Positions 1 to 64,000 of a stretch of 64,000 nucleotides of DNA are shown one piece after another. Source of the DNA: Fibrobacter succinogenes (GTDB taxonomy: Bacteria; Fibrobacterota; Fibrobacteria; Fibrobacterales; Fibrobacteraceae); NCBI GenBank assembly GCA_902768715.1, contig CACXMH010000018.1, positions 1-64,000 of the forward strand, read 5' to 3'. A program made the position numbers and the translations under genes. A model generated the notes under the pieces. It was not told the DNA's origin. It saw nothing but the letters and a program-made list of their open reading frames with translations, and ran no database searches. Positions within the stretch are counted from its first letter, which is position 1. Every line of letters begins with the position of its first letter.

Positions 1-341
1 CCGCTCGCCCTTTCGGACATGCGGTGCAAAGTCCTTGCAGTGTGTTCCTTGCCGGTGCCCGCCGCCCCGCGGATAAGCACCACGGCGTCGCTACTTGCGA
101 TTTGCCGCACCTGCCGCTCCACCTCTTGCATGGCACGGGTGTTTCCGATGAGTTCGCTGGGAGTGCCGCCCATGAGGTCCCGAAGTTCCTGGAATTTCTT
201 CTGGTACCCCGTTTCGACGGCGGCGAAATTGTTGCCGATGATTTCTTGCAGCCTTTGCCTCAGGCGGTCCTTGGCACGGATATGGTGCAGGGCGTCGTCG
301 ATTTGGCGCAGGGTTTCTGTTTGCAGGGCGTTGAATTCCAT
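1..341 (-). CDS. Sigma-54 activator, N-terminal part (cut by window edge)
   Basis: About 113 residues are visible, from an ATG at 341 to the window edge. Residues 1-60 are a charged helical leader with no recognisable receiver or GAF domain. From residue 62 the protein reads like the start of a sigma-54 interaction AAA+ domain: GNTRAMQEV at 66-74 and a Walker A motif GAAGTGKE at 92-99, close to the family GESGTGKE. Such proteins hydrolyse ATP to open sigma-54 promoters. It is transcribed divergently from the glutamine synthetase gene, so a role in nitrogen control is a fair inference. The rest of the AAA+ domain and any Fis-type DNA-binding domain lie outside the window. Confidence 0.8.
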   Translation of the reverse strand, partial: MEFNALQTETLRQIDDALHHIRAKDRLRQRLQEIIGNNFAAVETGYQKKFQELRDLMGGTPSELIGNTRAMQEVERQVRQIASSDAVVLIRGAAGTGKEHTARTLHRMSERAS

Positions 342-383
342 GGCCTAAATATAGGATTGTTAGGCGGTTTGTTTTGTATGCGC

Positions 384-428
384 TTTACAAATATGTAATA
401 ATAGTGATGAATTTTACAAAAATGTAAA
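384..428. promoter_or_regulatory. Two palindromic operators in the glnN divergent promoter
   Basis: Two copies of a dyad, TTTACA-N4-TGTAAT at 384-399 and TTTACA-N4-TGTAAA at 413-428, lie with centres 29 bp apart between the sigma-54 activator and glnN. The spacing is close to three helical turns, as expected for two dimers on one face of DNA. Which regulator binds is unknown. I found no convincing -24/-12 sigma-54 promoter here. Confidence 0.55.
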
Positions 429-514
429 GAAAACGGCCTAAAATTTGCCATTTTTTCACTGCAAAGCGGCCGTTCCCCTTTCTATTTTTCGCCCCGAAAC
501 AAAAAGGACGCACT

Positions 515-2632
515 ATGATCAGCACCCGCAAGAATACCGTCAACGATATCGCTTCGGCACCCGCCACCCCCATCAAGCCCGCCACGCCGGCAAACATCGA
601 CTATTTCGGCGAGGACGTGTTCAACGCCCGGGCCATGCGGAACTACCTTTCCAAGGAAACCTGTGAAAAACTTTTGGCCACCATCGACGAGGGCGCTCCC
701 CTGGACGCCAACATCGCAAGCGAAGTGGCCCATGCCATGAAGCGCTGGGCCCTGGACCGTGGCGCCACCCACTTTACCCACTGGTTCCAGCCCCTTACCG
801 GCTCTACCGCCGAAAAGCACGATTCCTTCTTGGAACTGGAAGAGGGCAAGCCCATCATGGTGTTCAGCGGCAAGAACCTGATTGTGGGGGAGCCGGACGC
901 CTCCAGTTTCCCCAGCGGGGGCCTGCGCTCTACCTTCGAGGCCCGCGGATACACCGCCTGGGATCCCACCAGCCCCGCTTTTATCAAGCGTCACGGCAAC
1001 GGCGCGACCCTTTGCATTCCCACGGCGTTCTGCAGCTATACCGGCGAGGCCCTGGACAAGAAGACACCCCTGCTCCGCAGCTTGCAGGCTCTTTCCAAGT
1101 CTACCCGCAGGCTCATGACCTGTTTTAAGGCGAGCCCCAAGAAGACCACCGTGACTCTTGGCGCCGAGCAGGAATATTTCTTGATTGACAAGCGCTTTTA
1201 CCTGCAACGGCCGGACCTGTACCAGGCGGGACGCACCATCTTCGGGGCAACACCTGCCAAGCACCAGCAGATGGACGACCACTACTTCGGTAGCATTCCT
1301 ACCCGCATCTTGAACTTTATGAACGATGTGGAAATGGAACTGTGGAAGCTTGGAATTCCGGCCAAGACCCGCCACAACGAGGTGGCTCCTGCCCAGTTCG
1401 AACTGGCTCCCATCTTTGAAGAGGTGAACCTGGCCTGCGACCACAACATGCAGATTATGGAAGTGCTCCGTCAGGTGGCGGATAGGCACGGTCTGGTTTG
1501 CCTGCTCCACGAAAAGCCCTTTGCCGGCGTGAACGGTTCGGGTAAGCACAACAACTGGAGCATTACTTACGGTCATGGAAACCTGCTGAACCCCGGCAAG
1601 GACCCGCACCAGAACGCTGTTTTCTTGACGGCCCTCTGCGCCGTGATTTATGCGGTGGATACCCACGCTGACCTGCTCCGCATGACGGTGGCTGGAGCAG
1701 GTAACGACCATCGTCTTGGAGCCAACGAGGCGCCTCCGGCAATCATGTCCATCTATCTGGGAGACCAGCTGATGGATGTCATCGACCAGCTGGAACAGGG
1801 CGTTCCCAAGTCCAGCAAGCAGGCGGGTGCCATGCGGATTGGCGCAGACGCCTTGCCGCCGCTCCCTCGGGACGCTACCGACCGTAACCGCACTAGCCCC
1901 TTCGCCTTTACGGGAAACAAGTTCGAGTTCCGCGCTCCGGGCTCTAGCCAGAGCTGTTCCGAACCTAACGTGGTGCTGAACACCATCGTGGCCGAAGCTT
2001 TTGACATGATTGCGGAACAGCTGGAAAAGCTGGACGAGAAGAATTTCCATACGGGACTGCAGAAGATTCTCCAGAAAATCGTGAAGGAACACAAGCGCGT
2101 AATCTTCAACGGCAACGGCTATACCGACGAATGGATTGCCGAAGCGGAACGCCGCGGGCTGCCTAACATCAAGACTTCTATGGAGGCCATGAAGGCCCTG
2201 GTGAAAGACGAGAACGTGGCTCTGTTCGAGAAGTACGGCGTGATGAACCGGCGCGAGATGGAATCCCGTTACGAGGTGAACGTGGAGGATTTCCACAAGC
2301 GTATCCATATCGAAGGGGAAATCGCCCGTGACCTGGCGAAGAACGTGATTCTGCCCAAAGTGGTGGATTCTTACTCCAAGGCCCTCAAGACAAACGAGAT
2401 GGCCCTGAACCAGGGATTCCCCGGTCTGGACAGCTACGCCAAGGCACTGGGCGAAGGCACTTCGAAGCTGATGGCCGCTGTCGCCAAGATGGAAGCCTGC
2501 CTGGAAAAGGACCACGAGGATATTCTCGACGCCATGGCGGAACTCCGCGGCGTGGTGGACGCCCTGGAAAAAATCGTGCCCGATGACTGCTGGCCCTTGC
2601 CCAAATACAGGGAAATGCTGTTCATCTACTAA
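515..2632 (+). CDS. glnN: Glutamine synthetase type III
   Basis: Makes glutamine from glutamate, ammonia and ATP in the cytoplasm. The 705-residue length and overall sequence match GSIII, the long dodecameric form common in Bacteroidota and Fibrobacterota, rather than the roughly 450-residue GSI. Visible landmarks are the metal-binding GAEQEYFLID stretch near residues 215-225 and the substrate-binding NGSGKHNNWS motif near 339-348. The C-terminal 150 residues are helical. The ATG at 515 follows AAAAGGACG. A paired operator and a divergent sigma-54 activator lie upstream, so regulation by nitrogen is likely. A bidirectional terminator follows, so the gene is probably monocistronic. Confidence 0.96.
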   Translation: MISTRKNTVNDIASAPATPIKPATPANIDYFGEDVFNARAMRNYLSKETCEKLLATIDEGAPLDANIASEVAHAMKRWALDRGATHFTHWFQPLTGSTAEKHDSFLELEEGKPIMVFSGKNLIVGEPDASSFPSGGLRSTFEARGYTAWDPTSPAFIKRHGNGATLCIPTAFCSYTGEALDKKTPLLRSLQALSKSTRRLMTCFKASPKKTTVTLGAEQEYFLIDKRFYLQRPDLYQAGRTIFGATPAKHQQMDDHYFGSIPTRILNFMNDVEMELWKLGIPAKTRHNEVAPAQFELAPIFEEVNLACDHNMQIMEVLRQVADRHGLVCLLHEKPFAGVNGSGKHNNWSITYGHGNLLNPGKDPHQNAVFLTALCAVIYAVDTHADLLRMTVAGAGNDHRLGANEAPPAIMSIYLGDQLMDVIDQLEQGVPKSSKQAGAMRIGADALPPLPRDATDRNRTSPFAFTGNKFEFRAPGSSQSCSEPNVVLNTIVAEAFDMIAEQLEKLDEKNFHTGLQKILQKIVKEHKRVIFNGNGYTDEWIAEAERRGLPNIKTSMEAMKALVKDENVALFEKYGVMNRREMESRYEVNVEDFHKRIHIEGEIARDLAKNVILPKVVDSYSKALKTNEMALNQGFPGLDSYAKALGEGTSKLMAAVAKMEACLEKDHEDILDAMAELRGVVDALEKIVPDDCWPLPKYREMLFIY

Positions 2633-2653
2633 ACCATTTATATGCAAAAAAAC

Positions 2654-2686
2654 ACCCGAGGTTCCCTGAACCCCGGGTTTTTGTTT
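2654..2686. terminator. Bidirectional intrinsic terminator
   Basis: The stem ACCCG-a-GGTT pairs with AACC-c-CGGGT around a CCCTG loop. It is followed by a T-run on the plus strand and by seven Ts on the minus strand. It can end both glnN and the convergent FISUMP gene. Confidence 0.8.
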
Positions 2687-2703
2687 AGACTTGGATCTTG
2701 AAG

Positions 2704-4029
2704 TTATTCGGAATCCCTGATGCAACGGATAGAAGATCTTTGGTTCTTATTAGATGAAGTTACCATTACCCTGTCAGTTGTGTAAGATAACTCCATTACG
2801 AAGACCTCAGAGTCATCATCGGACTGCGAGGCACTCCAAAAATCTGCATAATCATGTACGAAGCCGTAGTCCCCGCTGCTGTTCGCCAAACCAGCAGGTA
2901 GCGCGGAAAAGCCAAACGTATCCTTGTTCTCAATCTCAGAAAAAATTTTCCAGTCAGTTGTGGTCTTGAGATATTTGGCTGCGACATTTGTTTTGTTCCA
3001 AACTCCGCCTAAGCTTTCATCTACATTTATAACAAGGGTTTTCCATTCATCTTGTGTGGGAATATGCCATCCGTCGGGGCAGATGCCCTGGACGTTGCCC
3101 GAACCCAGGTCGCAGACATGGCCGGGGCCGCACTCGTCTGTGCTCCTGTCCATGGCGGTAGTCCAGGTGTACAGCCGTCCGTAGGTATCGCAAAAGTCTG
3201 CAATATAGGGATTACAGTAACTGCCTGTTGCAGTTTTGTAGTTTAGGTTCTCTGCCATCCAAATCTGATCGCCAATAGATACAACTCTATAAACATTATC
3301 GTCACGAGTATCGGTCAGATAGAGAGTTCCGTTGTTGCATTCCGAATTCGCGGGGTCATACGGAATCTTTCCGCACATAGCCTTGTAGAGGGTCGAAGTC
3401 TTTGTCCCGCACTTGATGGTCAATACCCCGTTTACATCGCCAACAATGTCGCAACTTGCCCCTTCACTGCCGTTCAGCACTTCGCCCTTTTTAACTCCAC
3501 CGCACATGATGTCATATCCATTTGCTGAAGCGTCTGCGGTGCAGGACTCACCCTCGTCACCGTTCAGCACCACGCCTACGGAGTCACCACCACATTCAAT
3601 CTTGTAGCCACCGCCGCTTGCCAATTTTTTGGCGGTGCAAGACTTGCCTGCAGCACCTGGCGTTCCTACGCCGTCTTCGCCCTTGGGTCCCTGCTGACCC
3701 TGCTTTCCTTCGCCAGGTTCACCTTGCGGGCCTTGCTCGCCCTGGATGCCCTGATCGCCCTTCTCGCCTTTCAGGGACTGCCACTTGCTATCGGCGCAGA
3801 AGAACGCGGCGGCAGAGTCTGTGGCATAGACCATTTCGCCTGCGTTGTCGGCAGTACAGTCGGGCATCTTTGCGCCTTTTTCAATGAGGGTCATTCCCGC
3901 GGTCTCGGTAATGTTGTTGGTTGTTTCGTCGCCACAGGCGGTAAGGAATAGCGGTAGTGAGATTGCTGCGCATCCAAGGGTGATCGCAACGACATTGCGA
4001 CCGGTTGACATTTTGGATATTGTTTTCAT
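2704..4029 (-). CDS. FISUMP-domain lipoprotein with collagen-like segment
   Basis: A predicted surface lipoprotein of 441 residues. The signal peptide ends in a lipobox LTAC with Cys32. Residues 88-128 are a collagen-like Gly-X-Y run (for example GEKGDQGIQGEQGPQGEPG), followed by three short Cys-containing modules of the type GxSCxA..., then a FISUMP domain from about residue 225 to the end, with NVYRVVSIGDQIWMAENLNY, GRLYTW, CPDGWHIPT and a closing SIRCIRD. FISUMP proteins are greatly expanded in Fibrobacter and probably act at the cell surface; their biochemical role is not established. Met7 is an alternative start that keeps the signal peptide. The gene converges with glnN. Confidence 0.9.
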   Translation of the reverse strand: MKTISKMSTGRNVVAITLGCAAISLPLFLTACGDETTNNITETAGMTLIEKGAKMPDCTADNAGEMVYATDSAAAFFCADSKWQSLKGEKGDQGIQGEQGPQGEPGEGKQGQQGPKGEDGVGTPGAAGKSCTAKKLASGGGYKIECGGDSVGVVLNGDEGESCTADASANGYDIMCGGVKKGEVLNGSEGASCDIVGDVNGVLTIKCGTKTSTLYKAMCGKIPYDPANSECNNGTLYLTDTRDDNVYRVVSIGDQIWMAENLNYKTATGSYCNPYIADFCDTYGRLYTWTTAMDRSTDECGPGHVCDLGSGNVQGICPDGWHIPTQDEWKTLVINVDESLGGVWNKTNVAAKYLKTTTDWKIFSEIENKDTFGFSALPAGLANSSGDYGFVHDYADFWSASQSDDDSEVFVMELSYTTDRVMVTSSNKNQRSSIRCIRDSE

Positions 4030-4104
4030 GGTTTATTCACCATTCTAGAATAGTTTTTCTTGATGTATGAAGATAAAAAAATTTGGGGGTCTTAGGGGAG
4101 TCCC

Positions 4105-4175
4105 ACTAGCTCCGAGCCTCACACCCCACACCTCACACCCCAAAGCGAAGCGACCTCACACCTCGTACCTATTTA
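4105..4175 (+). repeat. G-poor degenerate tandem (CACACCTCACACC type)
   Basis: Pyrimidine/A-rich words related to CCTCACACC and CTACTACC fill the leader of the coiled-coil gene. The coding strand of the downstream gene carries the C-rich words, as in the other copies of this repeat class. Confidence 0.6.
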
Positions 4176-4207
4176 CTACATTTCCCTACTACTACCAAGG
4201 GGGCTTT

Positions 4208-4561
4208 ATGCAAGACGCTGAACGGGATAAACGCATATCCGAACTTGTGAAAAAGGACCAGGAGCACGACGCCCGCCTGGATGCCCAGGCCGAAAAGGAT
4301 TACGAGCACGACCTGCGTATCGATTCCCTCTACAGCAAGGAACGGGAGCAGGAATTCAAGATCAAGGCCCAGGTGGCAAAGGACGCGGAACACGATTTCC
4401 GCCTGAATTCCGTGGACTCCAAGAACGAGGAGCAGGATTCTGAACTGCATCGCCAGTCCATCAAGGACCGGGAGCACGATGCCCGCCTGGAAACCTTGGA
4501 AAAACTTTATGCGGACCTGGCCGCCCGTGTGGAATTTCTGGAATCTCAATTGAAAAAATAG
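4208..4561 (+). CDS. Coiled-coil protein built of 14-residue repeats
   Basis: A 117-residue, very charged protein without signal peptide or membrane segment. From about residue 15 it consists of six consecutive 14-residue units (two heptads each), such as EKDYEHDLRIDSLY, AKDAEHDFRLNSVD and IKDREHDARLETLE. Each unit has a KDxEHDxRL core or its SKxxEQ variant. The end (LEKLYADLAARVEFLESQL) is a classic coiled coil. It should form a long rod or oligomer. The start at 4208 is chosen because the reading frame upstream of it is repeat sequence. It ends 4 bp before the elongation factor paralogue, so the two are almost certainly co-transcribed. I do not recognise a family. Confidence 0.75.
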   Translation: MQDAERDKRISELVKKDQEHDARLDAQAEKDYEHDLRIDSLYSKEREQEFKIKAQVAKDAEHDFRLNSVDSKNEEQDSELHRQSIKDREHDARLETLEKLYADLAARVEFLESQLKK

Positions 4562-4565
4562 GCCC

Positions 4566-6599
4566 ATGTCGCAGCCTGTCCGGAACATCGCCATCCTTGC
4601 CCACGTGGATGCGGGTAAGACCACCTTGTCGGAACGGATTCTGTTCACGGCAGGGGAGGTGCGTCGTCCGGGCCGCGTAGAAGAAGGCCTTGCCACCATG
4701 GACTACCTGCCCGAAGAAAAGGACAGGGGTATCACTATCGAAAGCGGCGTGGCCCACTTTGAGTGGAAGGACACCTGGTTCAACTTTATCGATACGCCGG
4801 GTCATGTGGATTTTGGTGCCGAGGTGGACACGGCCCTCACGGCGGTGGAAGGGGCGATCCTTGTGGTGAGTGCCGCCAGCGGTGTAGAGACCCAGACGGT
4901 GGCCGCTTTCAAGAAACTCCGGGAGGCGGGCGTTCGGACGATTTTGTTCGTGAACAAGTTGGACAATCCCGACTATTCCCTGGACGAAACCCTCATCAAT
5001 ATCGAAGAGGTTCTGGGTGTGCGTCCGGTGCTCATGACGCTGCCGGAATATCGGGACGGCAAGATGACCGGCGTGCTGGACGTGCTGAGCAAAAGCCGCC
5101 TGGAACATTCCGCTGCCGGCGAAGAAGTGGTGGACGAAGGATGGAACGTGGATGACGGCTGGGACCAGGCCCACGACCTGAAAAAGCATTACGCCGAGGC
5201 GGTGGAATTTGCCAGCAATTTTGACGACGAGATTTTGAAGCTTGCCATGGAAGGTAAGCCTGTACCGGCGAAGATTCTCTTGCGGGGGCTGAAGGCCCTG
5301 GCGGCATGCGACGATTACGCCCTGTGCTACGCGGGCTCTGCTATGGAAGGTTTTGGCGTGCGGAGCCTCACGACGGCGCTGACTTTCTTTTTGCCAGAGG
5401 TGCCTGCCTTTGACAAGGGTGAACTTGGCCAGGTGATACGCCTCAGGTATTTCAAGGGCGTGGGGGAGATTTCCATTTTCCGAAGCCACACGGATTTGGA
5501 ACGGAAGGCATGGCCAGCGGGTTTTGAGTTTTCGAGACTGAAGGCGAACCTGCTGGTGCCCGTAGATGAAATCCGTGCAGGCGATATCTACGCCCTGCGT
5601 ACGCCTTTCGAGACGGAACTGGGGGAGGTAATTTATTTAGACGAGAGACGAGAGACGAGAGACGAGAGACGTGAGGCCGGAACCCTGAACTCAAAATTTT
5701 CTCAAGCGGATCCTCGCCTTCGCGAGGATGACGTTCCTCGAACCTCGAACCCCGAGCCTCGAACCTCCATCCGCGACAAGTACCAGCCGCTTTTGCAGAC
5801 CCGCGTGGAATGCCTGGGTTCCGAGGACTTTTTGCATGTAGATAAGAGCCTGAATATGCTTAGCCGTATGGACCCCAGCTTTCGTGTACAGAAGGATGAT
5901 GGAGGATTTTGGTACCTGCATACGGTGGGCGAGGTTCAGTTGGATGTGTTGCTTTCGCGCCTCAAGCGGGAATTCGGTTGCGAGGTAAAGGCGGGTAGCC
6001 CTGAGGTTCGTTGGCAGGAACGGTTGTGCCGTGAGGTGGGGCCTGTGGAGAATTCTTTCCAGTTGGGACCCCACAAGATTTCTATCAAGCTTTCGGCCAC
6101 CCCGCTGGAGGGTGATGCCCACGATATACGGCTTTCTGCGGATTTTTTGGAGACTGCCCCCCGCGAGATTCTGGCCGGAGTCCGTTCGGCCCTGCTGGAA
6201 TCTGCCGAAGTCGGGATTCTCGGCAAGGGAGCGCTGGTAGGTGTGCGTTTTGAGGTCCACGAGTTCACCTGGACCGAGGGGGCGCTCCCGCCTATGATCA
6301 AGAAGGCTTGCGCCGATGCGGTTACAAAACTGATCAAGCTCGCCGATGTGGAACTTTACGAACCCATCATGGAGCTTTCGCTGGAATGCCCCGTGAACTT
6401 TGCAGGTCTTGTGACCGGCGATATCCAGTCACGGGACGGCAAGGTGAAAGAAATCGGCGGCGACGGCAAGACCCACTTTTTGAAAGCGGAAGTCCCGCTG
6501 CGAAAAATTTTCGGTTATGCTACCGGCGTGCGCAGCATCAGCAAGGGCACCGCCCTTTACAGCATGAAACTGCTGGGGTATAAGCCTGCGACGGTTTGA
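4566..6599 (+). CDS. Elongation factor G paralogue, Tet(M)-like ribosomal-protection family
   Basis: A translational GTPase of 677 residues. G1 is AHVDAGKTTL (13-22), switch II is DTPGHVDF and G4 is NKLD. The EEKDRGITIESGVAHFEW stretch resembles the matching part of Tet(M)/Tet(O) more than canonical EF-G. Domain III begins near YQPLLQTRVE and domain IV/V elements follow to the end. Members either remove tetracycline from the ribosome or act as EF-G variants; resistance cannot be asserted from sequence. Residues about 360-401 are an in-frame insertion of intergenic repeat DNA in the domain II-III linker. Without it the protein would be about 635 residues, the family's usual length. It follows the coiled-coil gene by 4 bp. 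Confidence 0.88.
   Translation: MSQPVRNIAILAHVDAGKTTLSERILFTAGEVRRPGRVEEGLATMDYLPEEKDRGITIESGVAHFEWKDTWFNFIDTPGHVDFGAEVDTALTAVEGAILVVSAASGVETQTVAAFKKLREAGVRTILFVNKLDNPDYSLDETLINIEEVLGVRPVLMTLPEYRDGKMTGVLDVLSKSRLEHSAAGEEVVDEGWNVDDGWDQAHDLKKHYAEAVEFASNFDDEILKLAMEGKPVPAKILLRGLKALAACDDYALCYAGSAMEGFGVRSLTTALTFFLPEVPAFDKGELGQVIRLRYFKGVGEISIFRSHTDLERKAWPAGFEFSRLKANLLVPVDEIRAGDIYALRTPFETELGEVIYLDERRETRDERREAGTLNSKFSQADPRLREDDVPRTSNPEPRTSIRDKYQPLLQTRVECLGSEDFLHVDKSLNMLSRMDPSFRVQKDDGGFWYLHTVGEVQLDVLLSRLKREFGCEVKAGSPEVRWQERLCREVGPVENSFQLGPHKISIKLSATPLEGDAHDIRLSADFLETAPREILAGVRSALLESAEVGILGKGALVGVRFEVHEFTWTEGALPPMIKKACADAVTKLIKLADVELYEPIMELSLECPVNFAGLVTGDIQSRDGKVKEIGGDGKTHFLKAEVPLRKIFGYATGVRSISKGTALYSMKLLGYKPATV
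5641..5770 (+). repeat. Mosaic repeat inserted in frame in the elongation factor paralogue
   Basis: Three parts are seen: an ACGAGAG tandem (5641-5670), a palindrome with arms ATCCTCGC/GCGAGGAT (5710-5729) ending in GATGAC, and a GAACCTCGAACC-type tandem (5733-5768). The 31 bp at 5702-5732 are identical to intergenic DNA at 9140-9170. It adds about 42 codons without a stop. Confidence 0.85.
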
Positions 6600-6626
6600 C
6601 GCCGTCTTTTGGTGCCGCTTGAACCT

Positions 6627-7880
6627 TTATTTCTCGGATTCTTCGTAGCTGATGTCGGTATAGTACTTTTCGGCCGGCGTTGCAGGATTGTCGATGGCGT
6701 CAATGACGTTGATGAAAGATCCGCTGAGCATGCTTGCCCCGAACCACCCGAGGAACTGATCAAAGTACATCTCGTTGTGCAGGGTATCTTCGGTTCCGCC
6801 TAGAGGATCAACGGCGTTTCCGAAATAATCTCCGTCTTCATAGAACTTGGAGAGTTCCAAACTGAAGGCTTCCATGTCCTCTTTGGAGCCGGCGGCAGCG
6901 ACAGCAGTCGCCCACATGCCGACGGTCAGATGGCTGTGCTCCTGACGGGTGCGGGGGATGGTTCCTGCGGCCATGTCTGTCCAGATGTCTTCGGCGGGAA
7001 CCAGCGTTCCGTCGGTCTTGTAGAAGTTTGCGGCCGGAGCGCCGCCTGCGTTGTTGATGAAGGCGACGGCGTTGGTCAGGAGGGCTTTGGCACGGATTTC
7101 CTTGAACCAGATGGCGTCAATGGCGACTCGCCAAAGGGTGCGTATGGCGTCCTTGAAACAGTATTGACCATTTCCATAGGCGTTGTAGCCCAGTCCTGCC
7201 CCGGCATAACCTCCGGAGGGAGTCATCCAGTCGGGAATCAGGCCGTAGGGATATCCGACACTGTTACTCAAGATTTCATAACTGCGGTCCACAACCTTTT
7301 GCCAATTGTGGGTGGAATCATACTTGGCAAAAATCTTGTACCAGGCGGGGGAGAAATAGCCGGGGTTGACAAAGTCTTCGCCGCCCCAGCCGGCTCCCGG
7401 CGCGAGTGTTCCCCTAGATGTGATTTGTTCGGTACTCCACATGCAATTCATTATCTTTTTTGCGTGGTCAATATAGCTACCTCTTTTTTCTGAGGAATAG
7501 TTCTTCCATTTCCCTGCGTTGACCAGCTTGTCGGCAAATACCAGCGCTAGGGCTACATCTTCTTCGGCATCGGTGGCTGCCCCTCGTCCGAGGACAGAAC
7601 CGTTCTTGCTGACCTGCCAGTTGTAGAAACAGCTGGACCACATGTAGGTATTGCCCGCTTCCCAGATGCTGTTGAAGGTTTTTTGGTCGTTGGCAAACAG
7701 GGCGGTGAGCATGCCGTAGCCAACACCCTCACTGACGGCGTCTCCTGGTTTTTCGCTTTTGGGGCGGTGGATGAGGCCTGTGCCGTAGGGTTCAATGTTT
7801 CTCTTCTTGATGCCTTCCCAGACATTGGAAAGAGCGTTTTTCCAATAGCCTTCATCGACGGTTCTTTGGTCAGATGTCAA
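6627..7880 (-). CDS. Glycoside hydrolase family 8 catalytic domain (frameshifted from its signal peptide)
   Basis: Endo-acting beta-glycanase family (cellulase, xylanase, chitosanase, lichenase). Family signatures are DAVSEGVGYGM, where the Glu is the expected proton donor, and ATDAEEDVALALVFA, followed by a (alpha/alpha)6-barrel-like sequence with many Trp/Tyr. The open frame starts only at a TTG at 7880. Just upstream, the same frame continues back to a run of six A residues (coding strand) and stops at TAA, while a lipoprotein signal peptide begins at 8014 in the other frame. One extra A would join them into one product of roughly 460 residues. The intact protein would be an outer-membrane or periplasmic lipoprotein enzyme. 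Substrate cannot be told from sequence. Confidence 0.85.
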   Translation of the reverse strand: MTSDQRTVDEGYWKNALSNVWEGIKKRNIEPYGTGLIHRPKSEKPGDAVSEGVGYGMLTALFANDQKTFNSIWEAGNTYMWSSCFYNWQVSKNGSVLGRGAATDAEEDVALALVFADKLVNAGKWKNYSSEKRGSYIDHAKKIMNCMWSTEQITSRGTLAPGAGWGGEDFVNPGYFSPAWYKIFAKYDSTHNWQKVVDRSYEILSNSVGYPYGLIPDWMTPSGGYAGAGLGYNAYGNGQYCFKDAIRTLWRVAIDAIWFKEIRAKALLTNAVAFINNAGGAPAANFYKTDGTLVPAEDIWTDMAAGTIPRTRQEHSHLTVGMWATAVAAAGSKEDMEAFSLELSKFYEDGDYFGNAVDPLGGTEDTLHNEMYFDQFLGWFGASMLSGSFINVIDAIDNPATPAEKYYTDISYEESEK

Positions 7881-8014
7881 ATCAAGGAGGGAGTTGGAAA
7901 ACTCCTTGAGTTCTGTTTTTTATCGGTCTCGTCTGCTCCTGACGAATTATCGCTGGAACAGGCGGAAAGGAGAAGGGAGGAAAAAGCAAAGAGGAGGATT
8001 TTTTTGTATTTCAT
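7877..8014 (-). pseudogene. Detached lipoprotein signal peptide of the GH8 gene
   Basis: The ATG at 8014 opens a 45-codon frame: a basic start, a hydrophobic core and a lipobox LSAC at Cys19, then SSDNSSGADETDKK. After the A6 run (about 7916-7921 on the plus strand) the frame becomes junk and stops at 7877. In the GH8 frame the DNA after the run reads TELKEFSNSLLDLTSDQRTV, which continues naturally into the enzyme. The upstream region thus holds the true start of the GH8 gene, separated by a -1 frameshift. Confidence 0.8.
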
Positions 8015-8055
8015 ATAAACAAAATAGATTAAAATCTTTATGTGTTATAACAATT

Positions 8056-8076
8056 AGGGCGGGTGTAACCCTCCCT
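8056..8076. terminator. Possible weak terminator hairpin downstream of the DUF58 gene
   Basis: AGGGCGGG pairs with CCCTCCCT with one mismatch around a five-base loop, between the end of the DUF58 gene and the GH8 promoter region. There is no strong T-run, so termination is uncertain. Confidence 0.3.
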
Positions 8077-8081
8077 ATTCA

Positions 8082-8972
<891 letters not shown>

Positions 8973-9005
8973 TTCGCCCACAATATACAAAGTTTACGGC
9001 TGTGA

Positions 9006-9265
9006 GGCAAACGGGGGCGTTGCGGGGGGAGAGCCCCCGCTAGAAGGGGTAGCGGATGACTCGGCTAGATGGCGGGGTGGGACCCGCCATGACGACGTGG
9101 CAGAAGCGAGGGGAAGGCTTTCCCCTAATCACTGACACATCAAGCGGATCCTCGCCTTCGCGAGGATGACAAAAAAAGAATCGCTCAGGATGACACTTCT
9201 TGAAACCTGCGGCACTAAAACCTAAGACCTATTACCTAACCCCTAGCCCCTAGATCCTAAATCCT
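9006..9265 (+). repeat. Composite mosaic repeat (GC block, GATGAC palindrome, CCTA tandem)
   Basis: In order: a GC-rich block (9012-9127) with GGGGCGTTGCGGGG, GAAGGGGTAGCGGA and GCGAGGGGAAGG; a palindrome ending in GGATGAC (9140-9170, identical to DNA inside the elongation factor paralogue); CAGGATGACACTTCTTGA (9187-9204); and a G-poor CCTA tandem (9220-9265). The same order recurs at 45940-46168. Confidence 0.8.
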
Positions 9266-9270
9266 AACCC

Positions 9271-10443
9271 CTAATAAGCCCCTTCGCCCTTGAACACGAC
9301 CTTGAAGGTCTTGAGGATGAGCTTGAAGTCGTCGGCTAGCTTGCCGCCGCGGCGGATGTAGTCGTTGTCCAGGCGCATCTGGCCTTCGAAGCTGATGTTG
9401 CTGCGACCGCTGACCTGCCAGATGCAGGTGAGTCCGGGGGTTACGGAAAGGCGCATGCGGTGCCAGGGTTCGTAGGTTTCCACCTCCTCGGGGAGAGGCG
9501 GACGGGGCCCCACGATGGACATGTCGCCGTTGATGATGTTCACCAGCTGGGGCAGTTCGTCGAGGCTGAACTTGCGGAGAATACGGCCGAAGGGGTAGAT
9601 ACGGGGGTCGTTCTTGATTTTGAAGGTCTTGCCGCCGGTCTCGTTCAGGGCCATGAGTTCTTTTTTGCGTTCTTCGGCATCTACGTACATGCTTCGGAAC
9701 TTGTACATGGTAAACAGCGAGCCGTTCTTGCCCACGCGGGTCTGCTTGAAGATGATGGGCCCCTTGGGGTCGCTGATTTTTACGGCCAGGGCACAGAATA
9801 AAAGCACCGGCGAAAGGATAATCAGGCCCAGCAGGGCACCTGTAAAGTCCACGCACCGCTTGATGATATGCCGAAAACGGATCTTGTGGGGGTGGGGCCA
9901 GATATGGTCCATGTTCAGGCGGTCAACACGGAAGAAACTGCCGTTGGTGCTGTTGAATTCCTTGATGGTGTCCGCCAGTTCAAGATTTTCTTTTTCTTGC
10001 AGTCCTGTGTACAGGTAGGCCTTGAAAATGGGCTTTCTGGGCTTGTGCCGCAGGTTCTGGATAAGGCCCGCGTCGTTTAGCCTGTGGAGAATCTCCTTGC
10101 GGACGTTCTCCAGGGTGGAAAGGTCCGAATTCAGCAGGATGACACCGATACCGTTACCATCGGAAAGGTAGCCGATGACATCGATGAACCGGAGGTGGGA
10201 GAACATAGTAAGGAGGCTGATTCGCCAGGTCTGCTCGATCGTCTGGTTTGGCCATGCCCAACCCAGCAGGTCGAACTGGTGGGCGTAAATCTGGATAAAG
10301 ATGAAGGGCTTGCGGGTGCGGTTTGCCCGCAGGAACTCCTCGTTCAGCCGAGCCCGGAAAAGCCTGGCCGGATAGACGATGTTCTTTAGCCTCTGCTCCG
10401 TGAGTATAGAGTCAATGGCCGGATTTACCGATTCCTGTTCCAT
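9271..10443 (-). CDS. Sugar transferase with N-terminal degenerate GGDEF-like domain
   Basis: The C-terminal half (about residues 200-390) is a bacterial sugar transferase (polyprenyl-phosphate sugar-1-P transferase, WbaP/RfbP catalytic type). It has a membrane helix (DFTGALLGLIILSPVLLF), KFRSMYVDAEE, DELPQLVNIINGDMSIVGPRP and PGLTCIWQVSGR. It would load the first sugar phosphate of an exopolysaccharide or O-antigen onto undecaprenyl phosphate. The first ~190 residues (FRARLNEEFLRANRTRKPFIFIQI in two parts) resemble a degenerate GGDEF fold without an active GGDEF motif; this is inference. No glycosyltransferase cluster surrounds it. Confidence 0.85.
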   Translation of the reverse strand: MEQESVNPAIDSILTEQRLKNIVYPARLFRARLNEEFLRANRTRKPFIFIQIYAHQFDLLGWAWPNQTIEQTWRISLLTMFSHLRFIDVIGYLSDGNGIGVILLNSDLSTLENVRKEILHRLNDAGLIQNLRHKPRKPIFKAYLYTGLQEKENLELADTIKEFNSTNGSFFRVDRLNMDHIWPHPHKIRFRHIIKRCVDFTGALLGLIILSPVLLFCALAVKISDPKGPIIFKQTRVGKNGSLFTMYKFRSMYVDAEERKKELMALNETGGKTFKIKNDPRIYPFGRILRKFSLDELPQLVNIINGDMSIVGPRPPLPEEVETYEPWHRMRLSVTPGLTCIWQVSGRSNISFEGQMRLDNDYIRRGGKLADDFKLILKTFKVVFKGEGAY

Positions 10444-10472
10444 GTCCCTAAATCTAGAAAAAAGAGCCTGAG

Positions 10473-10583
10473 AGGTAATAGGTTTTAGGTTGTAGGTGTT
10501 AGGTTATGGATGCATGAGCATGGGCTTTGGGGCCAAGATGCTTCTTGTAATCAGTAATTCTAGTAACTAGTAACTAGTAACTA
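10473..10583 (-). repeat. CCTA tandem and CTAGTAA tandem in a divergent promoter region
   Basis: Words of the CCTACAACCTAAAACC type, read on the minus strand, run at 10473-10514 toward the sugar transferase start. A separate perfect CTAGTAA-type heptamer tandem is at 10557-10583 on the homoserine dehydrogenase side. Confidence 0.7.
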
Positions 10584-10646
10584 GCCGCAGGGAGTAGCTC
10601 CTTTTTTCTATCTTTCCCGCCGTAAAATTCAAAATGGAGACGCCTT

Positions 10647-11936
10647 ATGTTGCGTATTGGTCTTATTGGAACGGGAACCGTCGGTGGCGGAGTTATCCAG
10701 ATTCTGGAGCAGAAAATTGCCGAGTACAAGGAAAAGCTCGGTGTGGAGCTGGAACTGGCCTGCATTTGCGCCAAGTCCGAAGAAGAAGTGGCCCCCTACA
10801 AGGCAAAGGGCTACAAGGTTTCGACCAACGCCGACGAAATGATTGCCGGCAACGACATCGATGTGCTGGTGGAACTGGCCGGCGGCTACAATATGCCCCG
10901 CAAGTGGATTTTGGCCGCCCTCGAAAGCGGCAAGCATGTGGTGACCGCCAACAAGGCTCTTCTCGCCAAGTATGGTCACGAGATTTTCCCCCTGGCCGCC
11001 AAGAACGGACTGCACGTGCTGTTCGAAGCTGCCGTAGGTGGTGGCATCCCCATTATCCGCAGCCTGCAAGAAGGCCTGCTTGGCTCTACGGTAGAAAGCC
11101 TGAGCTGCATCATCAACGGCACTTGCAACTACATCCTCAGCCGCATGGCCGACGAAGGTCTGGACTTTGACGTGGTGCTGAAGGACGCCCAGAAGCTGGG
11201 CTTTGCCGAAGCGGACCCCACCTTCGATATCGAAGGTATCGACTCCGCCCACAAGACGGCACTCCTTGCCAGCCTTTGCAGCGGCAAGCGTGTGGATTTT
11301 GAAAAGATCCATGTGACGGGTATTTCCAAGATTACCGCCCAGGATATCGCCTTTGCCAAGGAAATCGGCTGCTGCGTAAAGCTTCTCGGTATCTATCATC
11401 GCGATGGTGACCGCGTGGATGCCCGTGTCCATCCTTGCTTTGTCTCTAACGAAAACCTGCTCTCCAACGTGAACGGCGTGATTAACGCGGTTTACCTCAA
11501 GTGCGATAACCTAGGCGAAACGGTGCAGACCGGTGCCGGTGCTGGCCGCCTCCCGACGGCCTCTGCCGTGGTGGCCGATTTGGTGTCTTTGGCCCGCTCT
11601 GTAGATATGGGTAGCCGCAAGGCGCTCCCCATGGGCTGGTTCAATGTGGAAAATTCCGCCACGTTGGTGCCGATTTCGGAAACGTCCTCCCGCTACTACC
11701 TGCGCTTTACCTCCCGTGATGCCTGCGGTGTGCTTGCAAAGATTACCAGCATCCTTGCCGATAATAACATCTCCATCGAGACCATCATCCAGAAGAATGT
11801 GAAGGACCCTGGCAAGGTTTCCATTGTGGTCATTACCGAAAAGACCCAGGACAGCAAGGCCTCGAAGGCGGTGGACGCTATCGACGCCCTGCCCGAAATC
11901 GTGGAAAAGAGCCAGGTTATCCGTTTCCTGGTCTAA
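10647..11936 (+). CDS. hom: Homoserine dehydrogenase
   Basis: NAD(P)-dependent reduction of aspartate semialdehyde to homoserine, at the branch to threonine and methionine. The 429-residue protein starts with the Rossmann motif GTGTVGGG (residues 7-14). VTANKALLAKYG, the substrate-site region EAAVGGGIPIIRSLQEGLLG and the conserved GAGAGRLPTASAVVADL near 305-320 follow. A C-terminal ACT domain (from about residue 350, YYLRFTSRDACGVLAKITSIL region) suggests feedback control by an amino acid. The start follows GGAGA at suitable spacing. metH at 53 kb belongs to the same methionine pathway but is far away. Confidence 0.96.
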   Translation: MLRIGLIGTGTVGGGVIQILEQKIAEYKEKLGVELELACICAKSEEEVAPYKAKGYKVSTNADEMIAGNDIDVLVELAGGYNMPRKWILAALESGKHVVTANKALLAKYGHEIFPLAAKNGLHVLFEAAVGGGIPIIRSLQEGLLGSTVESLSCIINGTCNYILSRMADEGLDFDVVLKDAQKLGFAEADPTFDIEGIDSAHKTALLASLCSGKRVDFEKIHVTGISKITAQDIAFAKEIGCCVKLLGIYHRDGDRVDARVHPCFVSNENLLSNVNGVINAVYLKCDNLGETVQTGAGAGRLPTASAVVADLVSLARSVDMGSRKALPMGWFNVENSATLVPISETSSRYYLRFTSRDACGVLAKITSILADNNISIETIIQKNVKDPGKVSIVVITEKTQDSKASKAVDAIDALPEIVEKSQVIRFLV

Positions 11937-11976
11937 AACTGGTTTCTGGCCGGGCCGTTTTGTAGATTAGGACTGT

Positions 11977-13428
11977 ATGATTCGTGCAGCCACATTGGAA
12001 AGGGTGCTCCTGCTCCTTTCGGACTTTCTCGCCCTGACAATTTGCTTTGTCTTGGCGTACTGGGTCCAGTTTCACAGTGGCTGGATTGTCGAAAAGTTCG
12101 ACCCTTCCAAGACCCTGGATGCCTACTGGCATATCGGGTGTGTCCTGAATATCTGTTGGCTTTTCTGGTTTACCTTCACAGGGCTGTACCGCACATGGCT
12201 TTTGCAGTCTAGAACCTTGCAGGTCTTGCGGGTTCTGCGGGCCGTTTTTGTGGGTGTTGTCCTGATTATTGTCGGATTGTTTGGCTCTGAGTTTATGGGC
12301 AAGGTTGCCGCCGGTGCTCCCCTGACTGGCAACTACATCTACGGTTCTCGATTTACCTGGATCTTGGTCTATGGAGTCTTTGTATTGGTGCTTGTGGCTG
12401 CTTTCCGTATGGTACTGTACCTTGGACTCAGGTCGTTGCTCCGTCGGGGTTACGGGGCGAACAAGGTGCTGGTCCTTGGCTGTACGGAATCGGGCAAGAA
12501 TATTACAGAAGCTTTGAGGAATGCACCTGAGGTGGGCCAGCAGGTGGTGGGGTTCGTGGATGAACGCTACCAGGTGATGGACCATCATTTTTGCGACGTC
12601 CCGGTTCTTGGCAAGTATTCGGATTTGCCCGCATTGGTCAAGAAGTTTGGAATTTCGGGAATCATTATCGCCCACGACAGTTCTTCACCGCAAGAAATTA
12701 TGCGTGTGCTGGTATGGGTTTGCGAACTTCCCTTGCATATCTACATTGTGCCTGAGCTTTACCCTGCCGTCAATGGCCGGTTCAAGAGCAACCTGGTTCA
12801 CGGGTTTGAACTGCAGGAACTTTTCCCCCTTGCTATGCCTCCTTGGCAGGTACAGATAAAGCGCTTTTTGGACATTTTCATAGGTGGAATTATTGGGCTT
12901 TGTTCTCTTCCTGTTTGTTTATTGGCGGCTCTCGCCATTAAGCTGGACGACCACGGCCCCATTTTTTATTCCCAGGAACGCATTGGCCTGTACGGAAAGC
13001 CCTTTACGGTTTACAAGTTCCGCACCATGCGCACCGATGCCGAAAAGTTCGGAGCTCAGTGGGCCACCAAGAAAGACCCCCGCATTACCCGTGTGGGGCA
13101 TTTCTTGCGCAAGACCCGCATTGATGAACTCCCCCAAATTTTATGCGTGCTGAAGGGCGACATGAGTATGGTGGGCCCCCGCCCAGAACGCGCGGTATTC
13201 ATCGGCAAACTCCGTGAGCAGATTCCCTTTTATATTGGACGCCTCAAGATGAAGCCCGGTCTTACCGGCTGGGCCCAGGTGCGGCACCATTATGACAATA
13301 GCATTGAGGATGTTCAAATCAAGCTGCAGTACGATATGTATTATTACGAGAACATGAGCCTGCTTCTGGATTTCCAGATTCTCGTGCGGACGGTCTATGT
13401 GGTACTGACCGGAAAAGGAGCACAATGA
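11977..13428 (+). CDS. Polyprenyl glycosylphosphotransferase (sugar transferase)
   Basis: A membrane enzyme of 483 residues with the architecture of WcaJ/WbaP proteins. Several N-terminal membrane helices occupy about residues 8-150; a Rossmann-like CoA-binding-type segment follows ([19 protein letters not shown] near 160); then comes another membrane hairpin and the catalytic sugar transferase domain (about 290-480), with [34 protein letters not shown] and [15 protein letters not shown]. It starts exopolysaccharide synthesis by transferring hexose-1-phosphate to undecaprenyl phosphate. It is a full-length counterpart of the fused transferase at 9271-10443; hom lies between them. The ATG at 11977 follows TTAGGACTG. 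Confidence 0.92.
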
Positions 13429-13429
13429 T

Positions 13430-13500
13430 GATGTGAAGTGACTGATGACGAATGTGTAGTTATTAATCTCACATTCCACATTTCACATTACACATTTTAA
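13430..13500. repeat. ATGTGAA/CACATTC imperfect inverted tandem before nadC
   Basis: ATGTG-type words on the left (13434-13459) face CACATT-type words on the right (13469-13497), so the two halves can pair. The structure ends 18 bp before the nadC start. A larger copy is at 59191-59280. Confidence 0.6.
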
Positions 13501-13517
13501 CGATAGGTAACTAAGTT

Positions 13518-14381
13518 ATGTATGGAGATTGCTCAACCCCGATTTTCCCTGTAGAAGACGCTCTCACCATGATCCGTCTCGCTTTGGCCGAAGACGTGCG
13601 TACCGGTGATGTGACCAGTGAATGGACAATCCCTGCCGACCAAAAACAGCATGCCCGCTTGATAGCCAAGGAAGACGGCGTGCTGGCGGGACTACCTGTG
13701 ATAGAACTGGTTTTCCAGGAATTGAAGGCAAGCGTGAAGGTAACGCTCCACAAGAAAGACGGTGACGTGGTCAAAAAGGGAGACCTGATTGCCGAAATGG
13801 ACGGCACCACCCACGAACTTTTGACCGGTGAACGAACTCTGTTGAACTTTATTCAGCAACTTTCGGGCGTGGCCACGGTGGCCCACACCTTTCAGGAAGC
13901 CCTGAAGGGCGGAAAGACCAAGGTGCTGGATACCCGCAAGACCGTGCCCGGATTCCGCACGTTGCAGAAGTACGCCGTGCGCGTAGGGGGCGGTTCCAAC
14001 CACCGCATGGGACTTTTCGACATGGTGCTGGTGAAGGACAACCACATCGCTGCGGCAGGCGGTGTTTTGCAGGCTCTTGAAGTGGTGAAGAAGAACAACA
14101 AGCAAGGCCTGATGGTCGAGATGGAAGTCGAGAATTTCGACCAGTTGCGGGCCTTGTTGAACAAGGGCGTGGACGTGATCATGCTGGACAACATGAGCAA
14201 CGAGATGATGGCCGAGGCCTTGAAGATTATCAAGGAAAGCGGTGACAAGTGCCTGGTGGAAGGCTCTGGAAACATGACGCTGGAACGGGCGAAGGAAATC
14301 GCCACCCTTGGCCTTGACTATATTTCGGTCGGGGCATTGACTCATAGTGTGAAGGCTCTCGACATCTCCATGCGGATATAG
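13518..14381 (+). CDS. nadC: Nicotinate-nucleotide pyrophosphorylase (carboxylating)
   Basis: Converts quinolinate and PRPP to nicotinate mononucleotide in de novo NAD synthesis. The 287 residues match the family length. Landmarks are EDVRTGDVTSE, the GERTLLNFIQQLSGVAT helix, DTRKTVPGFR, the quinolinate-binding RVGGGSNHRMGLFD and the C-terminal MLDNM and SVGALTHS motifs. Neither nadA nor nadB is adjacent. The leader is filled by an inverted tandem repeat and has only a weak ribosome-binding site. coaX follows after a hairpin repeat, so these two cofactor genes may share a transcript. Confidence 0.96.
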   Translation: MYGDCSTPIFPVEDALTMIRLALAEDVRTGDVTSEWTIPADQKQHARLIAKEDGVLAGLPVIELVFQELKASVKVTLHKKDGDVVKKGDLIAEMDGTTHELLTGERTLLNFIQQLSGVATVAHTFQEALKGGKTKVLDTRKTVPGFRTLQKYAVRVGGGSNHRMGLFDMVLVKDNHIAAAGGVLQALEVVKKNNKQGLMVEMEVENFDQLRALLNKGVDVIMLDNMSNEMMAEALKIIKESGDKCLVEGSGNMTLERAKEIATLGLDYISVGALTHSVKALDISMRI

Positions 14382-14395
14382 TCTCTATGTAGAAA

Positions 14396-14424
14396 AGGAG
14401 ATGCCCGGTCAAGCCGGGCATGAC
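14396..14424 (+). repeat. Palindromic GATGAC-type repeat unit
   Basis: GGAGATGCCCGG-tcaa-gCCGGGCATGACA is a short hairpin of the same class as the palindromes at 5710, 9149 and 23064, here between nadC and coaX without a tandem tail. Confidence 0.55.
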
Positions 14425-14434
14425 AAGTGGTTAA

Positions 14435-15256
14435 ATGAAGAATTTGAAAAAGACGGATACGTTCTCGTTTGTGGTGGATGTGGGCAACTCCCACACAGTT
14501 CTTGGCATATTCAAGGGCGACAAGGTGGTGGACCATTGGAGGCTCACCACCCGTAAGGAAACCACCAGCGACGAGGTGATGAACCGCATTGGCGGCCTTG
14601 TCCGCTTTTCTGAAATCAAACCTTCGACTATTACCCACGTGGGGCTTTCGACGGTGGTGCCTGCACATGAGCGCCCGTGGATCAAGGCTCTGCAGACCCT
14701 TTTGAAACGCCCCGTGCAGGTGGTGAGTTCCGACAACTGCCTGGGTTGCCCTATCGCCTACCCGAACCCGGCTTCGCTAGGTTCCGACCGTCTCTGCAAC
14801 ATCATTGCTCTTCGTGACCGTGGCTACAAGGATGCCATCGTGGTAGATATGGGAACGGCCACTACTTTTGACGTGATGAAGGACGGAGGCTTTGCTGGGG
14901 GTATCATTATTCCCGGTATCAGTGCCAGCTTGGATGTTTTGACCGAGAAGGCGGCAAGGCTTTTACCGGTGAGCATTGAATGGCCGGAACACGTGATTGC
15001 CAACAACACCGACGACGCCATCCGCGCGGGTCTCTTGTACGGGTTCATGGCGGAGCTTGAAACCCTGGTGGCCAAAATCAAGGCCGAGATGGGCAAGAAG
15101 AAGGTCCCCGTGTTTGCCACGGGAGGCTGGGGCCGCATGGTCATGGGACACAGCAAGGTGATTGATACTTACGACCCCTACCTGACCCTGAATGGCGTGC
15201 GCCTGGTGGCCTTGCACGGCAACGGTGCTGCCGATATCGAGGGCGAAGAGGACTGA
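14435..15256 (+). CDS. coaX: Type III pantothenate kinase
   Basis: First step of coenzyme A synthesis, phosphorylating pantothenate. The 273-residue protein has the CoaX ASKHA-fold signatures: the N-terminal phosphate motif FVVDVGNSHTVLGIF, GSDRLCNIIALRD, the VVDMGTATTFDVM motif and GGIIIPGISASLDVLTEKAA. These differ from CoaA and CoaW kinases. The ATG at 14435 has no clear Shine-Dalgarno sequence. The gene converges with the envelope protein gene, with only 4 bp between the stop codons. Confidence 0.95.
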   Translation: MKNLKKTDTFSFVVDVGNSHTVLGIFKGDKVVDHWRLTTRKETTSDEVMNRIGGLVRFSEIKPSTITHVGLSTVVPAHERPWIKALQTLLKRPVQVVSSDNCLGCPIAYPNPASLGSDRLCNIIALRDRGYKDAIVVDMGTATTFDVMKDGGFAGGIIIPGISASLDVLTEKAARLLPVSIEWPEHVIANNTDDAIRAGLLYGFMAELETLVAKIKAEMGKKKVPVFATGGWGRMVMGHSKVIDTYDPYLTLNGVRLVALHGNGAADIEGEED

Positions 15257-15260
15257 TTTC

Positions 15261-16742
15261 CTAGAATCTGAAACCCGCTTGGATTTGCAACGCAAATCCG
15301 TTGCGGAAAACAAGCGAAGAAAAGGAATCCCATTTTTCGGCAAGGGAACTGCTCTTGCCTTTTTCTGTTGTGATGTCTTCGTCGGTATTGGGAATGTCGG
15401 GTGGCTCGGGTTCTTCGGCAGGTCCTTTGTCTGGTCCTTTTTCGGTGTGAAAGTGCAGGGGAATAATCTGTTCCATACCGAAGGAGACAAAGAAGGCTTT
15501 TGACGGGGATTGTAGTTCTGTGCCTAGGCCTGCTAATGCTCCGACGACATAGCCCTCCTGTTGCCAGGTGCTGGTAGAATGCTTGATGTGGAAGAACCCA
15601 GTTTTTTCCTTGCGCATGTTGAGCTTGGCGGTGTAGCTGGCGTAAAAACCGTCAAGGGTTGCCTTGGGTAGCAGGTGCCACCGGCCCACATTCAAGTTCC
15701 ACTGGTAACCCAGCCCAGCATCAAAAACTTTTCCGTCAATGTCGCCATATACGCGGAAAGAACGCTGGAAAACGCTAAATGAAAGAGTCTTTAATGTGGA
15801 ACTTTTCAAGGCTCGATTTGGGGCCAGGGTCTCGTAAAAGCGCCTGCTTTCCCAGGGAATGTTTATTTCCAGGGTCCCGTAAACGGCCCTTGCCGTGAAC
15901 CGGTCGCCGTCTTGGAATTTGTGCTGGACGTTCGCCTGGAAAAGGTTGGCGTCTAGTCCCAGGGGCAGGTAGGCGAATCTCTTTTCGCTTACCTCGTCGC
16001 TATTTTCCCGCATTAGTCCGAACAGCCGGATGTCGGAGTACAGGTAGGCGTAAGAAAGTTGGACTTTGTTGCTGGTTCCGTCATAGAGGTAGCGGAAGTC
16101 CGTCCCCCAAAAATCAGAGGAATCGCTGAAGGCGTAACCCCACTGGTTCTCGATGTCGGGGGTGGTTTCACCGTAGAAAAATTCCCCTTGCAGTCGATGG
16201 CTCAGTAGCCTTGTTCCCGCAGAAAAAATTTTGGCGAGTATGGTAGATTGGTAGGTTGCGTCGATAGTAGGGACGTAATCCTCTTCCCAGTCGGAATGCC
16301 AGCGGATTCCCGAAAGTTCAAGGAGTCCGGCGTTGATGGAAGCCTTGGCGTAGAGCAAGGAGTCGGGAAGGTGGAAACGGGATGAAACCCCTATGGCAGG
16401 GAGTGCGCTAACGTTGGCATCTATGCCAAAGAATTTGAAATCCCTGGAAAGGGATGTGTGTCCTGTAGTGAGAGTTTCTCCTGTCTTCAAATTCCAGGAA
16501 TAGTTTTTACGGTCGCTGTCACGTCGGTAACCCAGATGGTAACGTGTCTTCCCGACGCTTGCCCCCAAAGCCCAATCCCCTGCCTGCAGGCTGTCGCTGG
16601 CGGAGCAGCCCTTGATGGATGCCTTTGTGTTTTTCCAGTCCAACAGAAAAAGCCCGTCACACTGGACGAGCCCGGAATTCAGGGCGAACCCTGTGTTTGC
16701 AACGAGCAGGGCCGCCGAGAAAATTTTTGTTAGGTTACGCAA
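15261..16742 (-). CDS. Predicted outer-membrane beta-barrel protein
   Basis: A 493-residue exported protein. The N-terminus MRNLTKIFSAALLVANTGFA is a signal peptide. The rest shows alternating hydrophobic/aromatic strands and ends in FALQIQAGFRF, a C-terminal Phe motif typical of outer-membrane barrels. An acidic, Pro/Glu/Thr-rich loop (TEKGPDKGPAEEPEPPD) precedes the last strand. The start is a TTG 3 bp after the stop codon of the lipoprotein gene upstream, so the two form an operon and may act together in the envelope. No known family was recognised. Confidence 0.65.
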   Translation of the reverse strand: MRNLTKIFSAALLVANTGFALNSGLVQCDGLFLLDWKNTKASIKGCSASDSLQAGDWALGASVGKTRYHLGYRRDSDRKNYSWNLKTGETLTTGHTSLSRDFKFFGIDANVSALPAIGVSSRFHLPDSLLYAKASINAGLLELSGIRWHSDWEEDYVPTIDATYQSTILAKIFSAGTRLLSHRLQGEFFYGETTPDIENQWGYAFSDSSDFWGTDFRYLYDGTSNKVQLSYAYLYSDIRLFGLMRENSDEVSEKRFAYLPLGLDANLFQANVQHKFQDGDRFTARAVYGTLEINIPWESRRFYETLAPNRALKSSTLKTLSFSVFQRSFRVYGDIDGKVFDAGLGYQWNLNVGRWHLLPKATLDGFYASYTAKLNMRKEKTGFFHIKHSTSTWQQEGYVVGALAGLGTELQSPSKAFFVSFGMEQIIPLHFHTEKGPDKGPAEEPEPPDIPNTDEDITTEKGKSSSLAEKWDSFSSLVFRNGFALQIQAGFRF

Positions 16743-16745
16743 GGA

Positions 16746-18335
16746 TTAGTAGCAATCGTAGTAACACTCGCCGACACCATATTCTACACATTCGTCATAC
16801 GAATAAAAGGTGTTGACATTTTCATCGCGGTAGAAACAATAACTTTCGCTTGCCGCTACGCTCGAGTAGTCATCTCTGTCCCAGAAATCGAACCTGATGC
16901 CCTTCAGTTTGTCAATCAGTTCCCAAACGTCTTTCTGTTCGAAGTCGGGGAAGATTCCGCCAAAGGTGGGGTCCTTGAAGATAATCACGTCTTCGCCGTC
17001 GTCGGGGAAGGAGCGGGTTCCGTCAAGGAAACTTATCAATGTTGCCGTTTCCGTTCCTGCCTTGTTGGTGAACTTGAAAGTGGTCAGGTCACTGCCATCA
17101 AACTTGTAGTACGGAAGGAATGGTTCTGTCCCTTTGACATTCTCGAAGTACTTGCGGGCGTTGACCATGAAGGTCTTTCCCTTGAGTTCTACTTCGTAGG
17201 CTCCACGGGTGGCTTCTAGTCCCTTGCCCAGATTTTCGATGATGTCCTTTACGTCACTGGTGCTGATGTCTGCGTCGGTACCCTTGCCCACCACGTAGAG
17301 GTCGTAGTCCTGGCTTCCTTTTTTCATGCTCTCGCTAAGGCTGTACTGGAATGCGGCGCGAATTTCGGTAAGGGCGCTATCCACCAGGTTCGGGACGTTT
17401 TTCCATTCCTTTTGTTTGTTGCTGTAAATAGAGGTGAATGTTCCGTTTGCACCGATAAGGTTCACGATTTTGACAAGGGCTGCCTTTTGCTTGGCGGTGG
17501 GTTCTTCTTCGCCCACGGTGAGTCCATCCAGGTTGTTGATCCAGCTGTAGCTACCGTTGTCATCGATTTCCAGATTCATGCTGGTAGCGATGGTAATGGC
17601 GGCCTTTGTGGCGAACAGGCCGCCCAGGGCAATGCCGAACTCGCTGTTGTCCATTTCGAGGATTTCTTCACCGTCACTGAGCTGCAGTGCGTAATCGCCT
17701 TGAGCCACAATGTATTGCATGTATGTTATAGCGGAATCCACCGTGGGGGCGACTTCCTTTTCAAGGGCTTCCTGGGCGGTCTTGGTAAAGCTCTTGTTCT
17801 TGGAAAGGGTGGATATCATGTCTGTGAAGTCTTCCAGGCTTTCGATGCCGTAGTCGTTGAACCAGAAATCGTAATCGCTGTACAAGTCATTCAGAGTCTT
17901 GTTGTTGGCCAGGTCCACAATGGAGGCTACTGCGTAACCCAGTTGGGCGTTGCAGTTTTTTGGAGCCTTGTTCAAAACTTTCTTGTAGGCGGACTTGACT
18001 TCGGCACTGAGGGCTTTACCCTTGTCAAAGTCCTTGTCGGCGAACGCCTCGAACAGGTCGATGGCCTTTTCGTTGACCACGTCCAGTGCTTCCAGGACGC
18101 TTTCGCCATCTTTTGTGTCGCAGGCGGAACGCATGAGACCATTTACTTCGGTTCTGTTGTCGTCTTTCCCTGTAGAGGCTGAACTCTTGTCCAGGATGTT
18201 GTCGATGTCATCCAGGGAGGCAGACGCCGAACTTTTCAGGGTTTCTTCGGGTTGTGAAGGTGAATGACTGCTCGAAGAGCAGGCTGAAAGGGTTGCAATT
18301 GCAAGTGAAATTCCGAAAAGCCAGAATATCTTCAT
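16746..18335 (-). CDS. Hypothetical lipoprotein with Ser-rich linker
   Basis: A 529-residue lipoprotein: the signal peptide ends in LSAC (Cys19), followed by a Ser-rich linker to about residue 60 and a mainly helical body. The N-terminal half (ALDVVNEKAIDLFEAFADKDFDKGKAL region) looks like a helical repeat or TPR-like fold, but no motif is certain. The C-terminus is Tyr/Cys-rich (CFYRDE, YDECVEYGVGECYYDCY). It sits directly upstream of the predicted outer-membrane barrel gene, so an envelope partner role is inferred. Function unknown. Confidence 0.7.
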   Translation of the reverse strand: MKIFWLFGISLAIATLSACSSSSHSPSQPEETLKSSASASLDDIDNILDKSSASTGKDDNRTEVNGLMRSACDTKDGESVLEALDVVNEKAIDLFEAFADKDFDKGKALSAEVKSAYKKVLNKAPKNCNAQLGYAVASIVDLANNKTLNDLYSDYDFWFNDYGIESLEDFTDMISTLSKNKSFTKTAQEALEKEVAPTVDSAITYMQYIVAQGDYALQLSDGEEILEMDNSEFGIALGGLFATKAAITIATSMNLEIDDNGSYSWINNLDGLTVGEEEPTAKQKAALVKIVNLIGANGTFTSIYSNKQKEWKNVPNLVDSALTEIRAAFQYSLSESMKKGSQDYDLYVVGKGTDADISTSDVKDIIENLGKGLEATRGAYEVELKGKTFMVNARKYFENVKGTEPFLPYYKFDGSDLTTFKFTNKAGTETATLISFLDGTRSFPDDGEDVIIFKDPTFGGIFPDFEQKDVWELIDKLKGIRFDFWDRDDYSSVAASESYCFYRDENVNTFYSYDECVEYGVGECYYDCY

Positions 18336-18381
18336 AAAAATCTCCGTTTTTTTGTAAAAGAATATAATAAAAATGGAGAAA

Positions 18382-18414
18382 ACAAAAAAGGTCCCGGCGA
18401 TTCATCGGGACCTT
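18382..18414 (-). terminator. Intrinsic terminator of the ECF operon
   Basis: On the minus strand AAGGTCCCG pairs with CGGGACCTT around a short loop, followed by TTTTTTG. It ends the sigma/anti-sigma/Spy-like operon before the lipoprotein gene. Confidence 0.85.
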
Positions 18415-18441
18415 GTTGTATATCAGGGAATTTTGTGCAAT

Positions 18442-19050
18442 TTAAGGGGCCCCATGGGGCGGGGCTTCCCGTTCGGGGGGAGGTGTAGGCCCGCTCTCTT
18501 GGGGGCCCCGCTTGCCATGATGGCCTTTTTTAAACTTTTCGATGTGATCTTTCAAGACCTGGCGGAACTTTTCTTGCTGTTCCTTGGTGAGAATCTTGTT
18601 GATGCTCTTGACGCCTTCGATGCGGTTATCCAGCAGGGCTTTTTGGGCGTCGAGTATTTTGACCTTGGCCGCTTCGATTTGAGCCTCGTCACCGCTGTCC
18701 AGGGCCTCTTTCAGTTCTTTTTCGGCGGACATCTTTTGTCCGAAGAGTTCCTTGAAGGCCTTGCCGGTCTCTTCGCGGTGTTTGTCCAGGGCGGTCTTTT
18801 GTTCCGGAGTCACTTGCAGCAGGGAATCGAACATGGCCGGGTGGGGCCAGTTTTTCTGGAAACCCATGCCTTCGTGACTTTTCTTGAAATGACCATCGTG
18901 TGGTGCTGCAGCCACCTTTTCGGGTGCGCCCATGCGGTCGCAAGAATGCTTGGAACAACAGTGCACGCTGCAGCATGTGCCGAGGAAGAACCCTACGGCG
19001 CAGGCAAGCACGATGAGACTTGCAACGAATAGCTTTACACAGTTTTTCAT
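18442..19050 (-). CDS. Spy/CpxP/Metal_resist-like periplasmic protein
   Basis: A 202-residue exported protein. An N-terminal membrane segment (residues 5-25) is followed by a Cys/His-rich patch (TCCSVHCCSKHSC). A helical region carries two LTxxQ-like motifs, VTPEQKTALDKHREE and LTKEQQEKFRQVLKDHIEKF, and a Pro-rich tail. This matches the Spy/CpxP/CnrX group of periplasmic chaperones or metal sensors. Its start overlaps the stop of the anti-sigma gene by one base. The order sigma factor, anti-sigma, periplasmic helical protein is the layout of CnrH/Y/X-type envelope or metal signalling, and the Cys/His patch is consistent with metal or redox sensing; this is inference. Confidence 0.75.
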   Translation of the reverse strand: MKNCVKLFVASLIVLACAVGFFLGTCCSVHCCSKHSCDRMGAPEKVAAAPHDGHFKKSHEGMGFQKNWPHPAMFDSLLQVTPEQKTALDKHREETGKAFKELFGQKMSAEKELKEALDSGDEAQIEAAKVKILDAQKALLDNRIEGVKSINKILTKEQQEKFRQVLKDHIEKFKKGHHGKRGPQESGPTPPPEREAPPHGAP

Positions 19051-19436
19051 TACTTATCCTCCTTTTTTAAGAGATAGCTGATGAATTGAAGTTCGTCTAA
19101 AGTTTCCTGGTCGGAGACGCCCTGCCCGAGGTTGCTGTACCAGTTGCTCAGAATGACGGCGCTGTCGGCTTGAGATGCGGCGACGTCGGCTGAAGCCATG
19201 TCAGATGCGGCGACCTGGTTCTTGACGGCCGGAGCGGTTTCCTGGGCGTCGATAGACCTGAGGAACAGGCTGAAACCCACCAGCAGGAAACTTGCGGCGA
19301 TGGGAATGGCGGAGAAGAAGCTGAATTTGAGCGTGCGCTCTTTTTCGGCCTTGTCGAGCCGTGCGCAGACCTTGTCCCAGGAATCTTCCCTAGGCGTAAT
19401 CCGTTCCATTTTGGAAAAGTCGATGGAATCACGCAT
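19050..19436 (-). CDS. Putative membrane anti-sigma factor
   Basis: A 128-residue protein with about 38 cytoplasmic residues (RITPREDSWDKVCARLDKAEKE in two parts), one membrane helix (AIPIAASFLLVGFSLFL) and an extracytoplasmic tail. This is the usual topology of an anti-sigma factor that holds an ECF sigma. It overlaps the sigma gene by 8 bp and the Spy-like gene by 1 bp, so translation is coupled. The sequence has no clear zinc-binding HxxxCxxC motif, so this is called from position and topology. Confidence 0.7.
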   Translation of the reverse strand: MRDSIDFSKMERITPREDSWDKVCARLDKAEKERTLKFSFFSAIPIAASFLLVGFSLFLRSIDAQETAPAVKNQVAASDMASADVAASQADSAVILSNWYSNLGQGVSDQETLDELQFISYLLKKEDK

Positions 19437-19971
19437 TTTTCTGTTTCCTTGTCAAAAAGTCCTTTACAAAGTGCCTCGCCCTGCTGAGCCTTGCCTTGAT
19501 GGTTCCGTCGGGCATGCGGTAAATCTCTGTCAAATCCTTGATGTCTAGCCCCTCGGCGTCCTTGAGCCAGAGCATGCTCCGGGTTTCGGCGGGCAGCTGG
19601 TTTAGCCCAAGGGTTAAAAGTTCTGTATCAAACTCCTGTTCCTTTTCTTCTGTGCCCAGGGAACTTTCGACGATGGCGCCCCAGTTTTCTTCTTCCAGTT
19701 CGGCATGCCTACGCTCTGCCCGGAGTTTCATGAGGCAGGCGTTGACGGTGAGCCTGTAGAGCCAGGTGCCGAGATTGCTCTCGCCACGGAATTTCTGAAC
19801 GGATCTGGGCACCTGGACAAAGACATCCATCAGTATGTCTTCGGCCTGGTCCCGGTCCTTGAGCATCCGGAAGGCGAGATTCAGCACATGACCGCTATGT
19901 TCTTGCCAGAGTATGGCAAGAGCTTCGCGGCTGCCGCTTTTCAAGCCGTTCAGGACACCTCTTTCGTTCAT
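19429..19971 (-). CDS. ECF-family RNA polymerase sigma factor
   Basis: A 180-residue sigma-70 family protein. Region 2 has NLAFRMLKDRDQAEDILMDVFVQV and the FRGESNLGTWLYRLTVNACLMKLR stretch; region 4 has LPAETRSMLWLKDAEGLDIKDLTEIYRMPDGTIKARLSRAR in consecutive parts. The ATG at 19971 gives a normal ECF length; a longer frame from a TTG at 20058 adds residues unlike sigma factors. It is the first gene of a three-gene operon with its presumed anti-sigma and a periplasmic partner, and is divergent from the GH3 lipoprotein gene. Confidence 0.92.
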   Translation of the reverse strand: MNERGVLNGLKSGSREALAILWQEHSGHVLNLAFRMLKDRDQAEDILMDVFVQVPRSVQKFRGESNLGTWLYRLTVNACLMKLRAERRHAELEEENWGAIVESSLGTEEKEQEFDTELLTLGLNQLPAETRSMLWLKDAEGLDIKDLTEIYRMPDGTIKARLSRARHFVKDFLTRKQKNA

Positions 19972-20069
19972 TCTGCTATTTGGATGTGCGTGGGTGGGGG
20001 ATGGTTGCAAAAAAATATAAATTTTGCGAGAATTCTGAAAAACGTCCAAATTATCCAACTGGAGCCAAT

Positions 20070-21242
20070 ATGAAAGGACTTTTTGTCGCCCGTTGGGCCG
20101 CCCTCGGCATGCTACTTTTTCTGTTAGACTCCTGTTCTAACGCGGATTCCTCTACCAGCGTGTCGGAGGATTGCTGCAAGGATCCTTTTACCATAGAGAA
20201 CCTGACCCTTCGGGAAAAGGTGGGCCAGATGTTTTTGGTGCGGCCGGAGGCCCTGGACACGAGCATCCACTGGAAAAGCTATACGGAGCTCCCGGATTAT
20301 AGCCTGCAGGAGGTGAATCGGACCATGCTTGCGGTAAACGAGGATTACCCCATCGGCGGCATGATTCTCTTTGCCCACAATATAAAGGACGAATCCCAGC
20401 TGGCCACCTTTATCGAAGATATCCGGAAACTGAAGGGTTTGCCCCTGCTGGCCATTGACGAGGAAGGCGGTCGGGTGGCCCGCATTGCCAACAACGGAAC
20501 GTTCGATGTGCCCAAGTACGAAAGCATGGCTGCCGTTGCCGAGGCCGGGGACCCAAGCGAGGTCTATAAGATGGCCTTTACCATCGGTTCCTATGTTCGG
20601 GAGTACGGCTTTGACATTGACTTTGCGCCAGTGGCCGACGTGAACACCAACCCGGAAAACATCGTGATTGGCCCCCGTGCTTTTTCGGACACCCCGGAAG
20701 TGGTGGCCGACATGGTGCAGGCCTATTTGCAGGGGCTTGACTCTGCAAAGGTGGTGGGGACCCTTAAGCATTTTCCTGGTCACGGTGACGTGAAGGCGGA
20801 TACCCACACGGGTTACGTGGCTACCCAGAAGACCTGGGAGGAAATGAAGACCTGCGAGATGGTTCCTTTCAAGGCGGGAATCGATGCCGGAGCCCAGATG
20901 ATCATGACTGCCCATATTGCCGCCCCGAAGGTGACGGGAAACAACTTGCCCTCCACCCTTTCGCCGGTGATTTTGCAGGAGAAATTGCGGGGTGAACTGG
21001 GTTTCAAGGGCATCATCGTGGCCGACGCCATGGACATGGGTGCCATCGTGCAGGAATTTGGCGTAGAAGAATCCGCCGTGAAAGCGATTCAGGCGGGAAT
21101 CGACATTGTGCTTTGCCCTCTTGATTTTGTGAAGGCTTTTGATGCCGTGATGGCGGCGGTGGAGAAGGGCGAAATCAAGGAATCCCGCATAGACGAAAGC
21201 GTGCGCCGGATTCTGGAGCTGAAAAAGAGTATCAAGAGATAG
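20070..21242 (+). CDS. GH3 beta-N-acetylhexosaminidase-like lipoprotein
   Basis: A 390-residue GH3 protein of the NagZ type. The family catalytic His/Asp motif KHFPGHGDVKADTH is present, as is the nucleophile region GIIVADAMDMGAI. NagZ removes N-acetylglucosamine from muropeptides. E. coli NagZ is cytoplasmic; this protein has a lipoprotein signal peptide (LLFLLDSC, Cys at about 22), so it probably acts in the periplasm, as in other Gram-negative lipoprotein relatives. It lies 2 bp before the ABC-F gene, suggesting one transcript. The start at 20070 is the ATG that gives the signal peptide. Confidence 0.88.
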   Translation: MKGLFVARWAALGMLLFLLDSCSNADSSTSVSEDCCKDPFTIENLTLREKVGQMFLVRPEALDTSIHWKSYTELPDYSLQEVNRTMLAVNEDYPIGGMILFAHNIKDESQLATFIEDIRKLKGLPLLAIDEEGGRVARIANNGTFDVPKYESMAAVAEAGDPSEVYKMAFTIGSYVREYGFDIDFAPVADVNTNPENIVIGPRAFSDTPEVVADMVQAYLQGLDSAKVVGTLKHFPGHGDVKADTHTGYVATQKTWEEMKTCEMVPFKAGIDAGAQMIMTAHIAAPKVTGNNLPSTLSPVILQEKLRGELGFKGIIVADAMDMGAIVQEFGVEESAVKAIQAGIDIVLCPLDFVKAFDAVMAAVEKGEIKESRIDESVRRILELKKSIKR

Positions 21243-21244
21243 GC

Positions 21245-23059
21245 ATGCCCATTCTTTCTGCAAAGAACCTGCTTTTGCGCATCGGGGCGAACGCCCCCTT
21301 GCTGGACAACGTGTGCTTTGATATCGAGGCCGGAGACCGGATTTGCCTGGTGGGGCGAAACGGTTGCGGCAAGAGTACCTTGCTGAAGGTGCTTACGGAT
21401 GAAATGGATTTGCAGTCCGGCGAGGTCATCAAGAAGTCCGGCTTGCGGATTTCCCGCATGATTCAGGAGATTCCCGCCCACATGGAGGGAACCGTGCGGG
21501 ACGTGGTGATGGGAGGTATATCCTCCGAGGGCCAGCACAATGCCCATGCCGAAGCGGTCCTCGGCAAGACAGGCATTGATGCCAACGCGCTGTTCGACAG
21601 CCTTTCTGGCGGGCAAAAGCGTCGCGTGCTCTTTGCCCGGGCCCTCGCGGAGGATCCGGACCTGCTTTTGCTTGACGAACCTACCAACCATCTGGACATT
21701 CCCGCCATACAGTGGCTGGAGGGAATCGTCACCCGCCTGAACTGTGCCGTTCTCTTTGTGAGTCACGACCGGGCCTTTGTCCGGAGGGTGGCTTCCCGGA
21801 TTTTTGACCTGGACCGTGGCCGCGTGCGCTGCTGGGATTTTCCCTACGACAAGTTCGTGCAGTTCAGGGACCAGGCTCTGGCCGAAGAGGAAAAGGCCAA
21901 CGCCCTTTTCGACAAGAAACTGGCCGAAGAAGAAGTCTGGATCCGTAAGGGAATCCAGGCCCGCCGCACCAGGAACGAGGGCCGGGTCCGCGCCCTCATC
22001 AAGATGCGTGAAGAACGGGCGGCCAGGCGCTCCCGGGTAGGGAACGTGAACATGCAGATTACCGAGGCGGAAAAGTCCGGCCGCCTGGTGGCGCGCCTTA
22101 CCGATGTGAACTATTCCTACGACGGCTCGCCCTTGATCAGTAACCTCACCACGGAAATTTTCCGTGGTGACCGCATAGGAATCGTGGGGCCCAACGGTTC
22201 GGGAAAGACCACGCTTTTGCGCCTGATTCTGGGGGAACTTGCTCCGGAAAGCGGAACGGTCCGGCTGGGGACGAACCTGCAGGTGGCCTACTTTGACCAG
22301 ATGCGGACCAGGCTTCGGGAAGACAAGTCCCTGGTGGAAAACATCGGCGACGGTCAGGCCTACATTACGCTGAACGGCGTGAAGCGCCATGTGCTGAGTT
22401 ACCTGCAGGACTTTCTATTTTCGGCGGACAGGGCCCGAGGCCCCATCAGTGCTCTTTCGGGCGGTGAACGGAATCGCCTGTTGCTGGCCTGCCTCTTTAG
22501 CCATCCGAGTAATGTCTTGGTGCTGGACGAACCTACCAACGATTTGGACATGGAAACTCTGGACCTGCTGGCGGACCTGATTGCGGATTACAAGGGAACG
22601 GTTTTGACAGTAAGTCACGACCGGGCTTTCTTGGATTCGGTGGCTACGGAAATATTGGCTATCGAAGAAAACGGGAATGTCTTTGAAGCGGTGGGCGGTT
22701 ACAGCGACTACGAGACTAACCGAAAACAGCGTGAAAAGGAAGCCGCCAGCGCCGCCCGTGCCAAGGCCGAAAGGGAACAGGCTCGAGGCCAGCAGGGCTC
22801 CGTCGCTGCGAGAGCTACCCCTGCCGAGGCGCCAAAAAAGAAAAAGCGCAGTTACAACGAGGAGCGGGAATACGCCGCCCTGCCCGAAAAAATCGAGACC
22901 CTGGAGGCGGAAATCGCCCAGCGCCAGACGGAACTTTCGAAGCCCGAAGTTTATACCAATGCGGCCCGGATTGTGGAGCTGCAGGGCGAAATTGCGGAAA
23001 GAGAAAAGGCCCTGGAGAGGGCCTATGAAAGGTTTGAAGAGTTGGACGCGCTAGGTTGA
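21245..23059 (+). CDS. ABC-F family ATPase (Uup-like)
   Basis: A soluble protein of 604 residues with two ABC ATPase domains and no membrane segments. Domain 1: Walker A GRNGCGKST, signature LSGGQKRR, Walker B LLLLDEPTNHLD. Domain 2: GPNGSGKTT, LSGGERNRLL, VLVLDEPTNDLD. The linker between them is charged and the C-terminal ~80 residues form a coiled coil, as in Uup. ABC-F proteins bind the ribosome E site or affect DNA transactions. The gene starts 2 bp after the GH3 gene and ends before a palindromic repeat. Confidence 0.93.
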   Translation: MPILSAKNLLLRIGANAPLLDNVCFDIEAGDRICLVGRNGCGKSTLLKVLTDEMDLQSGEVIKKSGLRISRMIQEIPAHMEGTVRDVVMGGISSEGQHNAHAEAVLGKTGIDANALFDSLSGGQKRRVLFARALAEDPDLLLLDEPTNHLDIPAIQWLEGIVTRLNCAVLFVSHDRAFVRRVASRIFDLDRGRVRCWDFPYDKFVQFRDQALAEEEKANALFDKKLAEEEVWIRKGIQARRTRNEGRVRALIKMREERAARRSRVGNVNMQITEAEKSGRLVARLTDVNYSYDGSPLISNLTTEIFRGDRIGIVGPNGSGKTTLLRLILGELAPESGTVRLGTNLQVAYFDQMRTRLREDKSLVENIGDGQAYITLNGVKRHVLSYLQDFLFSADRARGPISALSGGERNRLLLACLFSHPSNVLVLDEPTNDLDMETLDLLADLIADYKGTVLTVSHDRAFLDSVATEILAIEENGNVFEAVGGYSDYETNRKQREKEAASAARAKAEREQARGQQGSVAARATPAEAPKKKKRSYNEEREYAALPEKIETLEAEIAQRQTELSKPEVYTNAARIVELQGEIAEREKALERAYERFEELDALG

Positions 23060-23061
23060 GG

Positions 23062-23086
23062 AGATCCCCGCCTGCGCGGGGATGAC
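23062..23086 (+). repeat. Palindromic GATGAC-type repeat unit
   Basis: Arms ATCCCCGC/GCGGGGAT (23064-23083) followed by GACA lie between the convergent ABC-F and ackA genes. It belongs to the same class as 5710-5732 and 9149-9170, without a tandem tail. Confidence 0.6.
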
Positions 23087-23094
23087 AACTCGGC

Positions 23095-24267
23095 CTATTT
23101 GACCAGAGCTTCTGTATCCAGTGCAATCAGCAGCTCTTCGTTGGTGGCGACGACCATCGCGGTCGGCGTGCCGTCCTTGCTGATGATGTGGCCGGAGTTC
23201 TTGCCGTTGTCCTCGTTGCGGGCGTCGTCAATCTGGTAACCGAGCAGGGCGAGGTTTTCCATGACGGCCTTACGGACCACACGGCTGTTCTCGCCAATGC
23301 CGCCGGTGAACACCAGGGCGTCAATGCGGGGGAGCGCCATGGCGATGCCGCCGATTTCGCGGGTGAGCTTGTAGCAGAAGGTTTCGAGGGCAATTTGTGC
23401 GCCCACATGGCCTTCGCTTGCGGCCTGCGTCAAAGTACGCATGTCGTTGCTGAGTCCAGAGAGGCCGAGGAGGCCCGATTCCTTGTTCACGAGCTTGTCG
23501 AGGCGGTCAATGTCGTAGCCGTATTTCTTGCTGATGAAGAAGAGGATTGCTGGGTCGAGGCTACCGGAACGGGTACCCATGATAAGGCCATCCAGCGGGG
23601 TGAAACCCATGGTGGTGTCGGCGCACTTGCCGTTCAAAATGGCGGAGCAGCTGGAACCGTTACCGAGATGGGCTGTGATGAAGCAGCAGTCTTCTGGCTT
23701 CTTGCCCAAAATCTTGGCGGCTTCGGCAGTCACAAAACGGTGGCTGGTGCCGTGGAAACCGTAGCGGCGGATAGCATCCTTTTCGTAGAAGGAGTAGGGA
23801 ATGCCGTAGAGGAATGCCTTGCGGGGCATGGTCTGGTGGAAGGCTGTGTCGAACACGGCCACCTGGGGGAGTGTGGGGAAAAACTTGGTGGCGCATTCCA
23901 TGCCGGTAGCGTGTGCGGGCTCGTGGAGCGGGGCGAACAGGGTGATGCTACGGATGTAGTCGATGACTTCCTGGGAGACGCGCTCGCTCTTGATGTACTT
24001 GCCTCCATGCACCACGCGGTGTCCGATAGCTTCGATGGTGTCAATGAGTTTCTGTTCGGCGAGGAACTTCTGTACCTCGGCAACGGCTTCGGCATGGGTG
24101 GGGCAGTCGAAATTGAAGTCGATGTTTCCGACCGGGCCCTTGGCCTTTACGTGGCCATTCACGCCGATGTTTTCGACGAGGCCGCTGGAGATGGACTGCT
24201 TGGTCTGGGTGTCGATGACGGCGAACTTGACCGAGGAGCTGCCGCAATTAAGAACGAGTACGCGCAT
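23095..24267 (-). CDS. ackA: Acetate kinase
   Basis: Interconverts acetyl phosphate and acetate with ATP, the energy-yielding end of acetate fermentation. The 390 residues start with VLNCGSSSVKFAV, the N-terminal family signature. GHRVVHGG, the FDTAFHQTMP motif, HLGNGSS, MGFTPLDGLIMGTRSGSLDP and FTGGIGENS all follow in order. Together with pflB at 42-44 kb it forms the pyruvate to acetate plus formate route. No pta gene is adjacent. The leader, read in the gene's direction, is a mosaic repeat whose CCTA words end about 6 bp before the ATG. Confidence 0.97.
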   Translation of the reverse strand: MRVLVLNCGSSSVKFAVIDTQTKQSISSGLVENIGVNGHVKAKGPVGNIDFNFDCPTHAEAVAEVQKFLAEQKLIDTIEAIGHRVVHGGKYIKSERVSQEVIDYIRSITLFAPLHEPAHATGMECATKFFPTLPQVAVFDTAFHQTMPRKAFLYGIPYSFYEKDAIRRYGFHGTSHRFVTAEAAKILGKKPEDCCFITAHLGNGSSCSAILNGKCADTTMGFTPLDGLIMGTRSGSLDPAILFFISKKYGYDIDRLDKLVNKESGLLGLSGLSNDMRTLTQAASEGHVGAQIALETFCYKLTREIGGIAMALPRIDALVFTGGIGENSRVVRKAVMENLALLGYQIDDARNEDNGKNSGHIISKDGTPTAMVVATNEELLIALDTEALVK

Positions 24268-24271
24268 AATT

Positions 24272-24352
24272 ACTTAGGGGTTAGGATTTAGGGCCTAGGG
24301 GCTAGGGGCGTCATCCTGAACGGAGTCCGTAGGACGAAGTCGAAGGATCTAG
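24272..24352 (-). repeat. Mosaic repeat in the ackA leader
   Basis: On the minus strand a GATCCTTCGACTTCG...TTCAGGATGAC unit (24309-24350) is followed by a CCTAGCCCCTAGGCCCTAAATCC-type tandem (24274-24308, here given in part) that runs up to the ackA start. The order (GATGAC unit, then CCTA tandem, then start codon) matches 46062-46168. Confidence 0.7.
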
Positions 24353-24438
24353 ACTGGATATTTTAATTTGCATTGGGAATAATAGCATTTTGGTTTGGCG
24401 TTGGCTTTTGGGGTACGAAAAAAACTAAATTCAAGGCG

Positions 24439-24969
24439 ATGTTCAAGAAAATCGCAGAGTTTGATAACCGGGTGTCGGTGTATTGGACCAACCGTCATTT
24501 TTCGGAAAAGGTGAACGACCGGCTTCGTTTTTATGTGCGGCTTGGTGACGGCTACATCTGGGGCGCCTTTGCGCTGTTCGTTCTCGTGATGGTGGGTTGG
24601 GAAGCCTTTTTGCCCATCTTGTGGCAGGCCCTGATGGCCCTGGCGGTAAGCCTCATTATCTATGAAGTGGTAAAGCTGAACACCAAACGGCCTCGCCCCT
24701 TTGCCGCCAACCCGCAAATCAAGGCGGAAGTGCCGCCGCTGGACAAGTACAGTTTCCCCTCAGGACACACCATGAACAACTTGGCGGTGGCCAGTGCCGT
24801 CTTTTACGGCGTGCCCCAATACGGCTGGGTTATGCTGGTTCTGCCCTTGACCTGGGGGCTTTTGCGGGTGTACTTTGGGGTGCATTGGCTTACCGACATT
24901 CTGTGCGGCTTTATGCTGGGTATCGTGAGCTTTGTGCTTGGCCACTTGCTGTGGATAACGATTTTCTAA
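24439..24969 (+). CDS. PAP2-family membrane phosphatase
   Basis: A 176-residue integral membrane protein with all three motifs of the phosphatidic acid phosphatase 2 family: KLNTKRPRP, YSFPSGHTM and RVYFGVHWLTD. About four membrane segments are visible. Such enzymes dephosphorylate phosphatidylglycerol phosphate, undecaprenyl pyrophosphate or similar lipids; the substrate is not clear. The ATG at 24439 is chosen over a TTG at 24373 because the extra stretch contains no conserved motif. It is 4 bp upstream of the histidine phosphatase gene, suggesting an operon. Confidence 0.85.
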   Translation: MFKKIAEFDNRVSVYWTNRHFSEKVNDRLRFYVRLGDGYIWGAFALFVLVMVGWEAFLPILWQALMALAVSLIIYEVVKLNTKRPRPFAANPQIKAEVPPLDKYSFPSGHTMNNLAVASAVFYGVPQYGWVMLVLPLTWGLLRVYFGVHWLTDILCGFMLGIVSFVLGHLLWITIF

Positions 24970-24973
24970 GCCG

Positions 24974-25678
24974 ATGACAAACGATTTTGCAAGTGCCCGG
25001 GCATTTTTTGAATCTCTCGCTCCCGACGAGCGGGCTTACCTGCTGGTGCGACACGGCGAACGGAACCACATTACGCCAAAGGATCCGGATTACGGTGCCC
25101 ACGTGGGGCTGACGGAGCGTGGGCGGGAGCAGGCTTTTGCCTTGGGCCGTTTTGTGCGTGCCGGTGGCGAGACACCCGCCGATGTGCGTTTCTTTTCGAG
25201 CCCTGTGGGGCGTTGTGTGGAAACGGCCGAGTTTATCGGCAAGGGTTGCGGTGTCGAGAACCCCGAGGTAGAAAAACTGGACTGCCTGGCGGAATACTTT
25301 GTTCAGAATTACGTCGCCTATGAGGCTGTGCTGCGGGCGGGATTTTACGAGGGAATCTGTGAGTGGCTGAGGGCAAACTCCCGTGATGCTGAAGTGACTG
25401 GGACGCAAGACGCTGATGCTCCATTTTACCCCCTGGCGGAACGCTCCGAGGAGATGCTTTCCATGATGCTTGAAAAGGGGCATGCCCGCTTTAACGTGTT
25501 CGTGACCCACGACGCCTGGGTGGTGCCCTGCCTTACGCACTTTTGCGGCATGAGGTTTACGCCCCAGCGTTGGATGAACTTTTTGACCGGAATGGGGGTA
25601 GTGGTCGGCAGTGACGGCCAGACTGTCCGGCGGATTGTTCCTGTGACAGTACTCCCTACGGGGTGGCTTCTTTTTTAG
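24974..25678 (+). CDS. Histidine phosphatase family protein
   Basis: A 234-residue cytoplasmic protein of the phosphoglycerate mutase/SixA superfamily. The catalytic LLVRHGERNH motif lies near residues 21-30. SSPVGRCVETAEFIG and the second catalytic His in FVTHDAWVV (near 178) follow. The substrate cannot be predicted. It is coupled to the PAP2 phosphatase gene with a 4 bp gap. Confidence 0.82.
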   Translation: MTNDFASARAFFESLAPDERAYLLVRHGERNHITPKDPDYGAHVGLTERGREQAFALGRFVRAGGETPADVRFFSSPVGRCVETAEFIGKGCGVENPEVEKLDCLAEYFVQNYVAYEAVLRAGFYEGICEWLRANSRDAEVTGTQDADAPFYPLAERSEEMLSMMLEKGHARFNVFVTHDAWVVPCLTHFCGMRFTPQRWMNFLTGMGVVVGSDGQTVRRIVPVTVLPTGWLLF

Positions 25679-25772
25679 GGGTTTTGCCCGACCAGTCCAT
25701 TTACTTTGGATGTGATTTATATACATTTTGACCAATGGCCTTAACCTATCTGTAGATAATAAGAGGTTCTTT

Positions 25773-28226
25773 ATGGGTTTTAATTTCCGAGGGCTGGCCT
25801 TTAAGCAGTCCATGATGATCTTGGCGGCTATTACGGTCGTGTTTGGCTTGATTTTTGCCATCATGAGCCAAAAAACCCAGGACATACTGAACAAGATTAC
25901 CATTGAAAACGGTGAGGAAACCAGCCGGGCCAATGTGAACTACATTGACAAGCTGTTCAATTCAGGGAAACTTGTGGGTGATGACATTGCAGAAACCCTA
26001 GGCAAGAGGAGAATGTCCAAGGCGGATTTGGATACCTTCCTGTTGCATTCCCTTACCAACGCCCGTAACCTGATTCCCCAGATTGTGGCTGTGGTGCTGG
26101 CCTATGAACCTGGCATGGGACCGGAAACTCCCAAGGGCGAATTCATGCGTCTTGCCTACTTTAACGAGAACGAAATCCGCCTGGTTACGGGAGCCAATTA
26201 CCAGGACAAGGAATGGTATTCCTGCACCAAGGAAGGTAGGACCAGCCGTTGGCAAGAGCCTTTTATCGGTGAGTTCGTTCCCGAACCCATTGCCGTCTAT
26301 ACCGTCCCTATTTTCCAGAAGGATAAAAATGGCGATGACGTTTTGGCGGGTGTTCTGGCCGTCGATATGTCTATTGAGTTCCTTAAAGACGAAATCGCGA
26401 CGATTCCCGTTTCCAACGGGGGCTATGCCCTGATTACCTCGGAAAATAATGTGGCTGTCGCTTACCCTAAAAGCATTGCTCAAGGGAAAAGAAATCGTGA
26501 AATAGTGGTCAAGGAAATCCGTGGCAACAGTACCATTGACTTTGACCGAAAAAACAGGGATTCGAGCGGGCTGTTTATGGGAACGGTGGCCGGCGGAGAG
26601 GAATCGGCCGTTTACTACACCAAAATCAACTCCAACAATTGGACCTTTATGGTGGTGTGGCCCGTCCAGAAGTTTTTACAAGACCAGAGAGACACCCGCA
26701 AGCTTTTCTTGATACTTGCTCTGGGTGGTTATGGTGTTATCCTTGTCATCATCTTGCTGATTTCTTTCAGAGTGGCAAAGCCTCTCAAGGAACTCGTTTT
26801 TGCGGCAAAGAAACTTGGCGGTGGAAATTTCGATGTGGATATTCCGAAGGTTTCTGGCCGTGACGAGGTGGCGGAATTTGCGACGGCTTTCTCGAATATG
26901 CTTTCTACGCTCAAGGCGCATATCGAAAAAGAGAAGGACATGAAACGGATTGAGCGGGAACTGGACCTTGCCCGCAATATCCAGCTTTCCATGCTGCCCG
27001 GAGCCGAGCGCGACGAAAATTCCGAAGACGACCGCCATGAACTAGCCCCCTTCTTGCGCCCCGCAAAGGAAGTGGGAGGCGATTTCTACGATTTCTTCAA
27101 GATAGACAACGACCATCTTTGCGTGGTGGTGGGCGATGTTTCCGGAAAAGGTGTTGCAGCGGCTCTGTTCATGATGGTGGCTCGAATAATCCTCCGCACC
27201 ATGTCGAAGAACTTGAAGTCCGTAGTGGATGCCTTCAACAAAACGAACTATGCCCTGGCAAAGCGGAACAACCTGATGATGTTCGTGACGGTCTGGGCGG
27301 GTATTATCGATTTGCGCACGGGGCATGTGGAGTTTGCCTCCGCCGGACACAATCCTCCTGCGGTTCGCCACGAAGACGGCTCGGTAGAGTTTATTCCTAG
27401 CCGCTCGGAACTGGTCATGGCGGCTATGGAAGATACTGTATATACCAAGCAGACCTATGACCTCAAGAAAGGCGATACCCTGTTCCTCTATACCGACGGC
27501 GTGACGGAAGCGACCAACGACAAGGATGAACTGTTCGGCAACGACAGGCTTCTGGATGCCCTGAAAAGGGGAGGCCGGCAGAACACTTCTGACACGTGCA
27601 CGCAGGTCAAGAAGGAACTGGACGACTTTGTGCAGAGGGCTCCGCAGTTCGATGACATTACCATGCTTGCAATCAAGTTCAACGGAAGTGACGAACCCGT
27701 ATGGGAACGCTACGAAAAGACGGTGAACGTGGCCGAAAACGACAAGGGCGCTCTCAAGTCCTTTGTGCAGGATATCCTCACTCCTATGGACGGTGCAAAG
27801 AAAATGCAGATGAAGGACGCCTGGGAACGTTACGAAAAGATTGTAGATGTTGTACCCGAGAACCAGGATATTCTGACGGCGTTTGTGGAAGGGATTCTTG
27901 CTCCCATGGAAGGCTCCATGAAGTCCCAGATGCAAATCAATATCGCCATCGACGAAATCTACAGTAACATTGTCAAGTTCTCGGGAGCTACCGAGGTGAC
28001 CTTGATTGTGGAAGTCCGAAAGGCGACGCTTTCGGCAAGGCTTACCTTTATCGACAACGGTAAACCCTACGATCCTATCAAGCAGGCGGACCCTGACGTG
28101 ACCCTGCCTCTTGAAGAAAGGGACATCGGAGGCCTCGGGATATTTATCGTGAAAAAGACCATGGACAGTGTATGTTACCGCAGGAACGGCGACAAGAACG
28201 AACTGGCCATCACCAAGACTTTATAA
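25773..28226 (+). CDS. Sensor SpoIIE-type phosphatase fused to an RsbW-like kinase
   Basis: An 817-residue membrane sensor. It has an N-terminal helix (about 13-32), an extracytoplasmic Cache-like domain (about 35-300, DKEWYSCTKEG and GVLAVDMSIEFL), a second helix (about 315-335), HAMP, and a PP2C/SpoIIE phosphatase domain (KEVGGDFYDFF, VVGDVSGKGVAAALFM, LYTDGVTEATN, DDITMLAI). A C-terminal GHKL kinase domain has IAIDEIYSNIVKFSG, FIDNGKPYDP and GGLGIFIVKK. Opposing phosphatase and kinase activities on one chain could set the phosphorylation of the STAS protein encoded next. A stretch ahead of the kinase is duplicated in tandem (WERYEK...ILTPMDG / WERYEK...ILAPMEG, about residues 643-727). The ATG at 25773 gives the membrane helix. 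Confidence 0.9.
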   Translation: MGFNFRGLAFKQSMMILAAITVVFGLIFAIMSQKTQDILNKITIENGEETSRANVNYIDKLFNSGKLVGDDIAETLGKRRMSKADLDTFLLHSLTNARNLIPQIVAVVLAYEPGMGPETPKGEFMRLAYFNENEIRLVTGANYQDKEWYSCTKEGRTSRWQEPFIGEFVPEPIAVYTVPIFQKDKNGDDVLAGVLAVDMSIEFLKDEIATIPVSNGGYALITSENNVAVAYPKSIAQGKRNREIVVKEIRGNSTIDFDRKNRDSSGLFMGTVAGGEESAVYYTKINSNNWTFMVVWPVQKFLQDQRDTRKLFLILALGGYGVILVIILLISFRVAKPLKELVFAAKKLGGGNFDVDIPKVSGRDEVAEFATAFSNMLSTLKAHIEKEKDMKRIERELDLARNIQLSMLPGAERDENSEDDRHELAPFLRPAKEVGGDFYDFFKIDNDHLCVVVGDVSGKGVAAALFMMVARIILRTMSKNLKSVVDAFNKTNYALAKRNNLMMFVTVWAGIIDLRTGHVEFASAGHNPPAVRHEDGSVEFIPSRSELVMAAMEDTVYTKQTYDLKKGDTLFLYTDGVTEATNDKDELFGNDRLLDALKRGGRQNTSDTCTQVKKELDDFVQRAPQFDDITMLAIKFNGSDEPVWERYEKTVNVAENDKGALKSFVQDILTPMDGAKKMQMKDAWERYEKIVDVVPENQDILTAFVEGILAPMEGSMKSQMQINIAIDEIYSNIVKFSGATEVTLIVEVRKATLSARLTFIDNGKPYDPIKQADPDVTLPLEERDIGGLGIFIVKKTMDSVCYRRNGDKNELAITKTL

Positions 28227-28245
28227 ATAAAAAAGGAACAATCTT

Positions 28246-28542
28246 ATGCAGATTACCAAGACTACTGAAAACGATAAGCTGACCCTTGCCCTTGAAGGGC
28301 GCCTGGATACCTTGACGGCCCCGCTGCTGGAAGCGGAAGTCGTGGGCAAGCTGGACGGGGTGAAAACCCTGGTGTTCGATTTCCAGAACCTGGCCTATGT
28401 TTCTTCGGCAGGACTCCGAATCCTGTTTATGGCCCAGAAGGTCATGAGCAAGCAGGGACAGATGATTCTGAGAAACGTGAATTCTGACATCAACGACATT
28501 TTCAGGGTTACGGGTTTTAGCAATATCCTGACAATTGAATGA
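28246..28542 (+). CDS. STAS-domain anti-sigma factor antagonist
   Basis: A 98-residue single STAS domain of the SpoIIAA/RsbV type. The phosphorylatable Ser lies in YVSSAGLRIL (near residues 55-65). In the family, the unphosphorylated form binds a kinase/anti-sigma protein and frees its partner. It lies 19 bp after a phosphatase-kinase fusion and 56 bp before a second SpoIIE phosphatase, which makes it the likely substrate of both. No sigma factor is encoded nearby, so the output is not visible. Confidence 0.92.
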   Translation: MQITKTTENDKLTLALEGRLDTLTAPLLEAEVVGKLDGVKTLVFDFQNLAYVSSAGLRILFMAQKVMSKQGQMILRNVNSDINDIFRVTGFSNILTIE

Positions 28543-28598
28543 TGTCTAGGGAATAATCCTGTTTAGTACCGAAAAAATTATTTTGTTACAATTTTGGT

Positions 28599-30122
28599 AT
28601 GAATTCTTCACGACACGCGAAAATACGCAGCATCGCCGTTCTGATTGTGGCGGCCCTGATTTTGCAGGTGACCATGGCCGTGCAGTATTTTTCGACGCGG
28701 AATGCCATTACTTCTGAAATTATGGAGATGGCCCAGCGGGACGTGAGTACCATCAATCGCGTGGCCGAGGTGAAAAAGATTGCGGAGAGCGCCCTTATTC
28801 AGGCGGCCCCCGAAGTGGAACGGCTTTTTGCCTTGGGAGAGCGGGATTCCCTGTACAGGGTGTTGCAGCAAATTGTGAAGGATCACCCGGAGCTTGTGGG
28901 AATAGATTTCGCCTGCCGGGTAGGCAGTGACGGCAAGCGGGACGGTTACTTTACCTTCAGGAACGAAGAAACCGGCGGTATCGAGGATACCATCATCGGC
29001 TTTGATTATACGGAACGGTCCTGGTATCGCGAAGGACTCAAGCAGAACGGGTTCTGGACCGAACCCTACATGAGCCACTACTACGTTATCTTGATGTCCA
29101 CTTATGCCTATCCGGTGCGCAACGCAAAGGGCGAGGCCGTGGCGGTGCTGGGTGCCGACGTGCCCATGCACGAACTTTCCGCCATGACGGTCCAGCTTTA
29201 TGAAAACATGAATCATTCCCTGCTGCCGGTCCTTGGACTCCAGCTGTTGGGCCTGCTGTTGCTCGGATTTATCATGTACCGCAGTATCCATAGCGTGCGC
29301 AAGCTGAACGAGGTCAGCGCCGAAAAGGAACTCATCAACAAGGAACTGGATATTGCGAACCGTATCCAGGCGGCTATGCTGCCGGCCACGACACTCATTA
29401 CCGACAGTATCGACGTGGCCGGGAGCTCCCAGGATGCAAAGGACCATATTGACATTGCCGGAAGTCAGGTGCCTGCAAAGCAGGTGGGCGGTGACTTCTA
29501 CGACTTTTTTGTGCGGGACGGCAAGCTGTTCTTTGATATCGGCGACGTGTGCGGGAAGGGAATCCCTGCGGCGCTGGTGATGTCCATGACTCAGGCGGTG
29601 TTCCGTTCGGTAGCCGCCAAGGAGAGTAGCCCTGGCCGGATTCTGCAGGACATGAACGCCGTTGCCTGCCGGGGAAACACCACGGGCATGTTTACCACCC
29701 TCTTTGTGGGCGTGCTGGACTTGGCTACAGGAACCTTGCAGTATAGCAGCGCGGGCCACGACAAGCCCTACGTGATTTCGGGCAAGGAAATGCGACAGCT
29801 TGAATTTACGCCCGGGCTCCCCATCGGGATTGTCGAAAACCAGGCCTATCAAGACCAGGAAACCCGCGTGGTTTCAGGTGATATGCTGATGCTTTATACC
29901 GACGGCCTGACGGAGGCCATGAACGCCGACAAAGAACTGTTTGGCCAAAAACGGATTGCCGAGGCTATCAAGGCCCAGGATTCCATAGTATCGCCCAAGC
30001 AACTGCTGGATACCTTGAGCCAGGCGGTGACGGATTTTGTATGCGGCGCCGAGCAGAGCGACGACCTGACCATGTTGGCCATACTTTACAAGGGTCCTGC
30101 GGCAGGTCTGGCTGGGAAATAA
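28599..30122 (+). CDS. Membrane SpoIIE-type serine phosphatase with Cache-like sensor
   Basis: A 507-residue protein: membrane helix (about 10-30), extracytoplasmic sensor domain to about 200 (DYTERSWYREGLKQNGFW, a Cache-type motif), second helix (VLGLQLLGLLLLGFIMY), a short coiled linker and a PP2C/SpoIIE phosphatase domain (KQVGGDFYDFF, DIGDVCGKGIPAALVM, LYTDGLTEAM, DDLTMLAI). Unlike the protein at 25773 it has no kinase domain and no clear HAMP. A linker segment contains a short internal repeat (DSIDVAGSSQ / DHIDIAGSQV). It probably dephosphorylates the adjacent STAS protein in response to a second signal. Confidence 0.9.
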   Translation: MNSSRHAKIRSIAVLIVAALILQVTMAVQYFSTRNAITSEIMEMAQRDVSTINRVAEVKKIAESALIQAAPEVERLFALGERDSLYRVLQQIVKDHPELVGIDFACRVGSDGKRDGYFTFRNEETGGIEDTIIGFDYTERSWYREGLKQNGFWTEPYMSHYYVILMSTYAYPVRNAKGEAVAVLGADVPMHELSAMTVQLYENMNHSLLPVLGLQLLGLLLLGFIMYRSIHSVRKLNEVSAEKELINKELDIANRIQAAMLPATTLITDSIDVAGSSQDAKDHIDIAGSQVPAKQVGGDFYDFFVRDGKLFFDIGDVCGKGIPAALVMSMTQAVFRSVAAKESSPGRILQDMNAVACRGNTTGMFTTLFVGVLDLATGTLQYSSAGHDKPYVISGKEMRQLEFTPGLPIGIVENQAYQDQETRVVSGDMLMLYTDGLTEAMNADKELFGQKRIAEAIKAQDSIVSPKQLLDTLSQAVTDFVCGAEQSDDLTMLAILYKGPAAGLAGK

Positions 30123-30145
30123 GGCCGTTTTCTTTGTCATTTGCT

Positions 30146-30217
30146 TAATTAATAAAATTATTTTATTGATAGCTAACAAATTATATATTTGTGTTTATAC
30201 TTTTGTTTGGGTATATT
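30146..30217 (+). promoter_or_regulatory. AT-rich promoter of the glycine-rich secreted protein
   Basis: An AT-rich near-palindrome (AATAAAATTATTTTATT, about 30149-30166) lies upstream of GGTATATTATGG, whose TATATT at 30212-30217 is a likely -10 box. The same GGTATATTA motif with an AT-rich inverted repeat upstream precedes the secreted protein gene at 41303. Confidence 0.5.
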
Positions 30218-30258
30218 ATGGGAGTAACAAACCCTAAACCCTAACTAAGGAGGCTATC

Positions 30259-30546
30259 ATGAGAACTGCATTCTTTGCTTTGGCACTTGTGGCTACCTTG
30301 TTTGTCTTGTTGATGACGTGTCCTGACGCTGATGCCAAGCTCCAGGACCAATCGGTAGGGGTAGTCGCTGCGAACGATAACGGCGGTGATATCTACTGGG
30401 GGGAAGGCGGTCCGGTCATTTTCGATGGAAGTGGCAACCCGCTCCCGAATGGAGGTGACATCTTCGGTGGAGGCGGTCCGGTCATTATTTTCGATGGAGG
30501 TGGCAGCCCGCTCCCGAGTGGAGGTAACATCTACTGGGGAGGCTGA
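30259..30546 (+). CDS. Small secreted glycine-rich repeat protein
   Basis: A 95-residue protein with a signal peptide (cleavage likely after PDADA, residue 26). The mature part of about 69 residues is made of repeats of about 23 residues: GGDIYWGEGGPVIFDGSGNP, GGDIFGGGGPVIIFDGGGSP and a final partial GGNIYWGG. There are no Cys in the mature part. AAGGAGG stands 6 bp before the ATG, a strong ribosome site that is rare in this window, and an intrinsic terminator follows. It is therefore probably a well-expressed single gene. It could be a structural or adhesive surface peptide or a signalling precursor; no family was recognised and no processing genes are adjacent. Confidence 0.75.
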   Translation: MRTAFFALALVATLFVLLMTCPDADAKLQDQSVGVVAANDNGGDIYWGEGGPVIFDGSGNPLPNGGDIFGGGGPVIIFDGGGSPLPSGGNIYWGG

Positions 30547-30555
30547 GTTTGAAGA

Positions 30556-30580
30556 ACGGCCCTTTCGGGGTCGTTTTTTT
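30556..30580 (+). terminator. Intrinsic terminator
   Basis: ACGGCCC pairs with GGGTCGT (one G-T pair) around a short loop, followed by a T7 run. It ends the glycine-rich protein gene. Confidence 0.85.
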
Positions 30581-30658
30581 GTTTTTGTCTATGCGGAAGG
30601 ACGTTTTTTTCTAAATTCTGCCCCGTTGATTAACAACCTAAAAATGGACTAAATCCTA

Positions 30659-31534
30659 ATGAACGAAACAGAACAACTCACAGCTGATTCCTCGGCCCAG
30701 GTTGTGGATTCTGCACCTCAGAATGCAGCAGTCGCAGCAGCCGTTGAAGCGGCTGAACAACCGGCGCTTGTGGCAAGCGAACCTGTAGCACAGGTGAAGG
30801 GCAAGTTCGACGAACAGCTCGCCCTGATGCAGGCTTCCGATGCAGCCCAGGTGCAGGCACAGCTCTCCATGCCCCACATGGACGATTCCATGGTTTATAA
30901 GATTGTGGAAACCCATGCTGGCAACCACGCCGTGCTTTACAAGACTTACGAACAGGCAGTGCTTGCCCGCGACGTCCGCGATTCTATCGAGAATGCCGCC
31001 GGCCACAAGGTGCTCCCCATCGCCAAGGCGAAACTGGGTTCCACCTACTGCAAGGGCGAATATTCCACCGAACAGGGCTGCAAGGGCGAAGCCGACACCT
31101 TCGGTATCGGTTCCCTGGTAGAATTCCAGGCTACCGGCCTTATCGTAGTGATGTGCGTTATCATCGGCCTCACGGTGCTCTGCTACCTCATGAACTTCGT
31201 TATGGCGAAGCTTGGTCTGAACAAGATCAAGGCTCCGGCACCTGCGGTCAAGGCTGCTCCCGCTAGCACTGCCGCCGCTGCTCCTGCCGCTATCGGCCCT
31301 GCCCACTGTGACTGGGACCCGAACGCAAAGAGCGTGCACCCGGGCTTCACCAACAAGCAGCTCCAGGCTTTCCTCGGCATTGCCGCCGTGGCCGCCCTGG
31401 AAGAACACCCCGGCATGACCAACGATCAGTTCCTTGCCCTGGTGACCGCCGCTGCGACCCAGGCCATTGGTCAGCCCTGCCGCGTGACCGCCTACAGAAA
31501 CATTAACTCCCCTGCTTGGACCATTGTCAAGTAA
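30659..31534 (+). CDS. OadG-like small subunit of a Na+-translocating decarboxylase (extended)
   Basis: A 291-residue protein with a single membrane helix at about residues 158-182 (GLIVVMCVIIGLTVLCYLMN) followed by a basic stretch and an Ala/Pro-rich linker, the layout of oxaloacetate/methylmalonyl-CoA decarboxylase gamma subunits. It is much longer than a usual OadG (about 80-120 residues). It has a ~150-residue Ala/Gln-rich N-terminal extension and a ~90-residue C-terminal region (PGFTNKQLQAFLGIAAVAAL...ITAYRN-like end). The assignment rests on topology and on the biotin-carrier and beta-subunit genes that follow directly. It would anchor the soluble subunits to the membrane. Confidence 0.75.
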   Translation: MNETEQLTADSSAQVVDSAPQNAAVAAAVEAAEQPALVASEPVAQVKGKFDEQLALMQASDAAQVQAQLSMPHMDDSMVYKIVETHAGNHAVLYKTYEQAVLARDVRDSIENAAGHKVLPIAKAKLGSTYCKGEYSTEQGCKGEADTFGIGSLVEFQATGLIVVMCVIIGLTVLCYLMNFVMAKLGLNKIKAPAPAVKAAPASTAAAAPAAIGPAHCDWDPNAKSVHPGFTNKQLQAFLGIAAVAALEEHPGMTNDQFLALVTAAATQAIGQPCRVTAYRNINSPAWTIVK

Positions 31535-31580
31535 GGCAAACTTTTAAAACTCAACAGGCTTAAAGCCAGGAAAAATCAAA

Positions 31581-31940
31581 ATGAAGAAAACAGTCCGTAT
31601 CAGTTTCGAAGGCAAGACCTACGACGTCGAAGTAGAAGTTCTTGATTCCGCCGTTGCCGCAGCTCCTGCTGCTCCCGTGGCCGCTGCCCCCGCTGCCGCT
31701 CCTGCTGCAGCTCCTGCCGCTGCTGGTGGTACCGAAGTGAAGTGCCCGCTGGCCGGTTCCGTGTTCAAGCTGAAGGTCAAGGTTGGCGATAAGGTTGAAG
31801 CCAACCAGGAAGTGGCTATCATCGAAGCTCTCAAGATGGAAAACCCGGTGGTGGCTCCTTGCGCCGGTACCGTGAACTCCATCGCCGTCAAGGAAACCGA
31901 TACCGTCGTTGACGGTCAGACCCTCATGACCATTGCCTAA
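31581..31940 (+). CDS. Biotin carboxyl carrier subunit of the Na+-pump decarboxylase
   Basis: A 119-residue protein. A short N-terminal domain (KKTVRISFEGKTYDVEVEVL) is followed by an Ala/Pro-rich flexible linker and a biotinyl domain, with the attachment Lys in EALKMENPV near residue 84 and a GDKVEANQEVAIIEA approach. Biotin carries CO2 from the carboxyltransferase to the membrane beta subunit. It lies between the OadG-like and beta-subunit genes. Confidence 0.92.
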   Translation: MKKTVRISFEGKTYDVEVEVLDSAVAAAPAAPVAAAPAAAPAAAPAAAGGTEVKCPLAGSVFKLKVKVGDKVEANQEVAIIEALKMENPVVAPCAGTVNSIAVKETDTVVDGQTLMTIA

Positions 31941-31953
31941 GAGGTACAGTTAA

Positions 31954-33063
31954 ATGAGTTCACTCTTAAATTCGGTCGTTGAGTTCGCAGGCGACACCGG
32001 ATTCACATACGTCACCGGCCCTATGGTGATCATGTGGATCGTGAGTTTCGTCCTGATGTACTTGGCGATTGTCAAAAAGTACGAACCGCTGCTGCTCTTG
32101 CCGATTTCCCTCGGCGCGCTGGCGGTGAACATCCCCAGTGCGGGATTCTACGACGGCGGCTGGAGCATCGAAGGTATGTTCACGCCCACTGCCGGCCTCT
32201 ACTACTACATCAGCCAGGGTATCCATCTGGAACTGTTCCCGCCCATCATCTTCTTGGGCGTGGGCGCCATGACGGACTTTGGACCGCTTATCGCCAACCC
32301 CCGCACGCTGCTTCTCGGCGGTGGCGCCCAGTTCGGCGTGTTCGCGACCATGTTCTGTGCCGTGGCTTTCGGTGGCTTTACTCTCGGTGAAGCGGCCTCC
32401 ATCGGTATTATCGGTGGTGCCGACGGTCCGACTTCTATCTTCACTGCAAACAAACTTGCAAAGCACCTGATTGGACCTATCGCCGTGGCGGCCTACACCT
32501 ACATGGCTCTTGTCCCGCTCATCCAGCCGCCTATCATGCGGCTCATGACCAACGACAAGGAACGTAAGATCCGCATGAAGGCTCTCCGTCAGGTCTCCAA
32601 GGCCGAACGCATCGTGTTCGCCGTGATGGTGATGATCGTCTGCATCCTGGTGGTGCCCGACGCTTCTGCCCTTATCATCATGCTCATGCTGGGCAACATT
32701 TTCAAGGAAGCCGGCGTCGTGGAACGTCTCGTGAAGACATCTTCCAACGAACTCATGAACATCGTGACGATTTTCCTCGGAACTTCCGTGGGTCTCACCA
32801 TGTCTGCCGACATCTTCCTGAAGCCGCAGACTCTCATGATTATCGCCATGGGCGTTGTGGCCTTCGGTTTCTCGACCGCGGCCGGCCTGTTCCTCGCGAA
32901 GATCATGAACTGGTGCTCTCCGAAGAACCCCGTGAACCCGCTCATCGGTTCTGCAGGCGTGTCCGCCGTGCCGATGGCTGCACGTGTTTCCCAGGTGGAA
33001 GGTGCCAAGTATGACCCGCAGAACTTCTTGCTGATGCACGCCATGGGCCCGAACAGGGCATAG
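31954..33063 (+). CDS. Na+-translocating decarboxylase beta subunit
   Basis: A 369-residue polytopic membrane protein of the OadB/MmdB/GcdB family. It decarboxylates carboxybiotin and exports Na+. Typical segments are [31 protein letters not shown], the ion-site motif [15 protein letters not shown] and [14 protein letters not shown]. With the carrier and gamma-like genes it makes a three-gene operon ended by a strong terminator. The alpha (carboxyltransferase) gene is not present here, so whether the substrate is methylmalonyl-CoA or oxaloacetate cannot be told. In a succinate-forming organism either would fit. Confidence 0.93.
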
Positions 33064-33099
33064 TCATTGCGAAGGGCGAAGCCCTGAAGCAATCGCAAA
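33064..33099 (+). repeat. CATTGCGAA...GAAGCAATC palindromic repeat
   Basis: GTCATTGCGAAGGGCGAAGC followed by CCTGAAGCAATCGC folds into a hairpin with the inner arms GGGC/GCCC. A relative (CATTGCGAAccCC...GGGgtGAAGCAATC) is nested in the composite repeat at 53052-53215. Confidence 0.6.
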
Positions 33100-33114
33100 C
33101 CCGCATCTAATAGG

Positions 33115-33149
33115 AAAGCCTCCGACTCGTTCGGAGGCTTCTTTTTTTA
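33115..33149 (+). terminator. Intrinsic terminator of the decarboxylase operon
   Basis: AAGCCTCCGA pairs with TCGGAGGCTT around a short loop, followed by a T7 run. Confidence 0.9.
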
Positions 33150-33164
33150 CTTGTCAGAAACAGA

Positions 33165-33192
33165 AAATCCCGCGAGAAATCGCGGGATTTTG
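33165..33192 (-). terminator. Intrinsic terminator after tRNA-His
   Basis: AAAATCCCGCGA pairs with TCGCGGGATTTT. On the minus strand it lies just 3' of the tRNA gene. Confidence 0.7.
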
Positions 33193-33195
33193 AAG

Positions 33196-33270
33196 GGTGG
33201 GTGACCGGACTCGAACCGACAACATCCAGAATCACAATCTGGGACTCTAACCAATTGAGCTACACCCACC
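33196..33270 (-). tRNA. tRNA-His (anticodon GTG)
   Basis: The minus strand folds as a cloverleaf: acceptor GTGGGTG/CACCCAC, D arm AGCTCAATTGGTTAGAGT, anticodon arm CCAGATTGTGATTCTGG with GTG, and T loop TTCGAGT. The base before the acceptor is G and the discriminator is C, the G(-1):C73 pair specific to tRNA-His. The 3' CCA is not encoded. Confidence 0.97.
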
Positions 33271-33290
33271 ATGAGTGTGAGCCCAAATAT

Positions 33291-33323
33291 AAAAAAGCCA
33301 CCCCAAATTTCAAGGGGTGGTTT
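33291..33323 (-). terminator. Intrinsic terminator of the Cys-rich protein gene
   Basis: On the minus strand AACCACCCC pairs with GGGGTGGC, followed by TTTTTT. It lies between the small Cys-rich protein gene and tRNA-His. Confidence 0.75.
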
Positions 33324-33364
33324 CCATTTTTAAGGGGAAAGGGCCGTTTTAGGGGCGCTAGCGG

Positions 33365-33730
33365 TTAATCGTTACCCTTTTTGGCCATAATGCGCAGGAA
33401 GTTTTCCCGCTTGAAGTCGTTCCGGTGCTCCATGCAGAAGCGGGGGTAAACCGTCTGCTTGGGGAATACCTTGATGGTGAACTTTTCGTCGCAACCTTCC
33501 AGGCAGCACTTGAAGGTGAGGTCCATGGACTCCGTATAGTTGTGTCGGAAGATGATGTTCTTGGACTCGATGCTGTCCATGCTCTTCTTCTGCTTCTGGC
33601 GCTGCTTGATGTCGCGGTGCAGTTCGCAGTACTTGGCGATGGGGTGACCCCAGAACTCGCGGCCGCAGCCAGGTTCCTGGCAGATTTTCAGCTTGATGCG
33701 CTTTTTCTTTTTGTACTTGGGTAACTGCAT
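33365..33730 (-). CDS. Small Cys/His-rich, probably zinc-binding protein
   Basis: A 121-residue basic protein with two zinc-finger-like clusters: CQEPGCGREFWGHPIAKYCELH (Cys, Cys, Cys, His; given in two overlapping parts in the protein at about 17-38) and CCLEGCDEKF...RFCMEH near 75-100. The N-terminus is KKKKRIK. A nucleic-acid-binding role is possible but not shown. The ATG at 33730 is preceded by GGAG; the longer frame upstream has no support. No family recognised. Confidence 0.7.
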   Translation of the reverse strand: MQLPKYKKKKRIKLKICQEPGCGREFWGHPIAKYCELHRDIKQRQKQKKSMDSIESKNIIFRHNYTESMDLTFKCCLEGCDEKFTIKVFPKQTVYPRFCMEHRNDFKRENFLRIMAKKGND

Positions 33731-33849
33731 AGTGTCTCCAGAGGCTTGTTCGCCATTGTGTGGGAAAGATAGCAAAATTTTTTTATCAAGGCTTTTTTGG
33801 GGCGAAAAAAGCGTCTATAAAGGTAAAGGGCCTTTTTTTAGGAGGTTTT

Positions 33850-34770
33850 ATGGCTCGCTTTTTGCTGAATCTTGTTGTTTGGGTCAGGATGCCCTTATGT
33901 GTTGCCGTTGTTGCGGCCCTGTGCTGCATTGTGCCGGCGGGGTGCACCTGGGTTTCTGAGGAGGGGGAAGAGGAACGCCCCTTGCGTGTGACGGTGCTGG
34001 ACGTGGGGCAGGGACTTGCGGTGTTGCTGGAGCGTGACGGACGGTTCGCCCTCTATGACGCGGGGCCCGATTCGGCGGGAGTGGCCGACAGCCTCGGGGC
34101 CAGGGGCGTCCAGGAACTGGAGTGGGTGGTATTGAGCCACAACCATCGGGACCATGTAGGCGGGTTTGTGGAGCTAAAGGACATTCGGGTGAAACGGCTT
34201 TTCGTAGGGCCCGATACGGCAGGCGGCGTATGGCGGGATAGCGTGCTGTATATAGCTCACAAGCGGGGAATTCTCGTAGATACGCTTCTGCGGGGCGATG
34301 CTCTGCAATTCGGGATGGCGCCCGTTTTGTTTGGTGGCAACCACCTCGGTGACGGGGAGCTGCCGGACATTCGGGTGCTGTGGCCTACGGACTATGACGT
34401 GGTGTCGGAAAATCACGGGAGCGTCGTTTTACAGGTCTCGTGGGGCAAGGCTTCGGCCCTCTTGACTGGCGACCTGGACAGCCTGGGGGAGCGCGGTCTG
34501 TTGGAGCTGTCGCCGACCCTAACGGCGGACTTGCTCCAGGTGGGGCATCACGGGTCAGCGGGCAGCAGCGGTCTCCAGTTCCTTGCACAGGTGTCGCCGG
34601 AGTACGCGGTAGTGAGCGTCGGGGCAGGAAACCCCTACGGCCACCCGTCGGCGCAGGTCGTGCAGAAACTGAAATACGTGCTGGGCGATTCCTTGCGGTT
34701 TTTTCGCACGGATAAGGACGGAAGCGTTGGCTTTGAGCTATGGCCGGGGATGGGCGTGATTAGTCCCTGA
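33850..34770 (+). CDS. Stand-alone ComEC-like metallo-beta-lactamase-fold lipoprotein
   Basis: A 306-residue protein that matches only the C-terminal hydrolase domain of ComEC/Rec2. The motifs are LDVGQGLAVLL, the metal motif LSHNHRDHVGGF, ALLTGDLDS and LLQVGHHGSAGSSG. The competence channel domain is absent. The N-terminus is a signal peptide with a lipobox VPAGC (Cys about 33), so the enzyme is predicted to be membrane-anchored outside the cytoplasm. In ComEC the domain is thought to degrade the non-transported DNA strand. The start at 33850 follows AGGAGG. Its end overlaps the convergent thioesterase gene by 11 bp. Confidence 0.83.
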   Translation: MARFLLNLVVWVRMPLCVAVVAALCCIVPAGCTWVSEEGEEERPLRVTVLDVGQGLAVLLERDGRFALYDAGPDSAGVADSLGARGVQELEWVVLSHNHRDHVGGFVELKDIRVKRLFVGPDTAGGVWRDSVLYIAHKRGILVDTLLRGDALQFGMAPVLFGGNHLGDGELPDIRVLWPTDYDVVSENHGSVVLQVSWGKASALLTGDLDSLGERGLLELSPTLTADLLQVGHHGSAGSSGLQFLAQVSPEYAVVSVGAGNPYGHPSAQVVQKLKYVLGDSLRFFRTDKDGSVGFELWPGMGVISP

Positions 34771-35506
34771 ACCCGATGCGGGCCTGGAAATGACACTTGG
34801 TCATGTCGGCGGCGTTCATGCCAAAGATGTAGGCGTGGTGGTTGGTGTTCTTGAAGCGCACCAGGTTCACCTTCTCGCCCAGGGGAATCTGCTGGATGTA
34901 GTTCATTTGTATGGAACGGATGCCCCGGTCCCTGATTTCTTCTTTGCTGAGCACGTCGGTAACCCAGTCTACGTAACGGCAGTGGTTCACGTGTTGGTTC
35001 ATGTCCAGGTCGCTATAGTGGGCGGTCTCCTGCTGCACCACCGCAGGGTCGATGCTGGGGTCTAGAATGTCCATCATCTCGGGCAGGGCGTTCTTGCCCG
35101 GAAACAGCGGGATGGGGTAAGGGCTATTGGCCGGGTTTTCGGACTTGCCTGTCTTGAGGTTCACCAGGAGCCACGACGATGTGGCCTGGGCGATGGCGTT
35201 CCCGCGGGCATCCAAGATAGAATAGTCCTTGAGGCACACCTTGTCCTTGTAGAATTCTTTGGCCCAGGTGGAAATGGAAATTTTTTCGCCCCACAGGGGA
35301 ACGTGCAAAATCCGGAGCTTGATGCGGGTGATGACGGTGGTGTAGCCCGCCTTCATCATTTTCCAGAGGCCGAAACCGTTTGCCTCGGCGTCGGCGATGG
35401 CGGTTTCTTCCATGAACAGGAACAGGTTGGAAAGTTTCAGTCGGCTGTGGAGGTCGCAATCCGAAAAGCGGACTTCGAATTCCTTGGTAGTGATTTCTGG
35501 TTCCAT
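34760..35506 (-). CDS. Acyl-ACP thioesterase (hotdog fold)
   Basis: A 248-residue protein with two hotdog repeats, the size of bacterial FatA/FatB-like acyl-ACP thioesterases. The first repeat starts with FEVRFSDCDLHSRLKLSNLFLFMEE (two parts); the second contains YSDLDMNQHVNHCRYVDW, which carries the catalytic Asp/Asn/His set (DxNxHVN). It releases fatty acids from acyl carrier protein. The ATG at 35506 follows GAGGAA; an upstream ATG at 35572 would add 22 residues. It is divergent from aroA. Confidence 0.88.
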   Translation of the reverse strand: MEPEITTKEFEVRFSDCDLHSRLKLSNLFLFMEETAIADAEANGFGLWKMMKAGYTTVITRIKLRILHVPLWGEKISISTWAKEFYKDKVCLKDYSILDARGNAIAQATSSWLLVNLKTGKSENPANSPYPIPLFPGKNALPEMMDILDPSIDPAVVQQETAHYSDLDMNQHVNHCRYVDWVTDVLSKEEIRDRGIRSIQMNYIQQIPLGEKVNLVRFKNTNHHAYIFGMNAADMTKCHFQARIGFRD

Positions 35507-35605
35507 AGGTTCCTCGCGGCTCTGGTTTGCAGGGGCTGCCTTTGCGGCCTCTTTTGCGGAGTGGAGCTCCATCGGCTCCGTCTTAAAAATGTATAATTTT
35601 TACGT

Positions 35606-36928
35606 ATGGAAGATTTTCAGTTCCGCAAGAGTTTTGAGCAGTTGCCCGCTTTCAAGTCCTTCGAGGGGACTATTCAGTTACCGGGCTCCAAGAGTATCAC
35701 GAATCGCGCTTTTTTGATTTCGGCCCTGGCAAACGGAAAAACCAGGTTGCACAACCTGCTGAAAAGCGACGATACCCGCTACATGGGCGAGGCCCTGCAG
35801 AAGCTGGGCGTGGAAATCCAGTTTTCGGAAGATTTTTCGGAGGCGGTAGTCTGCGGAAACGCTGGCCCCGTGGATGCACCTGCGACTCAGTCGGGTGCTC
35901 CTGTGGAGCTGTTCCTCGGAAACGCGGGCACGGCCATGCGGTCCTTGACGGCGGCCCTGACCCTTGGTCACGGGGAATTTGTCTTGCGGGGCGAAGAACG
36001 CATGCGGGAACGCCCCATCCTGGATTTGGTGGAAGCCCTCCAGAGCCTTGGAGCGGATGTCTCCTACGAGGAGACCGAAGGTTATCCGCCGGTCCGCATC
36101 AAGGCGGACGGGCTTAAGGGCGGTTCTGTTTCTGTGCGCGGGAATATTTCTAGCCAGTACCTGACGGCCCTCTTGATTTGTGCACCCTATTGCAATGAAC
36201 CCTTGCACATTCATGTAGAGGGAGAATTGATTTCGGCGCCCTACGTGCTTTTGACCCTGGACGTGATGAAACGTTTCGGGATAGTGGTCAAGCACGAAGG
36301 GCTTTCCGATTTCTACGTGCCCAAGGGCGTTTACCAGAGCCCGGGGGATTACACCGTCGAGGGCGACGCCAGTTCTGCCAGTTACCCGCTGGCCGCCGCC
36401 GCCATCTCGGGAGGCTGCGTCAAGGTGTTGGGCATGGGTTCCGAAAGTATCCAGGGAGACCTTGCCTTTGTGCATGTGCTGGAGCGGATGGGCGTGCAGG
36501 TAAAGCTTGGCCCCGACTGGGTGGAATGCACAGGCCCTAAGGGTAAGCTGAAGAGCCTCGGCGAATTCAACGCCGTAGAAATTCCCGATGCTGCCATGAC
36601 ACTTGCGGTGCTTGCACTTTTTGCCGACGGTCCTATGACCATTTCGGGTATCGCCAGCTGGCGCGTGAAAGAGACAGACCGCATTGCCGCCATGGCCGCA
36701 GAGCTCCGCAAGGTAGGCGCCGAAGTTCGCGAATCGATGGATAGCATCACGGTGACCCCGCCGAAGGATTTGCAGAGCGCCTCCATCGAGACTTACAACG
36801 ACCATCGCATGGCCATGTGTTTTAGCCTTGTTTCTTTGGGTGGTGTGTCCATCAAGATTCTGGACCCCGCCTGCGTGAACAAGACCTACCCGAGTTTCTT
36901 CGAGGATTTCAAACGGTTCGCCAAATGA
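35606..36928 (+). CDS. aroA: EPSP synthase (3-phosphoshikimate 1-carboxyvinyltransferase)
   Basis: Penultimate step of the shikimate pathway. The 440 residues match the family, with LPGSKSITNRAFLISALA near residue 26, the GNAGTAMRSL loop, ISSQYLTALLI, GDASSASYPLAAAAI, the RVKETDRI motif and YNDHRMAM. The start lies 99 bp from the divergent thioesterase ATG. The stop overlaps the start of the solute-binding protein gene in an ATGA. Confidence 0.96.
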   Translation: MEDFQFRKSFEQLPAFKSFEGTIQLPGSKSITNRAFLISALANGKTRLHNLLKSDDTRYMGEALQKLGVEIQFSEDFSEAVVCGNAGPVDAPATQSGAPVELFLGNAGTAMRSLTAALTLGHGEFVLRGEERMRERPILDLVEALQSLGADVSYEETEGYPPVRIKADGLKGGSVSVRGNISSQYLTALLICAPYCNEPLHIHVEGELISAPYVLLTLDVMKRFGIVVKHEGLSDFYVPKGVYQSPGDYTVEGDASSASYPLAAAAISGGCVKVLGMGSESIQGDLAFVHVLERMGVQVKLGPDWVECTGPKGKLKSLGEFNAVEIPDAAMTLAVLALFADGPMTISGIASWRVKETDRIAAMAAELRKVGAEVRESMDSITVTPPKDLQSASIETYNDHRMAMCFSLVSLGGVSIKILDPACVNKTYPSFFEDFKRFAK

Positions 36929-38499
36929 CCCGGTTTGCAAAAAATGTTTCTACCGTCTTGACGCTTGCCCTGGTGTGCCTTTTCCCTGCGCACTCTCTAG
37001 CGTCGCAGCCTGCCCTGGTGGCGCCTCCGGACGATACCCTTTCCCTTTGGGTCATGGACAACGGTATCGGTTCTCAGCGGGCGCTTGGACGCATTGTCAA
37101 GCGGTTCCAGCGTGAAACGAAAATCCCGGTCCGTATCAGGTTCTTGAATTGGGGCGAAGCTTTTGCCGAAATTTCCAAGGCATTGAACGGCGCAGATTCT
37201 GTGGCACCGAACGGCAATGGCCCGGACGTTTTGCAGTTGGGCTCTACCTGGGTTCCCTTCTTTGCTTCGTCCGGGGCGATTGAACCTCTGGACTCCTACT
37301 TGGAACAGGTAGGGGCCACACGATTCTTCAAGGAGAGTTTCAAGGCCGCCCGCTTGCCCCAGGATTCCCTGGTGTATTCCTTCCCGTGGTTTGTAGATGT
37401 GAGAGCGCTGTACGTCAACGAGAAGCTATGGAAAAAGCTTGCGCTGGAAAAAGAGGAGGTGGATTCCTACTCCGAATTTATCGGCGTGCTGCGGGCTTTC
37501 GCGAAAAACGCCGCTGGTAGTTCCGATGGTGCAGCCAAGGTGGCGCCCTTCGCCCTGCCCGGAAAGGGAGACTGGACCGGCCCGCAACACATGGCCCCCT
37601 TCATCTGGAGCTTTGGCGGAGATTTCATCACGAAGACTTCTGCAGGTTACCGAAGCTCCCTGCTGGATTCTACGACCCTCAAGGGGCTGGCCTACTACCT
37701 CAGGATTTTTGCCGATAGAGAAATTTCCCCTTACGGTCTAGACGAAAATTCCGTGCAGGAGACGGAACGGTTTATCGGTGGCGGGCAGCTGGTGCTGTAC
37801 GGCACCTCCGAAATTATCCGCCAGATGGAAATTGCAAGCAAGGACGGCGGCCTCAAGGATTCGCCCATCGCCGAAGACGGAATAACCATCGTGGAGCCTC
37901 TGGCGGGACACTCGGGAATCGTTTCTTTTGTAGGCGGAAGCCATCTGGTGCTGCCCAAGGCGCACAAGCCCGCTGCAGAACGTCTTCTCTGTTACCTGCT
38001 CCGGGCCGACAACATGGACGCCTATACCCGACAGGTAGGTTTCTTGCCTGCTGACGAAAGCATCGTGAACATCTGGGGCAAGGACGCCCGCTATTCCAGG
38101 ATTATCGAGACCATGAAAATCGGAAAGTCTTTCCCGAACATTCCGGAATGGGTGGCTATCGAAGGAATATTGATAGAGTTTTCCAATGCCTTGGGCGACT
38201 TGTTTAGGGAAGGTTCTTCGCGAGAGGCTGTGGAGGACCAGACGGTGGAATTGTTCTGGGATGTTCACCAGAAGATCAACAAGTCTTTTGGCTTCGCCGA
38301 CACGTTGGACAAAGCCCGCGCCGTTTCCCATATCAAGAGTCAGCTGTTCGCTCCTGTAGAAGAAGTGACTCCAGAATCCATGACGGTTGTCGTCGAAGAA
38401 GAGGGCGGATCCATCTGGGTGTTTATCTTGGTAGTGGCCATTGCGGCTGTTGCCGCCATCGCGGGCATGGCCCTGTCGGCCCTTATCAGGAAGAAGTAG
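36925..38499 (+). CDS. Extracellular solute-binding protein with C-terminal membrane anchor
   Basis: A 524-residue exported protein of the family 1 (sugar) solute-binding class. The signal peptide ends near SLASQ. The binding-protein body (about 35-450) shows FQRETKIPVRIRFLNWGEAF, GNGPDVLQLGSTWVPFF and VAPFALPG/FIWSFGGDFI. Unusually, the end has a membrane helix (about 495-520, IWVFILVVAIAAVAAIAG) and a basic tail, so it is held in the membrane by its C-terminus. No permease or ATPase genes adjoin it. It overlaps aroA by 4 bp and is followed 3 bp later by the peptidoglycan enzyme gene. A sensory or envelope role is possible. Confidence 0.82.
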   Translation: MTRFAKNVSTVLTLALVCLFPAHSLASQPALVAPPDDTLSLWVMDNGIGSQRALGRIVKRFQRETKIPVRIRFLNWGEAFAEISKALNGADSVAPNGNGPDVLQLGSTWVPFFASSGAIEPLDSYLEQVGATRFFKESFKAARLPQDSLVYSFPWFVDVRALYVNEKLWKKLALEKEEVDSYSEFIGVLRAFAKNAAGSSDGAAKVAPFALPGKGDWTGPQHMAPFIWSFGGDFITKTSAGYRSSLLDSTTLKGLAYYLRIFADREISPYGLDENSVQETERFIGGGQLVLYGTSEIIRQMEIASKDGGLKDSPIAEDGITIVEPLAGHSGIVSFVGGSHLVLPKAHKPAAERLLCYLLRADNMDAYTRQVGFLPADESIVNIWGKDARYSRIIETMKIGKSFPNIPEWVAIEGILIEFSNALGDLFREGSSREAVEDQTVELFWDVHQKINKSFGFADTLDKARAVSHIKSQLFAPVEEVTPESMTVVVEEEGGSIWVFILVVAIAAVAAIAGMALSALIRKK

Positions 38500-38502
38500 C
38501 GG

Positions 38503-40665
38503 ATGATGAAATTGTTCCGTTGCCTTGCGTTCTGTGTTTTTGCGGCAGCTCCGCTGTTTGCCGGGATAGACTTGGCACCTTACCAGACCTACGTGGATTC
38601 TGTTGTGCCTGGCTCCCGTCTCGGAATTTCGGTGCGCTCCCTCAAGAGCGGTAAGGAACTGGCGAACATCCGCGGCGAAGAAAAGTTCACTCCGGCGAGC
38701 ACCCTCAAGACCTTGACCACGGCGACGGCCCTGCACTTTTTGCCCCTGGACTATGCTCCCGAAACGAAAATTTCTTTGATGGGAAGTGTCCAGCAGAAAA
38801 AGTTCCTGGGCTCGGTGCAGATTCGCGGTGAAGGGGACCCGAATTTTTCGGGACGCTACTATGCGGATCCTTTCTATATGATAGACGCCATGGTGGATTC
38901 CATCCATGCTCTAGGAATCGATACCATCCGCGGGACCATCGATTTGGATACGGGTTTTTATGACGGCCCCTGGAAGGCGGAACACTGGCGCAAGAATTTT
39001 TACGACGCCTGGTACGGTGCCGAAATCGCCCCGCTGGACTTTAACGACAATTGCACCATGGTCCGTTTCAAGCCCGGCGAAAAGGAAGGGGATTCGGCTA
39101 TCGTCTCCATTGTGCCTGATGTGGGCTACGTGACTGTCAAGAACGACCTGAAGACCGTTCCTGGAAAAAAGAGAAAATGGACTTGGGCCTTGGAACCTGA
39201 CAAGTCCGTGATTACCCTGGGTGGGACTATCGGTATGGACGTGGATTCCGCAAGCCTCGTGCTCCCTATCCGTAACCCCGTGGGGTATTTCCGTGCGGCA
39301 TTCATGTACATGCTCAAGGAAAACGGTATTGTTTTCGAAGAGAACCACGACATTCCCCAGGGCATCGAAATCAAGCGGTTCATCTTTTCGGCGGCGCCAT
39401 TCCTGAGTATTCTGGACGAAATCAATCAGCGTAGCCAGAACTACCATGCCGAAAGTCTTTTCCGCAACATGGGCGGCAAGATTCTCGGCAAGGGCAACGT
39501 CGAGAACGGAAAGAAACTGGAAGAAAAGTTCCTTACGGAAATGGGCCTGAGTTTCGATGATTTTGAAGTCTGGGACGGAAGCGGTCTTTCGCCCAAGAAC
39601 AAGCTGAAACCCTCCGTAGAAACGCAGTTGCTGGCCAAGATGGCCCGGCACCCCAGAGGCGAGTTCTACATGAACAGTTTTGCAGGCCCGAAGGTGGGTA
39701 CGGGCGCCAAGCGCATGACGGAGCTGAAATACACGTGGCTCACCCGATTCAAGACGGGATTCATCGGCGAGGCCCACGGCCTGGTAGGCTACCTGTTCCC
39801 TATGGACGGCGATACCTTGACGGTGGCCATGTACCTGAACGAGACGGGCAAGAACAAGGACGCCACCCTGAAAGACGTGCTGGATACTCTTTGGATGCGT
39901 CTTATTGCCCAGACCAACGACGATTATGCGTCACTCCTCAAGATGAAGGAGATGTGGCTCGACGCCCAGAACATTCGCGGTCTGGACGCTCGCCTGGAAT
40001 ACTTCTCCCGCAAGATGGAAGGAACGCCTTATCTGCTTGGGCCCATGGGCGAGGGGTACCTGGATTCCATCGAGATGAAACCGCTAGTCTATATGGATTC
40101 CGTAGATTGCGTGACCTATATCGAGCACGCTCTGGCCATGGCGTTAGCCACAAGTGAAGATTCCCTTTTCAAGGTGTTGCAGAACATCCGCTACAAGGAT
40201 GGCGTCATAGACTATTCTCACCGCAAGCACTACCTGCTTGCCGATTGGGCAAGCGATACGAGGTTTACCCGTAAGCTCCCCATGCCGGGGGATACGGTGG
40301 TGGTGAAGACCATCGGCAAGAATGAATTTTTCAAGAAGAAAAACCTGAAGTATTTGGTCAATGGCAAGGAAGCCGCCGACCCTGCCGTGGAAATCCGCTA
40401 CTTGCCTTATGACAAGGCCCTAGAATGGGCTGGGCGTGTTTACGAAGGGCCCATGAAGGTGCAGGGTGTCGGGCTTGTGGCTCCTATGGAGAATCTGGAC
40501 GCCACCCACACAGGATTTATGGTGCTTACTCCTGGTGAACTTCCCATGTTCCGCCACGCCGCTTTCAAAAAGCAGGTGCTGGAAATTCCCTTTAAGGAAT
40601 ATCTGGAAGGTCGAAGCGCCAAAAGCGTTCCGGGCGTTACTTTCTTTGAATTCGTGAAGCCTTGA
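38503..40665 (+). CDS. D-Ala-D-Ala carboxypeptidase (PBP4 type) fused to a DUF1460 amidase-like domain
   Basis: A 720-residue exported protein. Residues about 20-460 are a peptidase S13 (PBP4/DacB) domain with SxxK in TPASTLKTLTTA, SxN in QRSQNYHAES and KTG in FKTGFIGEAHG. Residues about 490-720 match DUF1460, an NlpC/P60-like fold assigned N-acetylmuramoyl-L-alanine amidase activity, with the catalytic Cys in DSVDCVTYIEHAL and a His in LDATHTGFMVL. Both halves would cut peptidoglycan, giving one enzyme that trims and detaches the stem peptide. The signal peptide is MMKLFRCLAFCVFAAAPLFA. It lies 3 bp after the solute-binding protein gene. Confidence 0.87.
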   Translation: MMKLFRCLAFCVFAAAPLFAGIDLAPYQTYVDSVVPGSRLGISVRSLKSGKELANIRGEEKFTPASTLKTLTTATALHFLPLDYAPETKISLMGSVQQKKFLGSVQIRGEGDPNFSGRYYADPFYMIDAMVDSIHALGIDTIRGTIDLDTGFYDGPWKAEHWRKNFYDAWYGAEIAPLDFNDNCTMVRFKPGEKEGDSAIVSIVPDVGYVTVKNDLKTVPGKKRKWTWALEPDKSVITLGGTIGMDVDSASLVLPIRNPVGYFRAAFMYMLKENGIVFEENHDIPQGIEIKRFIFSAAPFLSILDEINQRSQNYHAESLFRNMGGKILGKGNVENGKKLEEKFLTEMGLSFDDFEVWDGSGLSPKNKLKPSVETQLLAKMARHPRGEFYMNSFAGPKVGTGAKRMTELKYTWLTRFKTGFIGEAHGLVGYLFPMDGDTLTVAMYLNETGKNKDATLKDVLDTLWMRLIAQTNDDYASLLKMKEMWLDAQNIRGLDARLEYFSRKMEGTPYLLGPMGEGYLDSIEMKPLVYMDSVDCVTYIEHALAMALATSEDSLFKVLQNIRYKDGVIDYSHRKHYLLADWASDTRFTRKLPMPGDTVVVKTIGKNEFFKKKNLKYLVNGKEAADPAVEIRYLPYDKALEWAGRVYEGPMKVQGVGLVAPMENLDATHTGFMVLTPGELPMFRHAAFKKQVLEIPFKEYLEGRSAKSVPGVTFFEFVKP

Positions 40666-40673
40666 GCGAAGGT

Positions 40674-41141
40674 CTAGTCGCCGTAATCAAAAGCGAGAAT
40701 GGCCACCATCTCGTGGTCTCCGGTACTGCTCTGCGCGGGACCGCCTTCGGATTCGTTATGCTCAAAGAGAGTCCAGGCGTCTGGTGCCCAGCCGTAGGGA
40801 TTGGTGGTCAGTTCTTTGCCTATGGCGATTTCGGCGGCCTCTACGTGCTCCCAGTGGATGGGTCCTGCAGGAGCTTTATAATACCGGAGCATGCCCAGGG
40901 CTTCCATGGATTCCGGATGGTCGTCCACCAGCTGATAGACGCAGTCCTTGTAGCTTTCGCCCCTCAGGCGTATCACGCGGTAGAGCCGTTTACGGCCCAG
41001 GAATTTCTGAAGGTCCCCGTGATGGACCTCAATCTTGCCGCCTTCGCCAAAAAAGACAGTTAGTTCGCGAAATACTTCGGAACTTTCGTCCAGAAAGGGC
41101 GAGAGCTTCTTGATGAGGGCGTTGACTTCGCTTGGGGCCAT
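40674..41141 (-). CDS. Hypothetical cytoplasmic protein
   Basis: A 155-residue acidic protein without signal peptide or membrane helix. It contains ESSEVFRELTVFFGEGGKI, a positively charged FLGRKRLYRVIRLRGE segment and a C-terminal region with several Trp (WEHVEAAEIAIG, YGWAPDAWTLFEHNE). The start follows AAGG. It converges with the PBP4-DUF1460 gene. No family recognised. Confidence 0.7.
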   Translation of the reverse strand: MAPSEVNALIKKLSPFLDESSEVFRELTVFFGEGGKIEVHHGDLQKFLGRKRLYRVIRLRGESYKDCVYQLVDDHPESMEALGMLRYYKAPAGPIHWEHVEAAEIAIGKELTTNPYGWAPDAWTLFEHNESEGGPAQSSTGDHEMVAILAFDYGD

Positions 41142-41215
41142 GCCTTAATTATAGATAAAAAGAACGACGATTTGCGCTTAAAAAAAGAGAATTTGCGTCA
41201 AAATGTAATTTATAA

Positions 41216-41277
41216 TGATAATTGATTAAATTTATTAAAATTATCAATTTTTATTTATAAAAAAGAAAAGGTATATT
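41216..41277 (+). promoter_or_regulatory. AT-rich promoter with inverted repeat
   Basis: TGATAATT (41216-41223) and AATTATCA (41239-41246) form an exact inverted repeat. A likely -10 box TATATT at 41272-41277, in a GGTATATTAATGG context, follows. The arrangement matches the promoter of the gene at 30259. Confidence 0.5.
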
Positions 41278-41302
41278 AATGGTGTAGAACAAGGAGGTCC
41301 TT

Positions 41303-41839
41303 ATGAAGACGGCACAAAAATTATGGATTGCTTTGGTGACTGCGGTGTCTTTGGCCTTTGCCGGTTCTGACCCGCTGGAGGCTGCCATATCGGCGTATGT
41401 CGTCGATGAATTCGGCCCGCATTATGCGCAGTCCGATGCGACTATTCCCGTTGTAAACATACTAACGACCAAAACGACTAAGCAAGGAGAAACACTGGCC
41501 TGGGGGTCGTTCTGGGTGTTCAATTACGAACTCCGGGGCGATACGCTGTTCTGCGTTTCAGGGGGCAATTACCCTGGGGTGGCTCACCTAAAAAAGTCTG
41601 ACAAGGGAGGCTATGTTGTCACAGGTATAGACGTTGTTGAAGATGGTTCTCGCTACGACAAGAGCGCCAGAAAAATCTTTGGCGAATACTATGACGAATG
41701 GGTGAAGAACATGTCAAACAACGAAACCCTCCGCGAAAACAAGCGTGCCGAGATGATTGGCGACTATGTTAAGGCGAAGGGTCTTTCGGCCAAGATGTAT
41801 CAGGATTATGGCTGGGAGGCCAAATCCATTTTCCGTTAG
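41303..41839 (+). CDS. Hypothetical secreted protein
   Basis: A 178-residue exported protein with signal peptide MKTAQKLWIALVTAVSLAFA. The mature part has a beta-rich core (TLAWGSFWVFNYELRGDTLF, VSGGNYPGVAHLKK, YVVTGIDVVEDGSRY) and a helical end (EYYDEWVKNMSNNETLRENK). An AAGGAGG ribosome site stands 6 bp upstream, and the promoter resembles that of the secreted glycine-rich protein. The stop codon directly abuts the end of the convergent pflB. Function unknown. Confidence 0.78.
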   Translation: MKTAQKLWIALVTAVSLAFAGSDPLEAAISAYVVDEFGPHYAQSDATIPVVNILTTKTTKQGETLAWGSFWVFNYELRGDTLFCVSGGNYPGVAHLKKSDKGGYVVTGIDVVEDGSRYDKSARKIFGEYYDEWVKNMSNNETLRENKRAEMIGDYVKAKGLSAKMYQDYGWEAKSIFR

Positions 41840-44098
41840 CTACAGCACGCCGTGGCAGGTACGGCTAATCACGTCGTCCTGCTGTTCCTTCGTGAGGGAG
41901 AGGAACTTGACGGCGTAGCCGGAAACGCGGATGGTGAAGTTCGCGTATTCTGCCTTTTCCGGGTGGGCCTGGGCGTCCAGCAGCTTTTCCACGCCGAACA
42001 CGTTCACGTTCAGGTGGTGTGCACCCTGGGCGAAGTAGCCGTCCATGACGGTCACGAGCTTCTGGGCACGTTCGTCATCGCTGTGGCCGAGAGCGTTCGG
42101 GCTAATGGTCTGGGTGTTGCTGATGCCGTCCAGAGCGTACTCGTAAGGGAGCTTCGCCACGGAGTTGAGAGAGGCCAACAGGCCGTTCTTTTCGGCGCCG
42201 TAGCTCGGGTTTGCACCGGGAGCAAACGGTGCGTTTGCCGGGCGTCCGTCGGGGAGCGCTCCGGTGGCCTTGCCGTACACCACGTTACTCGTAATCGTAA
42301 GGATAGAAGTAGTGGGTTCGGCGTTACGGTAGGTGTGGTGCTTCTTGATTTTCGCGATGAATTCCTTCAACAGCCACACAGCAATTTCGTCGGCGCGGTC
42401 GTCGTCGTTACCGTACTTGGGGAAGTCGCCCTTCACAACGAAGTCCTTGGCAAGGCCGTCATCGCCACGGACAACCTTCACCTTCGCGTACTTGATGGCA
42501 GAAAGGCTATCTACTACATGGCTGAAACCTGCGATACCTGTTGCAAACGTGCGGCGTACATCGGTATCGATGAGGGCAAGTTCTGCAGCTTCGTAGTAGT
42601 ACTTGTCGTGCATATAGTGGATCAGGTTCAGCGTGTTCACGTAGATGCCCGCGAGCCATTCCAGCATGATGTCGTATTTGTGCATCACTTCGTCGTAGTC
42701 CAGGAATTCGCTGGTAATGGGGGCGAGTTCCGGGCCAATCTGCATGCCGGGTACCAGGCCGCCCTTTTCGTCTTTGCCGCCGTTGATGGCGTAGAGGAGG
42801 GCCTTGGCGAGGTTTGCGCGGGCGCCGAAGAACTGCATTTCCTTGCCGGTCTGGGTGGCAGACACGCAGCAGCAGATGCTGTAGTCGTCACCCCAGATGG
42901 GGCGCATCACGTCGTCGTTTTCGTACTGGATGGAACTGGTCGTCACAGAAATGTAGGCGGCGTATTCCTTGAAGTTCTCGGGCAGGCGTTTGGTGTAGAG
43001 CACCGTGAGGTTCGGCTCTGGAGAAGGGCCCATGTTCTCTAGCGTGTGCAAGAAGCGGAAGTCGTTCTTGGTAACCATGGAACGTCCGTCCTGGCCCATG
43101 CCGCCTACTTCGAGGGTGGCCCACACCGGGTCGCCGCTGAAGAGCTGGTTGTAAGATTCAATACGGGCGAACTTCACCATGCGGAACTTCATGACCATGT
43201 GGTCCACCAGTTCCTGGGCTTCGCTTTCGGTGAGAGTGCCGTTCTTGAGGTCGCGTTCGATATAGATGTCCAGGAAGGTGGAAATACGGCCCACGCTCAT
43301 TGCCGCACCGTTCTGGGTCTTGATGGCGGAGAGGTAGCCAAAGTAGAGCCACTGGAAGGCTTCGTGGGCGTTGGTCGCCGGTTCAGAGATGTCGAAACCG
43401 TAGCTTGCGGCCATCACCTTCATCTGCTGCAGGGCGCGAATCTGTTCGGCCACTTCTTCGCGAAGGCGGATCACGTCGTCGGTCATGGTGCCGTCGCCTA
43501 CGTGGGCGAGGTCGTTCTGCTTCTGCTTGATGATGTAGTCAATACCGTAAAGGGCCACACGGCGGTAGTCGCCCACGATACGTCCGCGGCCGTAGGTGTC
43601 CGGGAGGCCGGTGAGTAGGTGGGCCTTACGGACGGCGCGGATTTCGGGAGTGTAGCAGTCGAACACGCCCTGGTTGTGGGTCTTGTGGTATTCGGTAAAA
43701 ATCTTGTGGAGGTCGGCGTTGGGCTTGTAGCCGTACTGCTGGCAGGCTTCTTCGGCCATCTTGATGCCGCCAAACGGCATGAAGGCGCGCTTGAGCGGCT
43801 TGTCGGTTTGCAGACCCACGACCTTTTCCAGGTCCTTGAGACGCTCGTTGATGTAGCCCGGCTTGTGGCTCGTGATGGTGGAGACGATGTCGGTGTCCAT
43901 GTCCAGCACGCCGCCGTGCCTACGTTCTTCGGCCTGCAGGCTCTGCAGTTCGTCCCACAGTTTCTGGGTGGCGTCCGTCGGACCCGCCAAGAAGGACTTG
44001 TCTCCGTCGTAGGCGGTGTAGTTGCGCTGAATAAAATCGCGGACGTTGATTTCGCTTTGCCAGAGTCCGCCTTCAAAGCCATTCCATGCGTTAATCAT
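41840..44098 (-). CDS. pflB: Formate C-acetyltransferase (pyruvate formate-lyase)
   Basis: Converts pyruvate and CoA to acetyl-CoA and formate under anaerobic conditions. The 752 residues match the family. The paired active-site cysteines lie in [20 protein letters not shown], and the glycyl-radical loop is near the C-terminus ([14 protein letters not shown]). The ATG at 44098 after AGAGGAATA is preferred to the ATG at 44176. The activating enzyme gene pflA is not adjacent. With ackA at 23-24 kb it supports mixed-acid fermentation to acetate and formate. Confidence 0.96.
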
Positions 44099-44466
44099 TA
44101 TTCCTCTTTGCTCGCCCGAATTGCCGTAGTAGTGCGGGTCGAGACTTCTGTTTTGTTGTTCTTTTGTGAGTCCCAATATAGCAATTGCAGGGGCTTGATT
44201 GAACTGCCGCTGGAGGCTTGATTTTGCTTTTGGTCAGAGCGTTTTTCGGGTGCAATTAGTACTCGTTTTGTAATCGTTTGATTGACAAAGAGTTATGAAT
44301 TTTGACTGATGGTCGTTGAAAAGTTTGCGTGCTAGGATGGAGTTTGAGACTTTATTGATGCTGATTATCTTAGTTCCTCTTTTCTTTGCTGTAAATTGCT
44401 ATTTTTTGACACGGAAAACTCCTGCGCAGAGTTGCGCGGGATATTTGAATTTTTTAAGAGGATTCT
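44099..44466. other. Intergenic region between divergent pflB and gltX
   Basis: 368 bp without a supported gene. It is AT-rich toward gltX and must hold both promoters. I see no clean FNR-type dyad and no convincing -10/-35 pair; it lacks the mosaic repeats found in most other long spacers here. Confidence 0.5.
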
Positions 44467-45936
44467 ATGAGCGAAAATTCTGCTACCCGTCCTGTTCGCG
44501 TCCGTTTTGCCCCGAGCCCGACGGGCTACCTGCATGTGGGCGGTGCGCGTACCGCTATTTACAACTATTTTTTTGCAAAACACATGGGCGGCACGTTCTA
44601 CCTGCGTATCGAAGATACCGACCGCAAGCGTTACAACGAAACGGCTTTGCACGACCTGATGCGTGACCTCAAGTGGCTTGGCCTGCAGTGGGACGAAGGT
44701 CCGGGTTGCGAAGGCGACTGCGGTCCGTACTTCCAGAGCGAACGCCTGGACATTTACCACCGCGAAATCAAGAAACTCTTGGATGCGGGTTGCGCCTACT
44801 ACTGCTTCTGCACCGAGGAACGCCTTCAGGAAGTCCGCGCCGAACAGGAAAAGAGCCATGTGCCGGTCACGGGTTACGATCGCCATTGCCGCAATATTAG
44901 CCGTGAAGAAGCCGAGGCCCGCATTGCCGCCGGCGAAAAGGCCGTTATCCGCTTCAAGGTGCCCGAAACTGGAGTCACCGAATTCGACGACATGATTCGC
45001 GGCCACATCAGCTACCAGAATGAACTTCTGGATGACCTGGTGCTCATCAAGCGCGACGGTTACCCGACTTACCACTTTGCAAGCGTTGTCGATGACCACC
45101 TGATGGGAACGACCCACGTGCTCCGCGGCGACGAATGGATCAGCTCTACGCCGAAGCATGAACTCTTGTACAAGGCTTTCGGCTGGGAACCTCCCGTATG
45201 GTGCCACCTGCCGGTGATTCTCGACAAGAACGGCGGTAAGCTTTCTAAGCGCAAGGGTGCCGCTTCCGTGGGCGATTTCCGCGATCTCGGCTACTTGCCG
45301 GAGACTCTCGTGAACTACCTCGCACTCCTCGGCTGGAACCCGGGCGACGACCGCGAAGTCATGACCATCAAGGAAATGGTGGAAAGCTTTACGCTGGAAC
45401 GCATCAACCCGAAGTCCGCAAGCTTCGACGAGAAAAAGCTGCAGTGGATGAACGGCCAGCACATCCACCTGTGTGATGATGCTTTCCTCAAGGGTATCAT
45501 GAAGGAAGGCCTTGCCGCCAAGGGCATCGACCTCTCCAAGGAACCGGAAGAACGTCTCGACGAAATCGTGAAGCAGTTGAAGCCCCGCGCCCACTTTGTG
45601 CAGGACCTGGCCGACATGGCTGTCTATTTCTTTGTGGCTCCGACCACTTACGACGAAAAGGGTGCCAAAAAGCACTTCGGCGAAGGCTCCAAGGAAGTCG
45701 CGACCCTCGTGCGCGACATGCTCGCTTCCATCGAGGATTTTAAAACGCCGGTCATTGAGAAGGGATTCTACGACCTGGCCGAACGTTGCGGCCACAAGGT
45801 CGGTGAACTGGTGGGTGCTCCGCGTCTCGCTGTCTCTGGCGTGACCGCAGGCCCTGGCCTCTGGGAAATGTTCGAAATCATCGGCAAGGAAGAAGTCCTC
45901 CGCCGCATTGACGTGGCTCTCCCGCTGATGAAATAA
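44467..45936 (+). CDS. gltX: Glutamate-tRNA ligase
   Basis: Class I aminoacyl-tRNA synthetase of 489 residues. The HIGH-type motif is FAPSPTGYLHVGGARTA (residues about 15-31). YLRIEDTDRKRY follows, and the KMSKR-type motif is KLSKRKGAAS (about 258). A four-Cys zinc site may be formed around CAYYCFCTEERL. The C-terminal helical anticodon-binding domain begins near residue 330. The ATG at 44467 follows AAGAGGATTCT. It is monocistronic or at the end of a transcript: a composite repeat follows. Confidence 0.96.
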   Translation: MSENSATRPVRVRFAPSPTGYLHVGGARTAIYNYFFAKHMGGTFYLRIEDTDRKRYNETALHDLMRDLKWLGLQWDEGPGCEGDCGPYFQSERLDIYHREIKKLLDAGCAYYCFCTEERLQEVRAEQEKSHVPVTGYDRHCRNISREEAEARIAAGEKAVIRFKVPETGVTEFDDMIRGHISYQNELLDDLVLIKRDGYPTYHFASVVDDHLMGTTHVLRGDEWISSTPKHELLYKAFGWEPPVWCHLPVILDKNGGKLSKRKGAASVGDFRDLGYLPETLVNYLALLGWNPGDDREVMTIKEMVESFTLERINPKSASFDEKKLQWMNGQHIHLCDDAFLKGIMKEGLAAKGIDLSKEPEERLDEIVKQLKPRAHFVQDLADMAVYFFVAPTTYDEKGAKKHFGEGSKEVATLVRDMLASIEDFKTPVIEKGFYDLAERCGHKVGELVGAPRLAVSGVTAGPGLWEMFEIIGKEEVLRRIDVALPLMK

Positions 45937-45939
45937 GCG

Positions 45940-46168
45940 GGGCGTTACGGGGCCGGCGATTGAGGCCCCGTTCGAAGGGGTAGCGGATGCCCGGTAGGGC
46001 AGAAACGAGGGGGAGCCTTCCCCCTAACCCCAACCACCTCCAACCTATCCCTTTGAACTGGATCCTTCGCGACTTCGTCGCTCTGGATGACACTTCTTGA
46101 GACCCGCAACCCTACTACCTAACACCTACAACCTATAACCTATAACCTACAACCTATAACCTAAAGCC
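45940..46168 (+). repeat. Composite mosaic repeat in the leader of the zinc-ribbon/BON gene
   Basis: Same order as 9006-9265: a GC block (45940-46025, with GGGGCGTTACGGGG, GAAGGGGTAGCGGA, GAGGGGGAGCC), a palindromic unit (46061-46089, GGATCCTTCGCGACTTCG to GGATGAC), ACACTTCTTGAGACCCGC, then a CCTATAACCTACAACC-type tandem (46108-46168) running to 5 bp before the next start codon. Confidence 0.8.
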
Positions 46169-46173
46169 TAATC

Positions 46174-47415
46174 TTGCGTAAACAGTTCCCCTACAAACTT
46201 CTGACCCAGAAAATGTTTTGCTGCCGTTGCCAGCGGGTAACGGAGCACGGGATATTTGCGCGGGAACCCTATTCTACCCACGGAGGCATGGAACCGAAAA
46301 TTCCGCTTCTGTGTTCGTGCGAAGCGTGCCAGAATGTCATCATCTGCTTTTCCAACGAGTTTAGCTTTGGAACAAGCGTGGAACATGCGGACTACACGAA
46401 GATTTACGGGCACAACCGAATCCAGCCCGGGAACTGGTTGTTTTTCAAGGGCGGTGTGAAACCGGGGTTGGTCAAGAGTTGTTTCCAGACTCACGACAAG
46501 GAAATTTACGTGCTTACCTACGGTGGCGCCAAGGACGAAAAGGTGGAATGCCCCAAGTGCCATGTGGAATCCGAGGTGGCGCCGGGCGGGTATCGCCTGC
46601 TTCCGGCCCAGAGCGCCTTGACGCTTATCGGCGACCATGTGTATCACGCCATTCGCGACATGTTCGGCGTGGCGGTAGGGTATGTGAACGACGGCGAAAA
46701 GGACAAGCTTGCCGTGCAGATGGAAGACAAAAGTCTGCTGTTCATCACGCTGCCCCAGGCCATACAGAACCTGCCCAATGCAAAACTTTCGGACATGACC
46801 CGCAACAAGCTGATGCAGTTTTTCCCGGAAGATTCCCGCCGAGTCTCGGTGACGGTGGGGCAGGGGATTGTGTATCTCGACGGCCTTGTGAAAAATTTGT
46901 CCGTAAAGCGTGCCATCAGGGCCTGCGTCAACGGCATGCAGAGGGTCCGGGGCTGTGTGGACTTTATGAAAATTCGTGCGGAATCCTACACTTCGGACGA
47001 ACAGATTGAAAAGGCGATTCTCTCACTCTTGGAAACACCGGGGCTCAAGATTTTTAATTACAAGGTGCAGGTGGAACAGGGGCGCGTGCAGGTGTCTCTG
47101 GACTGCATTCGGGAATATTTCCCCAAAGAAATCGAGAATAAGATTGCAGAATTTCCGGGCGTGCAGGACTTGAACGTGAAAATTAATTCGATTCCCATAG
47201 ACGAGATGGAAAATACCAAGGTCTGTAAGGAACTGGAATACGAGCTTTCCATGAATACCCGCTTGGGAGATTCCTTGATTCGCGTGAATTACGTAGATGA
47301 AAAATTTTTGCTGGAAGGAAAGGTTCATTCCATGATCCAGAAACAGCTGGCCATGTTCTGCGTGGCAAGGCGCGTGCTGAGCACGTCTATTGAAAACAGG
47401 CTGAGGATAGTTTAA
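46174..47415 (+). CDS. Zinc-ribbon and BON-domain protein
   Basis: A 413-residue cytoplasmic-looking protein. The N-terminus has metal-binding Cys pairs (FCCRCQRVTEHG, CSCEACQN) and another pair at VECPKCHVES. The C-terminal half holds three BON-like repeats: VSVTVGQGIVYLDGLVKNL, a weaker one near IFNYKVQVEQGRVQVSLDC and VNYVDEKFLLEGKVHSM. BON domains bind lipids or other proteins, usually in the periplasm; here no signal peptide is seen. The start is a TTG at 46174, directly after the CCTA tandem and without a Shine-Dalgarno; an ATG at 46213 is the alternative. It precedes the WYL regulator by 14 bp. Confidence 0.65.
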   Translation: MRKQFPYKLLTQKMFCCRCQRVTEHGIFAREPYSTHGGMEPKIPLLCSCEACQNVIICFSNEFSFGTSVEHADYTKIYGHNRIQPGNWLFFKGGVKPGLVKSCFQTHDKEIYVLTYGGAKDEKVECPKCHVESEVAPGGYRLLPAQSALTLIGDHVYHAIRDMFGVAVGYVNDGEKDKLAVQMEDKSLLFITLPQAIQNLPNAKLSDMTRNKLMQFFPEDSRRVSVTVGQGIVYLDGLVKNLSVKRAIRACVNGMQRVRGCVDFMKIRAESYTSDEQIEKAILSLLETPGLKIFNYKVQVEQGRVQVSLDCIREYFPKEIENKIAEFPGVQDLNVKINSIPIDEMENTKVCKELEYELSMNTRLGDSLIRVNYVDEKFLLEGKVHSMIQKQLAMFCVARRVLSTSIENRLRIV

Positions 47416-47429
47416 ACAAAGAGGTCGAT

Positions 47430-48428
47430 ATGGCTGGAAAAGGATACGAGAAAATCAACGATGTGAAGGCCCTGCTGAAAGAATACAGGACCGTAGAAGA
47501 AATTGCGACCCATATCGGGCGCGGCCCTCGCACGGCATTCCGCTATTTGGAATACCTGCGGGGTGAAAACTGCGGGCTCCGTAAAGGCAAGAATAGCCTG
47601 GGCCAGACCGCGTTCAAGATTCAGGTGAACGAGCAGGTTTCCTTCAACCAGGAATCCGTAAAGCAACTTGAAAAAATCAAGAAGAACATGACGGGGAATT
47701 CCCCCAGCGACGTCAAGAACCGTAAGCTGGTGGACAAGCTCATCACCGCCATGCAGACCACCAACCCCGACGATTTCAGGCCCGAAGCCATCAGTACGGA
47801 CAAGGACCTGATTATGGATTATGGCCCCTGGAGCGACAACAAGATTCAGGACCTGTACGTGAACAAGGTGCTGGACGCTATCCACAGCGGTGTAAAAATC
47901 CGTATCGCCTACCACCACGGCACCAAGAAAAAAGATGACGAAACTATCGAGATTAGCCCCGTGAAGGTGGTGATGCGCATGGACACGGTCTATATTATCG
48001 GCGCAGACGATAGCTTTGCAGAAACAGGCATCTTGAAGATGTACATGTTGGAAAACGTGATGAACATTACGGTCACCAACAAGCTGGCCCAAAGCGGAAT
48101 CTTTTTTGACGAGCAGAGTTATTACAAGTATGCCTATGGGAAGTATATAGACCCGAAGGTTGCTCCGCAAGACATTTCCCTGCAGATTCGTTCCAATAAT
48201 AACGACTGGCTCAAGACCCAGTTTGAAAAGTCCCATTTCAATCCGCCTGCGGTTGTGCGCAAGGACAAGAACAAGAACGACATTGTGGACCTGAAACTCC
48301 GCATTACGCCCGACTTTAAAGCCTGGCTTATGGGTGTCTTGCCGGACGTGAAAATCCTGAAGCCGGAATCCCTGAAGAAGGAAATGAAGGACCTGCTGAA
48401 GAAGACCTTGTCCGAAATGGATGACTGA
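47430..48428 (+). CDS. WYL-domain transcriptional regulator
   Basis: A 332-residue protein with an N-terminal winged helix (residues about 8-60, VEEIATHIGRGPRTAFRYLEYL) and a WYL ligand-sensing domain (about 140-230, ALDAIHSGVKIRIAYHHG and PVKVVMRMDTVYIIGADD) plus a C-terminal extension typical of such regulators. The family controls diverse genes, including defence systems and DNA damage responses; the target here is unknown. It follows the zinc-ribbon/BON gene and overlaps or abuts queA. Confidence 0.85.
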   Translation: MAGKGYEKINDVKALLKEYRTVEEIATHIGRGPRTAFRYLEYLRGENCGLRKGKNSLGQTAFKIQVNEQVSFNQESVKQLEKIKKNMTGNSPSDVKNRKLVDKLITAMQTTNPDDFRPEAISTDKDLIMDYGPWSDNKIQDLYVNKVLDAIHSGVKIRIAYHHGTKKKDDETIEISPVKVVMRMDTVYIIGADDSFAETGILKMYMLENVMNITVTNKLAQSGIFFDEQSYYKYAYGKYIDPKVAPQDISLQIRSNNNDWLKTQFEKSHFNPPAVVRKDKNKNDIVDLKLRITPDFKAWLMGVLPDVKILKPESLKKEMKDLLKKTLSEMDD

Positions 48429-48447
48429 CGGAAAGGGAAGTATCTCG

Positions 48448-49497
48448 ATGGAATCGGAACACAAACTTTCGGATTACAATTTCGAGTTCCCGAAGGAATT
48501 GATTGCAAGCCGCACGGCAGGCAAGGGCAAGACCCGTATATTGCACTGTCCCAAGGACGGCGGTGAGCGCCGTATCATGAAGGCGCCTGAAATTGTGGAG
48601 CTGTTCCGCCCGGGTGACTGCCTTGTGGTGAACAACACCAAGGTGATTCCGGCCCGCCTCTACGGTCACACCCAGTATGGCGGCGAAGTGGAAATCCTCC
48701 TGGTGCAGGCGCTGATTCCAGCAGAAAACGGAGAGGCCCGCTATGAGGCCCAGGTTCGCCCCGGCAAGGCTTTCAAGATTGGTCGCGAACTTGAAATCGC
48801 CGGTGTCAAGACCGTTGTGGAAGACGTCAAGGAAGACGGCGCCCGGGTGCTCCGTTTTGCGGTGACGCCTGTGGAACTGGAAGCGGTGATGAACCGTGAA
48901 GGCCACGTGCCGCTGCCGCCTTACATTGACCGCCCCGATGACGAAGACGATAAGTTGGCGTACCAGACGATTTTTGCAAAGTATTCGGGCGCCGTGGCCG
49001 CCCCTACGGCAAGCCTCCACTTCAGCGAAGAAATGCTCGAGTCCCTGAAGGCGAAGGGCGTCTATGTGGCCGAAGTCACCTTGCATGTGGGCCCCGGAAC
49101 ATTCCAGAATATTTCGGTGGAAGACTTTACCCAGCACAAGATGCACGGCGAACATTACGAGCTGACCAGGGAAAATGCCGAGATTATCAACAAGGCAAAA
49201 CGGGAAGGCGGTCGTATCGTGACGGTGGGCACCACCAGCACCCGTGTAGTCGAGACCATTGCCGATGCCAACGGAATCGTAAAGGCTCAATCGGGCGTGA
49301 CCCATGCGTTCTTCTATCCGGGTTATCGCTACAAGATTGTGGATGGCCTCTTGACCAATTTCCACTGGCCGAAAAGCAGCCTCATTTTGCTGGTTTCCGC
49401 CTTCTACGGGCGTGAAAACACGCTTGCCGCCTACAAGATGGCAGTGGAGAACAAGATGAAACTGTTCAGCTACGGCGACGGCATGCTGATACTGTAG
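48448..49497 (+). CDS. queA: S-adenosylmethionine:tRNA ribosyltransferase-isomerase
   Basis: Makes epoxyqueuosine in tRNA, using the ribosyl part of AdoMet. About 349 residues from the ATG at 48448 (after AAGGGAAG), the usual QueA size. Landmarks are YNFEFPKELIA, DCLVVNNTKVIPARL, the PLPPYI motif, YQTIFAKYSGAVAAPTASLHF and TLHVGPGTF. An in-frame ATG at 48421 overlaps the WYL stop and would add nine residues. No other queuosine gene is adjacent. Confidence 0.95.
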   Translation: MESEHKLSDYNFEFPKELIASRTAGKGKTRILHCPKDGGERRIMKAPEIVELFRPGDCLVVNNTKVIPARLYGHTQYGGEVEILLVQALIPAENGEARYEAQVRPGKAFKIGRELEIAGVKTVVEDVKEDGARVLRFAVTPVELEAVMNREGHVPLPPYIDRPDDEDDKLAYQTIFAKYSGAVAAPTASLHFSEEMLESLKAKGVYVAEVTLHVGPGTFQNISVEDFTQHKMHGEHYELTRENAEIINKAKREGGRIVTVGTTSTRVVETIADANGIVKAQSGVTHAFFYPGYRYKIVDGLLTNFHWPKSSLILLVSAFYGRENTLAAYKMAVENKMKLFSYGDGMLIL

Positions 49498-49559
49498 AGC
49501 TTTGCGTTTGCCGACGTCACATAGTGCCGGTCTTGTTGGCGCGCATTCCCTGCGTCAGG

Positions 49560-50051
49560 TTATTTCGATGTAGTAGAATCCGCTTCCAGGGTGGGGATCA
49601 GCTTGTTTTCTTGGCAGAGGTTTTCTTCCCTGATTTTGAAAGTGAAGTCCACCAGGTTGTTTTCGAACATTTTCTGGTAGGGCTTCTTTTGCTGTACGCT
49701 TTGGAGTGCGCAGGTGCAATAGTTGATGCGCTGTACCAGTTTCGCATCGTCTGAAGGCGTGCCTTGGGCAAAGACGCATTCGTGCATGATGGCATATTCC
49801 ATGGGGCGGTCGTAACGGCCCTTGCACTTGTTTTTCAGGTCAGGCTGTGCGGCCACCTTTTCGATAATCCCCTGGCTTGGAACGTCGTTGACAACCTTGC
49901 AGGTGACAAAGCCGCCGGCAAAAAAGGCGAGGCAGAGAGCCATGTTGATAAGGAAACGCTTGCCGCGGCTAATCTTGTTGTAGTTCCGCTCTACGGCTTC
50001 CAAGGTTTGGGTGGCGTGTAGCCTGACGTCATCTAAATCGTTGTTTTCCAT
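49560..50051 (-). CDS. Hypothetical protein with one membrane helix
   Basis: A 163-residue protein: about 32 cytoplasmic residues with a helical start, one membrane helix (FLINMALCLAFFAGGFVTC, about 33-51) and a ~110-residue extracytoplasmic part with several Cys (CKGRYD, HECVF, YCTCAL, NLCQ) that may form disulfides. It lies 10 bp after hpt on the same strand, so it is likely the last gene of the GH57-hpt operon. No family recognised. Confidence 0.72.
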   Translation of the reverse strand: MENNDLDDVRLHATQTLEAVERNYNKISRGKRFLINMALCLAFFAGGFVTCKVVNDVPSQGIIEKVAAQPDLKNKCKGRYDRPMEYAIMHECVFAQGTPSDDAKLVQRINYCTCALQSVQQKKPYQKMFENNLVDFTFKIREENLCQENKLIPTLEADSTTSK

Positions 50052-50061
50052 AGCGTGTACC

Positions 50062-50589
50062 TTAGTTTTCGCTTTCCAAAGTCCAGATGTCAGGCATGGT
50101 GCGGTATTCTCCGGCGCAGTCCAGTCCGTAGCCCACTACGAAACCGTCTTCGATGGAGAACCCGACGAAGTCCGCCTTGTAGTCCACTTCCCGGCGGGCC
50201 CGCTTTTCTAGCAGAACGCAGCTGCGCACTTCGGCGGCACCTTTTTCTTGGAGTAGGCTCACCAGCTGCTGCAAGGTGCGTCCTGTGTCCAAGATGTCGT
50301 CAATGAGCAGGACCTTTTTGCCTTTCAGGTCCAGTTCGTCCAGCAGGGAGACCTTCAGCTGGCCGGAGCTTTCCGTAGAGTCGCCGTAGCTGGACGCCCT
50401 GATGAAGGAAACCTTGATGTCCTTGTTCGGGAAATGCCTGCACAGGTCCGACACGAACACGAAGGAGCCCGTAAGCACGCCTACGATGGTGTCGAACTTG
50501 TAGTTCCGGGCGATTTTTTCGCCCAGATGTTGGACCATCTCCTGGATGGCCTCTGCCGTAAAGAGGGGCATGAGGCTCATCTTATACAT
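50062..50589 (-). CDS. hpt: Hypoxanthine phosphoribosyltransferase
   Basis: Purine salvage: converts hypoxanthine or guanine and PRPP to the nucleotide. A 175-residue type I PRTase with the flexible-loop region SSYGDSTESSG, the PRPP loop LLIDDILDTGRTLQQL (near residue 96) and the C-terminal VDYKADFVGFSIEDGFVVGYGLD (two parts) that binds the purine. The ATG at 50589 overlaps the end of the GH57 gene by 8 bp; an ATG at 50580 is also possible. Confidence 0.93.
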   Translation of the reverse strand: MYKMSLMPLFTAEAIQEMVQHLGEKIARNYKFDTIVGVLTGSFVFVSDLCRHFPNKDIKVSFIRASSYGDSTESSGQLKVSLLDELDLKGKKVLLIDDILDTGRTLQQLVSLLQEKGAAEVRSCVLLEKRARREVDYKADFVGFSIEDGFVVGYGLDCAGEYRTMPDIWTLESEN

Positions 50590-53008
50590 TGCCTACCTCG
50601 AAATTCAGCCACTGGAACACGGGAATCATGGCTTTAAGCTTGCCCTTGGGATTCTTCTTGAATTCCTGGAACATGGGGAATGCCTGGTTCTCGATGGAGG
50701 TCTTGTCGATGTAGATGTGCAGCCAGTCCGCCAAAGAAATCAGGTTCGTGATGTAGAGGACGGTGGGCTGTTTCAGGTTCTCGAAAACCTGGTCCAGGCA
50801 TTCTACAATTTTGCGGTGGACCATGCGGCCCGTCCCGCCGAAGGAGAAGGTGGCGTTCAGGGAGTTGGCCTCCTTGACCAGGGCCTCGATTTCCTTGAAG
50901 TGTTCCTGCTCCGGATTATCCAGGTATTCCAGCACCAGGTGGTGGATCTTGGAATTGATGTCCAGGGAAAGAATGGTCCGGATGGTGTCCGGCAGGGTAT
51001 GGTCCGGGTCGGCCAGGCTGTCGATGGAAAGTCCCTTTTGAACGGCAAAGTCCGAGAAGGCCTCCGTAATGTCCTTGAGGCTCCGCTTGGTTTCCAGCTG
51101 GTTGATGCGCTTCAGGGAATCGCTCATCAGGTGACGCATCTGCACCACATAGGCGGTGGGGAACTGGTGCTGAAGTTCTTCGGCGCTCTTGTTTGGGTTT
51201 TCTACGAAGGAGAGCTTGTTCACCTCGGGTTCGCCGTCGGCCACCACCAGGTTCACGCGGCCCATGGAATCGGACAGCACGAGGATTGTTGCCACACGTG
51301 ATTCCCCGATGGTCTTGTCGTCGTAGGTGGCTCGCACCAGGGTCTGCTTGCGGCGGGAGGCGATCTTTGTAGAAGTGAGCTTGGCGTTTTTCTGGTCGTA
51401 GCCCTCTTCCAGTCCCAGGTGGAAAATGGCGGCCCGTTCGGCCATGAGCTTCACCGTCACGGGGACTTCGTCCTTGGCATAGCGGGTGTAAACTTCGGCG
51501 CCGTTCCACTTGTGCTCATTGCTGGTGGCCCGGGCGAGGATGCTCATGAAGCGGTTCTCGATGGAGTGCCCGAAGGGGAGGAACGGCTGCATCAGTTCCA
51601 TGGCCCGGAGGGCGTAGCGCATGTTCTGCACAGGTTCCAGGCCTTCAATGTCGTTGAAGAACCAGCCGCAGCTGGTAAAGCTGAACAGGCAGAATTTCTG
51701 GATTTCCAGAAGACGCACGGCCTTGGCGCTTTCTTCGGCGTTTTCGGGATTGTTCAGGATGGTCTTCAGGAATGCGGAGAGGCGGGTCTCGTCTTCGGGA
51801 GCGACCAATGCCTGCACGTATCCGTTCCGGGCGTCCCAGGGATTTACCTTGCTCACCTTCTCGAATTCCCGCACAAAGATTTCGTCGGCCAGTTCCTTCA
51901 GGTGGTTGAAGGCGTCGCGCAACGGCCCGCGCCATTTCTGATTCCAGCCGGGGCCACCTCCGGTGGAGCATCCGCAGTCACGGTACCAGCGGCCAACGCC
52001 GTGGGCGCAGCTCCAGGCACAGCCTTCGCCGTGGAAGTTTTTCAGCAAAACCTCATGCTTGGGCGGGAATTTTTCCAGGTACCAGCCGTAGTTGACGGGA
52101 ACCATGTTGTTCTCGGGAGCGAATCGGTTGTAAAGGTAGGCGGCGCACATGTCGCCGAAGGGCTCGTGGTGTCCGTAGCTTTCGCCGTCGGTACCGATGC
52201 TCACCAGCTGCGGGTCTTCGCGGTTCGGGTCCCAGGCGTCCTGGATGCGCTTGCCGAACACGCCCGCATCGCGGAGCAGATGCTCGAAACCTACGGCGCT
52301 GCTGAGCCAGGGGTTGTAGAAGAACACGTCCAGGTAGCCGTCGCAGACCAGGTTGCCCTTTTCGTCCCGCGGGTAAATGCGGTAGGGCCTGGTGGTGTCG
52401 ATATCGGTATTGCTGCAGCCAATCCATTCTTCTGCACCCAATTCACGGAAGGAATCCGCCTGGGTGGGGGAGAGGATGGTAAACTTGATTCCCGCCTTGA
52501 TGAGTTCCACCACTGTCGGCAGGTTGATGGCCGTTTCGGCCAGCCACATGGCCTCGGGCATGCGTCCGAAATGGAACTTGAAATCTTCGATGCCCCAAAG
52601 AATCTGGGTCCGCTTGTCCTGTTCGCTGGCGAGAGGCATGATGATGTGGTTATAGACCTGGGCTATGGCGTTGCCGTGACCGTTCAAGCGTTCGGCGCTC
52701 CGCTTGTCGGCTTCCTGGATCCTCTTGTAAGTGTCGGGGGTATGGGTCCGGATCCAACCCATGAGGGTGGGGCCCATGTTGAAGCTCATGAAGTCGTAGT
52801 TGTTGACGATATCCTGGATGCGCCCCTCTGAATTCAGAATGCGGCTTGCGGAGTTGGGGGAGTAGCACTGGCTTGCGATACGGTCGTTCCAGTCGTGAAA
52901 TGGCCGCGCGCTGGGCTGGTTCTCGATGACGCCTGTCCAGGGATTTTCGCGGGGAGGCTGGTAAAAGTGACCGTGAATCGTAAAGTAGAGGGGGTGCTTC
53001 TTTTCCAT
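50582..53008 (-). CDS. Glycoside hydrolase family 57 protein with DUF3536
   Basis: An 808-residue cytoplasmic protein. The N-terminal GH57 domain starts with YFTIHGHFYQPPRENPWTG and contains SFNMGPTLMGWI and FGRMPEAMWLAETAIN, which includes the conserved Glu region (motif 3 type). The long C-terminal half corresponds to DUF3536 (CGWFFNDIEGLEPVQNMRYA). GH57 members act on alpha-glucans (amylase, amylopullulanase, branching enzyme); no branching activity is certain here. The ATG at 53008 removes an unconvincing 12-residue extension. Together with malQ and the GH13 gene, 4-7 kb away, it suggests intracellular glycogen turnover. Confidence 0.87.
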   Translation of the reverse strand: MEKKHPLYFTIHGHFYQPPRENPWTGVIENQPSARPFHDWNDRIASQCYSPNSASRILNSEGRIQDIVNNYDFMSFNMGPTLMGWIRTHTPDTYKRIQEADKRSAERLNGHGNAIAQVYNHIIMPLASEQDKRTQILWGIEDFKFHFGRMPEAMWLAETAINLPTVVELIKAGIKFTILSPTQADSFRELGAEEWIGCSNTDIDTTRPYRIYPRDEKGNLVCDGYLDVFFYNPWLSSAVGFEHLLRDAGVFGKRIQDAWDPNREDPQLVSIGTDGESYGHHEPFGDMCAAYLYNRFAPENNMVPVNYGWYLEKFPPKHEVLLKNFHGEGCAWSCAHGVGRWYRDCGCSTGGGPGWNQKWRGPLRDAFNHLKELADEIFVREFEKVSKVNPWDARNGYVQALVAPEDETRLSAFLKTILNNPENAEESAKAVRLLEIQKFCLFSFTSCGWFFNDIEGLEPVQNMRYALRAMELMQPFLPFGHSIENRFMSILARATSNEHKWNGAEVYTRYAKDEVPVTVKLMAERAAIFHLGLEEGYDQKNAKLTSTKIASRRKQTLVRATYDDKTIGESRVATILVLSDSMGRVNLVVADGEPEVNKLSFVENPNKSAEELQHQFPTAYVVQMRHLMSDSLKRINQLETKRSLKDITEAFSDFAVQKGLSIDSLADPDHTLPDTIRTILSLDINSKIHHLVLEYLDNPEQEHFKEIEALVKEANSLNATFSFGGTGRMVHRKIVECLDQVFENLKQPTVLYITNLISLADWLHIYIDKTSIENQAFPMFQEFKKNPKGKLKAMIPVFQWLNFEVGNV

Positions 53009-53051
53009 GGGCGCAAATGTAGAAATATTTAATCCACCGCCCAAAGTATTG

Positions 53052-53215
53052 ACTTGGATGGGGGAAGTCTCCCCCTCGCTACAGCCTTGGCGATTAGACA
53101 GAAGCCGGTAGTGTCATTGCGAACCCCGAATAGGGGTGAAGCAATCACAATCCAACGTTCTCGCCAAGTCTGCCGCTACCCCCTCTGCGGGGACACCCCG
53201 CAACGCCCCGACTTT
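53052..53215 (-). repeat. Composite GC repeat in inverted orientation with a nested palindrome
   Basis: On the minus strand it reads GGGGCGTTGCGGGG, GAGGGGGTAGCGGC, then a nested CATTGCGAA-type palindrome (53113-53150), then GCGAGGGGGAGAC. The first, second and last blocks are those of 9012-9127 and 45940-46025; the middle has been replaced or invaded by the unit also seen at 33064-33099. Confidence 0.7.
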
Positions 53216-53275
53216 TTCTATATTTATGCATATAAACAAATAAATGCATAAAGGCTGGTTGCGGCGGTTCGTGCC

Positions 53276-56200
53276 ATGGAAAAGAAAATGACGCTACGTG
53301 AAGCTTTCGAAAACAAGATGCTGCTGCTGGACGGCGGCATGGGTTCTGTCATCCAGACATACGGAATCAAGGGCGCGAACAACGACATGCTTTCCATCGA
53401 GAAGCCGGAAATCATTCTCGATATCCAGCGCCGCTACGTGGATGCGGGCGTGGACTGCCTGACCACCAATACGTTCTCGAGCCAGCGCGTGAGCCAGCAC
53501 GAATACCACCAGGAACACCGCATTGCCGAAATGAACCGCGCCGCCGTGAAGATTGCGAAGCAGGCCGCGGCAGAGGCTATGGAAAAGTACGGCCGCCAGG
53601 TGTACATCCTCGGCGACGTGGGCCCCACCAGCAAGATGCTCTCTATGAGCGAAGACGTGAACGACCCCGCGAGCCGTAGCATTACTTTCGACGAGCTGGA
53701 AGATGCCTACCTGGAACAGATTCAGGTGCTGGTGGAAGAAGGCGTTGACGCCATCCTGATTGAAACGATTTTTGACACCTTGAACGCGAAAGCCGCCGCA
53801 AGCGCATTCACCAAGGTGATGGAAAAGCGCGCTGTCGATGCAACCGCCGCCGGGAAAGCCGCCGAACTCAAGCCTGTCGAAGTCATGTTCTCCATGACGG
53901 TGAGTGACGCCTCGGGCCGTACGCTTTCGGGCCAGACGGTGGAAGCATTCGCCGTGAGCGTGATGCACATGCATCCGCTTTCTATCGGCTTGAACTGCGG
54001 TCTCGGTGCCGACGGCATGGTGCCGTACCTGCGTCGCATGGGCAAGGTTGCGCCTTGCTATATTAGTTGTCACCCCAACGCGGGGCTCCCGAACCAGTTC
54101 GGCGGTTACGACGACACGCCCGAAGACATGGTGCGACTCATGGGCGTTTACCTGGACGACAAGTTGGTGAACATGATTGGCGGCTGCTGCGGTACCACAC
54201 CGGAACATATCGCCGCCATGCGCAAGATGCTCGACGCCCTGCCGGCCGATTACGAACGCCGCAAGCCCGCGCCCAAGTATGCGACAAGCCCGCTGCTCCG
54301 CCTCGCGGGTCTGGAGCCGCTGTTCAAGGAACAGGTGCGCCCCAGCGACGGTGCTGACAGCTGCAACGCCGAAGACTTTGTGAAGGTGGGCGAACGCTGC
54401 AACGTGGCTGGCTCCAAGAAGTTCCTGCGACTCATCAACGAGAAAAATTACGACGAAGCGCTGGACATCGCCCGCAAGCAGGTCGAAGATGGCGCCGACG
54501 TGATCGACGTGAACATGGACGACGGCCTTCTGGATGCTACCGCCGAAATGCAGACCTTCCTGAACCTGATTGCCTCCGATCCGGCCGTGAGCCGCGTGCC
54601 CATCATGGTGGACTCTTCCCGATTCGAAGTCATCGAGGCGGGCCTCAAGTGCATCCAGGGCAAGAGCATTGTGAACTCCATCTCGCTGAAGATGGGCGAA
54701 GAAGCTTTCATCGAACACGCGCTTACCATCAAGCGGCTGGGTGCTGCCGTCATCGTGATGCTCTTTGACGAAGAGGGTCAGGCCACCAATTACGAGCGCC
54801 GCGTAAAGATTGCCGCCCGCGCTTACGACATCCTGGTGAAGAAGCTGGACTTCGCTCCTTCCGATATCATTTTTGACCCCAACGTGCTGACGGTTGCCAC
54901 CGGCATGGCCGAACACAACGCCTATGCCATCGACTTTATCCGCGCCGTCCGCTGGATCATGGATAACCTGCCCGGCGTGCGCATCTCGGGCGGGCTTTCG
55001 AACCTTTCCTTCGCCTTCCGTGGCAACAACTACCTGCGCGAATCCATGCATACCACGTTCCTGCATTACGCAATTCCGAACGGTATGGGTATGGCCATCA
55101 TGAACCCCAGTGCGATTATCGAATACAAGACGATTCCGCTGGAACTCCGCATGGCCATAACCGAAGTGCTGTTGAACACGGAGCCCGATGCCAGCGAAGC
55201 ACTCATCGAAATTGCAAGCCGCATGACCGCGGCCCAGAACGCCGCCAAGGAAGCGGGCACCAAATACGACCCGAAGGCGATTTTCGCCATGAGCACCGGG
55301 GCAGGTTTCGCGGCCAGCGACACCGGCAATGCCGCTGCGGACGCCAAGCCTACCACCCCCGAAGAACGCCTGCAAGAAGCACTTCTCAAGGGAACTTCTA
55401 CAACGCTCCAGCCCGACCTGATGGAACTCATCAACCGCGGCGATAGCCCGGTGGGAATCATCTCTGGCCCGCTCATGGACGGCATGAACGAAGTCGGTCG
55501 CCGCTTCGGTGAAGGCAAGATGTTCTTGCCGCAGGTGGTGAAGACTGCCCGCACCATGAAGAAGGCGGTAGAAATTTTGCAGCCCTACATCGAGGCGGGC
55601 AAGGACGCCAATGCTTCTAGCCGCGGAAAGATCGTGATCGCGACCGTGAAAGGTGACGTGCACGATATCGGCAAGAACATCGTCTCCGTGATCATGGCCT
55701 GTAACGGCTACGAGATGGTGGACCTCGGCGTGATGGTTCCCGAAGATGTAATCGTGAAGGCTGTCATCGAGAACAAGGCCGACATCCTGAGCCTCTCCGG
55801 ACTGATTACGCCTTCGCTCGAAGAAATGTGCACCGTCGCAAAAGCCATGCAGGCCGCGGGCCAGCGCATTCCGATTATTGTGGGCGGTGCCACAACCTCG
55901 CCCACGCACACGGCCGTAAAGATTGCACCGTGCTACGAAGGCCCCGTATTCCACGTGCGCGACGCCGCAAGCAATCCGGGCCTCGTGCAAAAACTTCTGG
56001 ACCCCGCGACCAGCGAGCAGACCATTCAAGAAAATCGAGTCGAACAGCAGAGAATTCGCGACAAGCAAAACGGCATCCAGACCGAAGCCGCAAGCGCCAT
56101 GGCCGCAGCCGAAAAGACGCCGGTTGAACGTCGCTTCCAGTGCGACTGGAGCAAGTACCAGCCATGCGAACCTCCATTTATGGGCGAAAGCAAACTCCCG

Positions 56201-56938
56201 CCCATCGCGCTGGAAAAAGTCATCCCGCTTATCAGCTGGGAATACTTCTTCTTTACCTGGAAAGTCAAGGCAGACCAAGAAGAAGCCAAGAAGCTCAAGG
56301 CCGACGCCGAAGAACTTATCAAGAGTCTCACAAAGCCCGAGTATGCACTGCGTGCCGTGCAGGCGTTCTACCCTGCAGCCGGTACGGAAAATTCCATCAG
56401 GTTCAACACAGGCCGTACCGGCACCGACTCCGACCTTGTCGAAGTCGCCACGGCCCGCCAGCAGAACCCCGAAGGCACTTGCCATTCCCTCTGCGACTAC
56501 GTAGCCCCTGCCAACGCAACGACAGCAAGCGTCTTTAACGCTCCCGCCGGCAAAGATGTTTTCCGCGACATCGTGGGCGCCTTCGCCGTCACCGTGAGCG
56601 ACGCCTTCGTGAAGCGCCTCGAAAAAATGAAGGCCGAACAGGGCGGCAGCGACTACGACGTTCTCTTGATGCAGACCGTCGCCGACCGCCTCGCCGAAGC
56701 GGGCGCCGAATACCTGAGCCAGGAACTCGCACGCGTAAGCAACTGGAAGGGCATCCGCCCGGCCGTCGGCTACCCCGTGCTCCCGAACATCAAGGAAATC
56801 TTCAACGTCGCGAAACTCATCGACTTCGGTAGTGTCGGAATATCGATCACCGAGAACGGCGCCATGTACCCGCAGGCCTCCGTGAGCGGCCTCTACATCA
56901 GCCACCCCGAAGTGGATTATTTTCACGTAAAGTCGTGA
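53276..56938 (+). CDS. metH: Cobalamin-dependent methionine synthase
   Basis: Transfers methyl from methyltetrahydrofolate to homocysteine through cobalamin. All four modules are present in 1220 residues: homocysteine domain (about 5-325, LLDGGMGSVIQTYG and the zinc ligands GGCCGTTPEHI near 302-312), pterin domain (about 360-640, ERCNVAGSKKFL), cobalamin domain (about 690-900, DVHDIGKNIV near 794 with the cobalt-ligating His), and the AdoMet reactivation domain (about 960-1220, with RFNTGRTGTDSDL replaced region and GIRPAVGYPVLP). The start lacks a clear Shine-Dalgarno sequence, and no cobalamin riboswitch is recognisable in the 230 bp leader. Confidence 0.96.
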   Translation: MEKKMTLREAFENKMLLLDGGMGSVIQTYGIKGANNDMLSIEKPEIILDIQRRYVDAGVDCLTTNTFSSQRVSQHEYHQEHRIAEMNRAAVKIAKQAAAEAMEKYGRQVYILGDVGPTSKMLSMSEDVNDPASRSITFDELEDAYLEQIQVLVEEGVDAILIETIFDTLNAKAAASAFTKVMEKRAVDATAAGKAAELKPVEVMFSMTVSDASGRTLSGQTVEAFAVSVMHMHPLSIGLNCGLGADGMVPYLRRMGKVAPCYISCHPNAGLPNQFGGYDDTPEDMVRLMGVYLDDKLVNMIGGCCGTTPEHIAAMRKMLDALPADYERRKPAPKYATSPLLRLAGLEPLFKEQVRPSDGADSCNAEDFVKVGERCNVAGSKKFLRLINEKNYDEALDIARKQVEDGADVIDVNMDDGLLDATAEMQTFLNLIASDPAVSRVPIMVDSSRFEVIEAGLKCIQGKSIVNSISLKMGEEAFIEHALTIKRLGAAVIVMLFDEEGQATNYERRVKIAARAYDILVKKLDFAPSDIIFDPNVLTVATGMAEHNAYAIDFIRAVRWIMDNLPGVRISGGLSNLSFAFRGNNYLRESMHTTFLHYAIPNGMGMAIMNPSAIIEYKTIPLELRMAITEVLLNTEPDASEALIEIASRMTAAQNAAKEAGTKYDPKAIFAMSTGAGFAASDTGNAAADAKPTTPEERLQEALLKGTSTTLQPDLMELINRGDSPVGIISGPLMDGMNEVGRRFGEGKMFLPQVVKTARTMKKAVEILQPYIEAGKDANASSRGKIVIATVKGDVHDIGKNIVSVIMACNGYEMVDLGVMVPEDVIVKAVIENKADILSLSGLITPSLEEMCTVAKAMQAAGQRIPIIVGGATTSPTHTAVKIAPCYEGPVFHVRDAASNPGLVQKLLDPATSEQTIQENRVEQQRIRDKQNGIQTEAASAMAAAEKTPVERRFQCDWSKYQPCEPPFMGESKLPPIALEKVIPLISWEYFFFTWKVKADQEEAKKLKADAEELIKSLTKPEYALRAVQAFYPAAGTENSIRFNTGRTGTDSDLVEVATARQQNPEGTCHSLCDYVAPANATTASVFNAPAGKDVFRDIVGAFAVTVSDAFVKRLEKMKAEQGGSDYDVLLMQTVADRLAEAGAEYLSQELARVSNWKGIRPAVGYPVLPNIKEIFNVAKLIDFGSVGISITENGAMYPQASVSGLYISHPEVDYFHVKS

Positions 56939-56939
56939 G

Positions 56940-57195
56940 ACGGCTGCGCCTCTCCAGGATGACATTCTCCGAGCCTCGCACCTCTTGTCCCCTGCGGCCC
57001 TAACACCTACAACCTATCCCCTAAATCCTATCCCCTAATCCCTAGATCCTAGCCCCTACCCCCTAAATCCAGTCCCCCAATCCCTAACACCTACAACCTA
57101 TCCCCTAAATCCTATCCCCTAAATCCTATCCCCTAAATCCTATCCCCTAGATCCTATCCCCTAGATCCTAGATCCTAGCCCCTAATCCCTAGCCA
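56940..57195 (+). repeat. Mosaic repeat with a 190 bp telomere-like CCTAAAT tandem before malQ
   Basis: A GATGAC-type unit (56940-56965, CCAGGATGACATT) is followed by GAGCCTCGCACC words and then by about 190 bp (57000-57195) of degenerate CCTAAATCCTATCC units, including several consecutive near-identical 14-mers at 57103-57150. The tandem is almost free of G and ends 20 bp before the malQ start. Confidence 0.9.
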
Positions 57196-57214
57196 CTATA
57201 CTATCTTTCCCACC

Positions 57215-59188
57215 ATGCGTTACAGTGATATTTCTTGTTTCCAGAGCGGTGTAGCCGTTCCCCTGTTCAGCCTCCGTAGCAAAAACAGCATCGGTATCGG
57301 CGAATACCTCGACCTGATTCCCTTTGCCCAGTGGTCCAAGCTTTGTGATTTCAACGTCATCCAGCTTTTGCCGGTGAACGATACCGGCGCCGAGGCCAGC
57401 CCCTACAGCGCCCGCAGCGCCTTTGCCTTGAACCCGGTGTTCATCAACATCCAGGCGGTGCAGGGTTCTTCCGAATTCGAAGACGATATCGAAGAGGCCA
57501 AGGAAAAGTTTGACGAACAGGAACGCATCGACTATTACAAGATTTCCACTTGGAAACGCTCCATCCTGAGAAAAATTTTTGACAACCGTTACGACCAGCT
57601 CCGCAAGGACAAGGTTTTGCAGGAGTGGCTGGACAAGAACCCCTGGGCCAAGGCCTACTGCGCCTACAGCACCCTAAAGGCCGAAAACGGCGAGAAGAGC
57701 TGGAAGGACTGGAAAAATTTCAAGAACCCCACGGACGCGGACATCGAAAAAATCTGGACCAAGTACAAGAAAGACGTTTGGTTCCAGGCCTGGATGCAGT
57801 TCGTTGCCGAGACGCAGTTCTGTGCCGCCGTGTCAGAAGTTTCCAAGCAGGGCATCAACATCAAGGGCGACATTCCCATCCTCATCAACGAGGACAGCGC
57901 CGACGTGTGGGCGAGCCGCAAGTATTTCTCCCTGGAAGACCGTGCCGGCGCCCCTCCCGACATGTTCAGCTACAGCGGTCAGAACTGGGGATTCCCCACC
58001 TACCGCTGGGATGTCATTGAACAGGACGGCTTTGCCTGGTGGAAAGCCCGTCTCGCCCAGGCGAGCAAGTTCTACCACGCCTACCGTATCGACCACGTGC
58101 TGGGATTTTTCCGTATCTGGAGCATCCCCCAGACCGAGACCACGGGCATCCTCGGGCACTTCAATCCCAGTATCCCGCTGACCCTGGAACGCCTGCAGGC
58201 CGCAGGGTTCAAGCAGGAATCCCTGGAATACCTGCGTAAGCCCAACTATTCCGTCGATCAGTTGCGGCAGTTCCTGGAAGGCGATACGGAACGCCTGCTG
58301 CCCCTCTGCTTCAAGACGCTCTACGGCACTACGGACCGCTACATTTTGAAGGACGAGTTCCTTTCGGAAAAAGCCATCCTCGGTCTTTCCGAACCCCAAG
58401 AAATCAAGGACAAGCTGCTGAAGGTTTACTGGAATCGCGTGTTTGTCCCTACCGGCGACGAACACACCTTCTACCCCTACTGGTACTGGTACAACCAGCC
58501 GGTGCTTTACACCCTGCCCGAAAACGAGCAGCAGAAACTTCACGAGATTATCGGCGAAAACGAGGCCGCCCAGAATGGGCTCTGGGAGGCGAATGCCACC
58601 AAGCTTCTGTCGGTCCTTGCCAAGGAAACGGACATGCTGGTCTGTGCCGAAGACCTGGGCTCCGTGCCCCGCTGCGTTCCTGCGGTTCTCAAGAAACTGA
58701 ACATCCTTTCGCTCCGTATCGAGCGCTGGGCCCGCAACTGGGACGCTCCCTATTCTCCCTACTACGCCATGGAAGAATACCCCCGCCTCTCGGTGTGCAC
58801 CACCAGCTGCCACGATACCTCCAGCCTTCGTGGGCTCTGGAAAGAACCTGACTTTGATAGGGCCTTCTACTGGTCTCACGCGGGGCTTCCGGGCAACGCT
58901 CCGGAGGAACTGACTCCTACCGTTGTGCGGAACATTCTGGCCCACGTGTTCTCCGCCAACAGCCTGCTCTGCATCTTGCCGGTGCAGGACTATTTCGCCC
59001 TGTCGCCCGCCCTTTCGGAATGTGCTCCCGAAGAGGAAAGAGTGAACATCCCGGGTACCGTGGGTGGCAAGAACTGGACTTACCGCCTGCCCTGCTCCGT
59101 AGAGGACCTCGTGAAAAACAACTTCCTCTGTTCCGAAATCCGCAAGCTGGTGGACGCCCGCAAACGCAGACCCATGTGGAAAATCTAA
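57215..59188 (+). CDS. malQ: 4-alpha-glucanotransferase (GH77)
   Basis: Amylomaltase of 657 residues, disproportionating maltodextrins in the cytoplasm. Landmarks are VPLFSLRSKNSIGIGEY, the ASPYSARSAFALNPVFI loop, the nucleophile region YRIDHVLGFFRIW, the CAEDLGSVP motif with the catalytic Glu, and TTSCHDTSSLRGLW. The length lies between the bacterial (about 500) and plant DPE2 forms and fits the Bacteroidota/Fibrobacter type. No Shine-Dalgarno precedes the ATG; the whole leader is a CCTA tandem. It is followed by a GH13 gene after 94 bp. Confidence 0.95.
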   Translation: MRYSDISCFQSGVAVPLFSLRSKNSIGIGEYLDLIPFAQWSKLCDFNVIQLLPVNDTGAEASPYSARSAFALNPVFINIQAVQGSSEFEDDIEEAKEKFDEQERIDYYKISTWKRSILRKIFDNRYDQLRKDKVLQEWLDKNPWAKAYCAYSTLKAENGEKSWKDWKNFKNPTDADIEKIWTKYKKDVWFQAWMQFVAETQFCAAVSEVSKQGINIKGDIPILINEDSADVWASRKYFSLEDRAGAPPDMFSYSGQNWGFPTYRWDVIEQDGFAWWKARLAQASKFYHAYRIDHVLGFFRIWSIPQTETTGILGHFNPSIPLTLERLQAAGFKQESLEYLRKPNYSVDQLRQFLEGDTERLLPLCFKTLYGTTDRYILKDEFLSEKAILGLSEPQEIKDKLLKVYWNRVFVPTGDEHTFYPYWYWYNQPVLYTLPENEQQKLHEIIGENEAAQNGLWEANATKLLSVLAKETDMLVCAEDLGSVPRCVPAVLKKLNILSLRIERWARNWDAPYSPYYAMEEYPRLSVCTTSCHDTSSLRGLWKEPDFDRAFYWSHAGLPGNAPEELTPTVVRNILAHVFSANSLLCILPVQDYFALSPALSECAPEEERVNIPGTVGGKNWTYRLPCSVEDLVKNNFLCSEIRKLVDARKRRPMWKI

Positions 59189-59190
59189 TT

Positions 59191-59280
59191 CAATGTGGAA
59201 TGTGGGATGTGGAATGTGTAATTAGACGTTTCACATTGCGGCGCAGCCGCTCGCATCACACACTTCACACTACACATTGC
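59191..59280. repeat. ATGTGGA/CACATT inverted tandem between malQ and the GH13 gene
   Basis: GTGGAATGTGG words (59191-59220) face CACACTACACATTG words (59255-59279) around a GCGGCGCAGCCGC centre, so the element is an imperfect inverted repeat. It stops 3 bp before the ATG of the GH13 gene. It is a longer relative of 13430-13500. Confidence 0.75.
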
Positions 59281-59282
59281 CT

Positions 59283-60542
59283 ATGTTCGCTCCCGCTTGG
59301 ACAAAAGACGCCGTCTTCTACCAGATATTCCCTGATAGGTTCTGCCGCAGTCCTCGTTACCAGGCGGTAGGCAAGTTCGTACCCTGGGATTCCAAGCCCA
59401 CCCGCGAAAACATGTTCGGCGGCAATCTCGCGGGCATCGAGGACCATCTGGACTACATCGCGAGTCTCGGAGTAAACGCCATCTACCTCTGTCCCATCTT
59501 CAAGAGCAATTCCAACCACCGCTACCATACCGTCGATTACTTCGAAATCGACCCGGTGCTGGGCACCCTCAAGGATTTCGACCGCCTTGTCAAAAAGGCC
59601 CACAGGCTAGGGCTGCGCATCATTCTCGACGGCGTGTTCAACCACTGTTCTCGCGGGTTCTTCCAGTTCAACAGCCTGCTGGAACTGGGCGAAAATTCTC
59701 CCTACGTGGACTGGTTTCATGTAAAGGGCTGGCCCCTCAACGCCTATTCGGGCAAGCCCAATTACGAATGCTGGTGGAACTATCCGGCGCTCCCCAAGTT
59801 CAACACCGACTGCCCCGATGTCCGGGAATACCTTTTCTCAGTCGCCGAATATTGGACAAAGCGCGGAATCGACGGCTGGCGTTTGGATGTGCCCAACGAA
59901 ATCGATGACGACTCTTTCTGGCAGGAATTCCGCAACCGCGTAAAGGCCATCAATCCCGAGGCTTACATCGTAGGCGAAATCTGGGACGAACCCTCCCGCT
60001 GGTTGCAAGGCGACCAGTTCGACGGTGTCATGAACTACATCTTCCGCAAGGCGGTCATGAAATTCCTCTTCGACGAGAACCCCATTTCCGTCCAGGAATT
60101 CTGCGACCGGGTCCGCGCCGCCTTCCCCGAAGGCCGCGGCGACATCCCCATGAACCTTTTGGGAAGCCACGACACCACCCGCCTCCTGTCCCAGCCCTGC
60201 GCAAGCCTCGAACGCATCAAGCTGGCATATGCCCTCCTGTTCTTTATGCCCGGCGCGTCCTGCATCTACTACGGCGAGGAACTTTCCATGAAGGGCGGCA
60301 AGGACCCCGACTGCCGCCGAAGCGTCCCTTGGGACGAACTGGAAAACCGCAAGTCCCAACCGCTCTACGAATTTATCTGTAATCAGGTGAAAATGCGCCG
60401 CGAAAACCCCGTCCTCCGCGACGGCAGCCTTTCCATCGCAAGCACCGCCGACGGCTTCACCGTCACCCGCACCCTGGGCAAAAAGACCGTGACCCTCTCC
60501 GTCACAACCTCCGGCACTGAACCCGCCTTCGAAATTAAATAA
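59283..60542 (+). CDS. GH13 alpha-amylase family enzyme (neopullulanase/maltogenic amylase-like)
   Basis: A 419-residue cytoplasmic protein without signal peptide. The (beta/alpha)8 core shows DAVFYQIFPDRF, GVNAIYLCPIF, region I DGVFNH, region II GWRLDVPNE (nucleophile Asp), region III IVGEIWDEP (acid Glu) and region IV LLGSHDTTR. The N-terminal domain of typical neopullulanases is missing, so it is a compact form. It would hydrolyse maltodextrins next to MalQ. The ATG at 59283 has no Shine-Dalgarno because the repeat runs up to it. Confidence 0.92.
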   Translation: MFAPAWTKDAVFYQIFPDRFCRSPRYQAVGKFVPWDSKPTRENMFGGNLAGIEDHLDYIASLGVNAIYLCPIFKSNSNHRYHTVDYFEIDPVLGTLKDFDRLVKKAHRLGLRIILDGVFNHCSRGFFQFNSLLELGENSPYVDWFHVKGWPLNAYSGKPNYECWWNYPALPKFNTDCPDVREYLFSVAEYWTKRGIDGWRLDVPNEIDDDSFWQEFRNRVKAINPEAYIVGEIWDEPSRWLQGDQFDGVMNYIFRKAVMKFLFDENPISVQEFCDRVRAAFPEGRGDIPMNLLGSHDTTRLLSQPCASLERIKLAYALLFFMPGASCIYYGEELSMKGGKDPDCRRSVPWDELENRKSQPLYEFICNQVKMRRENPVLRDGSLSIASTADGFTVTRTLGKKTVTLSVTTSGTEPAFEIK

Positions 60543-60568
60543 AGGGGGAAGCCTCCCCCTCGCTCACA
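60543..60568 (-). repeat. Terminal fragment of the composite GC repeat
   Basis: GCGAGGGGGAGGCTTCCCCC on the minus strand is the end block of the GC element at 9012-9127, 45940-46025 and 53052-53215. It stands alone after the GH13 stop. Confidence 0.6.
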
Positions 60569-60802
60569 GATTCACTTTGTTCGACTGTTCGCTCGGGAAG
60601 CCCACATCTCGGTCAAAAAACAAAAAATGTGGCTCTGGATTCCAAGTGCTTTGTGGTGTAGACCCGCCTTTACTGGTATGAACCGTTTCTGCAGGAGGAA
60701 ACTCTTGTGACTGTTAGTCCCTGCGAGTTTCCGCCGAGAGTTCTGATTACTTGCGTATTATCGGCAATTTCCAGGAATTATAACAGTTTTTTTTCTGTTC
60801 TG
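60569..60802. other. No supported gene; AT-shifted spacer
   Basis: I see no coding sequence with family support in this stretch. A 62-codon open frame at 60707-60895 has no homology I recognise and low-complexity content. Base composition falls in GC from here on. Confidence 0.5.
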
Positions 60803-60837
60803 GTTTTATCTTCGCTCATAAAGAGCCCCTATAAGAC
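60803..60837 (-). repeat. 35 bp direct repeat, copy 2
   Basis: Matches 61695-61729 in 32 of 35 bases. On the minus strand it reads GTCTTATAGGGGCTCTTTAT and then AGCGAAGATAAAAC. Its reading frame (GLFMSEDKT) parallels the frame of the other copy (GLFISGDKT), so both were once coding. Confidence 0.8.
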
Positions 60838-60889
60838 GTGTATTTTTATCTCGCGAACAGTGAAAAATTTTCTCATTAAGGCTGTTTCG

Positions 60890-60931
60890 TTATAACCAAT
60901 TCTCATTCCACGTCCAATGTTCTTCATAATG
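60890..60931 (-). pseudogene. Remnant of a second C-terminal tail
   Basis: On the minus strand HYEEHWTWNENWL and a stop codon, matching RYGKHWTWERDWSFNETY at the end of the truncated gene at 61421-61720. The sequence just before it is out of frame, so only the tail survives. It lies 17 bp downstream of the lipoprotein gene. Confidence 0.6.
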
Positions 60932-60948
60932 TTTTTATACAATCCTTA

Positions 60949-61434
60949 TTATTCAAAACAATTATCATTGTTTGTTATATGTATCTGATACGTGGAATCT
61001 ATACCACAATTATCTAATATTGGAATAAATGGAGAATACATGTCATTATGGTCATCATTATATAGAACATTTATGCTTGCTACGAAATTTTCTTTTAAAT
61101 CCAGTAAAATCGGAGAGAATACAGTTTTTTTCTCTTTGCAATACGCTATTTCTTGGATTAAATATTCACCAAAGCCCCACACATTTTTTAAATCACTATC
61201 GTCTTTAACTACCCACACTTGATTATCACTACATTTCGAACATGGAATAGTATCTTTAAAAACATATTGGATAGAATCATTTTTATAGATTACCACATGA
61301 ATTGAATCAACACCTTTAGGCATGTCAAAACTTAAATGCAAGCCACATCTAAGATGCGCAGCTTCTGGTGCCGGATCGCAAGCCAATAAGCATAGGGTTC
61401 CCATGATAGGGGCTATTGATTTAATAAGTTTCAT
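60949..61434 (-). CDS. Small AT-rich lipoprotein, possible immunity-like protein
   Basis: A 161-residue lipoprotein: MKLIKSIAPIMGTLCLLAC with the lipid-anchored Cys at 19, then a beta-rich domain (LHLSFDMPKGVDSIHVVIYK, VWVVKDDSDLKNVWGFGEYL) with Cys pairs (PCSKCSDN, CGLH, NCGIDS). Codon use is AT-rich compared with the rest of the window. Its ATG overlaps the end of the truncated gene at 61421-61720 by 14 bp, so the two were translationally coupled. An immunity role for a toxin C-terminus is inferred only from the cassette layout. Confidence 0.6.
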   Translation of the reverse strand: MKLIKSIAPIMGTLCLLACDPAPEAAHLRCGLHLSFDMPKGVDSIHVVIYKNDSIQYVFKDTIPCSKCSDNQVWVVKDDSDLKNVWGFGEYLIQEIAYCKEKKTVFSPILLDLKENFVASINVLYNDDHNDMYSPFIPILDNCGIDSTYQIHITNNDNCFE

Positions 61435-61720
61435 TAAAAGACCAATCTCTTTCCCAAGTCCAATGTTTGCCATAACGTTCTTGTACACCATCCCTACTTA
61501 TATAGGGATCAACTTCTTTGCCAGTAATTTTACTCTCATACCCCTTTTCATAAAACTGCTTTGACCATTTTTCATGATTTTCCTCAACACCTTTCTTTAT
61601 ATTCCCATACATATCAATATAACCTTGATCATAAAGGAATTGAAAATAATACGCTTCGATTTCATATGGATTTGCATAATATCCTTCCCCCTTTGTTTTA
61701 TCCCCGCTTATAAAGAGCCC
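61421..61720 (-). pseudogene. Truncated C-terminal domain, zincin-like tail
   Basis: An open frame of 99 codons begins right after a TAG inside the 35 bp repeat and has no start codon before an internal ATG at 61612. It reads GLFISGDKTKGEGYYANPYE, IEAYYFQFLYDQGYIDMYG and ends RYGKHWTWERDWSFNETY. The NPYEIEAYYFQ motif resembles the part of some small metallopeptidases that follows HExxH, but the HExxH portion is absent. It looks like an orphan C-terminal domain cut off from its N-terminal carrier. It is coupled to the lipoprotein gene. Confidence 0.55.
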
Positions 61721-61729
61721 CTATAAGAC
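61695..61729 (-). repeat. 35 bp direct repeat, copy 1
   Basis: Partner of 60803-60837 (32 of 35 bases identical). It marks the 5' boundary of the truncated domain at 61421-61720. Confidence 0.8.
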
Positions 61730-61776
61730 CTACTTCTTGAATATACCTTAATTTGTGCGGGTTCGCAAGCGTTTTG

Positions 61777-61930
61777 ATGCTGAAAAAATCAGAAAAAAAA
61801 GAAGGATTTCTTGGATTTTGTCGATTTCAACAAGCCTTTGTATAAAAGAGAGCCGCTGATTTCCATCAGGGAAAATGTCAACGGCATAACGATTCTTTCC
61901 GAACAAGAAAAGTTGAAAAGCGCAAGCTGA
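61777..61930 (+). pseudogene. Small gene broken at an A8 run
   Basis: From the ATG at 61777 the frame reads MLKKSEKK; after the A8 run (61793-61800) another frame reads DFLDFVDFNKPLYKREPLIS then IRENVNGITILSEQEKLKSA up to a TGA at 61928. Removing one A would give a 48- to 50-residue protein. The second part looks like a real protein end, but no family was recognised, and both halves could be chance. Confidence 0.35.
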
Positions 61931-61935
61931 CGATG

Positions 61936-62022
61936 TGGGGGGGGGTATTAGGGGGCTTGCCCCCTAGGCGAGGGGGTGGAGAGCAACGAAGTACGAACCA
62001 GGGGGATTCTTCCCCCTTTTTT
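61936..62022 (+). repeat. GC-rich repeat ending in a terminator-like hairpin
   Basis: Contains GGGGGCTTGCCCCCT and GGCGAGGGGGTGGAG blocks related to the composite GC element. It ends in GGGGGATTCTTCCCCC plus T6 (62001-62022), a good intrinsic terminator. Nearly the same hairpin ends the brnTA operon at 62739. Confidence 0.65.
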
Positions 62023-62175
62023 GTTAATTGCTGAAATTTTACACATTAACAAGGCATTTTTTCCCGCAAAAAAGAGTCTATACTAGTAGATGGGGACTGT
62101 CTCCGTCTGCCAAACGGAGGCTTTTCCGAAATAAACGGGAATATGGCTAGAACATTAGTTGTTTTTTCTCAAAAA

Positions 62176-62196
62176 TGTAATTATATTATAATTACA
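62176..62196 (+). promoter_or_regulatory. Palindromic operator/promoter of brnTA
   Basis: TGTAATTATA and TATAATTACA arms form a 21 bp near-perfect palindrome centred about 25 bp before the brnT start, with TATAAT inside as a likely -10 box. BrnA-type antitoxins repress their own operon, so this is the expected operator. Confidence 0.7.
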
Positions 62197-62210
62197 CCAC
62201 GGGGTTCTAT

Positions 62211-62525
62211 ATGGAAGTAGAATTCGAGTGGGATCAGCGGAAGAATGCGATAAATCAAAGGAAACATGGAATTTCGTTTGAAGAAGCCAAAACTTGCTTT
62301 GAAGATGAACATGCCAGGGTGTTTTTTGATGTTGAACATTCTAAAAAGGAGGACAGGTCCATTCTTATTGGTCTGTCCGAGAAATTGAGGACTCTTGTGG
62401 TAGTTTATGCGGAACGGAGCATTCTTGATATGGAGATTGTTGTCAATCGGATCATCAGTGCCCGCAAGGCGACCAAGAAAGAGTTTCAGTATTATTGGAA
62501 TGAACGGAAAGGAGACGGAATATGA
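62211..62525 (+). CDS. brnT: BrnT-family toxin
   Basis: A 104-residue toxin of the BrnT family, a RelE-fold ribonuclease that blocks growth until bound by BrnA. The family features EFEWDQRKNAINQRKHGISFEEA at the start, DRSILIGLSEKLRTLVVVY in the middle, and RIISARKATKKEFQYY near the end are intact. The gene overlaps brnA in an ATGA and is controlled from the palindrome upstream. It looks intact. Confidence 0.93.
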   Translation: MEVEFEWDQRKNAINQRKHGISFEEAKTCFEDEHARVFFDVEHSKKEDRSILIGLSEKLRTLVVVYAERSILDMEIVVNRIISARKATKKEFQYYWNERKGDGI

Positions 62526-62737
62526 AAAAGGAATATGACTTTTCGGGTATGAAGGCGGTGAGGAACCCTTATGCGGCAGCGTTGAAAAAGCAGATAACCA
62601 TACGTCTCAATTCAAGCACCATCGAATACTTCAAGAACATGGCGAAAGACGTCGGGATACCGTACCAGACGCTCATAGATTCGTATCTCACCGATTGCGC
62701 CCTGTGCAAACGCAAACTGACTATGCGGTGGAAATAG
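62522..62737 (+). CDS. brnA: BrnA-family antitoxin
   Basis: A 71-residue antitoxin. The N-terminal part (YDFSGMKAVRNPYAAALKK) would bind the toxin; the C-terminal part (ITIRLNSSTIEYFKNMAKDV, GIPYQTLIDSYL) is a ribbon-helix-helix DNA-binding domain. It overlaps brnT by 4 bp, and an intrinsic terminator follows 1 bp after the stop. Confidence 0.92.
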   Translation: MKKEYDFSGMKAVRNPYAAALKKQITIRLNSSTIEYFKNMAKDVGIPYQTLIDSYLTDCALCKRKLTMRWK

Positions 62738-62738
62738 C

Positions 62739-62759
62739 GGGGATTCTTCCCCCTTTTTT
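62739..62759 (+). terminator. Intrinsic terminator of brnTA
   Basis: GGGG-attctt-CCCC followed by T6. It shares its sequence with the end of the GC repeat at 62001-62022. Confidence 0.8.
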
Positions 62760-62784
62760 GATAGAAACCCGTTTATTCCGTCGT

Positions 62785-62813
62785 TTCTAGTAACTAGGAA
62801 CTAGTAACTACGG
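62785..62813 (+). repeat. CTAGTAA-type heptamer tandem before secD
   Basis: Words CTAGTAA, CTAGGAA, CTAGTAA follow in series, as at 10557-10583. They precede the secD promoter region by about 20 bp. Confidence 0.6.
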
Positions 62814-62873
62814 GCTAAAATTTCTATCTTTGCGCGCAAACTTAGCGTATAATGCCTTATTAAGGGATTACAA

Positions 62874-64000
62874 ATGAACAAACATAAATTTGGAATGCGG
62901 GAATTTATCATTCTCCTTGTAATAGCACTTTCGGCCTATACCGTGTGGCCCTCTATCCAGGTTCACTCCAGGAAGGGCGACGAAAAGAAGGCTTTCCTTA
63001 AGGAAAATCCGAAGCTGGGCTCCAAGTCCATCAATTTCGGCCTTGACCTGGCCGGTGGTACCAGCATCACGCTGGAAATCGACAAGTCCGGTCTGAAGCC
63101 CAACGAGGACATCAAGGATATCCAGGCCCAGTCCTTGGAAATCATCCGTAACCGTGTGGACCAGTTCGGTCTTTCCGAACCCCAGATTTCCCCCTCCGGC
63201 GACGACCGCATCTTGGTGGAACTGGCCGGCGTGGACGACTCTACCGCCAAGTCCCTGGTGGGTTCTACCGCCAAGCTGGAATTCAAGATTTTGGCCGAAT
63301 CCGAGAAATTTACCCAGGTGGTTGGCCTTATCGACCAGTACCTGACCCGTCAGACTACCGACATCGTGGCTGACTCTGCCGCTACTGATTCCACGGCTGC
63401 GCCCGCTAAGGATTCTACGGTTGCTGCCGCTACCGCTGCTGATAGCGCCAAGCCCGCCGCTACAGCCGACACCGCCAAGGCCCTTTCCGACGAAGAACTC
63501 CTGGGTGGCAAGGCTCCCGCTGCCCCCGCAGCCGAAGTCGCTGCCACCGATTCTGCCAAGGAAACCGCTCCTGCCGAGGGTGAACCTGCTGGCGAGGTCG
63601 GAACTGCCCTCAGCGCCTATTACCTGTCCTTCGGTAACGGCGGCTTTATCGCCGAGGAGAACATCGAGAAGGTGAAGAAGCTCCTGGAGACCGAAGGGGT
63701 CCAGAAGCTGATCCCCCGCGACGTGAACTTTGCTTTCGGTAGCGGTCTCGAACCGGTACAGCGTGGCTCCAAGATCAAGGCCAAGCGTCTCTACTTGCTC
63801 AAGCGCCGTGCCGAAATGGGCGGTGACGACATTGTTGACGCTCGTCCCTACCGTGTAAGCGACGGTACCAATGCCGGTGAAGTGGCCGTCTCCCTGAAGT
63901 TCGGCGGTATCGGCCCCAAGAAGTTCTCCGCTGTCACGGCTGCCAACATCGGCAAGCAGATGGCCATCGTTCTCGACAACCAGGTTATTTCTGCTCCTGT
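62874..64000 (+). CDS. secD: Protein translocase subunit SecD (cut by window edge)
   Basis: About 375 residues are visible. There is an N-terminal membrane helix (FIILLVIALSAYTVWPSI), then the conserved GLDLAGGTSITLEI near residues 57-70, the P1 domain (SLEIIRNRVDQFGLSEPQI), and later FGGIGPKKFSAVTAANIGKQ with AIVLDNQVISAPV at the edge. SecD with SecF uses the proton motive force to aid export through SecYEG. An Ala/Thr/Asp-rich low-complexity insert of about 80 residues (roughly 165-245) splits the P1 region, longer than in standard SecD. Confidence 0.94.
   Translation, partial: MNKHKFGMREFIILLVIALSAYTVWPSIQVHSRKGDEKKAFLKENPKLGSKSINFGLDLAGGTSITLEIDKSGLKPNEDIKDIQAQSLEIIRNRVDQFGLSEPQISPSGDDRILVELAGVDDSTAKSLVGSTAKLEFKILAESEKFTQVVGLIDQYLTRQTTDIVADSAATDSTAAPAKDSTVAAATAADSAKPAATADTAKALSDEELLGGKAPAAPAAEVAATDSAKETAPAEGEPAGEVGTALSAYYLSFGNGGFIAEENIEKVKKLLETEGVQKLIPRDVNFAFGSGLEPVQRGSKIKAKRLYLLKRRAEMGGDDIVDARPYRVSDGTNAGEVAVSLKFGGIGPKKFSAVTAANIGKQMAIVLDNQVISAP

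Follow-up and report, generated by a model that had tools for sequence, protein, structure and literature searches.

The linker between domains II and III of an EF-G-like translational GTPase of Fibrobacter succinogenes was found to be filled, in frame, with repeats that also occur between genes. We read it as a permissive surface linker that a dispersed intergenic repeat mosaic has repeatedly colonised and expanded, and whose content has been exchanged, the reading frame being kept by selection on the host protein; the probability given to this reading is nearly 0.8. The gene lies at positions 4566–6599 (forward strand) of the window, the 64,000-nt stretch of DNA that was analysed, and codes for 677 aa. 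As the initial annotation had stated, the open reading frame contains no stop codon, the insert included. The identity of the gene was established from Pfam, NCBIfam, an alignment with Thermus EF-G and its orthologues. The protein contains the Pfam domains GTP_EFTU, EFG_III and EFG_C, as do EF-G and the Tet ribosomal-protection GTPases. Its scores were 305 bits for the EF-G equivalog model TIGR00484 (cut-off 659), 242 bits for the tetracycline-protection NCBIfam model (cut-off 775) and 149 bits for the Tet(M) model (cut-off 1420). It scores below the cut-offs for both EF-G and the Tet GTPases and is a separate paralogue; the name 'Tet(M)-like' given earlier stands only as a loose label, EF-G models scoring higher than the tetracycline-protection one. 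Intact orthologues were present in 23 of the 24 same-genus genomes searched, and a likely canonical EF-G (open frames of ∼710 aa) was matched separately in many of these genomes. The open frame that holds the orthologue of genome G030 (L060) is exceptionally long, with a listed length of 1295 aa. AlphaFold models of 22 orthologues (mean pLDDT 52, pTM 0.39) were too poor to display the linker loop.

The linker comprises 42 codons (residues 359–400; positions 5640–5765, forward strand) and is the sole strongly length-variable site among 43 orthologues. It corresponds to the domain II/III junction, since the Pfam EFG_III domain starts at residue 407 and, in alignments with Thermus EF-G, residues 356 and 405 of the window protein lie opposite residues 389 and 404, respectively. 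The size and position proposed for the insert (about 42 added codons, between these two domains) thus held, the linker exceeding by 32–37 residues those of the shortest orthologues, whether from the genus or from beyond it. Four segments were recognised in it, all on the forward strand. A tandem-repeat scan detected an array of the heptamer AGACGAG (ACGAGAG in another register) at 5639–5675, with 5.3 copies encoding DERRETR repeats, and another of CCTCGAA (GAACCTC) at 5736–5767, encoding PRTSNPEPRTS; these are the two flanking tandems described before. Degenerate GAAC-type heptamers (GAACCCTGAACTCA) were read off the sequence at 5680–5693, where they align with GAACCCCGAAC of the relative L061. 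A 31-bp palindromic repeat encoding QADPRLREDD occupies 5702–5732; its core spans 5708–5732, with a stem formed by 5710–5717 and 5722–5729 and a loop at 5718–5721. Sequence matching verified that this element is identical to intergenic DNA at 9140–9170 (forward strand), two matches being found in the window vs 0.00 expected by chance. An intergenic array of CCTANNN-type heptamers (9215–9273, no strand assigned), with stops in all frames, adjoins this second copy. No match to Rfam was obtained in the region 4000–10600, and no plasmid match to 5600–5800 was found. Six tandem arrays of period 7 were present in the window against 0.0 expected. Their unit sequences are diverse, and their positions include 5638, 10559, 24289, 46124 and 59192; arrays with periods of 8 to 12 amounted to zero.

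The proposal that the repeat can move or spread was borne out by its copy number, and also by the presence of the flanking arrays without the hairpin in the close relatives L061 and L062. In the 2.84-Mb genome to which the window belongs, the 25-bp core was found 107 times at ≤3 mismatches, 16 of the copies being exact, while the reversed core gave 0 matches. The eight stem pairs were intact in 99–100% of 101 copies, and double changes were observed at pairs 7/18 (72 T-A, 27 C-G), 9/16 (86 G-C, 14 A-T) and 5/20 (98 C-G, 3 T-A). These compensatory changes indicate a genuine dispersed hairpin, whose structure is itself conserved. The closest neighbours by sequence, genomes G016 and G022, contain 74 and 49 copies; in many other genomes of the genus the hairpin is scarce or absent. 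The copy at 9140–9170 is a member of this repeat family rather than a gene fragment. It is one of the 16 exact core copies, and the mosaic order of hairpin, GTTCCTC and GAACC-type heptamers recurs at further loci; it is not evidently the donor of the copy in the GTPase gene. A GTTCCT-like 3' flank follows 16 of 101 copies in the window genome. This order is seen in G016, G017 and G022 inside a patatin-like gene; in G016 a GNAT-like gene has it upstream as well. In the alignment of L031 with L061 the hairpin site lies within a heptamer array, which masks any target-site duplication of the kind expected of a MITE.

The linker is a hotspot for both length and content across the genus. The 43 same-genus orthologues are 79–100% identical outside it, while the linker itself takes 25 distinct lengths between 15 and 74 aa (SD 14.1 aa; 2.3 aa for the next most length-variable site). 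Outside the genus it measures 18–23 aa. Many of the genomes in this comparison are metagenome-assembled. The fillings observed were arrays of ACGAGAG, GAACCTC or GAATTCG, tandem CCGCGTCATCCTGGA units, other hairpins, GTCATTGCGAGC elements (peptide SLRAEGEAIS) and GTCATCCTGAGC...GTCGAAGGATC elements (peptide HPERSVAESKDP), different species having the linker filled with different repeats of the genus. As to their dispersal, ACGAGAG was repeated in 33 of 41 genus genomes, GTCGAAGGATC in 28, GTCATTGCGAGC in 22 and GAACCTC in 11, the reversed control giving 0 in each case. Some orthologues have a linker of 16–20 aa with no recognised repeat. When filling classes set by our own patterns were mapped on a tree of 46 rows from which the linker had been excluded, a minimum of 28 switches of filling was required. 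The 42 residues of the window protein are not a conserved segment; they differ even in orthologues that are 95–99% identical elsewhere. Another common filling, CGCCCGAAGGGCG, was considered as a dispersed repeat and left out of the repeat count because no genome had more than one match to it, and in two of four genomes that match lay inside the gene itself; the filling could be an old allele.

Filling of loops with repeats is general, and is also found in HemA and CobA-HemD. Gene context was read in stretches around the hairpin copies of the window genome. Of the 102 copies covered, 11 are in frame within nine genes, all but one of them supported by Pfam. Two copies each lie in the genes for an unnamed membrane protein and a patatin-like protein; the others are in those for the GTPase, a TonB receptor, a UvrA-like ATPase, CobA-HemD, HemA, a family-2 glycosyltransferase and Ppx/GppA. 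The hairpin is also contained in some open reading frames without a match in Pfam (L128 and L144), which were left out of the gene count. Since nearly nine-tenths of the copies lie outside recognised genes, insertions into genes are rarely kept. Across the genus, the HemA loop (residues 259–311; L155–L178) varies from 4 to 67 aa, with 16 lengths, and CobA-HemD (L185–L207) has four variable loops, reaching 7–95 aa. One in-frame TAG each was reported for the CobA-HemD sequences of G022 (L186) and G016 (L187). An ACGAGAG array is also in frame in a 455-aa open reading frame, glycosyltransferase-like by reading, of contig C19 of the window genome (G000, ∼15587–15628; L154).

These comparisons bear on the earlier suggestion that the repeat was exapted as a protein linker, that is, recruited as a useful spacer that might, for example, tune the movement of domains II and III on the ribosome. 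The frame is always kept, and charged DERRETR-type segments occur in several lineages, as such a role would lead one to expect. However, sequence, length, charge and repeat family differ between orthologues otherwise 95–99% identical, some orthologues have short linkers free of recognised repeats, and the like pattern in the HemA and CobA-HemD loops points to general tolerance. Exaptation is thus considered unlikely; what the data document is tolerance, replacement and frame retention, not a new function.

Turnover of the linker was seen among close relatives. L061 and L062, which outside the linker show 98% identity with the window protein, retain both arrays but lack the hairpin; thus either the window lineage acquired it or the sister lineages lost it. 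In L032, 99% identical outside the linker, a GAATTCG array replaces the first array. The run AGGATGACGTTCCTC is common to the window, L032 and the kin of L032, which would also allow for a more complex history in which the linker was replaced in part. Arrays also differ in length, by 84 bp between L037 and L077 (12 heptamers, or 4 × 21 bp) and by 60 bp between L045 and L052. Pure heptamer arrays inside a coding region, with lengths that differ between relatives, are what would be expected of a contingency locus, at which adding or removing a single 7-bp unit toggles the gene (phase variation). Yet all the orthologues that were read are in frame, the length differences seen are multiples of three, and many orthologues have no heptamer array, which makes phase variation of this gene very improbable. 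Where fillings are shared between divergent genes they are 92–100% identical, while their flanks are mostly only 70–88% identical. Linkers more alike than their flanks suggest that linker cassettes have been exchanged between lineages by recombination.

Assemblers misjoin at repeats, and the window genome is a metagenome assembly in 114 contigs; the mosaic might in principle have been created at a repeat during assembly. Against this, the two halves belong to one gene, with 97–99% protein identity to close relatives outside the linker; similar fillings were recovered in separate assemblies (L061/L062, L032/L064, L067/L068 and L075/L076); and repeat fillings are also present in high-quality genomes of 10–20 contigs (G004 and G005). 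The chance of such an artefact is accordingly put at next to nothing.

The three linker heptamers are free of stops in all six frames, because a repeat of 7 bp shifts through every frame and encodes one and the same peptide. The intergenic heptamers CCTAAAC, CCTAACC and CCTAGAT have stops in every frame, and none of them was seen in a linker. Every orthologue read was in frame and intact. Genomes with an ACGAGAG array in the linker had a median of 45 ACGAGAG copies elsewhere, vs 10 for those without it (Mann–Whitney p = 0.0009, own linker matches subtracted and kinship uncorrected). Linker content thus fits a combination of local repeat supply and a frame filter.

Colonisation of a permissive linker under selection for frame could proceed as follows. 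Stop-free repeats would enter the linker either by insertion or by recombination of its existing heptamer array with an intergenic mosaic that has the same heptamers at its end (hairpin-GTTCCTC-GAACC), the heptamer arrays providing the presumed homology through which mosaics recombine. Slippage would then lengthen or shorten the arrays, only frame-keeping changes having been seen. Homologous recombination in the conserved flanks would pass whole linkers between lineages, and purifying selection on the GTPase would purge events that break the frame or bring in stops. Linker content is assumed to be near neutral, which is probably the case. No insertion event was observed directly. A more far-reaching version, in which unrelated repeat families continue to enter fixed enzyme loops throughout the genus, with cassette shuffling, heptamers as handles, a candidate non-RAYT mover of the hairpin and some arrays that may switch expression by 7-bp slippage, is tentative and, on balance, doubtful.

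Three known repeat systems were compared. Like REP sequences and REPINs, the Fibrobacter hairpin is short and present in many copies. Among the 100 copies in the window genome with enough flank, 22 have an inverted partner upstream, 18 of them at an offset of -42 (a 17-bp spacer), forming REPIN-like doublets. Most copies are single. Unlike in a REP/REPIN-RAYT system, the copy in the GTPase gene is single, and no match to the RAYT-type domain PF01797 (Y1_Tnp) was obtained in the window genome, which is 95% complete; control genomes were matched. The STRR sequences of cyanobacteria are tandem arrays of 7-bp units, a period that the Fibrobacter arrays share, although unit sequences and phylum differ. 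Unlike STRR (mentioned in PMC5088731), stop-free Fibrobacter arrays sit inside genes. In the open-access literature, of which coverage was incomplete, no prior report of repeats inside Fibrobacter genes was found, and palindromes and intergenic repeats both go unmentioned in the main text of the paper describing the S85 genome.

The best-known cases of repeats inserted in frame into conserved genes come from Rickettsia, with reduced genomes and weak selection as suspected causes. The Fibrobacter case concerns bacteria of the gut and rumen whose genomes measure ∼2–5 Mb, involves several repeat families and shows repeated turnover in near-identical proteins. It offers dozens of natural replicates of how non-coding DNA yields new protein segments, whether neutral or useful, junk-like intergenic DNA becoming part of proteins of working length. 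Annotators should be aware that peptides such as HPERSVAESKDP, DERRETR and SSPRRRGS in Fibrobacter proteins are repeat-derived. Rickettsia palindromic elements, as summarised from Ogata et al. (2000) in PMC2229807, occur both between genes and in frame within conserved protein genes, where they are apparently tolerated. The Fibrobacter palindrome resembles these elements and those of Wolbachia in being dispersed, intergenic and also in frame in conserved genes, a likeness set by published descriptions, not by sequence. It is smaller, the Rickettsia elements being 105–146 bp with a long stem-loop (PMC2229807) and the conserved Fibrobacter unit ∼25–31 bp with an 8-bp stem. It also differs in being mixed with heptamer arrays, in sharing the same loop with several unrelated families and in that linkers were apparently exchanged between lineages. 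The Fibrobacter case thus extends known in-frame repeat insertion to a smaller element, to more families per site and to an apparent exchange between lineages.
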